From positions 1 through 64,000 of the forward strand of contig NZ_JAAAPN010000014.1 of NCBI RefSeq assembly GCF_009909205.1: a stretch of 64,000 bases of DNA, given 5' to 3'. Source of the DNA: Aquabacterium fontiphilum (GTDB taxonomy: Bacteria; Pseudomonadota; Gammaproteobacteria; Burkholderiales; Burkholderiaceae_C). The position numbers and the translations under genes were made by a program. The notes below the pieces were generated by a model. The model worked only from the letters and a program-made list of their open reading frames with translations. It searched no databases and was not told the DNA's origin. Numbering within the stretch: position 1 is the stretch's first letter; every line of letters begins with the position of its first letter. Shown piece after piece: positions 1 to 64,000 of the stretch.

Positions 1-126
1 TCAAGGACAAGCGCAAAGCGGGCCAGATCAAGGCCAGGAACAACTGATGTGATGAGCGCCCAGGTGGGTCACTTTTACTCCGACGACAACATCGGAAAGT
101 GGGTCAGTTTTAAACCGACGTTGACA
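1..126 (+). mobile_element. Right end of an IS21-type insertion sequence (partial)
   Basis: Two imperfect copies of a repeat beginning GTGGGTCA lie at 64-85 and 99-120 and share GTGGGTCA-TTTTA--CCGACG. The second runs into TTGACA at 121-126, so the element would end with TGTCAA read inward. Repeated GTGGGTCA blocks just after the last gene are typical of IS21-family ends. The rest of the element lies upstream of the window. The family name is inferred from this terminal pattern and is not confirmed by a transposase sequence. Confidence 0.6.
3..47 (+). CDS. C-terminal tail of a gene inside the IS element, presumably istB (5' end outside window)
   Basis: An open frame enters from the left edge and stops at TGA 45-47, ending in the basic residues KAGQIKARNN. 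Its place just inside the presumed IS21-type right end fits IstB, the AAA+ transposition helper, which is the last gene in such elements. Fourteen residues are too few for an independent family call. Confidence 0.35.
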   Translation, partial: KDKRKAGQIKARNN

Positions 127-206
127 CTTAATTCAGGCGTTAGGCTCTCTGGAGACAGGCACCATAGCCACACCCCCTCCCTCAACAAACCAAAATCCTC
201 ATACTT

Positions 207-715
207 ATGTTCTCCACTGCCAAAAGAAATTCACTGCGCTGGATTTGTACAACTCTTCTAATCATCGCCAGCGCAGCCAATGGACAAACCACGAACACAA
301 GTCGTGCCGAGTCACAGCAACTAATGAACGCAGCCCTTCCATTCGCCGAGCAAATGCTTGAAAAGCACGGGGAGTTCTTTCCTTATGGGCAGGCCCTGAA
401 CACAGACGGGAAAATCGTTTCTGTAGCGGGACACTCTGAGCAACAGCAGACACAGTCTTCAGAGATGATGCAAATCATTAAATCAGGATTCATCCAAGGT
501 GCAAAATCAGGTCAATACAAAGCCACCGCCCTGGTGTAGACGTGAGAGTGACGGTACCATCAACCGGCAAAAAATCTGATGCAATCGCGATTTCGCTCAA
601 TCACAAAGACGACTACTCAGTAATCGTGTACTTCCCCTACAAAATCGAAGCCGGGAAAGTCACCTTTGGGGAACTTTTCGCAATGCGCGGCGAAAATGAT
701 ATATTCACGAAATGA
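207..715 (+). pseudogene. Frameshifted gene for a small secreted protein of unknown function
   Basis: The first frame (ATG 207) encodes a probable signal peptide (basic N-terminus, then CTTLLIIASAANG) and a domain with AEQMLEKHGEFFPYG, and it stops at TAG 537-539 just after KATALV. From 539 a second frame continues the protein as DVRVTVPSTG, DAIAISLNHKDDYSV and VYFPYKIE to TGA 713-715. Adding one base at 537-538 would give ALVYDVRV and one continuous protein of about 169 residues. The two halves read as one small domain that I have seen in uncharacterised bacterial proteins, but I know no function for it. It is AT-richer than its neighbours and sits beside an IS end, so decay after transfer is plausible. 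A sequencing error is the alternative explanation. Confidence 0.6.
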
Positions 716-813
716 TGCAAACCCAGATGCTCAACGAACGGGGCAAAATCCCGGTCGCAGTAAAGCAAAGGTAGATCGTCCTCGATACACCGAGTGGCGA
801 TCATGACGCCGTG
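709..813 (-). pseudogene. Remnant of a VapC-like PIN-domain toxin (5'-truncated)
   Basis: Read on the minus strand, this stretch encodes VMIATRCIEDDLPLLYCDRD followed by FAPFVEHLGL. It matches the C-terminal third of PIN-domain ribonucleases (VapC family), where an acidic residue in the DRDF segment helps bind metal. Upstream of residue 810 the frame runs antisense into the neighbouring VOC gene, so the N-terminal half with the other acidic residues is missing, and no vapB antitoxin is present. The fragment is not expected to be active. The join near 813 probably marks the edge of the accessory segment that starts with the IS element. Confidence 0.5.
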
Positions 814-858
814 GCTCGCGCGTTTGCGCGCTTGGCACACGGTCATGGAAAGGCGAGT

Positions 859-1251
859 ATGTTCAGCCACATCATGGTCGGATCCAACGACCTCGAGCGC
901 TCAAAGCGTTTTTACGACGCCGTGTTGGGCATCCTGGGAGCAGGCGAACCCGTGCGCAACCAGGCACCCAGCGGCCACATGCGGCTCTTCTACCGGCATG
1001 ATGGCAGCACGTTCTGCGTGGTGGAGCCCATCAATGGAGAGCCCGCCACCTTTGCCAATGGCGGCACCATTGGGTTCAAGTGTCAGTCGCCTGAACAGGT
1101 GCAGGCCTTCCATGACGCGGCGGTCGCGAACGGTGGCGAGTCGATCGAGGACCCTCCAGGCTTGCGCCAAGGTGGGCTGGGCGCGATGCATCTTGCCTAT
1201 GTTCGGGATCCGGACGGCAATAAGCTCTGCGCGCTGTATCGCGTGAAGTAA
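859..1251 (+). CDS. VOC-superfamily (glyoxalase/dioxygenase-like) protein
   Basis: A cytosolic protein of 130 residues with the fold of the vicinal oxygen chelate superfamily. It starts MFSHIMVGSNDLERSKRFYD, the usual first strand and helix of these proteins, and closes with YVRDPDGNKLCALYR, the typical final strand. Members bind a metal and act on varied small molecules, so the substrate cannot be read from sequence. The ATG at 859 was chosen over an in-frame ATG at 811 because GGAAAGG lies just before it and the VOC fold begins there. It is the first intact gene after the accessory scar. Confidence 0.8.
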   Translation: MFSHIMVGSNDLERSKRFYDAVLGILGAGEPVRNQAPSGHMRLFYRHDGSTFCVVEPINGEPATFANGGTIGFKCQSPEQVQAFHDAAVANGGESIEDPPGLRQGGLGAMHLAYVRDPDGNKLCALYRVK

Positions 1252-1294
1252 CCCTGATCTGTCGGTATGGCCCGCCTGCGCGTAAGCTGCGCAG

Positions 1295-1927
1295 ATGTCC
1301 ACCGAGACACTGTCCGATCTCCTCGCCGCAGTGCGGGCATGCACCGCGTGTGAGGCATATCTGCCCGCCGGCCCGCGGCCCGTATTGCAGGTGAACCCGG
1401 CCGCGCGCTTGCTGATTGCGGCGCAGGCCCCGGGTCGCAAGGTTCACGCAACGGGGGTGCCGTTCGACGACGCCAGCGGAGAGCGTCTGCGTGAGTGGCT
1501 GGGTCTGACGCGCGAAACCTTTTACGATGCGCGTCAGGTCGCCATTCTGCCCATGGCCTTTTGCTATCCCGGGCGGGGCCGTTCTGGAGACCTGCCGCCT
1601 CGACCGGAGTGTGCGGTGCGCTGGCGCGCGCCCCTGCTGGCGCAGCTCGTGCAAGTGCGTCTCACGCTCGTGATCGGCCGGTATGCGCTGCGCTACCACC
1701 TGCCTGAGTTGGCGCAGCGGTCCTTGACTGACGTCGTCGAACAGGGCCTCGGCGCGTCATGGCCCGACGTGGTGCCGTTGCCTCACCCGAGCCCAAGAAA
1801 CAACATCTGGCTCAAGCGCCACCCTTGGTTCGAATCGCAGCTTCTGCCCGCCTTGAGGCCGCTCGTCCAACAAGCGCTGAACGGGCGGCCGCCAAGCACG
1901 CACGCTTGCCCCCGTCAACGTACCTGA
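1295..1927 (+). CDS. Uracil-DNA glycosylase superfamily protein
   Basis: 210 residues. The first active-site motif is AAQAPGRKVHATGVPFDD (about residues 48-65) and the second is PLPHPSPRNNIWLKRHPWF (about 160-180), the HPSPRN block of family-4/5-like uracil-DNA glycosylases. Cys residues occur in CTAC near the N-terminus and in FCYPG and PECA, so a cluster-binding form is possible, but spacing alone does not settle this. The probable role is removal of uracil from DNA or a related repair reaction in the cytosol. Its 3' end overlaps the convergent split-barrel gene by 13 bases. Confidence 0.78.
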   Translation: MSTETLSDLLAAVRACTACEAYLPAGPRPVLQVNPAARLLIAAQAPGRKVHATGVPFDDASGERLREWLGLTRETFYDARQVAILPMAFCYPGRGRSGDLPPRPECAVRWRAPLLAQLVQVRLTLVIGRYALRYHLPELAQRSLTDVVEQGLGASWPDVVPLPHPSPRNNIWLKRHPWFESQLLPALRPLVQQALNGRPPSTHACPRQRT

Positions 1928-2421
1928 ACGCGCTCGCGTTCTCCCATGTCTTTCGGCGGCTCTCCTGTGACGACCGCCTTCGCCATTTCATACAAGCGAA
2001 CCAGCTTGCTGTTGGGCGCGTCCCAGTAATCGGCATGGGTGATGCGCACGCGAACCAGCGCCACATCGGGATCGTCTGGTCCGTCCGGGAACCAGGCCTC
2101 ATTGGCTTTGTTCCACAGCAGCCGCTTGCGGGAAGGGTCGTCCACCAGGCTGGCCACACCGGACACCGATACGTACGACTGGTCTTGCGGTTCGGCAAAT
2201 GACACATTGACCTGCGCTTCACGCTGCAGATCGGCCACCGGCTCCTTGCTGTGCGACATGAAGTACCACAAGGACTCGTCTGCGTCGATCTCGCGGTTCT
2301 GCAAGGTCATGGGGCGCGCATGCAGGTGGCCGTTGGGGTGACGGGTGGTGAACATGCCAAAGCGGATGTCACGGATCAGTTCCCAGAGCTTGGCGCGCGG
2401 CGATTCGGTCGATTCGGTCAT
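1915..2421 (-). CDS. General stress protein 26-like FMN-binding split-barrel protein (pyridoxamine 5'-phosphate oxidase-like)
   Basis: 168 residues with the split beta-barrel pattern of the PPOX-like superfamily: GMFTTRHPNGHLHARPMTL (about residues 22-40) for the first strands, then SLWYFMSHSKEPVADL and NVSFAEPQDQSYVSVSG. The C-terminal part ADYWDAPNSKLVRLYEMAKA is characteristic of the general stress protein 26 group. Members bind FMN or related cofactors, and the physiological substrate is unknown. It is transcribed toward the glycosylase gene and away from the oleate hydratase gene, from which its start is separated by 127 bases. Confidence 0.82.
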   Translation of the reverse strand: MTESTESPRAKLWELIRDIRFGMFTTRHPNGHLHARPMTLQNREIDADESLWYFMSHSKEPVADLQREAQVNVSFAEPQDQSYVSVSGVASLVDDPSRKRLLWNKANEAWFPDGPDDPDVALVRVRITHADYWDAPNSKLVRLYEMAKAVVTGEPPKDMGERERVQVR

Positions 2422-2548
2422 GTTGATCCTCTCAGGTCAGGGTGGCCTGGAGAGCGGCAAGCCGCGTTCCTGCGTGAGGCTGCAGTCCTTGATCTTCCTC
2501 AATCGCTGAAACGGAATAATTACCGACACTGCCGTCAGGAGGACACCG

Positions 2549-4147
2549 ATGACAGACCACACAAACGCCCACCTCTGGATCGCGGGCGGCGGCATCGCGG
2601 GCATGGCGGCGGCCGCCTTTGCCATTCGGGACGCGGGATTCCCCCCCGCGCACATCCACATCCTGGAGCAGCTCGACATACAGGGGGGATCGATGGACGG
2701 CGCGCCGTCGCCAGCCCAGCGGGACGGTTGGGTCACGCGAGGTGGTCGCATGCTGGAAGAAGAGGCTTACCAGTGCACCTGGGATCTCTTCTCGGGCATT
2801 CCTTCGTTGGACAGTCCGGGTCTGTCGGTACGAGAGGAGATCCTTGCCTTCAACGAGCGCGTTCGCACAGAAGCCAAAGCCCGCTTGATCGATGCAGACC
2901 ACCGCATCCTCGACGCCGCCCACTATGGCTTCAACTCGCAGGACCGGCTCGAAATGACGCGCCTTCTGGCGCTGCCGGAGTCCGCGCTGGGGGCCCGGCG
3001 CATCCAGGATCTTTTTGGTGACCACTTCTTCAGCACCCACTTCTGGCAGATGTGGCGCACCACCTTCGCGTTTCAGAAGTGGCACTCCGCTGTGGAACTG
3101 CGGCGCTACTTCATCCGCTTCATTCAGGAGTTCAGCCGCATCCACACGCTCTCCGGGGTCCGGCGGACGGTGTACAACCAGTACGATTCGATGATCGTGC
3201 CACTGCAACAATGGCTGCTGGCTCAAGGCGTGGATGTGCGCTTTGGCGTGAAGGTGGTCGATGCGGATTTCGCCACGGCCAGCGACACGCAAGCGCGCCG
3301 TGTCACTACCCTGCACATGCAGTCGGCGCGCACACGGGATCAGATCCAGCTGGCTGAGGGCGACTTGGCCTTGTTCACTCTGGGCTCGATCACGGCAGAC
3401 ACATGCTACGGCGGCAACGATGATGTACCGCCTCTGATACGCGACCGGCGCGACGGTAGCTGGGCACTGTGGGAGGCCTTGTCGCGCAAGGCGCCGGACT
3501 TTGGCAATCCGATCGCTTTCTGCGGCAATGTGGACGAGCACAAGTGGGAGTCGTTCACCCTCACGATGCACAGCGACACGCTGCTCAAGCGGATCGAGGC
3601 CTACACCGGAAACGCGCCGGGAACCGGCGCGCTCATGACCTGGATCGACTCGGGCTGGCACTTGTCCATCGTGGTGCCACATCAGCCCCACTTTCGCGAC
3701 CTGCCGCAGGGCACCTACACGCTATGGGGTTATGGTTTCGAGATCGATCAACACGGTGACTACATTCGCAAGAAGATGTGCGAGGCCACCGGTCAGGAGA
3801 TCCTGGAAGAGTTGGTCAGGCAGCTGGGCTTCGATGACATCCTTGACGAGGTGCGCGCCAACACGGATGTGACGACGGTGATGATGCCCTATGCATCGGC
3901 CTTGTTTGCTTGCCGGAGCACAGGCGACCGGCCCAAGGTGGTGCCTGATCGCGCCGAGAACTTTGGTTTCCTGGGCCAGTTCACCGAATTGCCTGAGGAC
4001 GTGGTGTTCACGGTGGAGTACTCGATCAGAGGGGCGATGCACGCCATCTACACGCTGCTGAACGTTGATCGGCCCCTGCCGGCGATATACCATGGCCTGC
4101 TTGACCCGAAGGTCGGCATGCAGGCCCTGCGTGCCGCCTTCCAATGA
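2549..4147 (+). CDS. ohyA: Oleate hydratase (10-hydroxystearate-forming, FAD-binding)
   Basis: 532 residues of the MCRA/oleate hydratase family, which adds water to the cis-9 double bond of unsaturated fatty acids to give 10-hydroxy fatty acids. The FAD-binding glycine motif GGGIAG is at residues 13-18. The family signature GGRMLEEEAYQCTWDLF is at about 65-81 and contains the catalytic acidic residue region. Later blocks include KWHSAVELRRYFIRFI and YNQYDSMIVPL. A strong ribosome-binding site, AGGAGG, precedes the ATG. The role is probably detoxification or modification of host- or environment-derived unsaturated fatty acids. The methyltransferase gene follows after 19 bases and may be co-transcribed. 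Confidence 0.93.
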   Translation: MTDHTNAHLWIAGGGIAGMAAAAFAIRDAGFPPAHIHILEQLDIQGGSMDGAPSPAQRDGWVTRGGRMLEEEAYQCTWDLFSGIPSLDSPGLSVREEILAFNERVRTEAKARLIDADHRILDAAHYGFNSQDRLEMTRLLALPESALGARRIQDLFGDHFFSTHFWQMWRTTFAFQKWHSAVELRRYFIRFIQEFSRIHTLSGVRRTVYNQYDSMIVPLQQWLLAQGVDVRFGVKVVDADFATASDTQARRVTTLHMQSARTRDQIQLAEGDLALFTLGSITADTCYGGNDDVPPLIRDRRDGSWALWEALSRKAPDFGNPIAFCGNVDEHKWESFTLTMHSDTLLKRIEAYTGNAPGTGALMTWIDSGWHLSIVVPHQPHFRDLPQGTYTLWGYGFEIDQHGDYIRKKMCEATGQEILEELVRQLGFDDILDEVRANTDVTTVMMPYASALFACRSTGDRPKVVPDRAENFGFLGQFTELPEDVVFTVEYSIRGAMHAIYTLLNVDRPLPAIYHGLLDPKVGMQALRAAFQ

Positions 4148-4166
4148 CATCATTTGACACGACCGC

Positions 4167-4778
4167 ATGACCGGCCCCACCCCCGCCTTCTGGCAAGAAC
4201 GATTCGAGACCGCCCAGACCGGCTGGGATCGTGGCGCCGCCAGCCCGCAGCTCGTGGCCTGGCTGGACGACGGCACGCTGGCCCCTTGCCGCATTGCCGT
4301 ACCGGGCTGCGGGGCAGGCTGGGAGGTGGCGGAGCTGGCTGCGCGCGGCTTTGACGTCACGGGGCTGGATTACACGCCCGCCGCTGTCGCACGCGCGCGC
4401 GAGCGTTTGGCCAACGGCGGGTTGAGCGCCCGGGTCGAGCAGGCCGATGTGCTGGTGTACCAACCATCTGCCCCGTTCGATGCCATCTATGAGCAGACCT
4501 GCCTGTGTGCCATCCACCCCGACCACTGGGTACAGTACGCTGCCCAACTGCATGCCTGGCTGCGCCCCGGCGGCAAGCTGCTGGCCCTGCTGATGCAACG
4601 GCTGCGACCTGGCGCGAGCGAGCAGGGGCTCATTGAAGGCCCGCCCTATCACTGCGACATCAACGCCGTGCGAGCACTGTTTCCCCAGTCGCACTGGGTG
4701 TGGCCCAAGCCGCCCTACCCCCAGGTCAAGCATCCGTCTCTCTCGCACGAGCTGGCCGTGGTGCTCACCCGGCGGTGA
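4167..4778 (+). CDS. TPMT-family class I SAM-dependent methyltransferase
   Basis: 203 residues. The N-terminus PAFWQERFETAQTGWDRGAA matches the start of thiopurine S-methyltransferase family proteins, and the SAM-binding motif is VPGCGAGWEVAELA followed by GLDYTP. EQTCLCAIHPDHW and the C-terminal blocks also fit this family. Bacterial members methylate sulfur, selenium or tellurium compounds or other small soft nucleophiles. The substrate here is not known. Nineteen bases separate it from oleate hydratase, and a stem-loop follows its stop codon. Confidence 0.85.
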   Translation: MTGPTPAFWQERFETAQTGWDRGAASPQLVAWLDDGTLAPCRIAVPGCGAGWEVAELAARGFDVTGLDYTPAAVARARERLANGGLSARVEQADVLVYQPSAPFDAIYEQTCLCAIHPDHWVQYAAQLHAWLRPGGKLLALLMQRLRPGASEQGLIEGPPYHCDINAVRALFPQSHWVWPKPPYPQVKHPSLSHELAVVLTRR

Positions 4779-4789
4779 GCGGCGGTCAC

Positions 4790-4816
4790 GTGCAATGCGA
4801 TGCCGTTGCATTGCAC
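4790..4816. repeat. Inverted repeat after the TPMT-like gene
   Basis: Perfect 9-base arms, GTGCAATGC at 4790-4798 and GCATTGCAC at 4808-4816, are separated by 9 bases. The repeat begins 12 bases after the stop codon. There is no T-run on either side, so it is not a classical intrinsic terminator. It could stabilise the mRNA end or be an operator for the next gene. Confidence 0.5.
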
Positions 4817-4945
4817 ATCATGAGCGATCGCTTCAGTTAGGCACCTTCAGGGCAGCGATTTCCGCCCTCAGTGCGGGCGCCGCCGCACTATCGTGATGGC
4901 ATCGTGATTTTCTGCCGCGCGGCCCGCCCCCGCGGCCTTGTTGCC

Positions 4946-5644
4946 ATGTCACGCCTGATCCGCCCCTTGCTGCTAGGCCTCTTGTGCACAGCCAACCACT
5001 CCGGCTTTGCTCAAGAGCCGCTGACCACCTCACATCCAGAGCGCCTGGCCGTGGTCAGCGCCGCGCGACAAGCCATGACCGCCGATCTGCCGCCCGCGGA
5101 AAGGGTCAGCCTCCGCAAGGTGTGGACCAGCGGTCAGGCGGCTTATGTCTGCGCGGTTCGCACGGACGCGCAGGGGCAACCACTGATGAAGCAGGGTGAC
5201 CAGTTGCTGGAGCGGGTCGTGTTGCGGCGCGCAGGCCAGAGCTGGCAGGTGCAACGCACTGAACGGCTTGCCGCACCGCCCACCGTTCCGATGGATGCGG
5301 CGTGCGGGCAACGGGCCACGGCCGATGTGGTGGTGGCTGCGGCCATCCAGGCCATGGAAGCCAATCCGCCCGGCGCCGGCCGACCCTCTGCGGCGCCCTC
5401 CGAGGCGAGCGGCGGGCTGGCAGGCGTGGTGTCGGCCGCCGGCCGCACGCTGCTGCACGATGCGCCTGACCTGGGCGCCCGCATGGGCAAGCATCTGGTT
5501 GGCGGCGACAAGGTGCGCATCGAGGCGCAGCGCCCGGGATGGACCCGCGTGCGCTACACCCACCCGATCACCGGAGTGGTGACCGTCGGCTGGGTGGTCA
5601 GCCACCGCGTCAAGTCGACCGAGGTCAAGGCAGCGGACAGCTGA
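4946..5644 (+). CDS. Secreted SH3-domain-type protein of unknown function
   Basis: 232 residues from the ATG at 4946, which is followed by a clear signal peptide (SRLIRPLLLGLLCTANHSGFA). An earlier in-frame ATG at 4871 would place the hydrophobic segment internally and was rejected. The middle region has two Cys residues (AAYVCAVR and MDAACGQR) that could form a periplasmic disulfide. The C-terminal part, from about residue 155, has LLHDAPDLGARMGKHLVGGD, VRIEAQRPGWTRVRY and VGWVVSHRV, the repeating pattern of a bacterial SH3 domain. Such domains bind cell-wall or protein ligands. No specific role can be named. Confidence 0.7.
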   Translation: MSRLIRPLLLGLLCTANHSGFAQEPLTTSHPERLAVVSAARQAMTADLPPAERVSLRKVWTSGQAAYVCAVRTDAQGQPLMKQGDQLLERVVLRRAGQSWQVQRTERLAAPPTVPMDAACGQRATADVVVAAAIQAMEANPPGAGRPSAAPSEASGGLAGVVSAAGRTLLHDAPDLGARMGKHLVGGDKVRIEAQRPGWTRVRYTHPITGVVTVGWVVSHRVKSTEVKAADS

Positions 5645-5659
5645 GCCCGCAGCAAGCCC

Positions 5660-7660
5660 TTACACGTCGACTTCGACCGCGTCGCCGTACAGCTCCATGA
5701 GCTCACGGCGCGAAGCAGCCTCGCCCTTGCCCATCAGCTTGGTGAAGGTGGTCTGGGTGGACTCGAAGCCCGGCTCACCATAGGCTACCGGCAAGAGGCG
5801 ACGCGTCTCGGGATTCAGCGTGGTCTCCCACAACTGCTCGGCGCTCATCTCGCCCAGGCCCTTGAATCGGCTGATCGTCCACGCGCCTTCGCGGCACCCC
5901 TCCTTGCGAAGCTTGTCCAGAATGGCGGTCAGCTCGGCCTCGTCCAGCGCATAGAGCTTGGCAGCCGGTTTCTTGCCGCGCGCGGGCGCGTCAACCCGGA
6001 ACAGCGGCGGGCGGGCAATGCACACGTGACCGGCTTCGACCAGCTTGGGAAAGTGGCGGAAGAACAGCGTCAGCAGCAGCACCTGGATGTGCGAGCCGTC
6101 CACATCGGCGTCCGACAGGATGCAGATCTTGCCGTAGCGCAGGCCGGACAGATCGGGCGTGTCGTCGATGCCATGCGGATCGACGCCGATGGCCACCGAG
6201 ATGTCGTGGATCTCATTGTTCTTGAACAGCAGGTCACGCTCGACCTCCCAAGCGTTGAGCACCTTGCCGCGCAGGGGCAGGATGGCCTGGGTTTCCTTGT
6301 CTCGGCCCATCTTGGCGCTGCCGCCGGCCGAGTCGCCCTCGACAAGGAACACCTCGTTGAAGGCCAGGTCGCGGCTTTCGCAATCGGTGAGCTTGCCCGG
6401 CAGCACGGCCACGCCCGAGCTCTTCTTTTTCTCAATCTTCTGGCCGGCGCGCTGGCGAGCCTGCGCCTGCTTGATGACCAGCTCGGCCAGCTTCTTGCCG
6501 TAATCAACGTGCTGGCTCAGCCACAGTTCCATGGCAGGCTTCACATAGGTGCTGACCAGGCGCAGCGCGTCGCGGCTGTTGAGTCGCTCTTTGGTCTGGC
6601 CCTGGAACTGCGGATCGAGCACCTTGGCGCTCAGCACAAAGCTGGCGCGGCTGAACACGTCATCCGGCATGAGCTTGACGCCCTTGGGCAGCAGCGCATG
6701 CATTTCGATGAAGCCCTTGACGGCGTTGAACAGGCCATCCTTGAGACCGGACTCGTGGGTGCCGCCGGCCACGGTGGGGATGAGGTTGACGTAGCTTTCG
6801 CGAACGGGGCTGCCGTCTTCGGTAAAGGCCACGCACCAGGCCGCGCCCTCGCCCTCGGCAAAGTTTTCGGTCTCGCCCTCTTCGGCGTAATGCTCGCCCT
6901 CGAACAGCGGAATGATCGGGTCGACCGGCAGCGTCTGGGTCAGGTAATCACGCAGACCGCCCTTGTACAGCCAGGTTTGAACCTCTGCGTCCTTGCCCTG
7001 CTTCTCGATGGTCAGGGTGATGGTCACGCCTGGCATCAACACGGCCTTGCTGCGCAACATGTGCACCAGCTCGGCCCGAGGCAGCTCGGCACTCTCGAAG
7101 TACTTGGCATCGGGCCAGACGCGCACGGTGGTGCCCTGCTTGCGATCGCCGCTGGACGCGGGGCGCACGCTCACCGGCTCGATCACATCCCCGCCGCCGA
7201 AGGCGAGCGTGGCGACCTGCTTGTCGCGGCACACCATGACCTGCAGCCGCGTGGACAGCGCATTGGTCACGCTGACGCCCACGCCATGCAGGCCGCCCGA
7301 GAAGCTGTAGGCGCCACCCGAGCCTTTGTCGAACTTGCCGCCCGCGTGCAGGCGGGTGAACACAATCTCGACCACGGGCACGCCCTCTTCCGGGTGCAGA
7401 CCGAAGGGAATGCCGCGGCCGTCGTCTTCGACGCTGATGGAGCCGTCTCGGTGGAGCGTGACGCCAATGCGCTTGCCATGGCCGGCCAGGGCCTCATCGG
7501 CCGCGTTGTCGATGACCTCCTGGATGATGTGCAGCGGGTTGTCCGTGCGTGTGTACATCCCGGGGCGTTGCTTGACGGGCTCCAGGCCCTTGAGCACGCG
7601 GATGGAGGCCTCGCCGTAACCGGCGGGCTGGGTGGATTTGGAGGCGGGCTTGGCAGACAT
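5660..7660 (-). CDS. parE: DNA topoisomerase IV subunit B
   Basis: 666 residues. The N-terminal GHKL ATPase has [23 protein letters not shown] and [15 protein letters not shown]. The TOPRIM domain has [26 protein letters not shown] and [10 protein letters not shown]. Length and the compact C-terminus fit ParE rather than the longer GyrB. With ParC, encoded elsewhere, it decatenates daughter chromosomes using ATP. The start MSAKPASKS at 7660 was preferred to an upstream ATG at 7693, because the extra 11 residues are not family-like and most ParE proteins start shortly before [14 protein letters not shown]. It lies 39 bases downstream of fliR on the same strand, so read-through from the flagellar operon is possible. 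Confidence 0.95.
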
Positions 7661-7699
7661 GGCGCCGATTCTAAGGAATCGGCGCGGCACCACGCGGAA

Positions 7700-8461
7700 T
7701 CACTGGAACTGCGCCAGCATGCGCTCGATGGCCATGGTCAGCGGCGCCTGCATCAGCGGCAAGGTCAGCCACAGGCCGGTCAGACCCGCCGCCAGGGTCA
7801 GCGGAAAGCCGACCGAGAACACGTTCATCTGGGGCGAGACCCGCGAGATCAGGCCCATCACCATGTTCACGAGGATCAGCATGGAAACCACTGGCAGCGA
7901 CACCCACACGCCCAGCTTGAACAGCTCAGCCCCCCAGACATGAGGCTGCACGCTGCTGAGGAAGGCCAGCGGCTCGGGAGAGACCGGGAACACGGTGAAG
8001 CTGTGCAGCACCACACCGGTGAGCATCAGATGGCCGTTCATGACCACGAACAGCCAGGAGGCCGTGGTGCCGTAGAAGCGGCTGACCGAAGTGATCTGGC
8101 CACCGGCGATCGGGTCGAAGAACATCGCGAAGTTCAAACCCATCTGCAGGCCCACGATTTCGCCGGCGTACTCGATGGCGGCAAACACCACGCGCGCGGC
8201 GAAGCCAATGGTCAGGCCAATGAGCACCTGCTGGAGGATGACCATCACCGCCTCGGGCGAGTTCAAGGCAATGGGCGGAGGCTCGGGCAGGCCGGGTTGG
8301 GCCGCCATCACGATGAGCAGGGCCAAGCCGATGCGCACGCGCCGCGGCACCACTCGCATCGAGATCACCGGGGCCGTCGTGAACAGGCCCAGCACCCGGA
8401 AGAAAGTCCAGAACCATGGCGTGAGCCACGCCATGACCTGGGCTTCGGTGAAGGTCACCAT
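7700..8461 (-). CDS. fliR: Flagellar biosynthesis protein FliR (export gate)
   Basis: 253 residues, six or so hydrophobic segments, and the usual FliR length. Recognisable blocks are MAWLTPWFWTFFRVLGLFTT at the N-terminus, LIGLTIGFAARVVFAAIEYA and VLINMV-like transmembrane stretches. FliR, FliP and FliQ form the helical export gate inside the basal-body ring. It is the last flagellar gene of the minus-strand cluster and begins 16 bases after fliQ. Confidence 0.94.
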   Translation of the reverse strand: MVTFTEAQVMAWLTPWFWTFFRVLGLFTTAPVISMRVVPRRVRIGLALLIVMAAQPGLPEPPPIALNSPEAVMVILQQVLIGLTIGFAARVVFAAIEYAGEIVGLQMGLNFAMFFDPIAGGQITSVSRFYGTTASWLFVVMNGHLMLTGVVLHSFTVFPVSPEPLAFLSSVQPHVWGAELFKLGVWVSLPVVSMLILVNMVMGLISRVSPQMNVFSVGFPLTLAAGLTGLWLTLPLMQAPLTMAIERMLAQFQ

Positions 8462-8477
8462 GGGCCAGCCGCCGGTT

Positions 8478-8747
8478 TCAGGTCACGACCTGGGGGATCG
8501 ACTGCAAGACCTTCTGGATGTAATCCACCAGGGTCGACAGCATCCAGGGGCCGGCGATGCCCAGCGTGGCGAAGGCGGCCAGCAGCTTGGGTACGAACGA
8601 CAGCGTCTGCTCGTGGATCTGCGTGGCCGCCTGGAACACGCTGACGATGAGGCCGACCGCCAGGACCACCAGCAGGATGGGCAGACAGATGCTCAGCAGC
8701 GTGAGCAACCCATCGCGGGTGATGGTGAGAACCTGTTGGGGATCCAT
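8478..8747 (-). CDS. fliQ: Flagellar biosynthesis protein FliQ (export gate)
   Basis: 89 residues with two hydrophobic helices, LLSICLPILLVVLAVGLIVSV and LGIAGPWMLSTLVDYI, joined by the conserved ATQIHEQTLSFVPKL hairpin. Length and pattern are those of FliQ, which packs around the FliP-FliR core of the type III export gate. It lies 8 bases downstream of fliP. Confidence 0.95.
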   Translation of the reverse strand: MDPQQVLTITRDGLLTLLSICLPILLVVLAVGLIVSVFQAATQIHEQTLSFVPKLLAAFATLGIAGPWMLSTLVDYIQKVLQSIPQVVT

Positions 8748-8755
8748 GGGCGTAC

Positions 8756-9511
8756 CTACTGAACAAAGCTGGCGGCCAGCGAGCCCAGCAGCAGGTTCCA
8801 GCCATCGGCCAGCACGAACAGCATGAGCTTGAAGGGCAAGGCGACCATGACCGGCGACAGCATCATCATCCCCAGGCTCATGAGCACACTGGCCACAATC
8901 ATGTCGATGACCAGGAAGGGGATAAAGATGAGAAAGCCGATCTGGAAGGCCGATTTCAGCTCACTGGTCACAAACGCCGGTACCAGCACGCGGAAAGGCA
9001 CGGTTTCGGGCCGCACCTCGCCTTCGACCTTCGCCAACTGGGCGAACAGTTGCAGATCGGATTGGCGGGTCTGGCGCAGCATGAACTCACGCATGGGCAC
9101 CTGTCCGCGCTCCAGTGCAGTGGTGAAATCGATCTCGTTGGCCGAGAAGGGCTGGTAGGCCTCTTTGTAGACGCGGTCGAGCGTGGGGCCCATGACGAAC
9201 AGCGTCAGGAACAGCGACAGCCCGACAATGACCTGGTTGGGCGGCGCGGTGGGCGTGCCCAGGGCCTGCCGCATCAGGCTGAGCACGATGACGATGCGGG
9301 TGAAGCCCGTCATCATCAGCAGCACAGCCGGCAAAAAGCTCAGCGCGGTGAAGAACAGCAGGGTCTGGATGGGGACCGAGTAGCTCGTGCCACCGGCGCC
9401 CTGCCCCACCAGCAAGGGCAAGGTGGGTGATGGGGCCACTGGCGTCTGGGCCACCGCAGCGGTGGCGGCCAGACCGAGCGTCAACAGCAAGGCAAGCGAG
9501 CGAGGCATCAT
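8756..9511 (-). CDS. fliP: Flagellar biosynthesis protein FliP (export gate)
   Basis: 251 residues with a cleavable signal peptide ([17 protein letters not shown]), as FliP has in other bacteria. Conserved blocks include [32 protein letters not shown] and [20 protein letters not shown]. It forms the core of the flagellar protein export pore with FliR. The open frame extends far upstream, but the start is set by the signal peptide and by the 4-base ATGA overlap with the fliO stop codon. Confidence 0.95.
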
Positions 9512-9864
9512 GAGCGCCCCTTGTCGCCACCTTGGCGCATGTGCTGGAGCAGCGCGGCAAAACCCGGCTGTGGCGCCGCTGCAGGCGCCTCGGCCTGGGG
9601 CGGCAGGGTGTGCAGCGTCTGGATGCTGTGCGCGGTGACGCCCAGCACGAGCCACGTGCGGTGTTCGCCTTCGCCCACCTCGACGGTGACGATGCGCTGG
9701 CCCGGCCCGATGGCGTGCTGCGCAATGGTGCGCATGCCACCAGCCTGGCCCATGCGCCCTTGCGCCATGCCCGAGCGCTTGAGCACCCACAGGCTGACGG
9801 GAATCAGCGCCAGCACCACGAGAAACCACATGACCATCAGGCCAAGGGACGGAGACTGGCTCAT
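9508..9864 (-). CDS. fliO: Flagellar biosynthetic protein FliO
   Basis: 118 residues. One N-terminal transmembrane helix ([19 protein letters not shown]) is followed by a small cytoplasmic domain with [20 protein letters not shown] and [15 protein letters not shown], the usual FliO pattern. FliO is a membrane chaperone for FliP assembly and is poorly conserved, so position between fliN and fliP supports the call. It abuts fliN and overlaps fliP by 4 bases. Confidence 0.9.
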
Positions 9865-10353
9865 TCAACCACCCTTGCTCAGGCGACGCATGCGCTCGGA
9901 CGGCGTGACGATGTCGGTCAGGCGGATGCCGAACTTGTCATTGACCACCACCACCTCGCCCTGCGCGATCAGAAAACCATTGACCAGCACGTCCATGGGC
10001 TCACCGGCAAGGGCATCCAGTTCCACCACCGAACCCTGGGCCAGTTGCAGGATGTTCTTGATCGGGATGCGCGTGCGGCCCAGCTCCACCGTGAGCTGCA
10101 CGGGGATGTCCAGGATCATGCTGATGTCGTTGCCCGCCGTCGGCGCGGTGGCAGGGCCGAAATTGGCAAAGGCCGCCGGCGTCATCTGGGGCGCGGCGTC
10201 GGTGACCTCCTGCGCGGCCTGGGCAAAGGGGTCGGCCCCGCCCGCGCTCGGGGAGGAGGCCTGCTGAGCCAGCGCCGCTTCCCACTCGGCGGCCATGGCG
10301 TCCTGCTCGGAGGCGCCACCTTCAGGGGGAAACTCGGCTGCGGTATCAGACAT
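9865..10353 (-). CDS. fliN: Flagellar motor switch protein FliN
   Basis: 162 residues. The C-terminal SpoA (surface presentation of antigens) domain is clear: [40 protein letters not shown] and [18 protein letters not shown]. The N-terminal 75 residues are acidic and Ala-rich, a common extension in this group. FliN forms the C-ring with FliM and FliG. The ATG at 10353 has a GGAG six bases upstream and overlaps the fliM end (ATGTCTGA), so it is preferred over the ATG four codons earlier at 10365. Confidence 0.94.
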
Positions 10354-11347
10354 TGTGTTCTCCAAGCCAGCTGGTGTTGCCGGTCGTCAGCAGTTTCTCG
10401 ACGCGCAAGGCGTATTTGTTGTTGGTGGTGCCGTAGTAGCACTCGAACACCGGCACCCCGTCGACCTTGGCCTGGATGATCTTGTCCAGATCCAGCTCGA
10501 TGAAATCACCTGGCTTGAGCGCCAGCAGCTGCTCGACGGTGGCCGGGGCATGGGCCAGCTCGGCCACCAGCTCGACCTCGGCAGACTGGATCTGCTGCGT
10601 CAACAACTTGACCCAGCGGCGATCGGGTTCGGCCGAGTCGCCCTGGATGGACGAAAACAGGATGTCCCGAATAGGCTCGAGCGTCGCATACGGAATGCAG
10701 ATGTGGATGGTGCCGCTGGTGTCGCCAATCTCCAGCGTGAACGAGCAGCACACGACGATCTCACTGGGCGTGGCCACTGTGGCGAACTGGGGCTGCATCT
10801 CCGAACGCTGGTAGTCCAGCTCGACAGGGTAGATGCCGTGCCAGGACTTCTTGTACTCCTCGGTGATCACGTCAACGAGGCGGCGGATGATGCGCTGCTC
10901 GGTGGCGGAGAAGTCGCGGCCCTCGATGCGGGTGTGAAACTTGCCAGCGCCACCGAACAAGGCGTCGATCACCGCAAACACCAGCGTGGGCTCGCACACC
11001 ACCAGCCCCGAGCCGCGCAGCGGACGGATGGCCATGATGTTGAAGTTGGTGGGCACGACGATCTCGCGCAGGAAGGCGCTGTACTTCTGCACCTTGATGC
11101 CGCCCACCGATACCTCGGGCGACTTGCGGATCAGGTTGAACAGGCCGATGCGGATGTTGCGGGCGAAACGCTCGTTGATGATCTCCATCGTGGGCATGCG
11201 CCCACGCACGATGCGTTCCTGCTGTGCCAGGTTGTAGTCGCGGATGCCCTCTTTGGGCACATCCTCTTGCTCCAGCTTCTGGCTTTCGCCCGTGATGCCT
11301 TGCAAGAGCGCATCGACTTCGTCTTGGGAAAGGATCTGCTGGTTCAT
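10346..11347 (-). CDS. fliM: Flagellar motor switch protein FliM
   Basis: 333 residues. The N-terminus ILSQDEVDALLQGI is the CheY-P binding peptide of FliM. The middle domain has GIRDYNLAQQERIVRGRMPT and SALVVCEP-like segments (RGSGLVVCEPTLVFAVIDAL). The C-terminal SpoA-like part ends with VPVFECYYGTTNNKYALRVE. FliM couples phosphorylated CheY to switching of motor rotation. It overlaps the fliN start by 8 bases and follows fliL after 40 bases. Confidence 0.96.
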   Translation of the reverse strand: MNQQILSQDEVDALLQGITGESQKLEQEDVPKEGIRDYNLAQQERIVRGRMPTMEIINERFARNIRIGLFNLIRKSPEVSVGGIKVQKYSAFLREIVVPTNFNIMAIRPLRGSGLVVCEPTLVFAVIDALFGGAGKFHTRIEGRDFSATEQRIIRRLVDVITEEYKKSWHGIYPVELDYQRSEMQPQFATVATPSEIVVCCSFTLEIGDTSGTIHICIPYATLEPIRDILFSSIQGDSAEPDRRWVKLLTQQIQSAEVELVAELAHAPATVEQLLALKPGDFIELDLDKIIQAKVDGVPVFECYYGTTNNKYALRVEKLLTTGNTSWLGEHNV

Positions 11348-11387
11348 CGACGGACCGTTCTCGCGCCCTGCGGCGCATCAACGAGGC

Positions 11388-12002
11388 TCACTGGATGATG
11401 AAGTTGGCGTAATGGACGTGGGTGATGGGGTTGTACGACTCGACCTTCTTGCGCTTGCGCTTCTTCTTTGGCGCATCTTCAGGCTCTTCTTCCTCGGGAT
11501 CCTCGATCTCGTAGCCCATGGCCCGCGCGGCTTCGCGCGAGATCTCGTCGGCCAGCTTTGTCTTGCCTTCGGGCGTGAGCAATTCGGGTGCCGTCTTGTG
11601 CGACAGGATCAACAGCACGGCATTGCGGATGGCCGGCATGTATGCCTTGATCTCTTCTGCGGTCTTGGGGTTGTCGATCTGCAGCGTGATGCCCACCTGA
11701 GCAAAGCGCTCGACGTCGCGGTCAGCCAGATTGACGATGAACGGATCGAGGGGGACAAAGGTAGGGGGAGCGCCCTTGTCCTTGGGGGCAGGCGGCGCGG
11801 CCTTCTTGCGCGCAGGGGCTTCGTCGGCCAGTTCCGCGTCATCGCCTTCGGCGGCCTCGTCGTGCCCCCCCTTCATCAACATGAAGGCTCCGACGCCACC
11901 ACCAATGAGCAGGACGCTGAGCACGGCAGCGATGATGATGATCAGTTTCTTCGAGCCCTTCTTGGGGGCTTCGCCTTGGGCCGCAGCGGGGGCAGCTGAC
12001 AT
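11388..12002 (-). CDS. fliL: Flagellar basal-body-associated protein FliL
   Basis: 204 residues: a basic cytoplasmic N-terminus (APKKGSKK), one transmembrane helix (LIIIIAAVLSVLLIGGGVGAF), a charged linker, and the periplasmic FliL domain (FVPLDPFIVNLAD to YANFIIQ). An acidic then very basic insert, EDPEEEEPEDAPKKKRKRKK, sits before the last strand and is unusual in composition. FliL surrounds the stators and supports torque. The ATG at 12002 has GGAGAG at proper spacing, and a GTG two codons upstream is the alternative. It is separated from fliK by 140 bases, the largest gap in the cluster. Confidence 0.92.
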   Translation of the reverse strand: MSAAPAAAQGEAPKKGSKKLIIIIAAVLSVLLIGGGVGAFMLMKGGHDEAAEGDDAELADEAPARKKAAPPAPKDKGAPPTFVPLDPFIVNLADRDVERFAQVGITLQIDNPKTAEEIKAYMPAIRNAVLLILSHKTAPELLTPEGKTKLADEISREAARAMGYEIEDPEEEEPEDAPKKKRKRKKVESYNPITHVHYANFIIQ

Positions 12003-12027
12003 GGTCACTCTCCAGGTATTCGGCGAA

Positions 12028-12048
12028 ACGGCAAGGCTTCCCTGCCGT
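12028..12048. repeat. Imperfect stem-loop in the fliK-fliL gap
   Basis: ACGGCAAGG at 12028-12036 can pair with CCCTGCCGT at 12040-12048 with one mismatch and a 3-base loop. There is no U-run after it. It lies in the fliK-fliL gap (12003-12142), where no sigma-28 box or coding potential was seen. It may modulate read-through into fliL-fliR. Confidence 0.35.
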
Positions 12049-12142
12049 GTTCATGTGGCCATTATTGAAAGTCAGCAGTTGGCGCAATGAAGCGATAAAC
12101 GACGCGAAAGCCTTGTGATTTCGCGCCGCTGTGACTTTTTGC

Positions 12143-13534
12143 TCAGGCGTACAGATCCAGGCCATTCAGACCAGCCCGCACCGGACGGATGTCCGATGAC
12201 TCGGCGGGCTGCTCGCCCGCAGCGGATTCAGCCGAGGCGGCGTCGGCACGGGAGGCGTCCGACTGCGCCGCAGCCTGACCACCCTGCTGACCGCCGTTGG
12301 CGAACTGCGACATCACCTGCCCGCCAGCCAGACTCAAGCCGACATCGTCCAGTGCCCGAGACAGCTGTTGGAGGCTGGCCTCAATGGCCTGCCGGGTTTC
12401 GAGCGTGGTGGCGGCAAAATCGACGCGGGCCAGTTGCCCATCCACGGCGATCTTGACGTTGATGGGGCCCATGTCAGCCGGATTGAGATGCAGTTCTGCC
12501 GTCATGGGACCGTCGGCGCGCGCACTGCCCACCCAGACAGTGACCTGATCGGTCAGCGCCTGACTGAACTGTGGGCTGCCAGGAGCCGGACTCAAGGATG
12601 CGCTCGAATGCCGTGCACCCACGGCTTCACCCAGCACGCCGGCAAAGGCACCGGGACGCGCTGATGCCAGCGAGGCCTCCGAGGTGCGGGACTCGGTGAG
12701 TTGCACGCCGGCTTGCTCGTCGACCGCCTCCATCGCCAGCTCCAGGGTGTCGTCAGCGGCTGCGGCCTGAAGGGCCTCGGCACCCGAAGGCGCTCGCGCG
12801 GCGGCGCCGCCGAACCACCCAGCCAGGCCACCGGCATCCTGACCGGTACCGGTTCCCGTGCCGCTGAGATCCACTGCGGCGCCTGCGCCGGCCCCCTCGC
12901 TCCCAGCGAGCGACGCGGCCGCATCGGCGGGCAGATCGCCCTGGGTGAGTTGCGCCAGCCAGTTCATCATGCCCACGGCGTCACCGGGCTCGATGCTGGC
13001 CGGCGGTGTCAGTTCACGAACCCACGCCACCCCCTCACCCTGCCCTGTGGCGAAGGCTGCGCGGCGCACAGCGGCATCGCTGCCCTCCTGACTCGATGTC
13101 TCGTCAGATGCGTCCGCCGTCGATTTGTCCGCCTGCTCGGCCTTGCGCGACTCATCGCCTCGCGACGCCGGACGCTCAGGCCCTTGTGACCGGGCCTGCG
13201 CCTCGGTCGGCTTGGGCGGGGCGGCCGGCTTGACCTGATTGGCCATTCGGGCCTTGGCCAGTGCCTGCTCAGTCAGCCGCTGGGTCAGTGCACGGCTGGC
13301 CGGATCGGCCGCTTGGGCGGCCGCCTTGGCCACTGGCCGACTCGGCTGAGGTGCGGCTTGAGATGGCCCCTGCCGGTACTGGGCCACCATGCTGGAGAAG
13401 TCCATCGAGCCACCGCCGCCCGACGACGTGCTGCCGTTGCCCATGCGCGACAACACATCCTGAAGCGCGCTGACAGCACTGACGGCATTGGTGCCGCCTT
13501 TTCCGGCGGAAGCAGACTGGAATGGCGTGGTCAT
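12143..13534 (-). CDS. fliK: Flagellar hook-length control protein FliK
   Basis: 463 residues. Most of the protein is Ala/Ser/Gln/Gly-rich and low in complexity, as expected of a secreted molecular ruler. The C-terminal domain is conserved: LTDQVTVWVGSARADGPMTA, ELHLNPADMGPINVKIAVDG, FAATTLETRQAIEASLQQL and LDDVGLSLAGGQV. These are the LNP-A-LGP-type motif and following helix of FliK proteins. It measures hook length and switches export specificity to filament proteins. Thirty-three bases separate it from fliJ. Confidence 0.93.
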   Translation of the reverse strand: MTTPFQSASAGKGGTNAVSAVSALQDVLSRMGNGSTSSGGGGSMDFSSMVAQYRQGPSQAAPQPSRPVAKAAAQAADPASRALTQRLTEQALAKARMANQVKPAAPPKPTEAQARSQGPERPASRGDESRKAEQADKSTADASDETSSQEGSDAAVRRAAFATGQGEGVAWVRELTPPASIEPGDAVGMMNWLAQLTQGDLPADAAASLAGSEGAGAGAAVDLSGTGTGTGQDAGGLAGWFGGAAARAPSGAEALQAAAADDTLELAMEAVDEQAGVQLTESRTSEASLASARPGAFAGVLGEAVGARHSSASLSPAPGSPQFSQALTDQVTVWVGSARADGPMTAELHLNPADMGPINVKIAVDGQLARVDFAATTLETRQAIEASLQQLSRALDDVGLSLAGGQVMSQFANGGQQGGQAAAQSDASRADAASAESAAGEQPAESSDIRPVRAGLNGLDLYA

Positions 13535-13567
13535 GACGACGTCCCCTTTCGAGGCCCACGGGGCCCA

Positions 13568-14047
13568 TCAGAACGAAGCCAGTTTCTCGCTTTCCCCGGA
13601 GCCGAATCCCGCAGATAAACGGGGGGTTCTGGCCGCGATTTCATCGGTCGCCTTCTGCTCTTGTCGGCGCTCGCGGCCCTTGATCTCCTCGTGGCGACGA
13701 TCGATCAGCTGTGACACCGCTGCCACCCGACGCTCGCGTTCAACCAGTTCGCGGCGGCACCGCTCCGCGTGCACGCGAGCCATCTCGACACGACGCTCCT
13801 GTTCGGCCTGCGCCTCGGAGAGCCGCGACATGAAATCCTGATAGCAGCGCACGATCTCTACACCGCCGGACTGCTGAAACTGCCGCTGCCAGCGTTGCTG
13901 GTATTCCCTGCGCCAGTCAGCCAGCGACTGTAGCTGCTGCCGCGCGGCCTCCAGTTGGCGCTGCCCCCCTTCCATCACGGCCAGGGCCTCGTCGCGCGCC
14001 TTCTCGGCGGCCTCCAGGACCAGAAACAGGGGTTGCAGGGCACTCAT
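13568..14047 (-). CDS. fliJ: Flagellar export chaperone FliJ
   Basis: 159 residues, almost entirely charged alpha-helix with coiled-coil heptads (AEQERRVEMARVHAERCRRE, VERERRVAAVSQLIDRRHEE). Length, composition and position between fliI and fliK identify FliJ, the stalk-like component that links the FliI ATPase to the FlhA export gate. Primary sequence is poorly conserved in this family, so context carries weight. Confidence 0.9.
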   Translation of the reverse strand: MSALQPLFLVLEAAEKARDEALAVMEGGQRQLEAARQQLQSLADWRREYQQRWQRQFQQSGGVEIVRCYQDFMSRLSEAQAEQERRVEMARVHAERCRRELVERERRVAAVSQLIDRRHEEIKGRERRQEQKATDEIAARTPRLSAGFGSGESEKLASF

Positions 14048-14087
14048 GAAACTTCAACTCCGTGACGCAGCGTCACATTCAGACACA

Positions 14088-15518
14088 TCATGAACCGACC
14101 ACGCGGTGAAGGGCATCGGTGCTTTCGATGAGCATGGCCGGCTCGTGCATGCCCTGCTGCAGCAGGCGAACCATTTCGGGATAAACGCGCACGGCCTGAT
14201 CCAGCTCATGGTCCTGCCCAGGCACATAGGCGCCCAGCTGGATCAGATCTTTGGCCTTGCTGTAGCGTGACCAGAGCTGGCGGAACCGGCGGGCATCGTC
14301 GGTATGAATGGCATCGACCACGTTGTGCATCACGCGGGAAGCTGACCGTTCGATGTCGATTGCGGGGAAGTGTCCAGACTCTGCCAGATCGCGTGACAGC
14401 ACGATGTGGCCATCCAGGATGGCGCGCGCGGCGTCGGCAATCGGATCCTGCTGGTCGTCACCCTCGGACAACACGGTGTAGAACGCGGTGATCGAGCCCC
14501 GGCCATTGAGGCCATTGCCGCTGCGCTCCACCAATTGAGGCAGCTTGGCAAAACACGAGGGCGGGTAGCCCTTGGTCGCGGGCGGCTCACCAATGGCGAG
14601 CGCGATCTCCCGTTGCGCCATCGCATAGCGCGTGAGCGAGTCCATGAGCAACAGCACATGCAGGCCCTGATCACGGAAGTGCTCGGCGACGGCCGTCGCG
14701 TAACTCGCGCCCTGCATGCGGGTCAGCGGGGGCGCGTCCGCAGGGGCGGCCACCACGACCGAACGCGCCAGGCCGTCCTCGCCGAGGATGTCTTCGATGA
14801 ATTCCTTGACCTCGCGGCCGCGTTCGCCGATCAGACCCACGACGATCACGTCGGCCTGGGTGTAGCGCGCCATCATGCCCAGCAGCACGGATTTGCCGAC
14901 GCCAGAGCCCGCGAACAGACCGATGCGCTGGCCGCGGCCCACGGTGAGCATGGCATTGATGGCGCGCACACCGGTGTCCAGCGGCTGACGCACCGGGTCG
15001 CGCTCCATCGCGTTGATCGGACGCCGCGCCAGGGGCTCGCTGCGCACGTGGTGCAAGGGGCCCTTACGGTCCAGGGGTTCACCTTGGGCATTGACGACCC
15101 GCCCCAGCAAGCCGCTGCCAATCGGCAGGTGGCGTGTGCGGTCTTCGCTGCGGCGCCAGGGGTGGTTCGGGCGCCCCAGCACCGGCGCATTGACCGGCAG
15201 CGTACGCGGCACCACACGGGCACCGCTTGACAAGCCATGCACCTCGGCTGTCGGCATGAGGAAGGCGCGGTCGCCGGTGAAACCCACGACTTCGGCCAGC
15301 ACCGGCGTGGATTCCAGCCGGGTTTCCGAGTGAATCTCGCAGACGGCACCCACGGGCAACCTGAGGCCCGTGGCCTCCAGCACCAACCCAGCCACGCGCA
15401 CCAGCTTGCCCTGGTTCTCGAGCTGGATGGGCGTGCTGGCGCAGGCATCCAGGTCGTCCAGAAAGCGCATCCATTGGTCCATCGCCACGTCGTGACGGGC
15501 GCGAATCGGCATGTTCAT
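14088..15518 (-). CDS. fliI: Flagellum-specific ATPase FliI
   Basis: 476 residues homologous to F1 beta subunits. The Walker A loop is [11 protein letters not shown], the Walker B region is [20 protein letters not shown], and [20 protein letters not shown] is the flagellar/type III signature. FliI hydrolyses ATP to help unfold and deliver export substrates. The ATG at 15518 overlaps the fliH stop by 4 bases, and a second ATG two codons on (15512) is possible. FliH, which inhibits FliI, is encoded directly upstream. Confidence 0.96.
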
Positions 15519-16531
15519 GCGTTGTCTCCGGCGGATGCACGGCTCGCGTCATCGTCCATCCATTCCTCGCCCTCGACCAAGTCTTCCGGCAGGGGCACGT
15601 CCGGCCCATCCAGCGACTCACGCCCGGCCTGCCAGCTCGAACGCTGGCCAAGTGACGCTGCGGCACGCTCCCATCGCGCCTCGACGGTGGCATCCACCGT
15701 GGCGATGTCCGACTCGACCACACATCCACCGCGGGTCAGGCCAGCATCGGGCAAGAGGCGCACACCGCGGGCACCCAACGATTCCGACAACTGCGCCTGC
15801 ACGAGGGCGTGATCTTCAGGGTGCAGGCGCAACACGATCTGGCGGGCCGAAGACAGCAGCGCGCCCAGCGCCTGCTCGGCTACCTCCACCACGTGCTCGG
15901 GATGCTGCTGCACCTCGGCTCGCACCACCTGGCGCGCCAGCTCCAGCGCCACGCGCGCCACGCGGCCCGCCAGCTGCTGCTCCAGCGCCTCCAGCCGGTG
16001 GTGCAGGTCCGCCACGAGGCCGCCCACCTGGTCGCTCATGAAGGCGGCCATCTGCGCGGCCTGCGTTTGCTTGTAGCTTTCCAGCGCGGCCAGGCCGTTG
16101 CGGTAACCGTCCTGATAGCCGCTTTGCCGGGCCTCCTGCACCATGGCGGCCATCTCGGCCTCAGTCGGGCCCGCGGGCTGGGCGGCCTGTTGAGAGGGCG
16201 GCGGCGGGGTCTGACCGGGTACGCCGCCTACGACCGGACGAGCTGCCTTGGCAGCGGCCTTCGGCGCCGCGGCGGCACCTGGCGCAGGCTGAGCGCCCAT
16301 GGCCTGCTGTGCATGCTTGGCACCAGCACTGCCCTTGGGCACCGGCCGGATCTCGGCCGCTGCGCGCTCGGCCAGCGTCGGCTTGCGCACTCCTCCGACC
16401 TCCGGCGTCTTGGCGGCCGGCTCGAAGGTCTCGAGGTTCCAGGCTGACACGGTGCCCAGTTCCTCGCGCGGGATGAAGCGGGTGTACGGGTTGTTGCCGC
16501 CCGGCGGATTCGACTTGTTAGACGTAGTCAT
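15515..16531 (-). CDS. fliH: Flagellar assembly protein FliH
   Basis: 338 residues, longer than most FliH proteins because of a Pro/Ala-rich N-terminal half. The start [20 protein letters not shown] is the conserved FliH N-terminus. The C-terminal half has the long GxxxG-like helix region ([20 protein letters not shown]) and the vacuolar ATPase E-subunit-like domain ([29 protein letters not shown]). It is the regulator of FliI. It overlaps fliG by 14 bases and fliI by 4. Confidence 0.93.
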
Positions 16532-17513
16532 CGTCGCCTCCGCTGCTCAGCACGATCTGGCCTTCGTCCGCCAGTCGGCGCACGATCTTGAGCATCTCCT
16601 TCTGCTCGGCCTCCACCTCGGACAACTTGACAGGCCCGCGGCTTTCCAGGTCTTCGCGCAGCGTTTCGGCGGCGCGCGAGGACATGTTCTTGAACACCTT
16701 CTCGCGGATCTCGGGCGAGGCGCCCTTGAGGGCGATGATGAGCGACTCGGTCTGGACTTCCTTGAGCATGGTCTGGAAGCCCTTGTCGTCGAGCTTGATC
16801 AGGTCGTCGAAGGTGAACATGTTGTCCATGATCTTCTGCGCCAGATCGCCATCGGCCTCGCGGATGTAGTCGAGGATAGAGGTCTCCACGCTCGAGCCCA
16901 TGAGGTTGATGATCTCGGCTGCCGGCTTGACGCCACCCAGCGACGACTTGCGGATCTGCGAACCGCCTGCCAGCACGCGCGACAGCACCTCGTTGAGGTC
17001 CTTGAGCGCGCTGGGCTGGATGCCGTCCAGCGTGGCAATGCGGATCATCACCTCGTTGCGGTGTCGATCGGAAAACGCCTTGAGCACGCCGGAAGCCTGG
17101 TCCGGATCAAGATGGACGAGGATGGCGGCCACGATCTGCGGGTGCTCATTGCGCAGGAGCTCCGCCACAGAGACCGGATCCATCCACTTCAGGCTCTCGA
17201 TGCCGGTGATGTCGCTGCCCTGGATGATGCGGTCGATCAGCAGGTTGGCCTTGTCTTCGCCCAGCGCCTTGCGCAGCACGGCTTTGACGTACTCGTCCGT
17301 GTCGGCCACCAGTACACCCAGCTCCGAAGACTCTTTCGAGAAACGCTCGAGCACGCTCTCGATGCGCTCTTGCTTGACGGTCTTGAGCTTGGCCATGGTC
17401 TCGCCCAGCAACTGGACCTCCTTGGGCTCCAGGTGGCGGAACACTTCGGCTGCCTCTTCCTCGCCCATCGACATCAGCAGGATGGCGGCGTCTTCCAGAC
17501 CTTTCTCGTCCAT
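16518..17513 (-). CDS. fliG: Flagellar motor switch protein FliG
   Basis: 331 residues. The N-terminus AAILLMSMGEEEAAEVFRHL binds FliF. The middle domain has the EHPQ motif in LLRNEHPQIVAAILVHLDPD. The C-terminal torque domain has charged residues in DKGFQTMLKEVQTESLIIAL and SSRAAETLREDLESRGPVKL, which face the MotA stator. Length is standard. It follows fliF after 15 bases. Confidence 0.97.
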   Translation of the reverse strand: MDEKGLEDAAILLMSMGEEEAAEVFRHLEPKEVQLLGETMAKLKTVKQERIESVLERFSKESSELGVLVADTDEYVKAVLRKALGEDKANLLIDRIIQGSDITGIESLKWMDPVSVAELLRNEHPQIVAAILVHLDPDQASGVLKAFSDRHRNEVMIRIATLDGIQPSALKDLNEVLSRVLAGGSQIRKSSLGGVKPAAEIINLMGSSVETSILDYIREADGDLAQKIMDNMFTFDDLIKLDDKGFQTMLKEVQTESLIIALKGASPEIREKVFKNMSSRAAETLREDLESRGPVKLSEVEAEQKEMLKIVRRLADEGQIVLSSGGDDDYV

Positions 17514-17528
17514 GTCGACTTACCTTGC

Positions 17529-19256
17529 TCAGTTGTTCATCCAGCCGCGCACCACGTTGGCCATGGCCACCGGGTTCTCTTTGGCCAGGCGCCGGGCCAG
17601 CTCGAGGCGACCGTCCGCCCCGGGGGCCTCCAGCGCCTGCAGCGGCTGACCGTCCGGCCCCACGACCTCGCTGGCGGTGCCTGACAGTGCCGGCAACTCC
17701 TGGGGATCGTCCACCACGGCGCGCAGCTTGTTGGCTTCCTCTGGCGACGGCTGTGGCCGCGCAGCCTGGATGGCCGGGCGAATCGCGCCGAACACCACGA
17801 TCAACGCAGCCAGCGTCAGCGCAGCCGGCACGGCGATCGTGCGGATCAGATCCATCGTCTCGGGTTGCTGCCACAGAGGCACCGTCACGGGCTCTTCCTT
17901 GACCACCTGGAACGGCGCGGTCACCAGCTTGATCGAGTCGCCACGCTTGTCATCGGCGCCGATGGTCTCGCGCACCAGCGAGGTCAGCTTCTCGATTTCT
18001 TCATCCGACAGCGGCTCGGTGGTGGTCTTGCCCTTGGCATCGGTCTTCGTACGGTGATTCAGCACCACGGCAGCCGTCAGGCGCTTGATGTTGCCGCTGG
18101 CGTTGCGCGTGACGCGCACGGTGCGGTCGACTTCAAAGTTGGTGACCGACTCCCGGCGCGACGTGCCGCCCGCGCCCGCTGCGCCCTGCCCGGCAGCCTG
18201 CATTTGCTGGGCCTGGCCGTTGACCGGCGCCTGGGCCGGAACGGGCGGCTGATTGGTGGCCGCGCCCGGCACGCCGGTGGCCGCGGCCGCACCCTGACCA
18301 ACCTGCTCGCTGGTCTGCTGGCTGCGCACCGTGGCAGGCGCATCGCCCTGGTTCGGGCGGAATTCCTCGGCCGTGGATTCGATCTGCGAGAAGTCGACCT
18401 CGGCCGTGACCTGGGCACGCAGGTTGTCGGCCCCGACGACCGGCTCCAGGATGTCTCGGATGCGCTGCGTGTAGGCGCTTTCGATCTGGCGCACGTACTG
18501 CAGTTGCTTGGCGTCCAGTGCCCCCTGATCGGCGGCATCCTGCGGGCCGGACAGCAGGCTGCCGCTCTGGTCCACCACACTGACCGCCTTGGTAGACATC
18601 TCCGGCACGCTCGACGATACCAGATGCACGATGCCGGCCACCTGGCTGCGGTCCAGGCTTCGGCCGGGGAACAAGGTCAACACCACCGATGCCGAAGGCT
18701 TTTGCTGCTCGCGGAAAAAGCCGTTCTGGTTGGGCAAGGCCAGATGCACGCGGGCCGACTGAACGCCGGCCAACGCCTGAATCGAGCGCGTGAGCTCGCC
18801 TTCCAGACCACGCTGGAAGTTCAGCCGCTCCTGGAACTGGGTGACGCCGAACTTCTGGGTCTCCATCAGTTCGTAACCCACCACCGAGCCCTTGGGCAGG
18901 CCCTGTGAGGCCAGGCGCAGGCGCACGTCATGCACCCGGTCAGCCGGCACCAGGATGGCGCCGCCGCCCTCGGCGTGCTTGTAGGGCACCTGCATCTGCT
19001 GCAGCTGCGCCAGGATGGCCCCGCCATCCTTGTCAGACAGGTTGGAGTACAGCACACGGTAGTCGCCCTGGCGCGACCACATCATCATCGTCACAAAGAT
19101 GGCCAACAAGGCCAGCACCCCACCGGCCAGCAGCATCTTGCGCTGCATCGGCAGGGCCATCACACGCTGCGCGAAACCGGCAGGCGCCTCCGTCACCACC
19201 GCGGAGGGAGTGGCCGGCACAACGACAGATTGAGGGGAAGCGACAGTGACATCCAT
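17529..19256 (-). CDS. fliF: Flagellar MS-ring protein FliF
   Basis: 575 residues. The first transmembrane helix is KMLLAGGVLALLAIFVTMMM and the second, near residue 450, is IAVPAALTLAALIVVFGAI. The ring-building motifs VLYSNLSDKDGGAILAQLQQ, LPKGSVVGYELMETQKFGVT and RVHLALPNQNGFFREQQKPS are typical. The C-terminal tail that binds FliG is present. The open frame extends 56 residues further upstream, but that part is not family-like. The ATG at 19256 gives the normal MDVTVASPQ start. A sigma-28-type promoter lies about 200 bases upstream, inside the fliE start region. Confidence 0.95.
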   Translation of the reverse strand: MDVTVASPQSVVVPATPSAVVTEAPAGFAQRVMALPMQRKMLLAGGVLALLAIFVTMMMWSRQGDYRVLYSNLSDKDGGAILAQLQQMQVPYKHAEGGGAILVPADRVHDVRLRLASQGLPKGSVVGYELMETQKFGVTQFQERLNFQRGLEGELTRSIQALAGVQSARVHLALPNQNGFFREQQKPSASVVLTLFPGRSLDRSQVAGIVHLVSSSVPEMSTKAVSVVDQSGSLLSGPQDAADQGALDAKQLQYVRQIESAYTQRIRDILEPVVGADNLRAQVTAEVDFSQIESTAEEFRPNQGDAPATVRSQQTSEQVGQGAAAATGVPGAATNQPPVPAQAPVNGQAQQMQAAGQGAAGAGGTSRRESVTNFEVDRTVRVTRNASGNIKRLTAAVVLNHRTKTDAKGKTTTEPLSDEEIEKLTSLVRETIGADDKRGDSIKLVTAPFQVVKEEPVTVPLWQQPETMDLIRTIAVPAALTLAALIVVFGAIRPAIQAARPQPSPEEANKLRAVVDDPQELPALSGTASEVVGPDGQPLQALEAPGADGRLELARRLAKENPVAMANVVRGWMNN

Positions 19257-19451
19257 GGGCGGTCTGGCTGGAGGGCCGCGCATCGTGACACCACGATGCC
19301 GCAAACCCGCTGCAACGAGCCCATTATTCGGAGTCTGGCCGGGCAAAAGTGCCGGAAACAGCCCGAGAAATGCCGAGTTCTTTCCGGCATCGGGGGTCCA
19401 GCGTTTGCATACAGTGCGGCTCATGGGGAGAAGGCTCCCCGCCCTTCGAGC

Positions 19452-19478
19452 TTATCGGCCCATGGACGTCAAACTAAA
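19452..19478 (-). promoter_or_regulatory. Sigma-28 (FliA)-type promoter for the fliF operon
   Basis: On the minus strand the order is TTTAGTTT (19478-19471), 11 bases, then GCCGATAA (19459-19452). The enterobacterial FliA consensus is TAAAGTTT-N11-GCCGATAA, so the -10 matches 8 of 8, the spacing is exact and the -35 matches 6 of 8. It reads toward fliF, leaving a leader of about 190 bases. The -35 half lies inside the first codons of fliE, which is on the opposite strand. Confidence 0.72.
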
Positions 19479-19812
19479 GCCCTTCAACTTCGCCGAAGCC
19501 GCCGCACGCGCCGGCATGGCGGATGTGGCCCGACGTGTCGAGGCCCAGACGCGCGTGGCACCCGGTCAGGCAGGCCAGGCCGTTGAAAAAGGCTCGTTCC
19601 AGACCAGCTTCTCCAAAGCGCTGGGAGACATCAGCAAGGCGCAAGGCGCCGCGCAGGCCATGCAACGCGAGGTGCAGTTCGGCAACCCCACCGTCAGCCT
19701 CGAAGAGACGATGATCGCCATGCAGAAGGCATCGCTCGGCTTCCAGTCTGCCCTGCAGGTGCGCAACAAGCTGGTTCAGGCCTACACGGATATCATGAAC
19801 ATGCAGGTGTGA
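19462..19812 (+). CDS. fliE: Flagellar hook-basal body protein FliE
   Basis: 116 residues. The conserved C-terminal part SFSKALGDISKAQGAAQAM, GNPTVSLEETMIAMQKASLG and LQVRNKLVQAYTDIMNMQV is diagnostic. FliE links the MS ring to the rod. It is divergent from fliF; in many bacteria it is the first gene of the fliE-fliF operon. The open frame extends upstream, but the start MDVKLKPFNF at 19462 gives the usual length. The fliF promoter overlaps its first codons on the other strand. Confidence 0.94.
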   Translation: MDVKLKPFNFAEAAARAGMADVARRVEAQTRVAPGQAGQAVEKGSFQTSFSKALGDISKAQGAAQAMQREVQFGNPTVSLEETMIAMQKASLGFQSALQVRNKLVQAYTDIMNMQV

Positions 19813-19870
19813 GCGGCACGGCAGGTCGCGGCGTTCAGCCTGGTGCGAACGCTTGCCTGAAAGTTGCTGC

Positions 19871-21106
19871 ATGACACCCACATCGTCCCACCTGCCCACG
19901 CGGCAGATGCTGCTGTGTTGCGCCCTGGTGGTCACCCTGTCCATGGGCATCCGGCACGCGTTCGGCCTGTGGCTGACACCCATCACCATGGCCCATGGCT
20001 GGAGCCGGGAAGACTTCTCGCTGGCCATGGCGATTCAAAACCTGGTCTGGGGCGCAGCTGGCCCGATCGTCGGCTGGTGGGCAGACAAACGGGGCGCCTA
20101 CCGCGTGCTCTGGCTGGGCGGCGCCCTCTACGGTCTCGGGCTGGCCGGGATGGCGCTGGCCCAGCACACCCTGCCCTTCCTGCTCAGCACGGGGGTGGTC
20201 ATTGGCCTGGCCCAGGCCTGCACCACCTACGCAGTGCTCTACGGCATCATCGGGCGCAACATTGACCCGGGGCAGCGCGCCTGGGCCATGGGGATCACCG
20301 CCGCGGCCGGCTCTTTTGGCCAGTTCCTGATGGTGCCTCTGGCCAGCGGCCTGATCCAGACCGTGGACTGGTCGAATGCGCTGCTGATGCTGGGCGCGCT
20401 GGCGCTGTTGATCGGCCCGCTGGCGCTCGGTCTGCGTGAGCAGAGCCCGGCCAGCCGCACCGCCGGGGCGGCCCAGGGCAGCCACAACGAACCCCTGGCC
20501 GCCGGTGCGGCGTTGCGCGAAGCCTTCGGTCACCGCGACTTCATGCTGCTGACGGCCGGCTACTTCGTGTGCGGGTTCCAGCTGGCCTTCATCGGCGTAC
20601 ACCTGCCCAGCTACCTCAAGGACCATCAGCTCTCGCCCCAGGTGGCCACCACGGCCCTGGCGCTCATCGGCCTGTTCAATGTGCTGGGCACGTACGCCTC
20701 GGGCGTGCTCGGTCAGCGGCTGCGCAAGACCTGGATGCTGTCGGGCATCTACTTCGGCCGCGCCGTGGCCATGCTGGCCTTCATCGCCGCCCCGCCCACA
20801 GCGTGGAGCGTGGCCATCTTTGCCTCGGTGATGGGGGCCTTGTGGCTGTCAACCGTGCCGCCCACCAACGCTGTCGTCGCACAGATGCTGGGCGTGCGCC
20901 ACCTGTCGATGCTGGGCGCCACCGTCTTCTTTTCGCATCAGATCGGCTCATTCACCGGCGTGTGGCTGGCAGGCCACCTGTATGACGCCACGGGCAGCTA
21001 CCAGTGGGTGTGGTGGCTGGCGGTGGCGCTTGGCCTGCTGGCTGCCGCGCTGAACCTGCCCATCCAGGAGAACCGCCCGCCTGCACGGCGGGTGGTCACG
21101 GCATGA
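19871..21106 (+). CDS. Major facilitator superfamily transporter
   Basis: 411 residues with about 12 hydrophobic segments. The loop motif between helices 2 and 3 is GWWADKRGAYRVLWLGG, the MFS motif A pattern, and LGQRLRKTW is its second-half counterpart. The start region GIRHAFGLWLTPITMAHGWS resembles the monocarboxylate/oxalate-formate antiporter branch. The substrate is unknown. The ATG at 19871 was chosen over a TTG at 19853. A small membrane protein gene overlaps its stop codon by 4 bases, indicating translational coupling. Confidence 0.88.
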   Translation: MTPTSSHLPTRQMLLCCALVVTLSMGIRHAFGLWLTPITMAHGWSREDFSLAMAIQNLVWGAAGPIVGWWADKRGAYRVLWLGGALYGLGLAGMALAQHTLPFLLSTGVVIGLAQACTTYAVLYGIIGRNIDPGQRAWAMGITAAAGSFGQFLMVPLASGLIQTVDWSNALLMLGALALLIGPLALGLREQSPASRTAGAAQGSHNEPLAAGAALREAFGHRDFMLLTAGYFVCGFQLAFIGVHLPSYLKDHQLSPQVATTALALIGLFNVLGTYASGVLGQRLRKTWMLSGIYFGRAVAMLAFIAAPPTAWSVAIFASVMGALWLSTVPPTNAVVAQMLGVRHLSMLGATVFFSHQIGSFTGVWLAGHLYDATGSYQWVWWLAVALGLLAAALNLPIQENRPPARRVVTA

Positions 21107-21234
21107 GCCCCCGACGTCGCACCGTCTGGCTGTGGCGCCTCATAGCGGCCATCGCGCTGGCCTTGGTCGGGACGCTGTATCTGCAGCCGCAGTTCATCAT
21201 GGACGTGGGCCTGCAGCTGTGGCGTTGTCTGTGA
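21103..21234 (+). CDS. Small single-span membrane protein
   Basis: 43 residues: a basic N-terminus (MSPRRRTVWLWR), one hydrophobic helix (LIAAIALALVGTLYL) and a short tail ending LQLWRCL. The ATG overlaps the transporter stop codon (ATGA), so translation is probably coupled. The positive-inside rule puts the N-terminus in the cytoplasm. It could be an accessory subunit of the transporter. This is inferred from the overlap only. Confidence 0.65.
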   Translation: MSPRRRTVWLWRLIAAIALALVGTLYLQPQFIMDVGLQLWRCL

Positions 21235-21333
21235 GCGTCAACCGCCATGACGGCCACCCGCCCCCTGTTCGCGCTGCCCCTGAGGCAGAGGCCCCGCCGA
21301 AGAAACTAGAATGGCCGGATCGAAGGAAGCACC

Positions 21334-22215
21334 ATGACAAGCATTTTCGGCAGCATCGTCGCATTGGTCACCCCCATGCACGAAGACGGCAGCGTCAACT
21401 ACGACCAGCTGCGTCAACTGATTGACTGGCACATCGCAGAAGGCACCAACTGCATCGGCGTGGTCGGCACCACGGGCGAGTCGCCAACCGTGTCGGTCGA
21501 AGAACACTGCGAAATCATCCGCGTGGCCGTGCAGCAGGCTGCTGGGCGCGTGCCGGTGATGGCCGGGGCTGGCGCCAACTCCACCCGCGAGGCCATCGAA
21601 CTCACCGAGTACGCCAAGAAGGTGGGCGCTGACTGCACGCTGCAGGTGGTGCCCTACTACAACAAGCCCACGCAAGAAGGCATCTACCAGCACTTCAAGG
21701 CGATTGCCGAAGCCGTCGACCTGCCCGTGGTGCTGTACAACGTGCCTGGCCGCACCGTGGCTGACATGAGCGTCGAGACCACGCTGCGCCTGGCCCAGGT
21801 GCCTGGCGTGATCGGCGTCAAGGAAGCCACCGGCAACCTCGAACGCGCGGCGTGGCTCATCAAACAGGCGCCGCAGGGATTCGGCATCTACTCAGGTGAC
21901 GACCCCACCGCAGTGGCCCTGATGCTGCTGGGCGGCCACGGCAACGTCAGCGTGACGGCCAACGTGGCGCCGCGCGGCATGGCCGATCTGTGCAAGGCCG
22001 CCATGGCCAAGGATGCGGCGCGCGCGGTCGAGCTGCACATGCAGCTGCTGCCGCTGCACAAGCACCTCTTCTGTGAACCCAACCCGATTCCGGTCAAGTG
22101 GGCCCTGGCTCGCATGGGCCGGATCGGTGGTACGCTGCGCCTGCCCCTGACGCCGCTGTCGCCTGCGGCCCAGCCCGTCGTCGAGGGCGCGCTCAAGGAC
22201 GCTGGCGTCCTCTGA
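21334..22215 (+). CDS. dapA: 4-hydroxy-tetrahydrodipicolinate synthase
   Basis: 293 residues. It condenses pyruvate with aspartate semialdehyde, the first committed step to lysine and meso-diaminopimelate. The substrate loop [12 protein letters not shown], the Tyr-containing [17 protein letters not shown] and LYNVPGRT, and the Schiff-base lysine at position 163 in GVKEATG are all present. Length is standard. The ATG is preceded by GGAAG. The bamC gene follows after 50 bases, the dapA-bamC order common in proteobacteria. Confidence 0.97.
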
Positions 22216-22265
22216 GCCTTCTGCCACCCGCTTTCCCTGCTGTCTCAGGCCTGTACGGAAGACCC

Positions 22266-23429
22266 ATGTCGAAAACCCCTCGTTCCCAGTCCCTCATTGC
22301 GCTGGGTACCGCTGCTTCGCTGGCCGTGCTGAGCGCCGGCTGCGCCTCCATCAACGAGAGCCTGTCCGGCGGCAAGATCGATTACCGCACCAGCGGCGCC
22401 CAGACCGTCAAGCTCGACGTGCCGCCGGATCTCAGCCAGCTGCCGGGCCAGACCCGCTTCGGGCAGGTGTCCACCGGCAGCGTGAGCGCCAACAGCCTCA
22501 TGCAGGAGTCGGCACGCCGCAACCCGGCCACACAGGTCAGCACCATCGCGCCCAGTGAATCTGGCGAGGTCAAGCTCGTGCGGGAGGGGCAGCAACGCTG
22601 GCTGCAGGTTGCCCTGCCGCCCGAGCAAGTCTGGCCCAAGGTGCGCGATTTCTGGCTCGAAACCGGTTTTGAGCTGGTGCGCGAGCAGGCCGACGCCGGG
22701 GTGATGGAAACCAACTTCTCCGAGAACCGCGCCAAGGTGCCGCAGGACGGCGTGCGCAAGTACTTGGGTCGGGTGTTCGAGATGCTGTATGACACGGGCG
22801 AGCGCGACCAGTACCGCACCCGCATCGAGCGCACCGCCAACGGCACCGAGATCTACATTGCGCACCGCGGCCTGATCGAAGAGTACGAAGACCCGCAGCG
22901 CAAGGAGCGCACCACCTGGCGCCCCCGGCCCAGCGATCCACAGCTGGAAGCAGAGATGCTGTCGCGCCTGATGGTCAAGCTCGGCGCCAGTCAGCAGGCC
23001 GCTGATGCCGCTCGTAGCCAGGCAGCCACGGCCCCTGCGACCGCTGTCGCGGGCACGGGTGGCGACAACATCGCCACGATGTTGTCTGATGGTACGAGCC
23101 TGCGTCTGGCTGCAGACTTCGACACCGCATGGCGTCGCGTCGGCCTGGCGCTGGATCGCGGTGGTTTCACGGTCGAGACGCGCGACCGCAGCCGAGGCGT
23201 GTACGAGGTGCGTTTGGCTCGGCAGCAAGACGGCAAGGAGCCCGGCTTCTTCGCCCGACTCTTCGGGCGCGACCAACCTGCCGCCGATGCGCTCGCTCGC
23301 TATCAAGTCAAGGTGGAAGGCCAGGGCGGCCGCCAGAGCCAGGTCAGCGTGCTCTCGGAGTCCGGCGGCGCGACCACCACGCCCACGGCGCGCAAGGTGG
23401 CCCAGTTGCTCCTCGATGAACTCAACTGA
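22266..23429 (+). CDS. bamC: Outer membrane protein assembly factor BamC (lipoprotein)
   Basis: 387 residues. The signal peptide ends in the lipobox LSAGC, so Cys is lipid-modified and the protein is anchored in the outer membrane. The unstructured N-terminal stretch with DYRTSGAQTVKLDVPPDL is the segment that binds BamD. Two helix-grip domains follow (WLQVALPPEQVWPKVRDFWL and LRLAADFDTAWRRVGLALDR). It is part of the Bam complex that inserts beta-barrel proteins. The ATG at 22266 was chosen for the signal peptide. A strong terminator follows at 23461. Confidence 0.9.
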   Translation: MSKTPRSQSLIALGTAASLAVLSAGCASINESLSGGKIDYRTSGAQTVKLDVPPDLSQLPGQTRFGQVSTGSVSANSLMQESARRNPATQVSTIAPSESGEVKLVREGQQRWLQVALPPEQVWPKVRDFWLETGFELVREQADAGVMETNFSENRAKVPQDGVRKYLGRVFEMLYDTGERDQYRTRIERTANGTEIYIAHRGLIEEYEDPQRKERTTWRPRPSDPQLEAEMLSRLMVKLGASQQAADAARSQAATAPATAVAGTGGDNIATMLSDGTSLRLAADFDTAWRRVGLALDRGGFTVETRDRSRGVYEVRLARQQDGKEPGFFARLFGRDQPAADALARYQVKVEGQGGRQSQVSVLSESGGATTTPTARKVAQLLLDELN

Positions 23430-23460
23430 GCGACGACCCCGGTCGTACCCCTGTCAGTGG

Positions 23461-23489
23461 AAAGCGCGCTCACGGAGCGCGCTTTTTTC
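23461..23489 (+). terminator. Intrinsic terminator after bamC
   Basis: AAAGCGCGCT and AGCGCGCTTT pair as a perfect 10-base stem with a 5-base loop (CACGG), followed by a T-run. It lies 31 bases after the bamC stop and would end the dapA-bamC transcript. Confidence 0.88.
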
Positions 23490-23546
23490 TTTCCGGCTCG
23501 ACGCTCTTGTGAATTGAAGCGGGCCAGCCAGATTCACCCGCCCATG

Positions 23547-23575
23547 AAAAAAGCCGCTCTGTCGAGCGGCTTTTT
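23547..23575. terminator. Bidirectional intrinsic terminator between bamC and the lipoprotein gene
   Basis: An A-run followed by GCCGCTC, loop TGTC, GAGCGGC and a T-run form a terminator readable from both strands. On the minus strand it lies 18 bases after the stop of the small lipoprotein gene. Together with the bamC terminator it isolates the two convergent units. Confidence 0.85.
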
Positions 23576-23593
23576 CAATGGAACTGACGCGTA

Positions 23594-23809
23594 TCAGTTC
23601 GAAGCAGCGGGAGCGACTTCGGAAGCGGCTTCCACAGCGGGAGCGGCTTCAGAGGCAGCTTCGGAAGCCACGGGAGCGACTTCGGAAGCGACTTCAGCGG
23701 GAGCCGAAGCAGCTTCGGAGGGAGCTTCAGCAACGGGCTCTTCCTTCTTGCCGCAGGCGGCCAGGGCGATGGAAGCGATCAGCGAAGCCAGCAGGAGCGA
23801 CTTTTTCAT
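23594..23809 (-). CDS. Small low-complexity lipoprotein rich in Ala, Glu, Ser, Val and Pro
   Basis: 71 residues. The signal peptide MKKSLLLASLIASIALAAC has a lipobox with Cys at 19. The mature part begins GKKEEP and is then made only of A, E, S, V and P in imperfect repeats such as SEAASEAAP and VEAASEVAP, ending in Asn. GAGG lies 8 bases before the ATG. The mature chain is acidic and probably extended, so it could act as a spacer or surface brush. No domain is recognised. A TATAAT sequence lies upstream at about 23930-23940 on the minus strand. Confidence 0.75.
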   Translation of the reverse strand: MKKSLLLASLIASIALAACGKKEEPVAEAPSEAASAPAEVASEVAPVASEAASEAAPAVEAASEVAPAASN

Positions 23810-23956
23810 GCTTGTATCCTCGAAAAGGAGTGTCAAAAATACGTTTTGGATCGCGTCAAGCCGCGACCAGATGAGTGGACCAGCAAAGACGGTCATGCTG
23901 CACGGTTTCAGTGCACCATGTACAGCCGTAAATTATACGTGGACTCGGGCTAGTCC

Positions 23957-24484
23957 CTATAGGCCCAGGGTCGTAACCGGGAGTGCGGGATGCGATCGTT
24001 GCAAAATTACGTCAATCTCGTCGCGCCATCGCTGCAGCATCACCGGATCCCGACTCCAGACCCCCCGTCCTCGCAAGGGCTCAAGCATGCGTAGCCCCAG
24101 GTTCTGGCCAAGCAGCAGCACGGTCGGGACATCCGCCCTGTGGGCTTCATCTGCCTGGAAAACGGCCACACGGTGCCCCCAGTCCCGGCGCCACAGCATC
24201 CAGCGCGGGTGCTGACGTGGCATGGCGTCAGGATCGGACACCAGCACGGTCACCCGCCGGCCGCTGTGCGTCAGCGCCCAGTGCTGCAACGCAGACACCA
24301 CGGCACGGTCGCCCAGTGGCCAATGACGGAAATCGGCGTCACTCCAGCACATGTCGACGGCCTGTGCAGCGCCCCATGCCATGGCTGCACAAACGCGGTC
24401 AGCAAAATCGCGCCAACCGTCGATGACACCTTCAGCGGCCCAGGTGGCGGGCGTGTCGCCGGACACCGGCTCTTTTTCGTCCAT
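23957..24484 (-). CDS. Uncharacterised cytosolic protein encoded with the RoxA-like oxygenase
   Basis: 175 residues from the ATG at 24484, which overlaps the end of no other gene but lies only 11 bases after the oxygenase stop codon. It has no signal peptide or membrane segment. Visible features are DMCWSDADFRHWPLGDRAVV, HSGRRVTVLVSDPDAMPRQH and a C-terminal EIDVILQRSHPALPVTTLGL. The DADF/WPL pattern and the VLVSDPD strand look like a conserved betaproteobacterial domain (perhaps DUF7931, from memory). The function is unknown. Co-transcription with the oxygenase is likely. Confidence 0.6.
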   Translation of the reverse strand: MDEKEPVSGDTPATWAAEGVIDGWRDFADRVCAAMAWGAAQAVDMCWSDADFRHWPLGDRAVVSALQHWALTHSGRRVTVLVSDPDAMPRQHPRWMLWRRDWGHRVAVFQADEAHRADVPTVLLLGQNLGLRMLEPLRGRGVWSRDPVMLQRWRDEIDVILQRSHPALPVTTLGL

Positions 24485-24495
24485 GACGTGCCCCT

Positions 24496-25734
24496 CTACT
24501 CTGCGTCCAGCGGGTGCAGCCAGCCGTCTTCTGCCCATTGGCCTAACAGCGCCTGCAACGCGGCACTGGCCTGCCCCACCACGCGGGCCGACAGCACGCG
24601 CCGGTCGGCCAACTCCCGCAACATGCGCGCATCCCGGCCCGCTGCCCGCCAGGACTCGCCGTTCGCAAACACGCGCTGATCGTCGTACATCATCCTGGTG
24701 CGCGCATCCAGCCGCACCCCGCAGCCCTGCGGCAAGGGCGAACCAGGCTGGAACCAGACGTGGGGCTTGGGCTCGGTGAGCACCTCGCCCAACGCAGACA
24801 GCAGACCGCCGGGGTCACGAAGCAGGCGTTCGATCGCCTGGCGCGCGAAGTCCTGCAGCGCCTCCGGCACCCGCGCTGGCTCGGCGGTAGCAGGCTGGCG
24901 AGGATCCTTGTACAGGCGTGGCGCATCCGGCACGGAAAGCTCATCGGCCCATCGCAGCAACAGTTCGCGCGACAGCGCGGTGGACTCCGGCACGCGGAAG
25001 CCCACCGAACAGGTCATGCAGTCATCGCCCTCAGCCACGCCATCGTGACCCCACATGGGAGGCAGATACAGCATGTCACCCGGCTCCAGAACCCACTCTT
25101 GCTCTGGCTCGAAGCGGCTGAGGATCTTCAGTGGCAAGTCCGGCTCCAGCGATGCGTCGCGCAGCGGGCCGACGCGCCAGCGCCGACGACCGGATACCTG
25201 GAGCAGAAAGACATCGTAGGCGTCGTAGTGGGGGCCTACGCCGCCGGTATCGGTCGCATAGGACACCATCACATCGTCGAGGCGCGCATCGGGCACGAAA
25301 CGGAAGCGTTGCAGCAGATCGTGCGCCGCCGGCACATGCAGGTCGAGCCCCTGCACCAACAGGGTCCAGCCCGGCTGGCCCAGCGGCGGCAGGCTGCGTC
25401 GCGCCATGGGGCCGCGCTTGAGCTGCCACTCGGCCCGCGCGCGCTGGCTCCTGCCCGCCGCTGACCTCGTCGGGCCGGGCGCGCCTCTGCGGACAATCAG
25501 GCGCGATTCGACGTCGTCCTGCTCGGCCAGCGCGAACAGCTCGGCTCGCGTGACAGGAGGCTGGACGTCGGGCACGGCCTGGCGGATCAGCAGCGGCTTC
25601 TTCTGCCAGTACTGACGCATGAAGGCTTGAGGCGATAGCCCTCCCAGCAGGACTTGAGGCTGGCGCAAGGTGTCCGCTGACGATGATGGGCGGGGCGATG
25701 AACGGGACTGGCGTGGTCGGGAGGAAGTGCTCAT
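24496..25734 (-). CDS. roxA: JmjC-like cupin oxygenase, probable ribosomal protein L16 3-hydroxylase
   Basis: 412 residues. The family hallmark is the Fe(II)-binding HxD motif in GPHYDAYDVFLLQVSGRRRW (about residues 165-185) with a distal His in PPMWGHDGVAEGDDC. The N-terminal SPQAFMRQYWQKKPLLIRQA is typical of RoxA/YcfD proteins, which hydroxylate an arginine of ribosomal protein L16 using 2-oxoglutarate and oxygen. The open frame extends further upstream, but the ATG at 25734 begins a disordered Ser/Arg-rich leader just before the conserved domain. It is divergent from the FKBP-type gene. Confidence 0.87.
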   Translation of the reverse strand: MSTSSRPRQSRSSPRPSSSADTLRQPQVLLGGLSPQAFMRQYWQKKPLLIRQAVPDVQPPVTRAELFALAEQDDVESRLIVRRGAPGPTRSAAGRSQRARAEWQLKRGPMARRSLPPLGQPGWTLLVQGLDLHVPAAHDLLQRFRFVPDARLDDVMVSYATDTGGVGPHYDAYDVFLLQVSGRRRWRVGPLRDASLEPDLPLKILSRFEPEQEWVLEPGDMLYLPPMWGHDGVAEGDDCMTCSVGFRVPESTALSRELLLRWADELSVPDAPRLYKDPRQPATAEPARVPEALQDFARQAIERLLRDPGGLLSALGEVLTEPKPHVWFQPGSPLPQGCGVRLDARTRMMYDDQRVFANGESWRAAGRDARMLRELADRRVLSARVVGQASAALQALLGQWAEDGWLHPLDAE

Positions 25735-25782
25735 GCCGCCATTGTGCGACGGCCGGCGCATGGGGCGTGAGATGATTGCGGC

Positions 25783-26304
25783 ATGATCATTTCCTCTCCC
25801 TGCGTGGTGAGCCTGACCTGGCGCCTGGAAGACGCCCAGGGGCAGCTCATCGATGAACTGTCCGACCCGATGGAGTTCCTGGTCGGAGGCGAAGACCTTC
25901 TGCCCAAAGTCGAGGCGGCGCTGATCGGCCAGACAACGGGTTTCGAGACCCACCTGCATCTCGAGCCAGAACACGCGTTTGGCGATTACGACGCGGGGTT
26001 GGTGTTTTTTGAGGCGCGCGAGCTGTTTCCTGAAGGCGTGAGCCCGGGCATGCAGTTCGAAGGCCCACCGGAAGGCGCCACCACGCCCGATCTGCCCGCC
26101 GACGCCATCTACACGGTCACCGAGGTGTATGACCAGCACGTGGTGCTGGACGGCAATCATCCGCTGGCTGGCATCGCGCTGCGCCTGTCACTGAAGGTCT
26201 GCGACGTGCGTCAGGCGCTGGAGGAAGAGGTACAGCAGGGATCAGTGGCGGCCATGCCTTTCAGCCTGGCCTCTACCCCTGGCCCCGACGACACACTGCA
26301 CTGA
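25783..26304 (+). CDS. FKBP-type peptidyl-prolyl isomerase of the SlyD group
   Basis: 173 residues. The FKBP part WRLEDAQGQLIDEL, FLVGGEDLLPKVEAALIGQ is interrupted by an insert-in-flap domain (HLHLEPEHAFGDYDAGLVFF to VVLDGNHPLAGIALRL), where EPEHAFGDYD and DGNHPLAGIAL are SlyD signatures. It catalyses prolyl isomerisation and has chaperone activity. The His-rich metal-binding tail of E. coli SlyD is missing. It is divergent from roxA by 48 bases. Confidence 0.9.
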   Translation: MIISSPCVVSLTWRLEDAQGQLIDELSDPMEFLVGGEDLLPKVEAALIGQTTGFETHLHLEPEHAFGDYDAGLVFFEARELFPEGVSPGMQFEGPPEGATTPDLPADAIYTVTEVYDQHVVLDGNHPLAGIALRLSLKVCDVRQALEEEVQQGSVAAMPFSLASTPGPDDTLH

Positions 26305-26309
26305 GCCGG

Positions 26310-26762
26310 TCAGCCCCGCCCGGTGGAGCCGAAGCCGCCTTCGCCGCGCGCCGTGGCGTCGAAGCGGTCGACCTGCCGGAAGGCAACCTGGACGACCGGC
26401 ACCACAACCATCTGCGCGATGCGGTCCATGGGCTGGATGGTGACCGCGGCGCTGCCACGGTTCCACAGGCTGACCATCAGCGGTCCCTGGTAGTCCGAAT
26501 CAATCAGCCCGACCAGGTTGCCCAGCACGATGCCCTGCTTGTGACCCAGACCAGATCGGGGCAACAGCATGGCGGCCAGCCCCGGGTCGCCCAGATGCAC
26601 GGCCAAGCCGGTTGGCACCAGCTCGGCTTGCCCGGGTTGCAAGACGACAGGCGCGTCGACACAGGCGCGCAGGTCCAGTCCGGCGCTGCCCGGCGTGGCA
26701 TAGGCCGGCAAGGCATCAGCCATGCGGGGGTCGAGAATGCGGATGTCGACAGAGGACGTCAT
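26310..26762 (-). CDS. dut: Deoxyuridine 5'-triphosphate nucleotidohydrolase
   Basis: 150 residues. The five dUTPase motifs are visible: [47 protein letters not shown] and the C-terminal GEGGFGSTG arm. It hydrolyses dUTP to dUMP, which limits uracil in DNA and feeds dTMP synthesis. The start at 26762 overlaps the coaBC stop by 4 bases (ATGA). The coaBC-dut order is common in betaproteobacteria. Confidence 0.96.
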
Positions 26763-27994
26763 GCCTTGGGTTCCTGATTCAGCCGGCGCGCCAGTTCCTG
26801 CATCAGTTCGCGCGCCAGCGAGAGTTTGTCTGCATGGCGGCCATCGGCAGGCAAGGCGCGATGCGTGTGGGCGTCCACCAGCAGCAGCGCGTTGTCGTCC
26901 TTGCCGAATGTGGCCGGACCGAGGTTGCCCACGATAAGGGGCACGCGCTTGCGGGTCAGCTTGGCGCGGGCATGTTCGAGCAGCGATTCGCTCTCGGCGG
27001 CGAAGCCCACGCAATATGGTGGCGAGCGCAGCGCCGCCACGGTCGCCAGAATGTCGGGATTCTCCGTGAGCTCGAAAGTCGGCGCCACCTTCTTGCCCTC
27101 TTTCTTGATTTTGTGCTCACTGAGGCTGGCCGGACGCCAGTCCGCCACGGCGGCGGTGGCGATGAACACGTCATGCTCCCCTGCCAGCGGCACGACGGTA
27201 TCGCACATCTGGCGTGCCGTCTGCACATCCAGCCGACGAACGCCTTGAGGGGTCGGCAGGTGCACCGGGCCGGCCACGAGCGTGACCTGCGCGCCAGCCT
27301 CGCGTGCTGCGCGTGCGATGGCAAAACCCATCTTGCCGCTTGACAGGTTGGTGATGCCGCGCACCGGATCAATGGGTTCGAAGGTCGGCCCTGCTGTGAC
27401 CAGCACACGGCGCCCCGACAAGCATTTCGGCTGGAAGTGCGCGATGAGCGCTTCGAGCAGCTCGGCGGGCTCCAGCATGCGGCCATCGCCCACCTCGCCG
27501 CAGGCCTGGTCACCCGCTGCGGGGCCGAGCACCGCCGTGCCATCCTCACAGAGCTGGCGCACATTGCGCTGGGTGGCCGGATGAGACCACATCTCCCGGT
27601 TCATGGCCGGCGCAACGAGAAGCGCGCACTGCCCGCGCGGCCGCGCCAGACAGGTCAGGCTGAGCAGATCATCGGCCCGCCCTTGCACGAGCCGAGCCAG
27701 AAAATCGGCCGTCGCAGGGGCCACCAAAATGGCGTCGGCCTCCCGGCTCAACTGGATGTGCGCCATGTTGTTGTCGGGTCGGTTGTCCCACTGGCTCGTG
27801 TAGACCGGGCGGCCCGACAACGCCTGGAAGGTCAAGGGGGTGACGAAGGCCTGCGCGCCCTCGGTCATCACGACCTGGACCGTCGCGCCGGCCTGGGTGA
27901 GCAGCCGGACGAGTTCTGCCGACTTGTAGCAGGCGATGCCGCCGGTCAGGCCCAGAACGATGTGCCGGCCTTGTAGATCTGCGCGTACTGACAT
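26759..27994 (-). CDS. coaBC: Bifunctional phosphopantothenoylcysteine decarboxylase / phosphopantothenate-cysteine ligase
   Basis: 411 residues. The N-terminal CoaC flavoprotein has [16 protein letters not shown], an active-site His in [20 protein letters not shown], and the APAMNREMW motif. The CoaB half begins at about residue 190 with [20 protein letters not shown] and has AAVADWRP and KIKKEGKK. It performs two successive steps of coenzyme A synthesis. The start MSVRADLQG at 27994 was chosen over one 10 codons earlier, which would overlap the AraC gene. Confidence 0.95.
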
Positions 27995-28020
27995 GGCCTG
28001 CACTCTAGCAGGCTTGGAGC

Positions 28021-29055
28021 TCAACGCGAGACGACGCCAAGCTGGTTGCGGTAGGCGCTGGGTGACATGCCCGTCCAGCGCTTGAAAGCGAAGGTGAAGG
28101 CACGGCGATCGGAGAAGCCGAGCTCGATGCTGATCGACTCCATGGAGATCGCTCGCCGGCGCAGCATGATCTGCGCGCGGTGCTTCTTGGCCTCAGACTG
28201 GATGTCCACGTACTTGAAACCTTCGGCCTGCAACCGCCGCTGCAGCGTGCGTGGATGCAACCCGAGCGCAGCAGCTGTCGACTCAAGGCCCTCACGCAGC
28301 AGTTCAGGTCGACGCTCCAGAGCCCAGCGAACCTCGTCGACCAGCCGGCGGCGCTCGCCCAGCTCCTGGTTCAGGCGGCGCTCGATGCGCTGACGAGCCT
28401 CGCCTCGCGCTTGCGGATACGAGGGGTTGAGCGGCAGATCCAGCCAGCGGCGGTCCATCACCAGCGCGTCGATCTCTTCGTTGAACAACACCGGCACGCC
28501 GAAGTGTGCGGCATATCGCTCATGACCGGCCGGCGCCACCCCAGCCAGCCGTACCGACAGCAGCCAATGAGGCTCACGCGTCGCTCGGCGGATCACCTGA
28601 TTGACCACCGACAACGCGACTTCACGAACCGGACGCAGCTCTTCCGTGCTCATGCCCGGGGCGTCGATCACGATGCGCAGGTGGGCTTCCGATCCGAACT
28701 CGTCGAGACGCACCGTGAGCCAGGGTGCCAGCAGCTCGCGAGCCCAGCCGGCCAGCTCCAACCCATCGCGGATGGTCGCACATGAGCCCATGAAGGCATC
28801 GAACTCGGCGAAATGCTCGAAGACGAACCGCTCGCCCAGGGCGAACGGGAAATGATGACCCCGCGCACGCTCCACGCAAAGGGAGAACGCCTTGAACAGG
28901 TTGACCGGTGACACACGCAGCGGCGAGGCCGCATCGGGCTGGTTGATGCCCGCCTCACGCAGCACGGGTTCCAGCGAGAAGCCGCAGGTGTTGGCAGCCT
29001 CTCGCCAACTGCCGATGGAGGGCATGGGGACGGAGACAGGGGAAGACATCGGATG
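28021..29055 (-). CDS. AraC-family transcriptional regulator (arabinose-binding-like N-terminal domain)
   Basis: About 344 residues. The N-terminal domain (to about residue 235) resembles the domain of OruR/ArgR-like AraC regulators, with FPFALGERFVFEHFAEFDAF and FGVPVLFNEEIDALVMDRRW. The C-terminal two-helix AraC domain has LGLHPRTLQRRLQAEG and SIELGFSDRRAFTFAFKRWT. It is a paralog of the regulator at 32365. No clear ribosome-binding site decides between the ATG at 29055, 29049 or 29022. It is divergent from the GbsR-cydAB unit and may regulate it or itself. The effector is unknown. Confidence 0.87.
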   Translation of the reverse strand, partial: HPMSSPVSVPMPSIGSWREAANTCGFSLEPVLREAGINQPDAASPLRVSPVNLFKAFSLCVERARGHHFPFALGERFVFEHFAEFDAFMGSCATIRDGLELAGWARELLAPWLTVRLDEFGSEAHLRIVIDAPGMSTEELRPVREVALSVVNQVIRRATREPHWLLSVRLAGVAPAGHERYAAHFGVPVLFNEEIDALVMDRRWLDLPLNPSYPQARGEARQRIERRLNQELGERRRLVDEVRWALERRPELLREGLESTAAALGLHPRTLQRRLQAEGFKYVDIQSEAKKHRAQIMLRRRAISMESISIELGFSDRRAFTFAFKRWTGMSPSAYRNQLGVVSR

Positions 29056-29290
29056 CATAGGAACCACGACCGCTCGAATTGAACAACGCTCGGTTCTAAA
29101 TCTATGTGGGCGCGTGCGGCGCGACAAGGAACCTTCGGGGTCACCAAGGAACATTTGACGCCATCCCCGTGAGCGCCGCCACGTCCACTCCCTCAACTGA
29201 GGACAGCAATTACCCGAGGTTGTCGTGGTCTGCCAATTTGGCCAATCGTGACGACGTGATGTCCTTTGTAAGTAAGTGGTTTATTTCGAA

Positions 29291-29310
29291 CTTTCAGTAT
29301 TTTCTGAAAG
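29291..29310. repeat. Inverted repeat upstream of the GbsR-type regulator
   Basis: CTTTCAG (29291-29297) and CTGAAAG (29304-29310) form perfect 7-base arms around TATTTT. It lies 46 bases before the ATG of the GbsR-type gene in AT-rich sequence. It could be an autoregulatory operator. Confidence 0.45.
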
Positions 29311-29318
29311 ATCAGGAT

Positions 29319-29332
29319 TTAATGCCGATCAA
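29319..29332 (+). promoter_or_regulatory. FNR/Anr-type binding site upstream of gbsR-like-cydAB
   Basis: TTAAT-GCCG-ATCAA matches the FNR/Anr consensus TTGAT-N4-ATCAA at 9 of 10 positions. It ends 23 bases before the ATG at 29356. FNR-type control of cytochrome bd operons is established in other proteobacteria. The site is so close to the start that it might repress, or the true promoter may overlap it. Confidence 0.55.
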
Positions 29333-29355
29333 CTTCAGCTGTCCCCGGAGTTGTG

Positions 29356-29916
29356 ATGAGCGCCCTTACCCCCTTGGTCCAGAGCTTCGTGTCCCACTTT
29401 GGCGAGATGGGGAGCCGCTGGGGCATCAACCGCACGGTCGGGCAGATCTATGCCCTGATCTTTGTCTCGCCCGAGCCGCTGCACGCGGATGCGATCGCTG
29501 AGGCGCTGGGCTTCAGCCGGTCCAACGTCAGCATGGGACTAAAAGAGCTTCAGGCGTGGCGGCTGGTCAAGATGCGCCACCTGCCTGGCGACCGGCGCGA
29601 GTACTTCGACGCCCCGCAGGACGCATGGGAGGTGTTTCGCACGCTGGCCGAAGAGCGTCGCCGACGCGAGGTGGAGCCCACCCTGTCGATGCTGCGCAAT
29701 GCGCTGCTGGAGACGCCGAGCAGCGAGGCCGACGCCATTGCGCAGGCGCGCATGAAGGGCATGCACGACCTCATCGAACTGCTGACCCGATGGTTCGACG
29801 ATGTGCAGCGGCTCGACCCGCGCACCCTGTCTCAGTTGATGACACTGGGGTCGAAGGTCGGCCGTTTGCTGGAGTTTGCCTCGCCACGGCGGGAGAGCCC
29901 CGCCCAACCGGAGTGA
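29356..29916 (+). CDS. GbsR/MarR-family transcriptional regulator
   Basis: 186 residues. The winged helix-turn-helix is in AIAEALGFSRSNVSMGLKEL (about residues 47-67) followed by the wing RHLPGDRREYFDAP. The N-terminus SFVSHFGEMGSRWGINRTVG is the usual start of GbsR-type proteins. It ends one base before the cydA start region, so it is in the same transcript as the oxidase genes and most likely controls them. The GTG codon just before the ATG is an alternative start. Confidence 0.87.
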   Translation: MSALTPLVQSFVSHFGEMGSRWGINRTVGQIYALIFVSPEPLHADAIAEALGFSRSNVSMGLKELQAWRLVKMRHLPGDRREYFDAPQDAWEVFRTLAEERRRREVEPTLSMLRNALLETPSSEADAIAQARMKGMHDLIELLTRWFDDVQRLDPRTLSQLMTLGSKVGRLLEFASPRRESPAQPE

Positions 29917-29917
29917 G

Positions 29918-31318
29918 ATGACCATGGACGCGCTGGACACCCTGCTGCTGTCGCGGATGCAGTTCGCAGCAAACATCACCTTTCACATCCTCTTTCCCAC
30001 CATCACGATTGCGCTCGGCTGGGTGCTGCTGTTCATGCGCTGGCGCTGGCTGCGCACGCAGGACCACGCCTGGCTGGCTGCCTACCGGCTGTGGACCAAG
30101 GTGTTCGCATTGAGCTTTGCGCTGGGCGTGGTCAGCGGCGTGACGATGAGCTTCCAGTTCGGCACCAACTGGCCTGGCTTCATGGAACAGGTCGGCAACA
30201 TCGCCGGGCCGCTGCTGGCCTACGAGGTGCTCACCGCCTTCTTTCTGGAGGCATCGTTCCTGGGCATCATGCTCTTCGGTCACGGCCGGGTGAGCGAGCG
30301 GGTCCACATGCTCGCCACCTTCCTGGTGGCCTTTGGCACGACGATGAGCGCCTTCTGGATCCTGAGCCTGAACTCCTGGATGCAGACGCCCATCGGCCAC
30401 GAGATCGTCAACGGTGAGTTCTTCGCGGCGGACTGGTGGCAGATCGTCTTCAACCCCAGCTTTCCTTATCGGCTGACCCACATGCTGCTGGCCTCGGGCC
30501 TGACGGTCGCCTTTCTGATCGCAGGCACAGCGGCCTGGCAGGTGCTGCGCGGCCGAGACGGCCCGGCCACGGCCAAGATGCTGCGCCTGGGTGCCACGCT
30601 GGGCGCGGTGCTGATCCCGGCCCAGATCGTCATGGGCGACCTGCATGGGCTCAACACGCTGGAGCACCAGCCACAGAAAGTGGCGGCCATGGAGGGCCTG
30701 TGGGAAACCACACGTGGCGCCCCGCTGCTGCTGTTTGCCGTGCCCGATGAAGCCACCCGCAGCAATCACTTCGAGGTGGGCATCCCCAAGCTGGCCAGCC
30801 TGATCCTGACGCATGAACTCGACGGCGAGCTGCAGGGGCTGAATGCGTTTGAAGGCAGTCACCCCCCCGTGGCACCGGTGTTCTACGCCTTCCGGATCAT
30901 GGTGGGCACCGGCATGCTGATGCTGGTGGTGAGCTGGCTTGCGCTGTGGCAACTGCGCAAGCATGGCTGGCAGGCCCAGGCCTTGCCGCGGTGGTCGCTG
31001 CAGAGCCTGCGCTGGATGACGTTCTCTGGCTGGCTGGCCACTGTGGCAGGCTGGTATGTGACCGAGATCGGGCGCCAACCCTACATCGTGCAGGGCCTGC
31101 TGAAGGTGGAAGCCGTGGCCACGCAAACGCCTGCGCCCATGGTGGGCGCCACGCTGGCCGCCTATGTGACCCTGTACCTGGCGCTGCTGGTGGCGTATGT
31201 GGGTGTGCTGCGCTATCTGGCCAGCAAGCCGATGGACGCCTGGCCCGAAGCAGACGGCGCCCCGCCGGCCTCGGCCATGATTCAAGGCGGCGCTGCGCCG
31301 CAAGGAGCACCGCGATGA
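29918..31318 (+). CDS. cydA: Cytochrome bd-type quinol oxidase subunit I
   Basis: 466 residues with nine or so transmembrane helices. The N-terminal LSRMQFAANITFHILFPTIT carries the axial heme His, and EIGRQPYIVQGLLK is the conserved GRQP motif. The Q-loop between helices 6 and 7 is short, as in the cyanide-insensitive (CIO) type rather than the long E. coli CydA form. It oxidises quinol and reduces oxygen to water with high affinity. The start at 29918 is followed by a second ATG two codons on. It overlaps cydB by 4 bases. Confidence 0.94.
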   Translation: MTMDALDTLLLSRMQFAANITFHILFPTITIALGWVLLFMRWRWLRTQDHAWLAAYRLWTKVFALSFALGVVSGVTMSFQFGTNWPGFMEQVGNIAGPLLAYEVLTAFFLEASFLGIMLFGHGRVSERVHMLATFLVAFGTTMSAFWILSLNSWMQTPIGHEIVNGEFFAADWWQIVFNPSFPYRLTHMLLASGLTVAFLIAGTAAWQVLRGRDGPATAKMLRLGATLGAVLIPAQIVMGDLHGLNTLEHQPQKVAAMEGLWETTRGAPLLLFAVPDEATRSNHFEVGIPKLASLILTHELDGELQGLNAFEGSHPPVAPVFYAFRIMVGTGMLMLVVSWLALWQLRKHGWQAQALPRWSLQSLRWMTFSGWLATVAGWYVTEIGRQPYIVQGLLKVEAVATQTPAPMVGATLAAYVTLYLALLVAYVGVLRYLASKPMDAWPEADGAPPASAMIQGGAAPQGAPR

Positions 31319-32325
31319 TCACCGAGCAAGAGTGGATGCCAGTCGTTTTCTGGCTGCTGATGGGTGTGGCCATGCTGGCCTACGTGGTGCTGGACGGCTA
31401 TGACCTGGGCGTGGGCATGCTCATGCCCTGGGCGCGCGAAGATGCCGACAAGGACATGATGGTCGCGTCGATCGGGCCGTTCTGGGATGCCAACGAAACG
31501 TGGCTGGTCCTGGGGGTGGGCCTGTTGCTGGTGGCCTTTCCAAAAGGCCAGGGCGTGGTGCTCGGTGCGCTGTACCTGCCCGTGGCCGTCATGCTGGTCG
31601 GCCTGATCCTGCGCGGGGTGGCGTTCGACTTTCGCGTGAAGGCGCGCGCGCACCACAAGCCGCTGTGGAACCGTCTGTTCAGCATCGGCTCGCTGTTGGC
31701 CGCCACGGCGCAGGGCTGGATGCTGGGCCGCTTCGTGATGGGCCTCGAAAGCAGCCCGCAGTCGCTGGCCTTCGCCGCGCTGATCGCGGTGGCCCTGCCG
31801 ATCACCTACGCGCTGCTGGGTGCGTGCTGGCTGATTCTGAAGACCGAAGGCGACTTGCAGCGCCGCGCGGTGAGCTGGGCGAAGGTGAGCTGGCCGGCGA
31901 TGGTGATCGCGCTGCTGGCCATCTCGGTGGCCACGCCCTGGTTCAGCGAGACGGTGCGCGCGCGCTGGTTCAGCTTCCCGAACATCCTGGCGTTGCTGCC
32001 CATCCCCTTGATGTCAGGCCTCGCGCTGGTCGCCTTGCGCGGCCTGCTGAACTCGCATCGGATCGTGGGCCCGACGGCCCGTCTGGCCTGGCTCCCGCTG
32101 GTGCTGGCCATCAGCGTGATGCTGGTCGGCGGCATGGGCCTGGCCTACAGCCTTTACCCCTACATCGTGCTGGATCAGATCACGGTGTGGGATGCCGCCG
32201 CCGCACCCAGCTCGCTGTGGCTCATCCTGATCGGCACGTCGATCAGCCTGCCGGCCATCGCGGCCTACACCTTCTTCGTCTACCGGGTGTTTGGCGGCAA
32301 GGCCACGGCGCTCAGTTACGGCTGA
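31315..32325 (+). CDS. cydB: Cytochrome bd-type quinol oxidase subunit II
   Basis: 336 residues, about eight transmembrane helices. The N-terminal block VVFWLLMGVAMLAYVVLDGY followed by DLGVGMLMPW, then GPFWDANETWLVLG and RGVAFDFRVKA, are CydB signatures. The ATG at 31315 sits in an ATGA overlap with the cydA stop and follows AAGGAG. The frame is open 369 bases upstream, but that part is out-of-frame cydA sequence. No cydX-type small subunit is visible after it. Confidence 0.95.
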   Translation: MITEQEWMPVVFWLLMGVAMLAYVVLDGYDLGVGMLMPWAREDADKDMMVASIGPFWDANETWLVLGVGLLLVAFPKGQGVVLGALYLPVAVMLVGLILRGVAFDFRVKARAHHKPLWNRLFSIGSLLAATAQGWMLGRFVMGLESSPQSLAFAALIAVALPITYALLGACWLILKTEGDLQRRAVSWAKVSWPAMVIALLAISVATPWFSETVRARWFSFPNILALLPIPLMSGLALVALRGLLNSHRIVGPTARLAWLPLVLAISVMLVGGMGLAYSLYPYIVLDQITVWDAAAAPSSLWLILIGTSISLPAIAAYTFFVYRVFGGKATALSYG

Positions 32326-32364
32326 CACGCCACAGGCGAAGCGCGTACGGCTTGAATGGCTTGA

Positions 32365-33435
32365 TCAGCCGCCTTCGCGCTCGCGCCAGGCCGAGGGCGT
32401 CGTACCTTCCCAGCGCTTGAAGGCAGCGGTGAAGGCGCGACGGTCGGAAAAGCCCAGCCGGGCGCTGATGTCGTCGATGGTGACATCGCCATCGCGCAAC
32501 CACTGACATGCGAGCCGGTGCCGCATGCGCGCCTGGACGTGGAGGTAGCTGTCGCCTTCTTCCTTCAGCCGGCGCTGGAGCGTGCGCGGGTGCAGACCCA
32601 GGCGATCGGCCATGTCTTCCACACCCAAGGCCAGCAGGGCGGGATCGCGGCTGATGAGCGACTCGACTTCGGCCGCCACGCCCTGACGCTTGACCTCTTT
32701 GCCCAGACGCTGTTCAGCGAGGAACTGGGCCTGCTCATGGAGCGCGGGGAACGCGCCTTCCAACGGGAGATCCAGAATGCGGCGCTCGAAGATCAGTGCA
32801 TCGGACGGCGCATTGAAGCGCGCCGGCACGCCGAAAAAGCTTTCGAACTGCGCGGCGTTGGGCGGCGGATCACGCTTGACCCAGACACCCACAAAGCCTT
32901 CGTCCGAGCCCTGCAGCGAGCGACCGAACTTGCGAATGCACGCCAGGATGGCGTCGGTCACCAGGTGCAGCGGCAGCCCGTAGCGCTCGAAGTTCGGCAG
33001 CGGCACATCGAGCCCGACGATCACCCGCGCCAGATCACCCTCTTCCTTGACCTCGAGCTTGAGCCAGGGCAGCACCACCTGACGGGCCAGATCGGCCACG
33101 CGCAAGGCCTCGCGCAGGGTGGGACTGGTGGTCAGCAGGGTTTCGAACTCTGGCAGCGATTCGAAGGCGAAGGTGTCGCCCAGCACGAAGGGGAAGTGCT
33201 TGTCCGGGGGGGTCAGCGCCACGCACTGCTCGAGCAGCGAGATGAGCTGCAGCGGCGAGACGCGTGCGTCTTCCAGCCGGATGAGGTCGATCTTGACCCC
33301 AGCCTCCTTGAACAGCGTCTGGACGTTGAAGCCGCACTTGGCGGACGCCTTGATCCAGCTCGAAAGCATGAACAGCGGAATGGGCTTGATGCCCACCGCC
33401 TCCAGCACGGCCGCAGAGGGAAGTGGAATGCGCAT
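32365..33435 (-). CDS. AraC-family transcriptional regulator (paralog of the one at 28021)
   Basis: 356 residues from the ATG at 33435. A GTG at 33450 is an alternative but lies inside a long palindrome. The N-terminal sensor domain has FPFVLGDTFAFESLPEFETL and FGVPARFNAPSDALIFERRI. The AraC DNA-binding part has LGLHPRTLQRRLKEEG and SARLGFSDRRAFTAAFKRWE. Domain order and wording match the AraC protein at 28021. It converges on cydB and lies just downstream, on the same strand, of two PF10118 genes, so it may control those. Confidence 0.87.
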   Translation of the reverse strand: MRIPLPSAAVLEAVGIKPIPLFMLSSWIKASAKCGFNVQTLFKEAGVKIDLIRLEDARVSPLQLISLLEQCVALTPPDKHFPFVLGDTFAFESLPEFETLLTTSPTLREALRVADLARQVVLPWLKLEVKEEGDLARVIVGLDVPLPNFERYGLPLHLVTDAILACIRKFGRSLQGSDEGFVGVWVKRDPPPNAAQFESFFGVPARFNAPSDALIFERRILDLPLEGAFPALHEQAQFLAEQRLGKEVKRQGVAAEVESLISRDPALLALGVEDMADRLGLHPRTLQRRLKEEGDSYLHVQARMRHRLACQWLRDGDVTIDDISARLGFSDRRAFTAAFKRWEGTTPSAWREREGG

Positions 33436-33442
33436 AAAGAGT

Positions 33443-33471
33443 TTCGGCACACCCGAAGCAGGTGTGCCGAA
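33443..33471. repeat. Perfect 11-base inverted repeat at the start of the AraC gene
   Basis: TTCGGCACACC (33443-33453) and GGTGTGCCGAA (33461-33471) are exact reverse complements around a 7-base spacer. The repeat ends 8 bases before the ATG at 33435 and covers the possible GTG start. There is no T-run that would make it a good terminator on the minus strand. An operator for autoregulation, or an mRNA hairpin masking the start, are both plausible. Confidence 0.65.
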
Positions 33472-33518
33472 GTCTAACCAACTACGGGGCGGTCAAGCAG
33501 GAAAAAACCGGGCAACCT

Positions 33519-34412
33519 TCACCGTGCCCCGGCCATCTCGGCGCGCATGAGCTCGCTGGCCTCGACCGGATCCTGGTGTTTGGCGAAGCCGCGCAGCCAT
33601 TCCTCGTAGCCCGGCTGCTCGGTTTCCTGCCAGGGGTGGTAGCCGGGCTTGTAGTACTGCACGTAGTGCTTGTGCAGCGGCGCCACGAAACCACCTGGCT
33701 TGAGCAGCCACCAGATTCCCTTGGTGAACAGCTTGAGGCGCTGCCACGCGCTGAAGCCGTCTGCCTTGAGCATCGCGTTGGTGAACGACAGGATCACGTA
33801 GGGGAACATGAAGGTGGCGTGCACCAACGCGCCGCAGCGCTTGAAGTAGCCAACCTTGGCGTAGTCGATCATCACGTCGTAGGCCACGCCTTTGTGCTCG
33901 ACCTCTTCGATCGCGTGCCAGGCGTACATGGCGCGCACTTTGGGGTGCGCATCGCCCATGATGTCGCGCTCGTCGAACATCGCGTGGGCGCCCAGGGCGG
34001 TGAAGTGCTCCAGCGCACCCGTGATGGCCAGCGTGTACTCGCGGCTGTAGCGGTTGCGGTAGGTGTCGAACAGCAGCTTGTCGAGCCAGGCGATCAGCTT
34101 GTCGACCGGCATGCCCTGCTTGCGCAGCACATCGTTGTACTGGTTGTGCACCAGGCTGTGCTGGGCTTCCTGGCGGTTGAAATCCTTGATGTCCTGCAGC
34201 AGCTTGGCGTCCTTGACGCGGTCGCGGAAGTCACGCACCGTGACCATGAAGAACTTCTCGCCCGGCGGGAAGATCAGCGACATGGCGTCGAAGAAGCGGG
34301 TCTTGAACGCATCGCCACCGAACCAGTACTTCGGGATGCTCGGGTCGTCCAGACCGAAGTCCAGCTTCTCGCGCGGCACGATGGGGTGCTGTTTGTCCGA
34401 TTGGTATGCCAT
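33519..34412 (-). CDS. PF10118-family predicted metal-dependent hydrolase (copy 2)
   Basis: 297 residues. Family features are KHPIVPRE-like start (QHPIVPREKLDFGLDD), SLIFPPGEKFFMVTVRDFRD, FNRQEAQHSLVHNQYND and the histidine/acidic motif HAIEEVEHKGVAYDVMIDYA. Repeated EAQH and EEVEH pairs suggest a helical two-metal site. Enzymatic activity has not been established for this group to my knowledge. The ATG at 34412 follows AAGGATCACGAC. It is a close tandem paralog of the next gene, sharing long identical blocks. Confidence 0.85.
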   Translation of the reverse strand: MAYQSDKQHPIVPREKLDFGLDDPSIPKYWFGGDAFKTRFFDAMSLIFPPGEKFFMVTVRDFRDRVKDAKLLQDIKDFNRQEAQHSLVHNQYNDVLRKQGMPVDKLIAWLDKLLFDTYRNRYSREYTLAITGALEHFTALGAHAMFDERDIMGDAHPKVRAMYAWHAIEEVEHKGVAYDVMIDYAKVGYFKRCGALVHATFMFPYVILSFTNAMLKADGFSAWQRLKLFTKGIWWLLKPGGFVAPLHKHYVQYYKPGYHPWQETEQPGYEEWLRGFAKHQDPVEASELMRAEMAGAR

Positions 34413-34570
34413 GTCGTGATCCTTATCGGTATGTCTCCACAATGGTTCCCATCGTAGGCAGACGTGACAGAACGCGACAGGATGAGCGGTGACACGAGGG
34501 CATCCGGCACGACAAGCACCCCCTGGGGTTTACACCAGTCTGCGGCAACCGGGGCGTTCGCCCCAAAAGC

Positions 34571-34598
34571 AAACAGGCTCCCCGAAGGGAGCCTGTTT
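34571..34598. terminator. Stem-loop terminator between the two PF10118 genes
   Basis: AAACAGGCTCCC and GGGAGCCTGTTT form a perfect 12-base stem with loop CGAA. On the minus strand it lies 18 bases after the stop of the copy at 34617 and is followed by a short T-rich stretch. It would reduce read-through into the second copy, so the paralogs may have separate promoters. Confidence 0.8.
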
Positions 34599-34616
34599 CT
34601 TGGCGAGACGGGCTGA

Positions 34617-35504
34617 TCAGGCCAGCGCCAGGGCACGGCGCATGTCTTCGCTCGCCTTGACCGGATCGCGCTGGTGCTTGTCGAACGCGGCCAGCCACTC
34701 TTCGTAGCCGGGCTGCTCGGCCTCTTGCCAGGGATGGTAGCCAGGCTTGTAGTACGTCCAGTAGTGCTTGTGCATGGGGGCCAGCAGACCGCCCGGCTTG
34801 AACAGCCACCACAGCCCCCCGGCCATCATCTTCAGGCGCTCGCCGCGCGTAAAGCCGTCGTGAATCATCAACTGACGCTGCACGGCAAAGATCACGTAAG
34901 GGAACATCAGCGATGCGTGCACCAGGCCCAACACCCGCTTGAAATAGCCCACCTTGGCGTAATCGATCATCACGTCGTAGGCGACACCCTTGTGCTCGAC
35001 CTCTTCAATGGCGTGCCAGGCGTACATGGCGCGCACACGGTGGTCGGCCTCTTTCATGACGTCACGCTTGTCGAACAGGCTGTGCGCGATGATGGAGGTG
35101 AAGTGCTCCAGCGCCGAGGTCAGCGACAAGGTGTGCTGCTTGCTGTATTTGCTGCGGTACTGCTTGTTGAGCAGGGTGTCGATGAAATCGGTGAGCTTGT
35201 CGACATCCACGCCCTGGCGACGCAGGCGGTCATTGTCCTGGCGGTGGACCATGCTGTGCTGCGCTTCCTGGATGTTGAAATCCTTGATCTCTTGCAGCAT
35301 TTTCGGATCGGAGATCTGGTCGCGGTAGTCGCGCACGCAGTTCATGAAAAACTTCTCGCCGGGCGGGAAGATGATGGACAGCGCGTCCCAGAAACGCGAT
35401 TTGAACGGGTCGCCGCCGTACCAGTACTTCGGAATATCCTGATCCAGACCGAACTGGAGGCGCTCACGGGGCACGATCGGGTGCTTCGCGGTGTGTGTCG
35501 TCAT
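34617..35504 (-). CDS. PF10118-family predicted metal-dependent hydrolase (copy 1)
   Basis: 295 residues. It shares with its neighbour AKHPIVPRERLQFGLDQ, KYWYGGDPFKSRFWDALSII, FPPGEKFFMNCVRDYRDQ, FNIQEAQHSMVHRQDNDRL, and YAWHAIEEVEHKGVAYDVM. These are the conserved acidic and histidine motifs of the PF10118 family, with no signal peptide. The ATG at 35504 follows GGAGCAGCC. The region upstream holds a palindrome at 35618. The two copies probably arose by tandem duplication. Confidence 0.85.
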   Translation of the reverse strand: MTTHTAKHPIVPRERLQFGLDQDIPKYWYGGDPFKSRFWDALSIIFPPGEKFFMNCVRDYRDQISDPKMLQEIKDFNIQEAQHSMVHRQDNDRLRRQGVDVDKLTDFIDTLLNKQYRSKYSKQHTLSLTSALEHFTSIIAHSLFDKRDVMKEADHRVRAMYAWHAIEEVEHKGVAYDVMIDYAKVGYFKRVLGLVHASLMFPYVIFAVQRQLMIHDGFTRGERLKMMAGGLWWLFKPGGLLAPMHKHYWTYYKPGYHPWQEAEQPGYEEWLAAFDKHQRDPVKASEDMRRALALA

Positions 35505-35617
35505 GGCTGCTCCTGTCAGGGAAGGGTCTTTCAACCGATAAAGACCAGTCTGAGGCCTTGAGCCGGCTCTAAACAGGATACTGCATGACACAAAGGGTTC
35601 CCTGCCGACACACGCAC

Positions 35618-35631
35618 GTCACATACGTGAC
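35618..35631. repeat. Palindrome nested in a larger inverted repeat upstream of the PF10118 gene
   Basis: GTCAC-ATAC-GTGAC at 35618-35631 is a perfect 5-base palindrome with 4-base spacer. It is flanked by TTCCCTGCCG (near 35598-35607) and CGGCAGGAAA (near 35647-35656), which pair with one mismatch. It lies 114 bases upstream of the PF10118 start and after the alaS stop, and could be an operator for the nearby AraC regulator. Confidence 0.45.
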
Positions 35632-35693
35632 CAATGCCCGTCAAAACGGCAGGAAACCCGTCAGAAAGGGTGGCATCGAGGGGGTGCCGCTCC

Positions 35694-38321
35694 TCAGACC
35701 CGCTCAGCCACCCAGGCCTGGACGCCCGCCAGCGCCTGTGGCAGCGCGGTGGCGTCGGTGCCACCGGCCATGGCCATGTCGGGCTTGCCGCCCCCCTTGC
35801 CGCCCACTTGCTGGGCGACGAAGTTGACCAACTCGCCGGCCTTGACCTTGGCAGTGGTGTCGGCCGTCACGCCAGCGGCCAGTTGCACCTTGCCACCGTC
35901 CACCGCGGCCAACACGATGGCCGCCGTCTTGAGCTTGTTCTTGAGCTGGTCCATGGTGTTGCGCAGCGTGGCGGCATCGGCGCCGTCGAGCTTGGCGGCC
36001 AGCACCTTCACACCCTTGACGTCGACAGCCTGGGCCACCAGTTCGTCACCCTGGGCGGACGCCAGCTTGCCCTTGAGTGCGGCGATTTCCTTTTCCAGCG
36101 CGCGGATCTGGTCCTGTGCGGCAGCCACGCGGGCCGGCACGTCGTGCGGCGTCGCTTTCAGCATGGCCGCCAGCCCATTGACGGTGCGTTCCAGGTTCTG
36201 GGTGTAGGCCAGCGCGTTGTCGCCCGTGATGGCCTCGACGCGACGCACCCCTGCGGCCACACCGCCTTCGGCAACGATCTTGAACAGACCGATGTCACCC
36301 GTGCGCTTGACGTGGGTGCCACCGCACAGCTCTTTGGAAGACCCGATGCTCAGCACGCGCACGGTTTCGCCATACTTCTCGCCGAACAGCATCATCGCGC
36401 CGCTCTTCTGGGCGTCTTCCAGCGCCATGACCTGGGCCTGCGCATCGGCGTTGGCCAGGATCTCGGCGTTGACCAGGGCTTCGATCTCGCGGATTTCTTC
36501 GTCGGTCAACGGCTGGCCGTGCGAGAAGTCGAAGCGGGTGCGGTCCGGGGTGACCTGCGAGCCCTTTTGCTGCACATGCTCGCCCAGCACCTCGCGCAGG
36601 GCCTTGTGCATCAGGTGGGTGGCGCTGTGGTTGCGGACCGTCTTGGCGCGCAGTTCGGCGTCGACCTTGGCGTTGACGGTGTCACCCACCTTGATGACGC
36701 CCTCGACCACGCGGCCGTGGTGGCCAAACACATCGGCCTGGATCTTGAGCGTGTCCTCCACCACGAAGCGGCTGGTGGCATTGCGCAGGTCACCGCTGTC
36801 GCCACACTGGCCGCCAGACTCGGCGTAGAACGGGGTGTGGTCCAGCACGATCACGGCGTCATCGCCAGCATTCGCCTGCTGCACCGACGCACCGTCGACG
36901 TAGATGGCGGTGACGGTGGTGGCCTCGCGGGCCAGGTGGTCGTAGCCGTGGAAGGTGGTGGCGGCGCCGCTGTACTCCAGCCCGGCGGCCATCTTGAACT
37001 TGCCGGCCGCACGGGCCTGCTCGCGCTGGCGGGCCATGGCGGCATCGAAGCCGGCCTGGTCGACGGTGACGTCGCGCTCGCGGCAGACGTCGGCGGTCAG
37101 GTCGACCGGGAAGCCGTAGGTGTCGTGCAGCTTGAAGGCGGTTTCGCCGTCGATGACCTTGGCACCCGTGGCCAGGGCGCCTTCCAGGATTTCCATGCCA
37201 TTGGCAATGGTCTGGAAGAAGCGCTCTTCTTCGGTCTTGAGCACCTCGGTGATGCGCTTTTCGTTCTGGCGAAGCTCGGGATAGGCCTCACCCATCTCGG
37301 CGACCAGCGCCGCCACGAGCTTGTGGAAGAAGGGGGTGCGAGCGCCCAGCTTGTAGCCGTGGCGGATGGCGCGGCGGGTGATGCGGCGCAGCACGTAGCC
37401 ACGGCCCTCGTTGCTGGGGATGACGCCGTCGGCGACGGTGAACGAGCAGGCGCGGATGTGGTCGGCAATCACCTTAAGGCTTGGGCTGTTGGCGTCGAAA
37501 CCTTCGCCACCGGAAGCCGTGACAGCAGAACGCGCAGCAGCCAGCAGGTTCTGGAACAGGTCGATATCGTAGTTGCTGTGCTTGCCCTGAAGCACGGTGG
37601 CGATGCGCTCCAGGCCCATGCCCGTGTCCACCGAGGGCTTGGGCAGCGGGTGCATCACGCCGTCTTCGGTGCGGTTGAACTGCATGAAGACGTTGTTCCA
37701 GATCTCGATGTAGCGGTCGCCGTCTTCGTCGGGGCTGCCTGGGGGGCCGCCGGCCACGTCGGGGCCGTGGTCGTAGAAGATCTCGGTGCAGGGTCCGCAA
37801 GGGCCGGTGTCGCCCATCATCCAGAAGTTGTCGGACATGTAGCGGCCGCCCTTGTTGTCGCCGATGCGCACGATGCGCTCGGCGGGCACGCCCACCTGCT
37901 TGTTCCAGATCTCGTAGGCCTCGTCGTCTTCCTGGTAGACGGTGACCCAGAGCTTGTCCTTCGGGAGCTTGAAGTGCTCGGTCAACAGCTCCCAGGCGTA
38001 GGTGATCGCATCCTTCTTGAAGTAATCGCCAAAGCTGAAGTTGCCCAGCATCTCAAAGAAGGTATGGTGGCGCGCGGTGTAGCCCACGTTGTCCAGGTCA
38101 TTGTGCTTGCCGCCCGCGCGGATGCACTTCTGCGAGGTGGTGGCCCGGGTGTAGGGGCGCTTGTCGAAGCCCAGGAACACGTCCTTGAACTGGTTCATGC
38201 CCGCATTGGTGAACAGCAGCGTGGGGTCGTCACCCGGGACCACAGGGCTGGACGCCACGATGGTGTGGCCCTTGGACTGGAAGTACTCCAGGAAGGTCTT
38301 GCGGATGTCGGCTGCTTTCAT
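35694..38321 (-). CDS. alaS: Alanyl-tRNA synthetase
   Basis: 875 residues. The aminoacylation domain starts [20 protein letters not shown] and has [19 protein letters not shown]. The editing domain zinc ligands are [11 protein letters not shown] and [11 protein letters not shown]. The C-terminal DHHA1 part with the heptad-rich linker is present to the end. It charges tRNA-Ala and clears mis-charged Ser and Gly. An open frame continues 565 codons upstream on this strand, but it is antisense to the aldehyde dehydrogenase gene and not part of the protein. Confidence 0.98.
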
Positions 38322-38468
38322 GCGGCGGCTTTCAGGGTTCGACGGTGAGGTGACGTTGGGTGCCCGCGACGACGCCCGCGCGAGAGGCGCGGCTTGGGCG
38401 AAGCCCTCAATTATAGGTTTCGGGGGTGACCTATGATGGTGCGCGAATCGGTACACGGAAGCCATGCC

Positions 38469-39968
38469 ATGACGAACCAGCCCTTTGCCCTGCCCGCCCC
38501 GCTCGCCAGCCTGCAGGATGCGGCCCTGCTGCGCACACAGGCGTTCGTTAACGGCCAGTGGCTGGAGACCGCCGCGCGCTTTGCCGTGATCGACCCGGCC
38601 ACCGGGACGGAGCTGGCGCGCGTGTCCAATCTGGGCGCGGCCGAGGCGCAGGAGGCCATCGCCGCAGCCAACCGGGCCTGGCCCGCCTGGCGTGCGCTGA
38701 CAGCCAAGGCGCGTGGCGCCATCATGATGAAGTGGTTTCACCTCATCCACCAGCACGCCGACGACTTGGCCCGCATCCTGACGGCCGAGCAAGGCAAACC
38801 GCTGGCCGAAGCCAAGGGCGAGGTGGCCTACGGCGCCAGCTTCATCGAATGGTTTGCCGAAGAAGCGCGCCGGGTGTATGGCGAGACGATTCCCACCACC
38901 GACCCCAGCAAGCGTTACCTGGTGATGCGCCAGCCCATCGGCGTGTGCGCGGCGATCACGCCCTGGAACTTCCCGATCGCGATGATCACGCGCAAGGTGG
39001 CGCCGGCCCTGGCGGCGGGCTGCCCGGTGGTGATCAAGCCGGCGGAGGCCACCCCGCTGTCGGCGCTGGCCTTGGCCGAGTTGGCCCAGCGCGCAGGCAT
39101 GCCGGCTGGCGTGCTCAACGTGCTGACGGCCGACGGGCGCCAGTCGATCGATGTCGGCCAGGCGCTGTGCAGCAGCGACGTGGTGCGCCACCTGTCGTTC
39201 ACCGGCTCGACTGAAGTCGGCCGCATCCTGATGGCGCAATGCGCGCCCACCATCAAGAAGCTGGCACTCGAGTTGGGCGGGAACGCGCCCTTCATCGTCT
39301 TCGATGACGCCGATCTGGATGCCGCCGTCGAAGGCGCGCTGATCAGCAAGTACCGCAATGCGGGGCAGACCTGCGTCTGCGCCAACCGCCTGTATGCGCA
39401 GGCCGGCATTTACGATGACTTCGTGACCCGGCTGGCCCAGAAAGTGGGCGAAATGCGTGTGGGCAACGGCTTTGAGCCAGGCGTGACGCAGGGCCCGCTG
39501 ATCGATGGCGAAGCGCTCGGCAAAGTCGAGGCCATGGTGGGCGATGCGCTCGTCAAGGGCGCACGCGTGGTGGTGGGTGGGCAGCGGGCCGATGTGGCCG
39601 GCGGCCACTTTTATCAACCGACCGTGCTGGCCGACGTCAACGCCAGCATGCGCATGGCGCGCGAAGAAATCTTTGGCCCGGTGGCGCCGGTGTTCAAGTT
39701 CGACACCGAGGCCGATGCGATTGCGCTGGCCAATGACACCGAGTTCGGGCTGGCCAGCTACTTCTACAGCCGCGACGTGGGCCGCATCTTCCGCGTGGGC
39801 GAGGCGCTGGAGTACGGCATGGTGGGCATCAACACCGGGCTGATCTCGACCTGCGAAGTGCCGTTTGGCGGCGTCAAGCAATCGGGCCTGGGCCGCGAGG
39901 GTGCGCGTCAGGGCATCGACGATTACCTGGAAACCAAATACCTCGCGCTGGGCGGGCTGGACCGCTGA
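38469..39968 (+). CDS. gabD: NAD(P)-dependent succinate-semialdehyde dehydrogenase-type aldehyde dehydrogenase
   Basis: 499 residues. The cofactor region is [20 protein letters not shown] with [16 protein letters not shown]. The catalytic Glu is in [20 protein letters not shown] and the catalytic Cys in [16 protein letters not shown], where the QTCVC pair is typical of GabD. The C-terminal block [14 protein letters not shown] is standard. The likely reaction is oxidation of succinate semialdehyde to succinate, but GabD-like enzymes can use glutarate semialdehyde too. The ATG at 38469 gives the usual N-terminus. It is divergent from alaS. Confidence 0.88.
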
Positions 39969-39984
39969 CAGCACCACACAAATG

Positions 39985-40011
39985 ACAAAGCAGGCGCGAG
40001 GCCTGCTTTGT
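39985..40011. terminator. Stem-loop terminator between gabD and tRNA-Gly
   Basis: ACAAAGCAGGC (39985-39995) and GCCTGCTTTGT (40001-40011) form a perfect 11-base stem with a 5-base loop. It can serve gabD on the plus strand and the tRNA on the minus strand, whose 3' end is 6 bases away. Confidence 0.8.
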
Positions 40012-40017
40012 GACATG

Positions 40018-40091
40018 TGGAGCGGGCGATGGGAATCGAACCCACGTCTTGAGCTTGGGAAGCTCAGGTCCTACCATTGAACGACGCCCGC
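40018..40091 (-). tRNA. tRNA-Gly (anticodon CCC)
   Basis: On the minus strand the gene starts GCGGGCG at 40091 and ends CGCCCGCT followed by an encoded CCA (40020-40018). The acceptor arms pair in seven bases. The anticodon arm TGAGC-TTCCCAA-GCTCA places anticodon CCC at 40059-40057. The T-arm GGGTTCGATTCCC is perfect. The overall sequence is very like enterobacterial glyU. CCC reads GGG codons. Confidence 0.95.
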
Positions 40092-40128
40092 GATGCGCTG
40101 CATTGTAGCGCGGGCGAGCGCCGATCCA

Positions 40129-40905
40129 TCAGGCTGACAGCTTGCGACGCGACACCAGCGCGATGCCGATCAGGCCCAGCCCGAGCATGGCCGCTGGCGA
40201 CGCCTCGGGAATGGCCGCGGCCACATAGGGCGCGCTGCTGATGGGCGTGCGCAAAGCGCCATTGATGTCGATCGTGATGGTGCCGAAGTCCAGGCCCACA
40301 AGGGGCGCCTGCAAAACCCTGCTCAGGTTCAGGCCCGACGCAAACGTGGCCAACGCCGAATCCGTGAACGTCAGATTCGTCAGCTTCTGGTGCATGTTGA
40401 GCGTAAGGCCGTTGAGGCCGATCTTCAGATCGGTCGCGTCGAATGAGTACAGCGACGCACGCTTCTGGGTGACTCCGTTGGCGGTGATGTCGGCCATGAC
40501 GAGCGAGGTGTCATAGTCGATGAAGAAATTGGCCAGCGTGACGTTGCGTGTGCCACGAGAGATCAGCAGCGCCGAGCCGGACGCCTCGCCCCACTCGGGT
40601 GTCACCAGATTGGCAAACGGCCAGAACCCGACCGAGACATCCACCTTGGTCACAGGCAGATTGAACGCGGACAGCACGCTCCCGTCAGCCAACACGGTGC
40701 CTTTGGCGTTCGTCGCATTGCCCAGCGCACTCATGGTCACGCCGGCCGCGGCCATGGCGTCATAAGCCTCCATCGAGAGCGCGAACACCGAGTTGGCCTG
40801 CACCCAGGTCGTGTCCAGGGTCAGCGCCTGGGCCGAGGGGGCAGACAGAGAAGCCGCCAGCGCCACGGCGCCGGTCAACGATTGGGTCCAGGTGGTGGCT
40901 TTCAC
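40129..40905 (-). CDS. Secreted PEP-CTERM-type protein, founder of a four-member paralog family in this window
   Basis: 258 residues from a GTG at 40905 preceded by AAGGAG. A signal peptide ends near APSAQALTL. The C-terminus is a sorting signal: [10 protein letters not shown], a hydrophobic helix [12 protein letters not shown], then RRKLSA, i.e. a PEA variant of the PEP motif recognised by exosortase. The body shares with the proteins at 52607, 53520 and 54423 the ordered blocks [43 protein letters not shown] and a [11 protein letters not shown]-like block. The role is unknown; PEP-CTERM proteins are usually sorted to the cell surface with exopolysaccharide. No exosortase is in this window. 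Confidence 0.72.
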
Positions 40906-41191
40906 GGTACTGCTCCTTGCAAAACACGGCTGTGTTGACCAGATGATGCGCTGTTCTCGGCCAAAAACAGATGGTTTTTCACCCTCTTCTCTGACGTTTC
41001 TGTCAATCCCCGATGAATATGCACACCCCCTGAATAAGGGGTGGGGCGAACGTGCGCCAAACCCGCAAAACCGCGCCGTGCAGACTGCACATTGCAGGCA
41101 TGGCCGCCCCAGCTCCAAGGGGCGCGCAGGGTTCTGTTGCACACTCACGCCTTCGCGTACATGCGCGCCATACGCCCGCCGCCCACCTGCC

Positions 41192-41944
41192 ATGCAGACT
41201 GATCCCCACGCTCCTCAAGACCCATCTGATTCGCCGACCGACACGCCGGCTTGCAGCGCGGATGGCGAGCCCCTTCACCGCCGCAGCATCCGCAGCTTCG
41301 TGATGCGCGCCGGCCGCACCACGGAAGGACAGGCGCGTGCCCTGGCCGAACTGGGGCCCCGCTTCGTACTGCCTTTCGCGCCCGCCCCACTGGACGCTGC
41401 GCAGGCGTTTGGCCGACAGGCACCCGTGGTGCTGGAGATCGGCTTTGGCATGGGCGACGCCACCGCCAAGATCGCCCAGGCGCTGCCCGACACCGACTTC
41501 ATCGGCTGCGAGGTGCACGAGCCGGGTGTCGGCGCGCTGCTCAAGCAGATCGGCGAGCGCGGCCTGGACAACCTGCGCCTGATCCGCCACGATGCCGTCG
41601 AGGTGCTGGAGCACATGATTCCGCCGGCCTCGCTGGCCGGCGTACACATTTTCTTTCCCGACCCCTGGCACAAGAAGCGTCATCACAAGCGCAGGCTCAT
41701 CCAGCCGTCTTTCGTGTCGCTGGTCGCCTCGCGGCTCGCCCCAGGGGGCTATTTGCATTGCGCCACCGACTGGCAGCCCTATGCCGAACAGATGCTGGCC
41801 GTGCTCGGCGAGGACACGAGCCTGGAGAACACCGCCGACGGCTATGCCGAGCGCCCGGCCTACCGGCCGCTGACCAAGTTCGAGAACCGCGGTCTGAAAC
41901 TGGGTCATGGCGTCTGGGACCTGGTGTTTCGCAAACGCGGCTGA
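41192..41944 (+). CDS. trmB: tRNA (guanine-N7-)-methyltransferase
   Basis: 250 residues. The SAM-binding motif is [18 protein letters not shown]. The family signature [20 protein letters not shown] follows, with [19 protein letters not shown] and the C-terminal [17 protein letters not shown]. It methylates G46 in the variable loop of tRNAs. The open frame runs 399 bases upstream into non-coding sequence, so the ATG at 41192, followed by a short disordered Asp/Pro-rich lead, was chosen. Confidence 0.95.
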
Positions 41945-42054
41945 TCCTGCGGCGCGAGTCACACGCGGCCCTTCCCCTCCCCGTGGACGCCCGGCGCAGA
42001 TGGCGCTAGGCTGATGGCACGGGCCATGCCCGGGTAACTGGACAGGAGTGCGTA

Positions 42055-45000
42055 ATGGCCTTGCCCCCACTGCCCGACCCGTGGGACGACGAAGCGGCTG
42101 CGGTGGCCAGACACCTGACCGCGTTGCAGGCCTCGGGCCTGAGTTGGCCTGCGGTGGCGGACACGGCACGGCCGTGGCTGCAAACACTGCGTGACCACCC
42201 GGCGCCGTTTTGGGCCATGGAGGGCTTGCTGCAGGCCTACCCGCTGTCGTCGGCCCAGGGCCTGGCGCTGATGCGTTTGGCCGAAGCCTTGCTGCGCATC
42301 CCTGATCCTCAGACGGCGCAGTGCCTGCTGGACGACCAGCTCACACGCGGTGGCTTCGCCCACACCGCGCTGCCGCCCGACAGCCCACACCCCTGGTGGG
42401 AATCGCTTTCGCGCCGCGTGCTGAGCGTGGTGGCGCAGATGGCGCACGCCGGCAGCGCCGGTCACGACACCGGCTCGACGCTGACGGCTTTGCTGCGCGA
42501 TCTGGGACAAAGCGTCACCGTGCGTGCGACCGCGCACGCGGTACAGCTGCTGGGCGAGCAGTTCGTGCTGGCACCACAAATCGAGGATGCCTGGCGCCGC
42601 GCGCGGCTGGACAGCGAAGCCGCCCGACAACACGGCTGGCAGACCTGCTGGAGTTTTGACATGTTGGGCGAAGGCGCGCGCACCTGGGCCGACGCCGATC
42701 GCCATTTCGCCAGCTATGAACACGCGCTGAACCACCTGATCGATGCACCCGCGGTGGATGGGGACGGCGCGCGGGCGGCAAGCGGGCTGTCGATCAAGCT
42801 GTCTGCCCTGCATCCGCGCTTCGAAGCGGTGCGCGCCGAAGAGGTTGTGAGCCAGCTGACCCCGCGCCTGCGCAGCCTGGCCGTCTTGGCGGCCCACCAC
42901 CGCCTGCTGCTGACCATCGATGCCGAAGAAAGTGACCGACTTGAGCTGCAGTTGGCCGTGTTGCAGTCACTGCTGGCCGGGCTGGCCCAGGATACGCACG
43001 AAGCGGTGCGCAGCTGGGCGGGCCTCGGTGTGGCGGTCCAGGCCTATCAACTGCGCGCACCTGCAGTGATCGCGCGACTGGCCGAACTGGCACGCACCCA
43101 CGACCGCTTGCTCACCGTGCGGCTGGTCAAGGGCGCCTACTGGGACGGTGAGATCAAGCGCGCGCAGGAACTCGGCCTGCCCGGCTACCCCGTCTACACC
43201 TCGAAGGCACACACGGACCTGTCGTATCTCGCGTGCGCGCAGCAGTTGCTTTCCGAGGTCGAGGTGCTGCGCCCCCAGTTTGCCACCCACAACGCGGTCA
43301 CCATTGCTGCCGTCATGCACCTGGCCACGGCTGCCGGGGTCGGCCCGACCCAGTACGAGTGGCAGCGCCTGCATGGGATGGGCGACGCCACGTACGCCGC
43401 CATTCGGGCCGCACTGCCGCACGAAGCCATGGCGCCGGTGCGAGTTTACGCGCCGGTAGGCCCGCACCGCGACCTGCTGGCCTATTTGGTTCGACGGCTG
43501 CTGGAAAACGGCGCCAACAGCTCCTTCGTGCACCAGATGGCCGACGCCCACACCGATGTGGACGCCATGCTGGCGCCGCCATGGCGTGACGTACCGTTGC
43601 CCAGCATGCCGTCGCCGTGCGACGCCTGGGGCGATGACCATATGGTGGCCCCCGGTCGCGACCTCGCCCACGGCCCCCATCGCACCGCACTGCGCGATGC
43701 GGTGGCAGCCCGCGTGGCGCGCAGTGGCCCCGCCAACCCGCTCGCGCGTCTCGCTCTGACAGCCGACCAGATCCCCGCGATCATGATCAGCTTGCAGGCC
43801 GCCTGGCCAGACTGGGAGTCACGTGGCTGGGCCGCCCGCGCCGACGTGCTGATACAGGCCGCCAACCGCATGACTGCCGAACTGGACAGCTGGGCGGCCG
43901 AACTGGTGGCAGAGGCCCACAAAACGTTGCCCGACGCAGTGGCCGAGGTACGCGAAACCATCGACTTTGCACATTACTACGCACGCATGGCGCAGGCGTA
44001 CGCCGTGCCGCGCGGCCTTCCCGGCCCAGAAGGTGAACACAACAGCTGGCAGCTGCGCGGACGGGGCGTGTTCGTCTGCATTGCGCCATGGAACTTCCCT
44101 CTGGCCATCTTTGGCGGCCAGGTCATGGCCGCGCTGTTGGCAGGCAACGCGGTGGCGGCCAAATCCGCGCCGCAGACACCGGGCGTGGCAGAGCGATTCG
44201 TGCGCCTGCTACATGCATGCGGTGTACCGACCGGGGCACTGGTTCACGCACCTGGAGACGCCAGCGTGGGCGCGGCACTGGTCGCCCACCCGACGTGTGC
44301 CGGCGTGGCCTTCACAGGGTCCACCACCGCGGCCAAGCGGATCCAGCTCGCGCTCGCCGCACCAGATCGGCCCATCGTGCCCCTGATTGCCGAAACCGGC
44401 GGGCTCAACGCCATGATCGTCGACAGCAGCGCCCTGCCTGAGCAGGTGGTCGACGCGGTGATGCACAGTGCCTTTGGCAGCGCCGGCCAGCGCTGCTCTG
44501 CCCTGCGCCTGCTGTGCTTGCATGAGGCCGTGGCCACACCACTGGAGGCCATGCTGGCGGGTGCCTTGCAATGCCTGCGGGTGGGCGCGCCGGAGCACCC
44601 TGCCACCGACGTGGGCCCGGTCATCGACGAGGTGGCCGCGGGGCGGCTCCGTGCGTGGGAGCACACCCTGGACACCTGGGCGCGCGAACGACGCCGGGAG
44701 GTGATCTGCCTGGCACGGGCGACGCTGCACCCCGGCTGTCATGTGCGGCTGTTGCCAGACGGCCCGCCACGTCAGTGGATCGTGCCGTCGATCTGGCGCT
44801 TGCCCACGGTGGCCGACCTGGATGCGGAACACTTCGGGCCCATCCTGCACGTGGTGCACTGGGGCCCAGGCACTTCGGCGCCCACGCTGTCAGCGCTGAT
44901 CGACCAGATCAACGCCCGCGGCTTCGGACTCACAATGGGGCTGCACACACGCGTAGATGGCCGCATCGACGCGGTGGCCCGGGCCGCCCGCGTGGGCAAC

Positions 45001-45192
45001 TTGTATGTGAACCGCGGCATGACCGGCGCGGTGGTGGGTGCGCAACCCTTTGGTGGCCAGGGCTGGAGCGGCACAGGCCCCAAGGCGGGCGGGCCCCTCT
45101 ACCTCAGTCGCTTTGCGACCGAGCAGGTGATCAGCCACAATACCGCCGCAGCGGGCGGCAACGCCGCCCTGCTGGCTCAGCTTACTCGCTGA
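42055..45192 (+). CDS. putA: Bifunctional proline dehydrogenase / L-glutamate gamma-semialdehyde dehydrogenase
   Basis: 1045 residues. The FAD-binding proline dehydrogenase barrel (about residues 60-500) has RLVKGAYWDGEIKRAQE, FATHNAVTIAAVM, YEWQRLHGMG and RVYAPVGPHRDLLAYLVRR. The aldehyde dehydrogenase half (about 560-1045) has IAPWNFPLAIFGGQVMAALL, Glu780 in AETGGLNAMIVDSSALPEQV and the catalytic Cys814 in SAGQRCSALR. It converts proline to glutamate at the membrane surface. The N-terminal ribbon-helix-helix repressor domain and the C-terminal extension of long PutA proteins are absent, so it should not autoregulate by DNA binding. Confidence 0.96.
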   Translation: MALPPLPDPWDDEAAAVARHLTALQASGLSWPAVADTARPWLQTLRDHPAPFWAMEGLLQAYPLSSAQGLALMRLAEALLRIPDPQTAQCLLDDQLTRGGFAHTALPPDSPHPWWESLSRRVLSVVAQMAHAGSAGHDTGSTLTALLRDLGQSVTVRATAHAVQLLGEQFVLAPQIEDAWRRARLDSEAARQHGWQTCWSFDMLGEGARTWADADRHFASYEHALNHLIDAPAVDGDGARAASGLSIKLSALHPRFEAVRAEEVVSQLTPRLRSLAVLAAHHRLLLTIDAEESDRLELQLAVLQSLLAGLAQDTHEAVRSWAGLGVAVQAYQLRAPAVIARLAELARTHDRLLTVRLVKGAYWDGEIKRAQELGLPGYPVYTSKAHTDLSYLACAQQLLSEVEVLRPQFATHNAVTIAAVMHLATAAGVGPTQYEWQRLHGMGDATYAAIRAALPHEAMAPVRVYAPVGPHRDLLAYLVRRLLENGANSSFVHQMADAHTDVDAMLAPPWRDVPLPSMPSPCDAWGDDHMVAPGRDLAHGPHRTALRDAVAARVARSGPANPLARLALTADQIPAIMISLQAAWPDWESRGWAARADVLIQAANRMTAELDSWAAELVAEAHKTLPDAVAEVRETIDFAHYYARMAQAYAVPRGLPGPEGEHNSWQLRGRGVFVCIAPWNFPLAIFGGQVMAALLAGNAVAAKSAPQTPGVAERFVRLLHACGVPTGALVHAPGDASVGAALVAHPTCAGVAFTGSTTAAKRIQLALAAPDRPIVPLIAETGGLNAMIVDSSALPEQVVDAVMHSAFGSAGQRCSALRLLCLHEAVATPLEAMLAGALQCLRVGAPEHPATDVGPVIDEVAAGRLRAWEHTLDTWARERRREVICLARATLHPGCHVRLLPDGPPRQWIVPSIWRLPTVADLDAEHFGPILHVVHWGPGTSAPTLSALIDQINARGFGLTMGLHTRVDGRIDAVARAARVGNLYVNRGMTGAVVGAQPFGGQGWSGTGPKAGGPLYLSRFATEQVISHNTAAAGGNAALLAQLTR

Positions 45193-45997
45193 ACTTGTAG
45201 TCGGTCTTGGCGCTCTTGCGCAGCTCTTCCTGGAAGCGGGCCAGCTTGGCCTGCTTCTGGCGCTGCATCAGCTGGTCCTTCACCTCTTCGAAAGCCGGGA
45301 AGGCCGTCTGGCGCGTGTCTTCCAGCTTGATGATGTGCCAGCCGAACTGGGACTGAACCGGCGCAGGACTGACCTCGCCCTTCTTCAGCTTGACCATGGC
45401 TTCTGAAAACTCCGGCACATAGTTGCCCGGATTGGCCCAGTCGAGGTCGCCACCGTTGGGGCCCGACCCGGGGTCCTTGGAGTGCTTCTTGGCCAACTCT
45501 TCAAACTTGGCACCCGCCTTGATCTGGCCCAGCAGCGACTTGGCTTCGGCTTCAGAGTCGACCAGGATGTGACGCGCACGGTACTCCTTGTCGCCGTTGG
45601 CCGCCTTGATCTGGTCGTACTCGGCGCGGGCCTCGGCCTCACTGGCGGGGTTCTTTTTCTCGAAGTCCTTGAACAGCGTCTGGATCAGGATGGCCTGACG
45701 GGCGAGCTCCATCTGGGCGCGGTAGTCGGGCGAGGCCTGCAGGCCGCGGCGCTGGGCTTCCTGCATGTAAATTTCGCGGATGACCACTTCGTCGCGGAGC
45801 TTCTGCTCCAGGTCAGGCGTGCGCTCGATGGCGCCACCAGGTTGCGAGCGCGCGATCTGGTCGACCAGCGCGTCCACACGCGACTTGGGCACGCCCTTGC
45901 CGTTGACGACGGCAATGTTCTGCGCCATCGCGAGCGGCGCAGCCACGGACAGCGTGGCCGCCACGATGGCAGCCTTGGCAAAGCGGGTGGAAATCAT
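45182..45997 (-). CDS. Periplasmic parvulin-type peptidyl-prolyl isomerase
   Basis: 271 residues. A signal peptide (AAIVAATLSVAAPLAMAQ) is followed by a SurA-like N-terminal region (VVNGKGVPKSRVDALVDQIA) and one parvulin domain: YRARHILVDSEAEAKSLLGQ, FEELAKKHSKDPGSGPNGGD, FGWHIIKLEDTR. These are the PpiC/PrsA features. It probably helps fold outer membrane or secreted proteins. The ATG at 45997 was preferred over a TTG two codons upstream. It overlaps the putA 3' end tail to tail by 11 bases. Confidence 0.92.
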   Translation of the reverse strand: MISTRFAKAAIVAATLSVAAPLAMAQNIAVVNGKGVPKSRVDALVDQIARSQPGGAIERTPDLEQKLRDEVVIREIYMQEAQRRGLQASPDYRAQMELARQAILIQTLFKDFEKKNPASEAEARAEYDQIKAANGDKEYRARHILVDSEAEAKSLLGQIKAGAKFEELAKKHSKDPGSGPNGGDLDWANPGNYVPEFSEAMVKLKKGEVSPAPVQSQFGWHIIKLEDTRQTAFPAFEEVKDQLMQRQKQAKLARFQEELRKSAKTDYKFSE

Positions 45998-46030
45998 GGT
46001 CAACAGATCTGGTGAGTCGTGAATGGACGA

Positions 46031-46327
46031 TCAGGCCGGCTCGGCCTGGATGGCCAGCGCGTGAATACCGCGCGGCATCAAATTGCGCAGGGCATCATAC
46101 ACAAGCCGGTGGCGTTGAACGGGGGGCAGCCCGCGAAAGCACGCCGCTCGCACGCGCACCTCGAAGTGGGTGCCGAAAGCCTGGCCGTTGTGCCCCGCGT
46201 GTCCGATGTGCGCAGCCGTATCGTCGCGCACCAAGAGCAGCTCCGGTTGCAGCGCTGCCCGCAACGCCGTTTCGATTTCGCTGGCGTGAACGGGCCCTTG
46301 TCCGCTCACCGTGCTCGTGGCGCTCAT
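46031..46327 (-). CDS. bolA: BolA-family protein
   Basis: 98 residues. The BolA fold is indicated by IETALRAALQPELLLVRDDT, HIGHAGHNGQAFGTHFEVRV, and the conserved FRGLPPVQRHRLVYDALRNL with the His-containing LMPRGIHALAI end. BolA proteins work with monothiol glutaredoxins in iron-sulfur trafficking and affect morphology. Its start overlaps the yciB stop by 4 bases and the parvulin gene follows 33 bases on, giving the order msrB-yciB-bolA-ppiC on one strand. Confidence 0.9.
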   Translation of the reverse strand: MSATSTVSGQGPVHASEIETALRAALQPELLLVRDDTAAHIGHAGHNGQAFGTHFEVRVRAACFRGLPPVQRHRLVYDALRNLMPRGIHALAIQAEPA

Positions 46328-46980
46328 TGGCCGCCTCCCGGAGCGGCCTCGGCCGCCGGCTCCAACGCGTGGCGAGACAGATAAACACCCTGAGCCACGA
46401 TGAACAACAGCGTCAGCACCAGCGTGCCCCACGTCTTGAAGTTCACCCACGCATCGGTGTTCCCGGCATACAGCACGAAGGCGACATACAGGTTGAGAAA
46501 GCCCATGCCGACGAAGAACAGCGCCCAGGCCCAGCCCACGCGCGTCCAGATCGCTTCCGGCACATCCAGCTGCCCCCCCATCATCTGCTTGAGCATGCGC
46601 TTCTTGAAGACCACCTCGGTCAGCAGAAAGCCCAGGCCCATGATCCAGTACACCACGGTGGGCTTCCACATGATGAAGGCTTCGTTGTTGAACCACAGTG
46701 TCAACGCGCCCAGCACGATCACGACGCCCAGACTGGCCCACAGGATGCGGTCGACCGGCTTGCGTGCGGCCTTGAGGATCACCACTTGCAGCAAGGTGGC
46801 CACCACCACGACCACCGTGGCCAGCAGCACCGGCGCCTGCTTGGCCACCACCGTGCCGCTGGCCACGGCAAAGCCCACGTAGTGCGTGAGCCATTCGGCG
46901 GTGACCTCCTTGTTTCCGTCAGCCCACTTGTAGCTCACGAAAAAGAGGATCACCGGCAACAGATCGAACAGGAATTTCAT
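46324..46980 (-). CDS. yciB: Inner membrane septation protein A family (YciB/IspZ)
   Basis: 218 residues with five or more hydrophobic helices. The N-terminal FLFDLLPVILFFVSYKWAD, the middle FIMWKPTVVYWIMGLGFLLT, and WAWALFFVGMGFLNLYVAFV are YciB signatures. It is linked to cell-envelope synthesis and septation in enterobacteria, with incomplete biochemical definition. The C-terminus is a short Ala/Gly tail. It lies 1 base after the msrB stop region. Confidence 0.93.
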   Translation of the reverse strand: MKFLFDLLPVILFFVSYKWADGNKEVTAEWLTHYVGFAVASGTVVAKQAPVLLATVVVVVATLLQVVILKAARKPVDRILWASLGVVIVLGALTLWFNNEAFIMWKPTVVYWIMGLGFLLTEVVFKKRMLKQMMGGQLDVPEAIWTRVGWAWALFFVGMGFLNLYVAFVLYAGNTDAWVNFKTWGTLVLTLLFIVAQGVYLSRHALEPAAEAAPGGGQ

Positions 46981-46981
46981 G

Positions 46982-47404
46982 TCAGGGTGCGTCAGAGTGC
47001 GGGCTGAAGTCTATCGCGGCTGAGTTGATGCAGTAGCGTTCACCGGTGGGCTCGGGACCATCATCAAACACGTGGCCCAGATGGGCTCCGCACTGACGAC
47101 AACGCACCTCCACGCGGATCATGCCGTGGCTGGTGTCCAGCACGCGCTCGATGGCCTCGTCGGCTGCGGCCGCCCAATAGCTCGGCCAGCCGCACCCGGC
47201 ATCGAACTTGGTGTGCGATTCGAACAACCGGGTTCCGCAACAGATGCAACGGTAGGTACCGTCTTCGAAGTGATCCCAGTATCGCCCCGTGAACGGCCGT
47301 TCGGTTGCCGCCCGGCGCGTGACCTGGAAAGCCAGCGGATCGAGCTGGTCTCGCCAGGCCTCGTCGCTCTTCTTGACGGGGTAGTCGTTGGTAGGGTCGC
47401 TCAT
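46982..47404 (-). CDS. msrB: Peptide-methionine (R)-S-oxide reductase
   Basis: 140 residues from ATG 47404. Two zinc-binding CxxC pairs are in [11 protein letters not shown] and [15 protein letters not shown]. The catalytic Cys is in [12 protein letters not shown] and the [11 protein letters not shown] block is conserved. It reduces the R form of methionine sulfoxide using thioredoxin. An ATG five codons upstream (47419) has a better spaced AGGA and is a real alternative. The protein is cytosolic. Confidence 0.95.
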
Positions 47405-47549
47405 GGTGGTCGGGTCCATCAAATACGTCCTGCCAGTGTAGACACGCCCCCCTGTCCCTGGGGGCCGGCGGGCCAAGGTCGCAGCGCGGTCACGGGCTTC
47501 CCCTAAGATGCCCACTCCGCAACCGTTGATTCATGACAGGACAAAAGCC

Positions 47550-48392
47550 GTGGACCTGGTGGTGTTTGTGAAAGCCGCCCTGATGGGCATCGTCGAGGGG
47601 TTGACCGAGTTCCTCCCCATTTCCAGCACCGGACACCTGATCCTGGCTGACACCCTGATCGGATTTGCCGAATCGGTCGGGAGCGAAAAGGCCAAGGTGT
47701 TCGAGATCGCCATCCAGACGGGCGCCATCTTTGCGGTGATCTTGGTCTACCTGCAGAAGATCGTCGCCACCATCAAGGGCATTGGCTCGCAGCCGGAAGC
47801 GCAGCGCTTTGCTGTGAACGTGGCGGTCGGCTTCGTCCCGGCTGCGGCCATGGGCCTGTTGATCGGTAAGGCGATCAAGGCGCACCTGTTCACCCCCACT
47901 GTCGTGGCGGTGGCCTTCATCGTCGGCGGCCTGATCATCATGTGGGCGGAGCGCATGGCCGCACGCCGATCCCACGCTCGGGTCGAAACGGTGGACGACA
48001 TGCGGTTTGCCGATGCGGTGAAGGTGGGCCTGATCCAGTGCCTGTCCATGGTGCCGGGCACCAGCCGCTCGGGTGCCACCATCATTGGCGGGATGATGAT
48101 CGGCATGTCGCGCAAGGCCGCCACCGATTTCAGCTTCTTTCTGGGCATTCCCACGCTGGTGGGTGCCGGCGTCTACAGCCTCTACAAGGAGTGGGGGTTG
48201 CTGAGCATGGCCGACTTGCCCCTGTTCCTGGTCGGGCTGGTCTTCGCCTTTCTCTCGGCGTGGGTTTGCGTGCGCTGGCTGATCCGCTATGTGTCCAGCC
48301 ATACCTTCATCCCCTTCGCGTGGTACCGGATCGCCTTCGGCATCCTCATTCTGGCCACCGCCCAACTGGGCTGGGTGAACTGGGAGGCCTGA
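47550..48392 (+). CDS. uppP: Undecaprenyl-diphosphatase
   Basis: 280 residues, eight or so membrane helices. The two catalytic motifs are [20 protein letters not shown] (about residues 10-30) and [17 protein letters not shown] (about 163-180). It recycles the lipid carrier of peptidoglycan and polysaccharide synthesis and contributes to bacitracin resistance. The GTG at 47550 was chosen because AGGAC precedes it and other UppP proteins start at the equivalent MDLxxxxKA. The frame is open to 47508. Confidence 0.94.
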
Positions 48393-48396
48393 GCCC

Positions 48397-49218
48397 GTGT
48401 CGCTGCGCCATGACGCCCTGGCGGTGCTGACCTGCCCTGACCCGGTGCAGAAAGCCGCTTTGGCGCAGGCCCTCGCCGAAGCGCGACTGGCACTGCCCGA
48501 TGCAGGTCTGTCTGCAGCCGAATGCCAAGAGGCGATCTCGCTCTCGCCTGCTCAGGAAGCCGCGCTACCGGGGCGACCCGCACGCCCTGCCCTGGTGAGC
48601 GCCAAGGACGTGCCCTCACGCAGCCCGTTCACCCATGAAGGCCGCGCGGCGCTGCTCCACGCCATCTGCCACATCGAGTTCAACGCCATCAATCTGGCCA
48701 TGGACGCGGTGTGGCGCTTCGAGGGCATGCCTGCCACCTTCTACCGCGACTGGCTGCAGGTGGCCGGCGAAGAGGCCCTGCACTTCACGCTGCTGCGGGA
48801 GCACCTGCGCGGCATGGGCCACGACTACGGCGACTTCGACGCCCACGACGGCCTGTGGCGCATGTGCCACCAGACCCGTCACGACCTGCTGGCGCGCATG
48901 GCGCTGGTACCGCGCACGCTGGAAGCGCGCGGCCTCGACGCCACACCACTCATCCAGGACAAGCTGCGCCGCACGGGCGACCTGGCCGCCGTGGCCATCC
49001 TCGACATCATCCTGCGCGACGAGGTCGGCCACGTGGCCATCGGCAACCGGTGGTTTCACCACCTGTGCGCGCAGCGCGGGCTGGATCCCACCGTGGTCTA
49101 CCCCGAGCTGGTCGTTCAATACGAAGCCCCACGGCTGCGGCCGCCCTTCAACGAAGCCGCCCGCCGTGCAGCGGGCTTCACCGAAGCGGAAATGGCCTTT
49201 CTGCTGGGTGAAGACTGA
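48397..49218 (+). CDS. DUF455-family ferritin-like protein
   Basis: 273 residues starting with GTG four bases after uppP. The ferritin-like carboxylate and His residues are visible in CHIEFNAINLAMDAVWRF, VAGEEALHFTLLREHLRG and ILRDEVGHVAIGNRWFHHL, the order expected of a di-iron four-helix bundle. The DUF455 family is widespread, and some homologs are annotated as tRNA hydroxylase-like, but the substrate is unknown to me. Tight spacing suggests co-transcription with uppP. Confidence 0.84.
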   Translation: MSLRHDALAVLTCPDPVQKAALAQALAEARLALPDAGLSAAECQEAISLSPAQEAALPGRPARPALVSAKDVPSRSPFTHEGRAALLHAICHIEFNAINLAMDAVWRFEGMPATFYRDWLQVAGEEALHFTLLREHLRGMGHDYGDFDAHDGLWRMCHQTRHDLLARMALVPRTLEARGLDATPLIQDKLRRTGDLAAVAILDIILRDEVGHVAIGNRWFHHLCAQRGLDPTVVYPELVVQYEAPRLRPPFNEAARRAAGFTEAEMAFLLGED

Positions 49219-49239
49219 GGCGCCTGCGCGGCCGCCGTC

Positions 49240-50142
49240 TCAGCCCCGTGGGTGGTGGCGCGCATGCAGCTGCCGCAAGCGCTCGCGCGCCACATGGGTG
49301 TAGACCTGCGTCGTCGAGATGTCGGCGTGCCCCAGCAGCAACTGCACCACGCGCAGGTCGGCTCCGTGATTGAGCAAGTGGGTGGCAAAGGCATGGCGCA
49401 GGGTGTGCGGCGAGATACTCTGGCGAATACCGGCCTGCACAGCCAGCGCCTTGATGCGCTTCCAGAACATCTGCCGCGTCATGGCCTCGCCGCGCACTGT
49501 GACGAACAGATCGTCGCTCGTGCGGCCTGCCAGGATCTCGGGCCGCCCCGTTGCCAGATAACGCCCCAGCCAAACCGCCGCCTCTTCCCCGAAAGGCACA
49601 AGACGCTCCTTGCTGCCCTTGCCCGTCACACGCACCACGCCTTCGGCCATCAGGACCTGCCAATGCTGCAAGGTCACCAGTTCGCTCACACGCAGGCCGC
49701 TGGCATACAGCAGCTCCAGCATGGCCCGGTCGCGCAGGCCGAGGGCCTCATGCGTGTCGGGCGCGGCCAGCAGCGCCTCCACCTGGGCCTCGGTCAAGGT
49801 GCCCGGCATGCGCGCGGGCTGACGCGGCGCGTCCAGGCGCACCGAGGGATCGTCGGCCATCAGGTGTTCACGCACAGCCCACCTGAAGAACCGACGGTAC
49901 GTGCTGAGTCTGCGGCTGGCCGTGCTGGGCCGCGTGGTGGCATGGACGGCGACGGCATGGCCGCGCAGGTCCAGCTCGGTCAGATCCGTCAAGCGCAGCG
50001 ATCCGCCCCGCTGCGCCTGAGCCCATTGCAAGAGCCCCTGTAGATCGCGACGGTAAGCCGCCAGGGTGTTGTCGCTCAGACCATCCTCCAGCCAGACGGC
50101 ATCGATGAACTGGTCAAGCGTTGGGTCACGCAGATCAACCAT
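49240..50142 (-). CDS. xerD: Site-specific tyrosine recombinase XerD
   Basis: 300 residues. The N-terminal SAM-like domain has LSDNTLAAYRRDLQGLLQWA and RRLSTYRRFFRWAVREHLM. The catalytic set is visible: Arg in YASGLRVSELVTL, Lys in VTGKGSKERLVPFG, HxxR in SPHTLRHAFATHLLNHGADL, HxxH-type His in LLGHADISTTQVYTHV with the nucleophile Tyr. With XerC it resolves chromosome dimers at dif. Length and single-copy context argue against an integron or phage integrase. The start MVDLRDPTLD is at 50142. Confidence 0.95.
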   Translation of the reverse strand: MVDLRDPTLDQFIDAVWLEDGLSDNTLAAYRRDLQGLLQWAQAQRGGSLRLTDLTELDLRGHAVAVHATTRPSTASRRLSTYRRFFRWAVREHLMADDPSVRLDAPRQPARMPGTLTEAQVEALLAAPDTHEALGLRDRAMLELLYASGLRVSELVTLQHWQVLMAEGVVRVTGKGSKERLVPFGEEAAVWLGRYLATGRPEILAGRTSDDLFVTVRGEAMTRQMFWKRIKALAVQAGIRQSISPHTLRHAFATHLLNHGADLRVVQLLLGHADISTTQVYTHVARERLRQLHARHHPRG

Positions 50143-50149
50143 GCAATGC

Positions 50150-50776
50150 TCACACTCCACCGCGCATCAGGCCATCTTTCATGCGTTGATCAATGGGATG
50201 CTCGCCAATGAAGACCTTCAGCACGGCGCGGTACAGGTCCTCGCCCGGCTGCGGCGTCCCCACCGCCTTGCCGTTGTGCCGCAGCCCGACGCCCTGGTCC
50301 GGCACGTAGTCGAGTTCGATGACGTCGCCCGGCTTGAGGGTGCCCATGCCGTTGATGTCGGCCGTCAAACGGCTCAGACGCGCCGACAGCCGCTGCTGCA
50401 CCGCCGCAGGCTCATGGCGCTTGACCCGCCGGTTCAACGACTTGCTCAACTCCGCAGCGGGGGCCTCCAGCAACACCTTGATCTGCAGGCGCTTGGGCCC
50501 GGGCATGGCCAGCGCCGCAGCCGGATCACGCGTGGTGGCAGGCAGGTACAGCCCTGTCACGAACGCCTTGACCCAGGCGACCCCGCGCAGCCCCAGCCCG
50601 TTGAGGCGCAAGGTCCGGTCGCCCAGTTGCACGGTGGGATCGAAGCGTTGCCCCTCCAGCACGGCGGCGTGGGCCGCCACGGGTGTCAGCATGAGGCTGG
50701 CCGGTGCCATCACACCCGCCAGGGCGCCGCAACACGCCAGCAACCAGCGCATGGCTCGCTGTCTGCACCACTGCAT
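50150..50776 (-). CDS. Secreted chalcone isomerase-like protein
   Basis: 208 residues from ATG 50776. A signal peptide (LLACCGALAGVMAPASL..AHAA) precedes a chalcone-isomerase-like domain with LNGLGLRGVAWVKAFVTGLY, PKRLQIKVLLEAPAAELS and GDVIELDYVPDQGVGLRHNG, ending FIGEHPIDQRMKDGLM. Bacterial members of this periplasmic group are not known to act on flavonoids, and some may bind fatty acids. It starts near xerD but is read in the same direction, ending 7 bases before it. Confidence 0.82.
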   Translation of the reverse strand: MQWCRQRAMRWLLACCGALAGVMAPASLMLTPVAAHAAVLEGQRFDPTVQLGDRTLRLNGLGLRGVAWVKAFVTGLYLPATTRDPAAALAMPGPKRLQIKVLLEAPAAELSKSLNRRVKRHEPAAVQQRLSARLSRLTADINGMGTLKPGDVIELDYVPDQGVGLRHNGKAVGTPQPGEDLYRAVLKVFIGEHPIDQRMKDGLMRGGV

Positions 50777-50945
50777 GGGATTGATCCTTTCTGCCGGAAG
50801 CCGGCCTGCCTGTCTGCTCATCCAACGCAGACCAGATGGTGGCTGACGACAACATTTACAAGCACTTTACCGTGCAGGATGGAGATGCAGCTGAACCCAA
50901 GACCGGCTAGCATCATGCGGTTCGGTTCGCAACAAGAGGTAGACC

Positions 50946-51101
50946 ATGAGACTCGCGACGGCCATGCTGGCCCTGATGACCTTGCTGAGCGGCTGCGCCG
51001 TGTACACCCCGAAAGGCGCCGTGGTGGTCGACCCTGCCCCGCGCCCCGCAGGCTCCGGCGACTTCTGCCCGCCGGGCCAGGCAAAAAAGGGCAATTGCTG
51101 A
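50946..51101 (+). CDS. Very small lipoprotein with a conserved-looking Cys-pair tail
   Basis: 51 residues. The signal peptide MRLATAMLALMTLLSGC ends in a lipobox, so the mature part is about 35 residues: AVYTPKGAVVVDPAPRPA and a tail FCPPGQAKKGNC with two Cys that could form a disulfide. AAGAGG precedes the ATG. It is shorter than common gene-calling limits. Similar short lipoproteins with a CPPGQAKKG tail occur, as I recall, in related bacteria. No function is known. The GST gene begins 20 bases downstream. Confidence 0.72.
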   Translation: MRLATAMLALMTLLSGCAVYTPKGAVVVDPAPRPAGSGDFCPPGQAKKGNC

Positions 51102-51121
51102 ACCGTCGCCGGTAGCGTCCC

Positions 51122-51754
51122 ATGATCACGCTGTTTGACCACGCCATGGCCCCGAGCCCCCGCCGGGCGCGCATCCTGCTCGCAGAAAAGGGCATCCCGT
51201 TCGAGCGCGTCCAGATCGATCTCGTGGCTGGCGAGCATCTGGGCGACGCCTTTCGTACCATCAACCCGCAGTGCACCGTCCCGGCGCTACGGCTGGAGGA
51301 CGGCACGGTGTTGCAAGACAATGCCGCCATCACGGCCTGGGCTGAAGCTGTCCAGCCCGAGCCACCGCTGCTGGGTCGCTCACCGCTTGAGAAAGCCGCT
51401 GTCGCCAGCTGGAACGCTCGCCTCGAGTTCGAGGGCCTGCTTGCCGTGGCCGAAGCGTTTCGCAATGCCAGCCCGGCCATGAAGGACCGAGCCCTCACGG
51501 GCCAGGCGAATGTCGCGCAGATCCCGGAGCTGGCCGCGCGCGGACTTGAGCGCGCGCACCGGTTCTTCCGGGAACTGGACAGCCACCTGGCCGGTCGGGC
51601 GTTCGTGGCGACCGATCACTTCTCGTTGGCCGACATCACAGCCATCGTCGTGGTGGACTTTGCCCGCGTCATCCGCTTCAAGCCAGGCGACGAGCATCCG
51701 CATCTGCGCGACTGGCGCGCCGCGCAGGCTGCGCGCCCCAGCGTGAATGCCTGA
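51122..51754 (+). CDS. Glutathione S-transferase family protein
   Basis: 210 residues. The thioredoxin-like N-terminal domain has FDHAMAPSPRRARILLAEKG, INPQCTVPALRLEDGTVLQD and NAAITAWAEAV. The helical C-terminal domain has LEFEGLLAVAEAFRNASPAM and HFSLADITAIVVVDFARVIR, with the N-capping S-x-x-D motif SLADITA. It is soluble. The substrate is not predictable. It probably follows the small lipoprotein in one transcript. Confidence 0.88.
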   Translation: MITLFDHAMAPSPRRARILLAEKGIPFERVQIDLVAGEHLGDAFRTINPQCTVPALRLEDGTVLQDNAAITAWAEAVQPEPPLLGRSPLEKAAVASWNARLEFEGLLAVAEAFRNASPAMKDRALTGQANVAQIPELAARGLERAHRFFRELDSHLAGRAFVATDHFSLADITAIVVVDFARVIRFKPGDEHPHLRDWRAAQAARPSVNA

Positions 51755-51780
51755 CGCCAGCTGTGCCCCGCCTCTCAAAG

Positions 51781-52524
51781 TCAGCGGGCACCGCTGTTGA
51801 ACTGTCGCCGCGCTTCTTCCATCGCCTGCTCCAGGCGCGCGGGGGTGCGCTGGCTCGGGTCGGTCTGCGCCTGCCATTCCGCGTAAGCCGATGCCTGCAG
51901 CCGCTTCCATTCGGTTTCGCGCGATAGCTTGGCAATTGCCACATCATTTTCGAAATCCGGCACCAGCGTGGCCATCTTCATCTGCCATTGAACCAGCGCC
52001 TGATTGCGACGCGATTCATCGGTTTCCAGATCCGCAATCAACGCGGCCCCCATGAACGCGGCCTCCATCAGTGTGAACTCGCCCTGCTTGAGCCGGTCGG
52101 GCAACTGGTTCATCAGGTTCTCGGCCATCCGGCGACGCAATCGCGCGTCCTTCTCTGCGTCGATCGTCTGCCACTTCTCGAATCCCTGGTGATAGCGAAC
52201 GAAGCTGACCAGACGCAAGGCGTCCTCCTTTGTCTGCCCCTGCTTGGTCATGGCAGCCAACAAGGCCGCCCAGTCTTCCTCAGACACATCAGACGGTCGG
52301 CCGTCGCCCAGTGAGGGCGCGGACGCGACGGCCATGGCGCTGTCTTCGCCCACGCCCGCCTGAGGCCAAAGACTCGACGAGGCTTGCGGCGGTGCGACAT
52401 CACCGGACGCGTCGTCATCGCGCGAAGTGGACACCCACCATGCAGCTGCAGCCAAGGCAACGACCGCGGCACCCGCGACCGCGATGACAGGAAAACGACT
52501 GTTGGAGCGCTCGTACTTGATCAT
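51781..52524 (-). CDS. Membrane-anchored periplasmic protein of unknown function
   Basis: 247 residues from ATG 52524. A single N-terminal helix (FPVIAVAGAAVVALAAAAWWV) is followed by a mostly helical, charged periplasmic domain: DWAALLAAMTKQGQTKEDAL, RLRRRMAENLMNQLPDRLKQ, EFTLMEAAFMGAALIADLET, ESRRNQALVQWQMKM. The layout loosely recalls small lipase- or phospholipase-accessory proteins (PlcR-like), but I am not sure. The start is odd: a terminator-like hairpin and T-run end only a few bases before the ATG and no Shine-Dalgarno sequence is visible. Confidence 0.6.
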   Translation of the reverse strand: MIKYERSNSRFPVIAVAGAAVVALAAAAWWVSTSRDDDASGDVAPPQASSSLWPQAGVGEDSAMAVASAPSLGDGRPSDVSEEDWAALLAAMTKQGQTKEDALRLVSFVRYHQGFEKWQTIDAEKDARLRRRMAENLMNQLPDRLKQGEFTLMEAAFMGAALIADLETDESRRNQALVQWQMKMATLVPDFENDVAIAKLSRETEWKRLQASAYAEWQAQTDPSQRTPARLEQAMEEARRQFNSGAR

Positions 52525-52530
52525 GTCTGA

Positions 52531-52568
52531 ACAAAAGAAAAGCGGCGCCCTCCGAGGAGGGGCGCCGC
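52531..52568 (-). terminator. Intrinsic terminator after the 52607 gene, abutting the next start codon
   Basis: On the minus strand the stem GGCGCCCCTCC / GGAGGGCGCC (one bulged base, short loop) is followed by TTTTCTTTTG. It lies 38 bases after the stop of the secreted-protein gene at 52607. The T-run finishes 6 bases before the ATG at 52524. Confidence 0.8.
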
Positions 52569-52606
52569 CATCTGAAAGGCCGCGTGCTGCCGTGCAGCGC
52601 GCGTGA

Positions 52607-53278
52607 TCAGTTCGGAGCCGGCGTGTACAAGGTCGAAGACACCGGACGGCTGCGGAACTGGGCGGCAATGTGCTGTGTCAGCGAGCCAAAGCTGACTCCC
52701 GTGATAGCGCCGGTCTCGAAGCGACGCAGTTGCAGCGCGCTCGTGAATGCATCCAGCGCCTCGGGCGTCAGAATCAGCTCGTCGAGCGTCTCGTTCAACG
52801 TGATGCTCAGAGGGAAACGATACTTGAACGTCAACGGCTTGGCGACGTTGTACGTGTAAATGTTCATCTGGCGGATGGTCGCGCCGCCGAAGGGTGTCGT
52901 GTCCGCTTGAACACGCTTGGCTGCGTAGTTGATCGTGAAATTCGCCAGCGTAAAGCCCAGACGCTGCCCATTGCGCACACGCGAGAACTCCAGGGCGGAG
53001 CCGCGGGCGTCGCCCTTCTCGATGCTCAGGCCCGAGCCAATGGTGATGGTGGTGATGGGGAAGCTGAACGCGTAAGTCGTGCCGGCTGGCTGGGTGGTGT
53101 TGCCGAGGCCGACGACGGTGATGCCTTGCAAGGTAAAGGCATCTTGCGCTTCGATCGAGAACTGCTGAGTGGAAGACGCCACCAGCGCATTGGTGGGCAG
53201 GGTCAGCGCCGAAGCGGCCTGAACCATGGCCAGGCCAGCGGTGGCAAAGAATGCGGCGCGAACGTGGGAGAACTGCAT
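52607..53278 (-). CDS. Secreted paralog family member A (tandem, no PEP-CTERM tail)
   Basis: 223 residues. A signal peptide (FFATAGLAMVQAASA) is followed at once by LTLPTNALVASSTQQFSIEA, the shared N-terminal motif. Then come GLGNTTQPAGTTYAFSFPIT, DARGSALEFSRVRNGQRL, FTLANFTINYAAKRVQADTT, YTYNVAKPLTFKYRFPLSI, LDELILTPEALDAF and FRSRPVSSTLYTPAPN. The blocks are in the same order as in the genes at 53520 and 54423 and, more loosely, 40129. No anchor or sorting signal is present, so it is probably periplasmic or released. It is predicted rich in beta strand. The function is unknown. Confidence 0.7.
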   Translation of the reverse strand: MQFSHVRAAFFATAGLAMVQAASALTLPTNALVASSTQQFSIEAQDAFTLQGITVVGLGNTTQPAGTTYAFSFPITTITIGSGLSIEKGDARGSALEFSRVRNGQRLGFTLANFTINYAAKRVQADTTPFGGATIRQMNIYTYNVAKPLTFKYRFPLSITLNETLDELILTPEALDAFTSALQLRRFETGAITGVSFGSLTQHIAAQFRSRPVSSTLYTPAPN

Positions 53279-53347
53279 GATGGCTCCTGGAAAGCAGATG
53301 CGAACAACAAGTGATGACGCATGTTGCCAAAGAGCGCGAACGCGCCG

Positions 53348-53414
53348 CCCCCGCAGATCGGGGAGCGACGCGCATGCTGTACCGGAAAAAATTAACAAAC
53401 CCAGGGAAAACCAG
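53348..53414 (-). promoter_or_regulatory. Two-part conserved element upstream of family member A
   Basis: Distal part 53395-53414 (plus-strand ACAAACC-AGGGAAAAC-AG) and proximal palindromic part 53348-53364 (CCCCGC-GATC-GGGGAG type) recur upstream of member C at 55236-55255 and 55188-55207. Distal copies agree at 18 of 20 bases, and the separation between parts is 47 versus 48 bases. It probably marks the promoter/operator of these genes. Confidence 0.55.
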
Positions 53415-53466
53415 CAAACCCACCACCATCGGGTTACGAGGGTAAACCCTTGATTTGCGTTTTCAA

Positions 53467-53509
53467 GGGCAATCTACGGCCTACAGCCACCTGTTGGTGT
53501 AGATTGCCC
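53467..53509. repeat. Stem-loop after family member B
   Basis: GGGCAATCTAC (53467-53477) and GTAGATTGCCC (53499-53509) are perfect 11-base arms around 21 bases. On the minus strand it begins 11 bases after the stop of the gene at 53520, with a T-poor 3' flank. It is probably a transcript-end stem-loop. Confidence 0.6.
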
Positions 53510-53519
53510 GACGCCCAAC

Positions 53520-54212
53520 TCAGGGGGCCGGCGTGTAAGGCGTGGTCGACACCGGGCGGGCACGGAACTGCAAGAAGATCTCCTGAGTCAGGGTGCCAAA
53601 GGTGTCGACCGTATCCAGCGCGCCGATCTCGAACGCCTTAAGCTCCAGGCGCGAGATAAAGGCCTCGCGGGTCTGTTGCGTCAGAGTCAGCCTATCAAGC
53701 ACTTCACGCCCGGTCACCGTCAGCGGAAATTTGTACTTCAGACCCAGAGGCGTAGCCACGTTGAAGTTGTACAACGGCGCTTGGCGCACGGTGGTACCGC
53801 CCAGCGGTGTGATGTCGGCCAGCACCTGCTTGGTGTTGTAGTTGATCGTGAAGTTGGCCAGCGTGATGCCCACTTTCTTACCGACGCTCGGCGTACCGCG
53901 CGGCGCGATGCGGGAGATCTCGAGTGCGGAGCCCTTGGCATCGCCGCCAGCAATCTTGAAGTTGCTGATGGTGATGGTGGTGATGGGCAGTCGGAATGCA
54001 TCGTCGGTGCCCGCTACGGCGGTGGCGTTACCCAGCGGAATCACCTGCACACCGGCCACGGAGAACGAATCCATGGCTACGGCGGAGAACTTCTGGACCG
54101 AATCGGCCACCAGGAAGTTGGTGGGAATGGTCAAAGTGAGTGCCTGAGCGCTCAGCGATGCGGCGGCCAGGCCAGCGGCGAGAACGAAAGGGCGAAGTGC
54201 GGAAACCTGCAT
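53520..54212 (-). CDS. Secreted paralog family member B (tandem, no PEP-CTERM tail)
   Basis: 230 residues from ATG 54212, preceded by CAGGAG. The signal peptide (FVLAAGLAAASLSAQA) is followed by LTLTIPTNFLVADSVQKFS. Shared blocks are PLGNATAVAGTDDAFRLPIT, GGDAKGSALEISRIAPRGTP, GITLANFTINYNTKQVLADI, TPLGGTTVRQAPLYNFNVAT, KYKFPLTVTGREVLDRLTLT and RARPVSTTPYTPAP. It is closer to member C than to A. No catalytic motif, Cys or anchor is seen. The function is unknown; the gene is separated from both neighbours by more than 200 bases. Confidence 0.7.
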   Translation of the reverse strand: MQVSALRPFVLAAGLAAASLSAQALTLTIPTNFLVADSVQKFSAVAMDSFSVAGVQVIPLGNATAVAGTDDAFRLPITTITISNFKIAGGDAKGSALEISRIAPRGTPSVGKKVGITLANFTINYNTKQVLADITPLGGTTVRQAPLYNFNVATPLGLKYKFPLTVTGREVLDRLTLTQQTREAFISRLELKAFEIGALDTVDTFGTLTQEIFLQFRARPVSTTPYTPAP

Positions 54213-54322
54213 GGACAACTCCTGTTGAGATCAGTTTTAAGAACCAGTCGTCAGGCTTTACAACTTCGCCTGACTTGTGGTCATGATGACCGTCCGAACA
54301 CACATGCAGCAGTCGGTGTAAT

Positions 54323-54346
54323 GCCTGATCCCTGACGCGATCAGGC
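54323..54346. repeat. Stem-loop upstream of family member B
   Basis: GCCTGATC (54323-54330) and GATCAGGC (54339-54346) are perfect 8-base arms with an 8-base loop. On the minus strand it lies 77 bases after the member C stop and 111 bases before the member B start. It is one of three inverted repeats in this gap. Confidence 0.5.
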
Positions 54347-54351
54347 AAAAA

Positions 54352-54393
54352 CCCGGGTAAGCGATGACTGCTCAAACAACCGCGTTACCCGGG
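54352..54393. repeat. Widely spaced inverted repeat between members B and C
   Basis: CCCGGGTAA (54352-54360) and TTACCCGGG (54385-54393) are exact 9-base arms around 24 bases. A third small repeat, GGTTCC/GGAACC, follows at about 54393-54410. The repeats could form nested hairpins ending the member C transcript or bind a regulator of member B. Confidence 0.5.
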
Positions 54394-54422
54394 GTTCCAC
54401 CAGGGAACCGACGTTTTCCGGA

Positions 54423-55103
54423 TTACGGTTGATAGGGCGCGGTCGGCACCGACTTACGGAAGGTGACCTTGATGTCCTGGGTCAGCGAACCGAAGGTGGT
54501 GATGGCATCCAGCGCCCCGATCTCGAAGGCGCGCAGTTGCAGCGCGTCGATCTGGGCCTGACGCGACTCGGGGGTCAGCGTCAGTTGATCCAGCACTTCG
54601 CGACCCGTCACGGTCAGGGGGAACTTGTACTTGATGCCCAGGGGGGTGGCCACGTTGAAGTTGAACAGGCCCACCTTCTTGGCAGTCACGCCTCCGATCG
54701 GGGTGAAGTCGGCAAACACCTTCTTGGCGTTGTAGTCGATGGCAAAGTTAGCCAGCACAATGCCGACTTTCTGACCAGCAGACGGGGTACGCGGCGGAGC
54801 GATGCGGGCGATCTCCAGTGCCGAACCAGAGGCCTCGCCACCGGCGATGTGCAGCTTCGAGTCCACCGTGATCGAAGTGATCGGGAAGGCAAAAGAATCG
54901 GTGGTGTTCGCCACGGCCTTGGCATTGCCCAACGGCGAGATGGTGACGCCGGTCAGCTCGAAGCCGTCCATGGCTTCTTGAGAGAACTTCTGCACCGAAT
55001 CCGCCACCAGCGCATTGGTGGGGATGGTGAGCGCGCTGGCAGCGGCACTGGCAACCAGCAAGGCGGCGGCGATGGCGGTGCTACGGACGTTGAGAACTCG
55101 CAT
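54423..55103 (-). CDS. Secreted paralog family member C (tandem, no PEP-CTERM tail)
   Basis: 226 residues. The signal peptide (AIAAALLVASAAASA) is followed by LTIPTNALVADSVQKFSQEA. Shared blocks are [80 protein letters not shown] and LDQLTLTPESRQAQI. The GEASGSAL wording is also found in the PEP-CTERM protein at 40129, linking the groups. GGAG precedes the ATG. It lies 5'-most of the three tandem genes and carries the better copy of the upstream element. The function is unknown. Confidence 0.7.
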   Translation of the reverse strand: MRVLNVRSTAIAAALLVASAAASALTIPTNALVADSVQKFSQEAMDGFELTGVTISPLGNAKAVANTTDSFAFPITSITVDSKLHIAGGEASGSALEIARIAPPRTPSAGQKVGIVLANFAIDYNAKKVFADFTPIGGVTAKKVGLFNFNVATPLGIKYKFPLTVTGREVLDQLTLTPESRQAQIDALQLRAFEIGALDAITTFGSLTQDIKVTFRKSVPTAPYQP

Positions 55104-55187
55104 GAATCAGCTCCTTTGGAATTCGCCTTGCAACGCGCAAAGCGGTGTTGACGTGTGTTTAATGTTGCCCGCATCGCGTTCTGTGAA

Positions 55188-55255
55188 CCCCCCGCGGATC
55201 AGGGGGAGATGGGAGCAAAATGGGATCCCGCCACGACAAACCGAGGGAAAACTAG
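55188..55255 (-). promoter_or_regulatory. Two-part conserved element upstream of family member C
   Basis: Distal part 55236-55255 and proximal palindromic part 55188-55207 match those upstream of member A (see 53348-53414). The proximal part reads CCCCGCGGATCAGGGGGAG, i.e. a C-run, GATC and a G-run. The distance from the distal part to the ATG is 133 bases here and 117 bases in member A. Confidence 0.55.
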
Positions 55256-55294
55256 GAACGGGTGATTCCCCAAGGGGATCCGGGATACCACCAT

Positions 55295-55837
55295 ATGTCG
55301 CATTCACACCCCACCTTTCACCACATACGCCCCATGTGCGCGGCCGACTTGCGTGCCGTGATGACCATTCAGGCTGCGTGTTACCCACAGGAATACCTGG
55401 AGCCACCCGCATCGTTTGCGAACAAACTGATCAACGGCTCAACGTGCTGGGTCGCCGAAGCCGAGGGTCAAGTGGCGGCTTATCTGGTGGCACTGCCCAC
55501 GCACGAAACCGCACTGCCGGCGCTGCATGCGGACGATTGGCAGCCGCCGGCCCACCCCACGCTGCTCTACCTGCACGACATGGCCGTGGGGCCAGCACTG
55601 CGTGGCATGGGCGTGGCGCACAGCCTCCTGGACGCCGCCCGGCGCGCAGCGCGACAAAGGGGCCTAGCCGAGCTGGCGCTTGTGGCTGTACAGGGCTCCG
55701 TCCCGTTCTGGGCGCGCCATGGCTTCGTCGTCGACCCGGCACCAGCAGCATGGGTACGAGCCAAGCTGACCACCTTTGGCGGCGATGCCCGGTACATGAC
55801 CCAGCCGCTCATCCTTGAGGCGCATCAAGTGCCATGA
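55295..55837 (+). CDS. GNAT-family N-acetyltransferase
   Basis: 180 residues. The fold is shown by IRPMCAADLRAVMTIQAACY, the acetyl-CoA motif VGPALRGMGVAHSLLDAARR (Q/RxxGxG/A form) and VQGSVPFWARHGFVV. The substrate is unknown. The ATG at 55295 is preceded by AAGGGGATCC at a rather long distance. The frame is open to 55262, but those residues are not GNAT-like. It is divergent from the secreted-protein genes. Confidence 0.82.
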   Translation: MSHSHPTFHHIRPMCAADLRAVMTIQAACYPQEYLEPPASFANKLINGSTCWVAEAEGQVAAYLVALPTHETALPALHADDWQPPAHPTLLYLHDMAVGPALRGMGVAHSLLDAARRAARQRGLAELALVAVQGSVPFWARHGFVVDPAPAAWVRAKLTTFGGDARYMTQPLILEAHQVP

Positions 55838-55894
55838 CAACGCGCGGGGGACAATGTCCCACAAGATGTCGCGACATCGCTTCGAGGAATCTGC

Positions 55895-57658
55895 ATGCCG
55901 CATACCCGCGCCGCGAGCCTGAGCCCCTCCCCTGCAGCCGTGCCCGATTGGACACAATGGACCCAGGCACTGGATCGCCACGCCCATGCACTGGTCGGCC
56001 AGGCCGTCAACGGCATTTCGCCCATCCAGACCGGACTGGTCTACCTGGACTGGCTGTCCCACCTGTTGATCTCGCCAGGCAAGCAGCTGGATCTGATCAA
56101 GCAGGCAGCAGAAGACGCCGGTGGGGCTGCGCAGCGCCTGATGCAAGCTCGCGCCGGATGTTGCGACCCGTCTGCACCAGACGACCGGCGATTCCGCGCA
56201 CCCGAATGGCAGCAGTGGCCGTTCTCGGCCTATGCGCAGGCCTTTCACGTGTTGGAGCGCAGCTGGGACCGCGCCACCCGCGACGTGCCGGGGCTGACCC
56301 ATCGCCACGCGGACATCGCCCACTTCGCCGCGCGACAGTGGCTGGATGTGTTCAACCCCGCCAACATGCCCTGGCTCAACCCGGAGGTGCTGCGCGCGAC
56401 CGCACAGGAAGGCGGCGCCAATCTCGTGCGTGGCGCCATGAACTGGGCCGACGACCTGCAGCGCCTGATGCGCGGTCTGCCCCCTGCCGGGACCGAGGCC
56501 TACCGCGTGGGCGAGAACGTGGCGGTCACGCCGGGCAAGGTCGTGATGCGCAACGAGCTGATGGAGCTCATCCAATACAGCCCCGCCACCGAACAGGTTC
56601 ATGCCGAGCCGATCCTGATCGTGCCAGCGTGGATCATGAAGTACTACATCCTTGATCTGTCGCCGCACAACTCGCTGGTGCGTTACCTGGTGTCTCAGGG
56701 GCACACGGTCTTCATGATCTCGTGGAAGAACCCCACCGAAGAAGACCGCAACCGCACGCTCGATGACTACCGCAGGCTCGGGGTGATGGCCGCCCTGGAT
56801 GCGATCAACCGCATCGTGCCGGATCGCAAGGTACACGCCACCGGCTACTGCCTGGGTGGCACGTTGCTGATGATTGCTGCCGCCACGATGGGGCGCGACG
56901 GCGACGAGCGCCTGGCCTCGATGACGCTGTTTGCCGCGCAGGGCGACTTCACCGAAGCCGGCGAGTTGCTCATGTTCATCAACGAGAGCGAGGTCGAGCT
57001 GATCGAAGCCATGATGGCGCAGCAGGGTTACCTGAAGGGCTCGCAGATGGCGGGCACCTTCCAGCTCCTGCATGCCGATGACCTGATCTGGTCGCGCGCC
57101 ATGCGCCACTACCTGCTCGGCCAGCGCGATCAGCCCAATGACCTGATGGCCTGGAACGCCGACACGACCCGCATGCCCTACCGCATGCATTCTGAATACC
57201 TGCACCGGCTGTTCCTGCACAACGATCTGTCGCAGGGGCGCTATGAGGTCGACGGTGAGCCCATCTGGTTCACCGACATCCGCGTGCCCTGCTTTGCCGT
57301 GGGCACAGTGACCGACCATGTCGCGCCCTGGAAGTCGGTCTACAAGCTGCACCTGCTGCCGCTGGACCTGACTTTCGTGCTGACCAGCGGCGGACACAAT
57401 GCCGGCATCGTGAGCGAGCCCGGCCACAAGGGCCGCCATTTTCAGATCCACCATCGGCCGCCCACCGAGCCCTACAGCTCGCCCGATCGCTGGCAGGCCG
57501 AGACCCCCCACAGCGAGGGTTCTTGGTGGCCGTCCTGGCAGGCCTGGCTGGCTGAACATTCGTCGGGCCTCGTGCCACCGCCGCGCATGGGCCTGCCCGG
57601 CGGACGCCGCGGTGGCAAGCTGCCCGATGCGCCGGGCGACTACGTGCGCCAGTCCTGA
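55895..57658 (+). CDS. phaC: Class I poly(R)-hydroxyalkanoate synthase
   Basis: 587 residues, normal for a class I enzyme. The lipase-like box GYCLGG places the nucleophile Cys at 319. The catalytic Asp lies in AVGTVTDHVAPWKSVYKL and the His in TSGGHNAGIVSEPGHKGRHF. The N-terminal domain PLAWL-type region and the DLSPHNSLVRYLVSQGHTVF block are typical. It polymerises hydroxyacyl-CoA into storage granules. No phaA, phaB or phasin genes are adjacent, so monomer supply is encoded elsewhere. A terminator hairpin follows its stop. Confidence 0.93.
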   Translation: MPHTRAASLSPSPAAVPDWTQWTQALDRHAHALVGQAVNGISPIQTGLVYLDWLSHLLISPGKQLDLIKQAAEDAGGAAQRLMQARAGCCDPSAPDDRRFRAPEWQQWPFSAYAQAFHVLERSWDRATRDVPGLTHRHADIAHFAARQWLDVFNPANMPWLNPEVLRATAQEGGANLVRGAMNWADDLQRLMRGLPPAGTEAYRVGENVAVTPGKVVMRNELMELIQYSPATEQVHAEPILIVPAWIMKYYILDLSPHNSLVRYLVSQGHTVFMISWKNPTEEDRNRTLDDYRRLGVMAALDAINRIVPDRKVHATGYCLGGTLLMIAAATMGRDGDERLASMTLFAAQGDFTEAGELLMFINESEVELIEAMMAQQGYLKGSQMAGTFQLLHADDLIWSRAMRHYLLGQRDQPNDLMAWNADTTRMPYRMHSEYLHRLFLHNDLSQGRYEVDGEPIWFTDIRVPCFAVGTVTDHVAPWKSVYKLHLLPLDLTFVLTSGGHNAGIVSEPGHKGRHFQIHHRPPTEPYSSPDRWQAETPHSEGSWWPSWQAWLAEHSSGLVPPPRMGLPGGRRGGKLPDAPGDYVRQS

Positions 57659-57666
57659 AACGGCAC

Positions 57667-57694
57667 AGGCCGCGAAGGTTGCCCCTCGCGGCCT
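57667..57694. terminator. Stem-loop between phaC and ilvC
   Basis: AGGCCGCGA (57667-57675) and TCGCGGCCT (57686-57694) form a perfect 9-base stem with a 10-base loop, 8 bases after the phaC stop. The T-run is weak. It could serve both convergent genes. Confidence 0.6.
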
Positions 57695-57732
57695 GCTCAC
57701 AGCAACGGCCCGAAGGCCGTCTGCGGTGTAGA

Positions 57733-58839
<1,107 letters not shown>

Positions 58840-59331
58840 TCAGACGCGCAGGATGCGCTCACCGCGCCCGATCCCGCTGGTCCCGGTGCGCACGGTTTCA
58901 AGAATGGCAGCGCGGTCAATGGCTTCCAGGAAGGCATCCAGCTTGGCCGCGTCGCCAGTGAGTTCGATGGTGTAGGTCTTGTCGGTGACGTCGATGATGC
59001 GGCCACGGAAGATGTCGGCCATGCGCTTCATCTCTTCACGCTCCTTGCCGACTGCCCGCACCTTGATGAGCATCAGCTCACGCTCGGTGTAGGGGCCTTC
59101 GGACAGGTCGACCACCTTGACCACCTCGATGAGGCGGTTGAGGTGCTTGGTGATCTGCTCGATCACGTCGTCCGAACCGCGTGTGACCACGGTCATGCGC
59201 GACAGAGACGGGTCTTCGGTGGTGGCCACCGTCAGGCTCTCGATGTTGTAGCCGCGAGCGGAGAACAGGCCCACGACGCGAGAGAGGGCGCCTGCTTCGT
59301 TTTCGAGCAGCAGGGCGATGACGTGTTTCAT
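58840..59331 (-). CDS. ilvN: Acetolactate synthase small (regulatory) subunit
   Basis: 163 residues. The N-terminal ACT domain is HVIALLLENEAGALSRVVGL followed by FSARGYNIESLTVATTEDPS. The C-terminal part has ELMLIKVRAVGKEREEMKRM and IIDVTDKTYTIELTGDAAKL. It binds valine and gives feedback control to the large subunit. It corresponds in size to IlvH/IlvN of about 160 residues. A gap of 178 bases separates it from ilvB. Confidence 0.96.
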   Translation of the reverse strand: MKHVIALLLENEAGALSRVVGLFSARGYNIESLTVATTEDPSLSRMTVVTRGSDDVIEQITKHLNRLIEVVKVVDLSEGPYTERELMLIKVRAVGKEREEMKRMADIFRGRIIDVTDKTYTIELTGDAAKLDAFLEAIDRAAILETVRTGTSGIGRGERILRV

Positions 59332-59509
59332 TTGGATCGTCCTTTCGGGGCTCCTGGGCCAGACGGCGGTAACCGGCAGGCTGTGGCCTCGGGTGCGATG
59401 GATGCGGGTTGAGTCCTGACCTGCCGCTCAGGGCGCCTGCCCGACGCGACCCCGGCAAGGGTCGGCCTGCAGACGCCGGTTGCGGCTGGCCGTCGGTTGG
59501 AGTGGCGCT

Positions 59510-61291
59510 TCAGAGTTCCTCGGAGCCCAGCAGCATCTCGGAGATGCCCTTGCCGGCCTGCACCATGGGCCACACGTTTTCGGTGGGGTCGGTGCGGATG
59601 TCCAGAAACACGCTGCGATCCTTCAGCTTGATGGCCTCGCGCAGCGCGCCTTCGACATCGCTCGGGCGCTCGATCAGCATGCCGACGTGGCCGTAGGCCT
59701 CCGCTAGCTTGACGAAGTCGGGCAGCGCATCCATGTAGCTGTGCGAGTAGCGGCCGCCGTAGTCCAGCTGCTGCCACTGGCGCACCATGCCCAGGTAGCG
59801 GTTGTTGAGCGACAGCACCTTGACCGGGGTGTTGTACTGCAGGCAGGTCGACAACTCCTGGATGCACATCTGGATCGAGCCTTCGCCCGTCACGCAGAAC
59901 ACGTCGGCATCCGGCTTGGCCAGCTTGATGCCCATGGCGTAAGGCAGGCCCACACCCATGGTGCCCAGGCCACCGGAGTTGATCCAGCGACGCGGCTCAT
60001 CGAAGCGGAAGAACTGCGCGGCGAACATCTGGTGCTGACCTACGTCGGAGGTGACGTAGTAGTCGGTGCCACGGGTCAGCTCCCACAGCTTTTCGACCAC
60101 CATCTGGGGCTTGATGACCTCGTCGGAGTGCTTGTACTTCAGGCAGTCACGCTTGCGCCACTCGTTGATCTGGCTCCACCAGGCGGCCAGTGCGTTCTGG
60201 TCGGGCTTGAGCTGCGATTCCTTGATCTGTGCCAGCATCTCCTGCAGCACGTCCTTCACGTCGCCGACGATGGGGATGTCGACCTTGACGCGCTTGGAGA
60301 TCGACGAGGGGTCGATGTCGATGTGGACGATCTTGCGCTCGACCTGGGCGAAGTGCTTGGGGTTGCCGATCACGCGGTCGTCGAAGCGGGCGCCGATGGC
60401 GATCACCACATCGGCGTTTTGCATGGTCATGTTGGCCTCATACGTGCCATGCATGCCCAGCATCCCCAGGAACTTGGGATCGGTGGCCGGATAAGCGCCC
60501 AGGCCCATCAGGGTGTTGGTGCAGGGGTAGCCCAGCAGGTTGACCAGCTCGCGCAGCTCTGCGCAGGCCTCGGCCATGATCACGCCGCCGCCTGTATAGA
60601 TGTAGGGGCGCTTGGCATTGAGCAGCAGCTGCACGGCCTTGCGGATCTGGCCGCCATGGCCCTTGCGCACCGGGTTGTACGAGCGCATTTCCACCGATTC
60701 GGGGTAGTGGAAGGCGGTGGTCTTGAGCGACACGTCCTTGGGCACGTCGACCACCACGGGGCCGGGGCGGCCGGTGCGGGCGATGTGGAAGGCCTTCTTC
60801 ATCGTCGCGGCCAGTTCGGACACGTCCTTGACGAGGAAGTTGTGCTTGACGATGGGACGGGTGATGCCAACGGTGTCGCACTCCTGGAAAGCGTCCAGGC
60901 CAATGGCGGCCGTGGGCACCTGCCCGGTGATGATCACCATGGGGATCGAATCCATGTAGGCCGTGGCGATGCCGGTGATGGCATTGGTGACGCCCGGGCC
61001 CGAGGTGACCAGGGCCACGCCGACGTCGCCCGTGGCGCGCGCGTAGCCGTCGGCTGCATGCACAGCGGCCTGCTCATGGCGCACCAGAACGTGTTCGATG
61101 GTGTCTTGCTTGTACAGCGCGTCGTAGATGTACAGCACGGCCCCGCCAGGGTAGCCCCAGATGTACTTGACGTTTTCGGCTTGCAGGCAGCGGACGAGGA
61201 TGTCCGAGCCATTGAGGATTTCGCCGGATGGCGAGGATGCTTGGGCGTCGGCCGAGCCGGCGCGTTTGATGTCCGCGGACGAAAATTCCAT
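59510..61291 (-). CDS. ilvB: Acetolactate synthase large (catalytic) subunit
   Basis: 593 residues. The thiamine-diphosphate Glu is in [20 protein letters not shown] and the cofactor-binding motif is [20 protein letters not shown] with [12 protein letters not shown]. The FAD-binding middle domain has [20 protein letters not shown]. It joins two pyruvates, or pyruvate and 2-oxobutyrate, in branched-chain amino acid synthesis. The frame is open 348 bases upstream, but the ATG at 61291 with AAAGG before it starts the family-like [11 protein letters not shown]. Some would call it ilvI. Confidence 0.97.
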
Positions 61292-61305
61292 GACTGGATG
61301 ACCTT

Positions 61306-61386
61306 TCAGATTTTCTCTAACGAAAAACGATCGGTGCCCCTCCACACGGACACGGCCGGAGCCCATGTCAGCAACACTGCGACCAC
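61306..61386 (-). other. Possible leader ORF before ilvB (GTG start, Val/Leu-rich)
   Basis: Reading from GTG 61386, a 26-residue frame begins VVAVLL, continues TWAPAVSVW, and ends at TGA 61306-61308, 15 bases before the ilvB ATG. Val and Leu codons are over-represented at its start, as in attenuator peptides of ilv operons. There is no Shine-Dalgarno sequence before the GTG and no clear terminator/antiterminator pair, so the call is weak. Confidence 0.25.
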
Positions 61387-61496
61387 GGATGGTCGTGCGC
61401 TCGCCCTTGTGAGGCGGTTTTGGAGCCTGCGCGGCCTGGATCGCGGGTCGGTTGACCTGCCAACAACAAGCCAGATCGAGATGGCGCAAGACTGCC

Positions 61497-61524
61497 ATTA
61501 TCTCATCCCGCCACGGCAATTCAA
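61497..61524 (-). promoter_or_regulatory. Sigma-70-type promoter for ilvB
   Basis: On the minus strand TTGAAT (61524-61519), 16 bases, then GATAAT (61502-61497). The -10 box matches TATAAT in 5 of 6 and the -35 box matches TTGACA in 4 of 6. It would give a leader of about 195 bases before ilvB. Confidence 0.45.
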
Positions 61525-61600
61525 GGTTTCCCGCCCCCCGGGACCGGATGGCGAGGCGCAGTGACATAATCCAGCCCACCTCAGTGGCCGCCCAGGCGCC

Positions 61601-62200
61601 GTGTCTTTGTCTTCGTCGAACCCCCTGCCCGCCTCGCAAGAAGCGCTGCTCAACGACTTCCTCAAGGGTGTCGAACGCCGCGCCTTCAAACGCACCGCTT
61701 ATGCCGTACGCGACGACGACGCCGCGCTCGACATCGTCCAGGACGCCATGATCCGCCTGGTGCAGAGCTACGGCGAGCGCCCGTCCACGGAGTGGCCCAT
61801 GCTGTTCCAGCGCATCCTGTCAAATGCGACGCTGGACTGGTTCCGGCGCCAGAAGGTGCGCAACGCGGTGATGATGAACCTCGGCGACTTCGAGTCTGGC
61901 GATGGCGAAGACGAGGGGCAGGATTTCGACCTGCTGGCTGCGCTCAAGGTAGATGACCAGATTGGCGAGGGCGCGGACGACGGCGCCAGCCGGGCCCAGA
62001 CCCTGGCACAAATCGAAGAAGAAGTTGGAAAGTTGCCCGCACGTCAACGCGAGGCCTTTCTGTTGCGTTATTGGGAGGAGATGGACGTGGCCGAGACCGC
62101 CGTGATCATGGGCTGCTCAGAAGGCAGCGTGAAAACCCATTGTTCGCGTGCGGTGCAGGCGCTCGCCCGTGCCCTTCAGCTTCGCGGAATCACGCTGTGA
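61601..62200 (+). CDS. RNA polymerase sigma factor, ECF type
   Basis: 199 residues starting with GTG. Region 2 is seen in [20 protein letters not shown] and [18 protein letters not shown], and region 4 in [20 protein letters not shown] and [17 protein letters not shown] charged linker with [10 protein letters not shown] separates them. It overlaps the next gene by 4 bases. The expected partner would be an anti-sigma factor, possibly the single-span DUF3619 protein. Confidence 0.88.
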
Positions 62201-62799
62201 CACACCCGGTCGATCACCCCTTGCACAATGCGCAAGCCGAAGCCCTTGAGGCCCGGTTCGCACTGCGCGTGGGCGCTCGCCTGAGCGAGGGCGCCGCGCA
62301 ACTGCCGCACGACATCACGGAACGGCTGCGCGTGGCCCGCCAGCAGGCGCTGGCACAGGCTCGTGGTCAGGTGCTGGCGCGTCCGGCCCACGAGGCAGCG
62401 TCTGCCACGGGCGTGGGTTTGACCATCGACGTCCAGGGTACCGCCACCGCGTCCGGGTGGGGTGGTCACCCGCTGGCCTCGCCCACCTGGCGCAAACTGG
62501 ACGACGGGCCCGTGTCCTGGCGCTGGCGCCTGGCATCGCTGGCCCCGCTGGTGGCGCTGGTAGCCGGGTTGTGGGCCATTCATGCCTATCACAAGCACGA
62601 ACGCATTCGCGCCACGGCCGAGGTCGACATGGCGCTGTTGACGGACGACCTGCCACCAGCCGCCTACGCTGACCCCGGTTTTGAAGAGTTCCTGCGCACC
62701 GGCGCCTCGGATCCTGCCCCGCCGACGGACATGCCGCTGTGGGTGGAGGACCTGATTGCCGAAGCCCTCAGCAACACGGCTGGGGAGTCGCAGCCGTGA
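62197..62799 (+). CDS. DUF3619-family single-span membrane protein
   Basis: 200 residues starting with GTG, which overlaps the sigma factor stop codon by 4 bases. The N-terminal cytosolic part has EARFALRVGARLSEGAAQLP followed by RLRVARQQALAQAR, then a short hydrophobic span WRLASLAPLVALVAGLWAIH and an acidic C-terminal region DDLPPAAYADPGFEEFL. The layout, cytosolic helix plus one span next to an ECF sigma factor, is that of an anti-sigma factor, but the family has no proven role that I know. The C-terminal half would be periplasmic. Confidence 0.82.
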   Translation: MTHPVDHPLHNAQAEALEARFALRVGARLSEGAAQLPHDITERLRVARQQALAQARGQVLARPAHEAASATGVGLTIDVQGTATASGWGGHPLASPTWRKLDDGPVSWRWRLASLAPLVALVAGLWAIHAYHKHERIRATAEVDMALLTDDLPPAAYADPGFEEFLRTGASDPAPPTDMPLWVEDLIAEALSNTAGESQP

Positions 62800-63644
62800 C
62801 ACACAAGCGCCTGCGCAAGCTCGCCGGCCCCCTTCTGTCTGCCACGCTGATCTCGCTGACGGCCGGCCTGACCTTGCCCCCGGCCTCTGCCTGGGGCTCG
62901 CCCGGGCGCGTGGACATGGCCGAAGACAGTCCCAGTTGGACCCAGCTCAGCGCCGAGCAACGACGCGTGCTGCAACCCCTGGCTGCGCAGTGGGACAGCA
63001 TGGACGAAACGAGCCGTGGCAAGTGGGCCACCGTTGCCTTGCAGTACAAGCGCCTGAGTGCCGCCGAGCAGCGACGTGTGGACGAACGGCTGGCGCAATG
63101 GGTTCGCCTGGCCCCCAAGGAACGGGGCGAAGCCCGCCTGCGCTTCCAGCAGACCCGTGAATGGACGCCGGAAGAGCGTCAACGTCGATGGAACGCGTAT
63201 CAGGCGCTGTCTGAAGACGAACGGCGCGAGCTGGCGCGGCAGGCTCAGCGACGCGCGCAACCGACGCACCTGCCGGACAAGGCACCGGGGCCGCGTGATG
63301 CACGCGAGCTCGAGCGACGCCAGCGCCAGGCGGAGCAGCAGGCGCGCAAATCGAACGATGTGCCGCCGGCCCTGCCCCTGCGCTCCACGGGCAAGGCCGT
63401 GACGCCGGCCACCGTCAAAGCAGCGTCAGGCGCCACGACCCGCCTGGTCACCGAGCAGCCGGCACCGCCGTTGCATCAGCATGCAGGCTTACCGAAGATT
63501 GCGGCCACGGAAGGCTTTGTGGATCCTGTGACACTGCTGCCGCGCAAGGGCCCGCAAAGCGCAGGCATGGTGCCGCCGCCCGCTCCTCGGGACGGCAAGG
63601 GGCGCGACCAGCCCGAAAAAGACCGGCGTAACGGCAAGCCATGA
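62796..63644 (+). CDS. DUF3106-family secreted protein
   Basis: 282 residues starting with GTG, overlapping the DUF3619 stop by 4 bases. A signal peptide (LLSATLISLTAGLTLPPASA) precedes repeats of a short helical motif: SWTQLSAEQRRVLQPLAAQW, YKRLSAAEQRRVDERLAQW, EWTPEERQRRWNAYQALSED. These resemble DUF3106 and Spy/CpxP-like LTXXQ motifs, which sense or chaperone misfolded periplasmic proteins. The C-terminal third is Pro/Ala/Lys-rich and likely disordered. It is probably a periplasmic sensor or chaperone in this unit. Confidence 0.82.
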   Translation: MTHKRLRKLAGPLLSATLISLTAGLTLPPASAWGSPGRVDMAEDSPSWTQLSAEQRRVLQPLAAQWDSMDETSRGKWATVALQYKRLSAAEQRRVDERLAQWVRLAPKERGEARLRFQQTREWTPEERQRRWNAYQALSEDERRELARQAQRRAQPTHLPDKAPGPRDARELERRQRQAEQQARKSNDVPPALPLRSTGKAVTPATVKAASGATTRLVTEQPAPPLHQHAGLPKIAATEGFVDPVTLLPRKGPQSAGMVPPPAPRDGKGRDQPEKDRRNGKP

Positions 63645-63692
63645 CGCCGGTGGTATGGTTGCGCGCTTGTCCGAGTCTGCCACCTGCTGCCC

Positions 63693-64000
63693 ATGTCGTT
63701 CTGGCGCCCGCCCACTTACCGCCCCCTGACTTCCGCCGAATGCACCGAGCGCGCCAGCGCCCAGGCGCCGAGTCTGCGACGCAGATTGACCGCATTCGTC
63801 TATGAAGGCGTGCTGCTGTTTGGCATCGTCGTGCCTGTGGCATTGGTTTACGGGGTATTGACCAACCAGCGTCATGGCATGGAAGGCCGCCTGGGCCTCG
63901 GGCTCACGCTGTTTGCCACCTTGCTGATCTACTTCGTGTGGTGCTGGCGACGCTCTGGTCAGACGCTGGCCATGAAGACCTGGCACCTGCAACTTGTCGA
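63693..64000 (+). CDS. RDD-family membrane protein (3' end outside window)
   Basis: 102 codons are visible. The start PPTYRPLTSAECTERA is followed by APSLRRRLTAFVYEG, the R-x-x-A-F-x-Y/D entry of RDD domains, then helices VLLFGIVVPVALVYGVL and LTLFATLLIYFVWCW and RSGQTLAMKTWHLQLV. The Q-T-L-A-M-K-x-W block is a clear RDD signature. Members are small integral membrane proteins of unclear function, sometimes tied to envelope stress. It follows DUF3106 after 48 bases, completing the sigma factor-DUF3619-DUF3106-RDD chain. Confidence 0.83.
   Translation, partial: MSFWRPPTYRPLTSAECTERASAQAPSLRRRLTAFVYEGVLLFGIVVPVALVYGVLTNQRHGMEGRLGLGLTLFATLLIYFVWCWRRSGQTLAMKTWHLQLV

Follow-up and report, generated by a model that had tools for sequence, protein, structure and literature searches.

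The window, a stretch of 64,000 nucleotides from a contig of Aquabacterium fontiphilum, carries a tandem array of three genes, A, B and C, all on the minus strand, whose products are paralogs (B and A are 64% and 52% identical to C, respectively). A further paralog, D, runs on into a PEP-CTERM tail at the point of the alignment where A, B and C stop (Table 1). The neighbouring gene upstream of C is divergent. Adjoining A is a gene for a small exported or membrane protein (51781-52524) that recurs close to genes of the family in 5 of 13 regions; its product matches a phospholipase C accessory protein weakly, at a score under the cut-off. Homologs of an OmpW-family outer-membrane gene (L088:5941-7320, identified by a Pfam match) adjoin family genes in 4 of the 13 regions. 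Short inverted repeats are found directly before the ribosome-binding sites of B (54250-54274), C (55124-55144) and A (53303-53328).

B and C have no match in Pfam at an E-value of 0.1, and searches of A, B and C against NCBIfam gave nothing above cut-off. When 25 members of the family were scanned with Pfam, the only strong match was to PEP-CTERM, in two members, and the HtaA domain (PF04213) was matched weakly in one of the 25 (E-value 0.037). The predicted model of C (pLDDT 86.6, pTM 0.79) retrieves the heme-binding domains of HtaA, HtaB, ChtA and HbpA in Foldseek (E-value 1.1e-5) and aligns to HtaA-type domains over 161 residues with a Z score of 13.9, an rmsd of 3.3 and 12% identity (VIA-align); the best structural match outside these four reaches a Z score of 6.9. 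C is predicted to adopt an HtaA-like fold, a likeness that by itself does not demonstrate heme binding; neither histidine nor tyrosine occurs among the invariant columns of the family alignment. OmpA, PsbO, YceI-like proteins, PagP and the other matches from a Z score of 6.9 down were set aside as common barrel arrangements rather than signs of kinship. The genes A to D belong to an orphan family of predicted HtaA-like fold in a betaproteobacterial genus, in which PEP-CTERM-bearing and anchor-less versions coexist.

Table 1. Genes of the family and upstream elements in the window
Feature	Position	Strand	Sequence	Remarks
Gene A	52607-53278	-		Exported protein, 223 aa, without PEP-CTERM; ATG at 53278
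Gene B	53520-54212	-		A/B/C family, 230 aa; ATG at 54212
Gene C	54423-55103	-		A/B/C family, 226 aa; predicted HtaA-like fold; ATG at 55103
Gene D	40129-40905			Paralog with PEP-CTERM
m2 of A, distal copy	53434-53453	-	TCAAGGGTTTACCCTCGTAA	36 bp from proximal copy
m2 of A, proximal copy	53398-53417	-		Covers most of the block 53395-53414
m1 of A	53345-53364	-	TCCCCGATCTGCGGGGGCGG	PWM 16.5
Core-promoter-like element of A	53314-53327	-	GCAACATGCGTCAT	37 bp past m1 start
m2 of B, distal copy	54385-54404	-	CCTGGTGGAACCCCGGGTAA	
m2 of B, proximal copy	54349-54368	-	GTCATCGCTTACCCGGGTTT	36 bp from distal copy; B has no m1
m2 of C, distal copy	55276-55295	-	TATGGTGGTATCCCGGATCC	37 bp from proximal copy
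m2 of C, proximal copy	55239-55258	-		Covers most of the block 55236-55255
m1 of C	55186-55205	-	CCCCTGATCCGCGGGGGGTT	PWM 21.3
Core-promoter-like element of C	55155-55168	-	GCAACATTAAACAC	37 bp past m1 start
m1 upstream of D	41022-41041	-	CCCCTTATTCAGGGGGTGTG	PWM 23.7; no m2 pair

The first-pass annotation had noticed two blocks shared by A and C, which lie upstream of these genes since both are on the minus strand. As it claimed, the distal blocks (53395-53414 and 55236-55255) are identical at 18 of 20 positions, the proximal block is present in both (53348-53364 in A, CCCCCGCAGATCGGGGA; 55188-55207 in C, CCCCCCGCGGATCAGGGGGA), and the two are offset, start to start, by 47 bases in A and 48 in C. 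Taken singly, the A/C distal pair is only modestly beyond chance (the best 20-mer match between A and C alone is 18; 40 shuffled pairs average 14.0 and do not go above 17). Within the genome, a 17-base version of the distal block matches perfectly at A and C only, with eight more matches at two to three mismatches (five in the control); the one match with two mismatches lies inside coding sequence, as judged by eye.

These blocks are best explained as parts of a larger cis-regulatory module of at least four elements. On the gene strand the order is m2, m2, m1, a core element, the ribosome-binding site and the ATG, and the consensus sequences are GnWWnCCCK for m2, CCCCyNATTCnnGGGGG for m1 and GCAnnATtaa for the core element. 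Of the two blocks, the distal one corresponds to the m2 copy nearer the gene, and the palindrome to m1; a second site of the distal type, further upstream of both A and C, had been overlooked. Gene B, which had been thought to lack the element, indeed has no m1 but does have the m2 pair. In both A and C, m1 stands at a distance of 53 from the proximal m2. An ungapped alignment of A and C anchored on m1 contains three in-register islands, m2 (17/20), m1 (14/18) and the core element (9/14), and the identity between them is at background, namely 9/33 in the spacer between m2 and m1 and 3/19 in the stretch after m1.

The same elements emerge from EM motif discovery in 50 non-redundant 250-bp upstream regions of homologs, taken from the fetched stretches. 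The strongest motif is m1 (CCCCccAtTCg.GGGGGG), with a log-likelihood ratio of 235.8 as compared to 84-89 in two shuffles, followed by m2 (c.t.ggG.tatCCCT.g.tt; 195.2, shuffles 87-89) and a downstream element containing CATtaa and CAcCAACA (154.1, shuffles 85-94); the ribosome-binding site is also recovered (104.8, shuffles 84-87). These ratios somewhat favour the real set, which was given 60 random starts as compared to 15 for the shuffled sets. In addition, 27 of 37 sequences have the 14-base element GCAnnATtaac.Ca at 37-39 bp past the m1 start (ratio 115.9; 59-66 in three shuffles). For stems immediately ahead of the ribosome-binding site, the family lies above local shuffles (z 6.2), as do control genes (z 4.4); because the control genes are enriched too, the 5'-leader stem-loop was kept out of the module.

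The sites are regularly spaced, a property that the motif model did not take into account. Among 34 m2 pairs, 14 are spaced at 36 bp and three at 37 bp (17 of 34 at 36-37 bp), and 13 of the 22 sequences with two m2 peaks have them 35-37 bp apart (permuted mean 1.8, maximum 8 in 10,000). The two copies are not alike, having mostly AA in one and TT in the other ahead of CCC, and need not be read by the same factor. Where the pair is spaced at 36 or 37 bp (n = 29), the proximal m2 stands 51-54 bp from m1 in 20 cases, 42-45 bp in eight and 31 bp in one, the distance classes being about one helical turn apart. The phasing of m2 relative to m1 gives similar values over periods of 9.5-11.5 bp (R 0.77-0.82), with no single period favoured and with rows that are not independent. 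Operator-like sites thus recur at a fixed pair spacing of 36-37 bp, as in a multi-site activator-dependent promoter.

In searches of genomes of the genus, of its family and order and of other families, the exported-protein family itself was found only in Aquabacterium. Of 37 genus genomes, 36 contain relatives of C, as compared to none of 24 genomes from other families. Profile searches detect the family in one of 300 genomes of the order (the own genome), in two of 150 at the family rank (the own genome and a genus-mate) and in 40 of 42 Aquabacterium genomes, the module being scored on fetched upstream regions rather than across all 42. Among four named records, three belong to Aquabacterium, and the fourth carries no more than the label 'Comamonadaceae bacterium'.

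Presence of the elements was scored with thresholds of at least 8 for m1, within -145 to -75, and at least 10 for the m2 pair. By these thresholds m1 is present in 37 and the m2 pair in 27 of the 50 training rows, with 3 and 0, respectively, of 62 other genes of the same regions as the control. The held-out rows (genomes G478-G481) contain m1 in 8 of 11 and the m2 pair in 9 of 11, although seven of the 11 come from G478, G479 and G481, which short tree branches mark as near-duplicates of genomes in the training set; in G480, the distinct one, each is present in two of four rows. For one G480 row (L115), the score at 36 bp is 12.4, lower than the 25.4 that it reaches at a spacing other than 36-37 bp. 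For grouping, the clades of a protein tree were adopted, because a split by regular expression or hydrophobicity rule for PEP-CTERM had misfiled rows. The tree comprises 115 rows; one clade of 80, with a support of 97/100, contains all 54 m2 pairs and 61 of the 67 m1 sites, and the 35 rows outside it have no m2 pair and six m1 sites. The module is incomplete in many members of the clade, in which 61 rows have m1, 54 have the m2 pair and nine have neither.

When both strands of 278,726 bases were scanned, 141 m1 sites were ranked by a composite score, and 25 of the best 26 stand before members of the family. Many of these are training sequences, and gene A is among them even though the ORF caller had missed it. 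The remaining site (L094:7473, minus strand), which combines a good m1 with m2, lies about 70 bases past the end of a family gene, and no family gene was found behind it. A triple pattern has 10 matches in 37 genomes of the genus, nine of them before family members (control, three). A pattern of two m2 sites exactly 36 bp apart occurs in the own genome at A, at B and in one other place (control, one), and if one mismatch is allowed the m1 pattern occurs in 11 places, including C and D (control, three). No wider regulon emerged in the own genome, as in the six that were scored of the nine m1 matches besides C and D, m2 never exceeds 4.3 in the 150 bases before m1.

The first-pass annotation had suggested looking for the blocks before other secreted or PEP-CTERM genes, an association that is mostly not borne out, as the counts of m1 and the m2 pair in PEP-CTERM-bearing or distant relatives are 5 of 32 and 0 of 32, respectively. 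m1 by itself, however, does precede D and a small number of further PEP-CTERM genes. Sites like m1 precede some distant PEP-CTERM paralogs (12.3 at -103 and 12.6 at -107, with uncertain gene starts), and one before the G003 ortholog of D scores 13.3 at -66, outside the tested interval. The orthologs of D in G003, G019 and G478 have no m1 within -145 to -75. Compared with m2, m1 may have the greater age or the wider use, and the module, at least its m2 pair, is apparently private to one genus-specific family.

Within what was searched, the elements and their spacings are conserved and are concentrated at the A/B/C family. The promoter module is real and larger than the first-pass annotation had recognised, and as a kind it is an ordinary multi-site bacterial promoter. 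The proposal of shared regulation is supported, since the blocks are not absent upstream of orthologs and the same elements, at the same spacing, precede homologs in other Aquabacterium genomes. This pattern suggests that the genes of the A/B/C family are switched together by a common regulator. m2 and m1 differ in sequence, so that either one factor or two may serve them.

The reading that we favour, at a probability of roughly 0.7, is a promoter that depends on an activator, has operator sites upstream and is for the most part private to the family; protein binding, activation rather than repression and the position of the promoter are inferred. m2 would be the upstream operator, in two copies at the fixed spacing of 36-37 bp, most likely occupied by a DNA-binding activator. 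m1 would be a promoter-proximal site about four or five helical turns below the m2 pair, where a second activator, or the same one, may sit beside the -35 region. The -10 region is presumed to lie at the conserved GCAnnATtaa, about 60 bp before the ATG in C and 45 bp in A, so that the centre of m1 falls some 35 bp ahead of this presumed -10 element. In class II activation, a position about 35 bp upstream of the -10 element is the usual site of an activator that touches RNA polymerase. The activators would jointly recruit RNA polymerase to a promoter that has neither consensus -35/-10 nor sigma-54 boxes, and A and C would be co-expressed, probably together with B through its m2 pair. No sigma-70 consensus (TTGACA-N16..18-TATAAT, at least 9 of 12) was found in 52400-55400, where shuffled sequences contain 1.0 on average.

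No regulator was recognised beside the family genes in 13 regions, in which 206 ORFs were clustered and 10 neighbours were scanned with Pfam; a single AraC-type regulator occurs among the neighbours, in one region (L095). The own genome has 17 matches to the LuxR-type (GerE) helix-turn-helix among other regulator candidates, and because they are so many no LuxR-type regulator was singled out.

The main rival to activation is repression, in which m1 would be a repressor operator beside or over the promoter, m2 a second repressor site or a looping site, and the genes normally off. The distance classes between m2 and m1, about one turn apart, fit DNA looping as well as they fit activation. If the promoter lies where we presume, however, m1 is upstream of the -35 region rather than over the -10 element or the start, and no consensus promoter that would need repressing was found there, so that we regard repression as unlikely.

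Also considered was the known control region of PEP-CTERM genes. The cis-regulatory site of these genes in Proteobacteria consists of a 17-nt motif 1, sometimes repeated, followed by a sigma-54 box (motif 2), and is linked to the PrsK-PrsR system (Haft et al. 2006, PMC1569441). The layout is alike, and the family does have PEP-CTERM relatives such as D. However, the sigma-54 -24/-12 box is not enriched in 71 upstream regions (mean best score 7.0, as compared to 7.05 in shuffled sequences; at least 8 in 14 of 71 as compared to 39 of 213), and the m2 pair is missing from the PEP-CTERM-bearing or distant relatives. PrsR (TIGR02915) has no match over the cut-off in the own genome, the completeness of which is 100 (best 366.5 bits, cut-off 502.6 bits), in a search that had no positive control, as no control genome scored above the cut-off either. 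None of the three defining features that were tested, namely the sigma-54 box, PrsR and the location at PEP-CTERM genes, was found for the Aquabacterium module, apart from m1 alone before D and some others, and its identity with the known region is very improbable.

The palindrome had been proposed as an operator, which in that form is not supported, as the arms of m1 vary independently and its centre, ATTC, is directional. In 37 m1 sites, the Watson-Crick counts at the six arm positions are 20, 35, 27, 32, 10 and 9, near or below the shuffled means of 21.4, 35.0, 26.0, 32.2, 10.4 and 14.0, and there is one compensated pair in the outer four arm positions. m1 is best described as an oriented DNA motif rather than a maintained palindrome. 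The same counts bear on the idea that the proximal block is an RNA hairpin, either a terminator or a structure of the 5' leader. The block can pair with itself in A and C, but pairing across the 37 sites is no higher than the shuffled range, a T run after the stem is not indicated, as the blocks are not among the four terminator-like sites found, and no Rfam family reaches its gathering threshold in 52000-56000. Moreover, because the upstream neighbour of C is divergent, there is no transcript to end at the block of C. A hairpin is, in our judgement, close to untenable. Equally hard to credit is that the blocks are remnants of duplication, with upstream DNA that has not yet diverged among the paralogs A, B and C, as only the islands are alike between A and C and the same elements precede homologs of about 40-60% identity in other species.

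The module is of wider interest in several ways. Two blocks in one window have led to a testable promoter grammar, which consists of the site order, the 36-37 bp pair and the preferred distances of m1; the m2 pair and m1 can serve as bait sequences in the search for the regulator, and the PEP-CTERM-bearing relatives without the m2 pair provide a built-in contrast set. Possibly, although we lean against it, the module defines a genus-private regulon, in which a branch of PEP-CTERM proteins of HtaA fold lost its anchor and gained a promoter of m2 pair and m1 with a regulator unrelated to PrsR and sigma-54; the order of loss and gain is one that we infer, the tree being unrooted. If true, anchoring and transcriptional control were replaced together in the anchor-less branch. 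Among the papers listed in the literature searches, none was found to describe this motif set or its association with a missing PEP-CTERM tail.

Three known systems bear comparison with the family and its promoter. At the protein level rather than in the DNA, C resembles the heme-binding domains of Corynebacterium HtaA, HtaB and ChtA in its predicted fold, which covers the domain, but it is only 12% identical to them and the PF04213 match is weak. The pepA gene of Aquincola tertiaricarbonis, a related bacterium, also encodes an exported protein and has an enhancer-like upstream sequence; its transcription is RpoN1-dependent and begins at a mapped start with TGGCAC/CTGCTT boxes (PMC9850573), whereas boxes of this type are not enriched in the Aquabacterium upstream regions. 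The PEP-CTERM site of Haft et al. (2006, PMC1569441) is closest in layout, with single genes for exported proteins that are preceded by long non-coding regions, and a possibly repeated upstream motif that is followed about 60 bp on by a promoter motif. The 17-nt enhancer motif given there ends in TTTACA, and the distal m2 of A reads TTTACC. Unlike that site, the Aquabacterium m2 pair stands, at its fixed 36-37 bp, before members of the family that have no PEP-CTERM.
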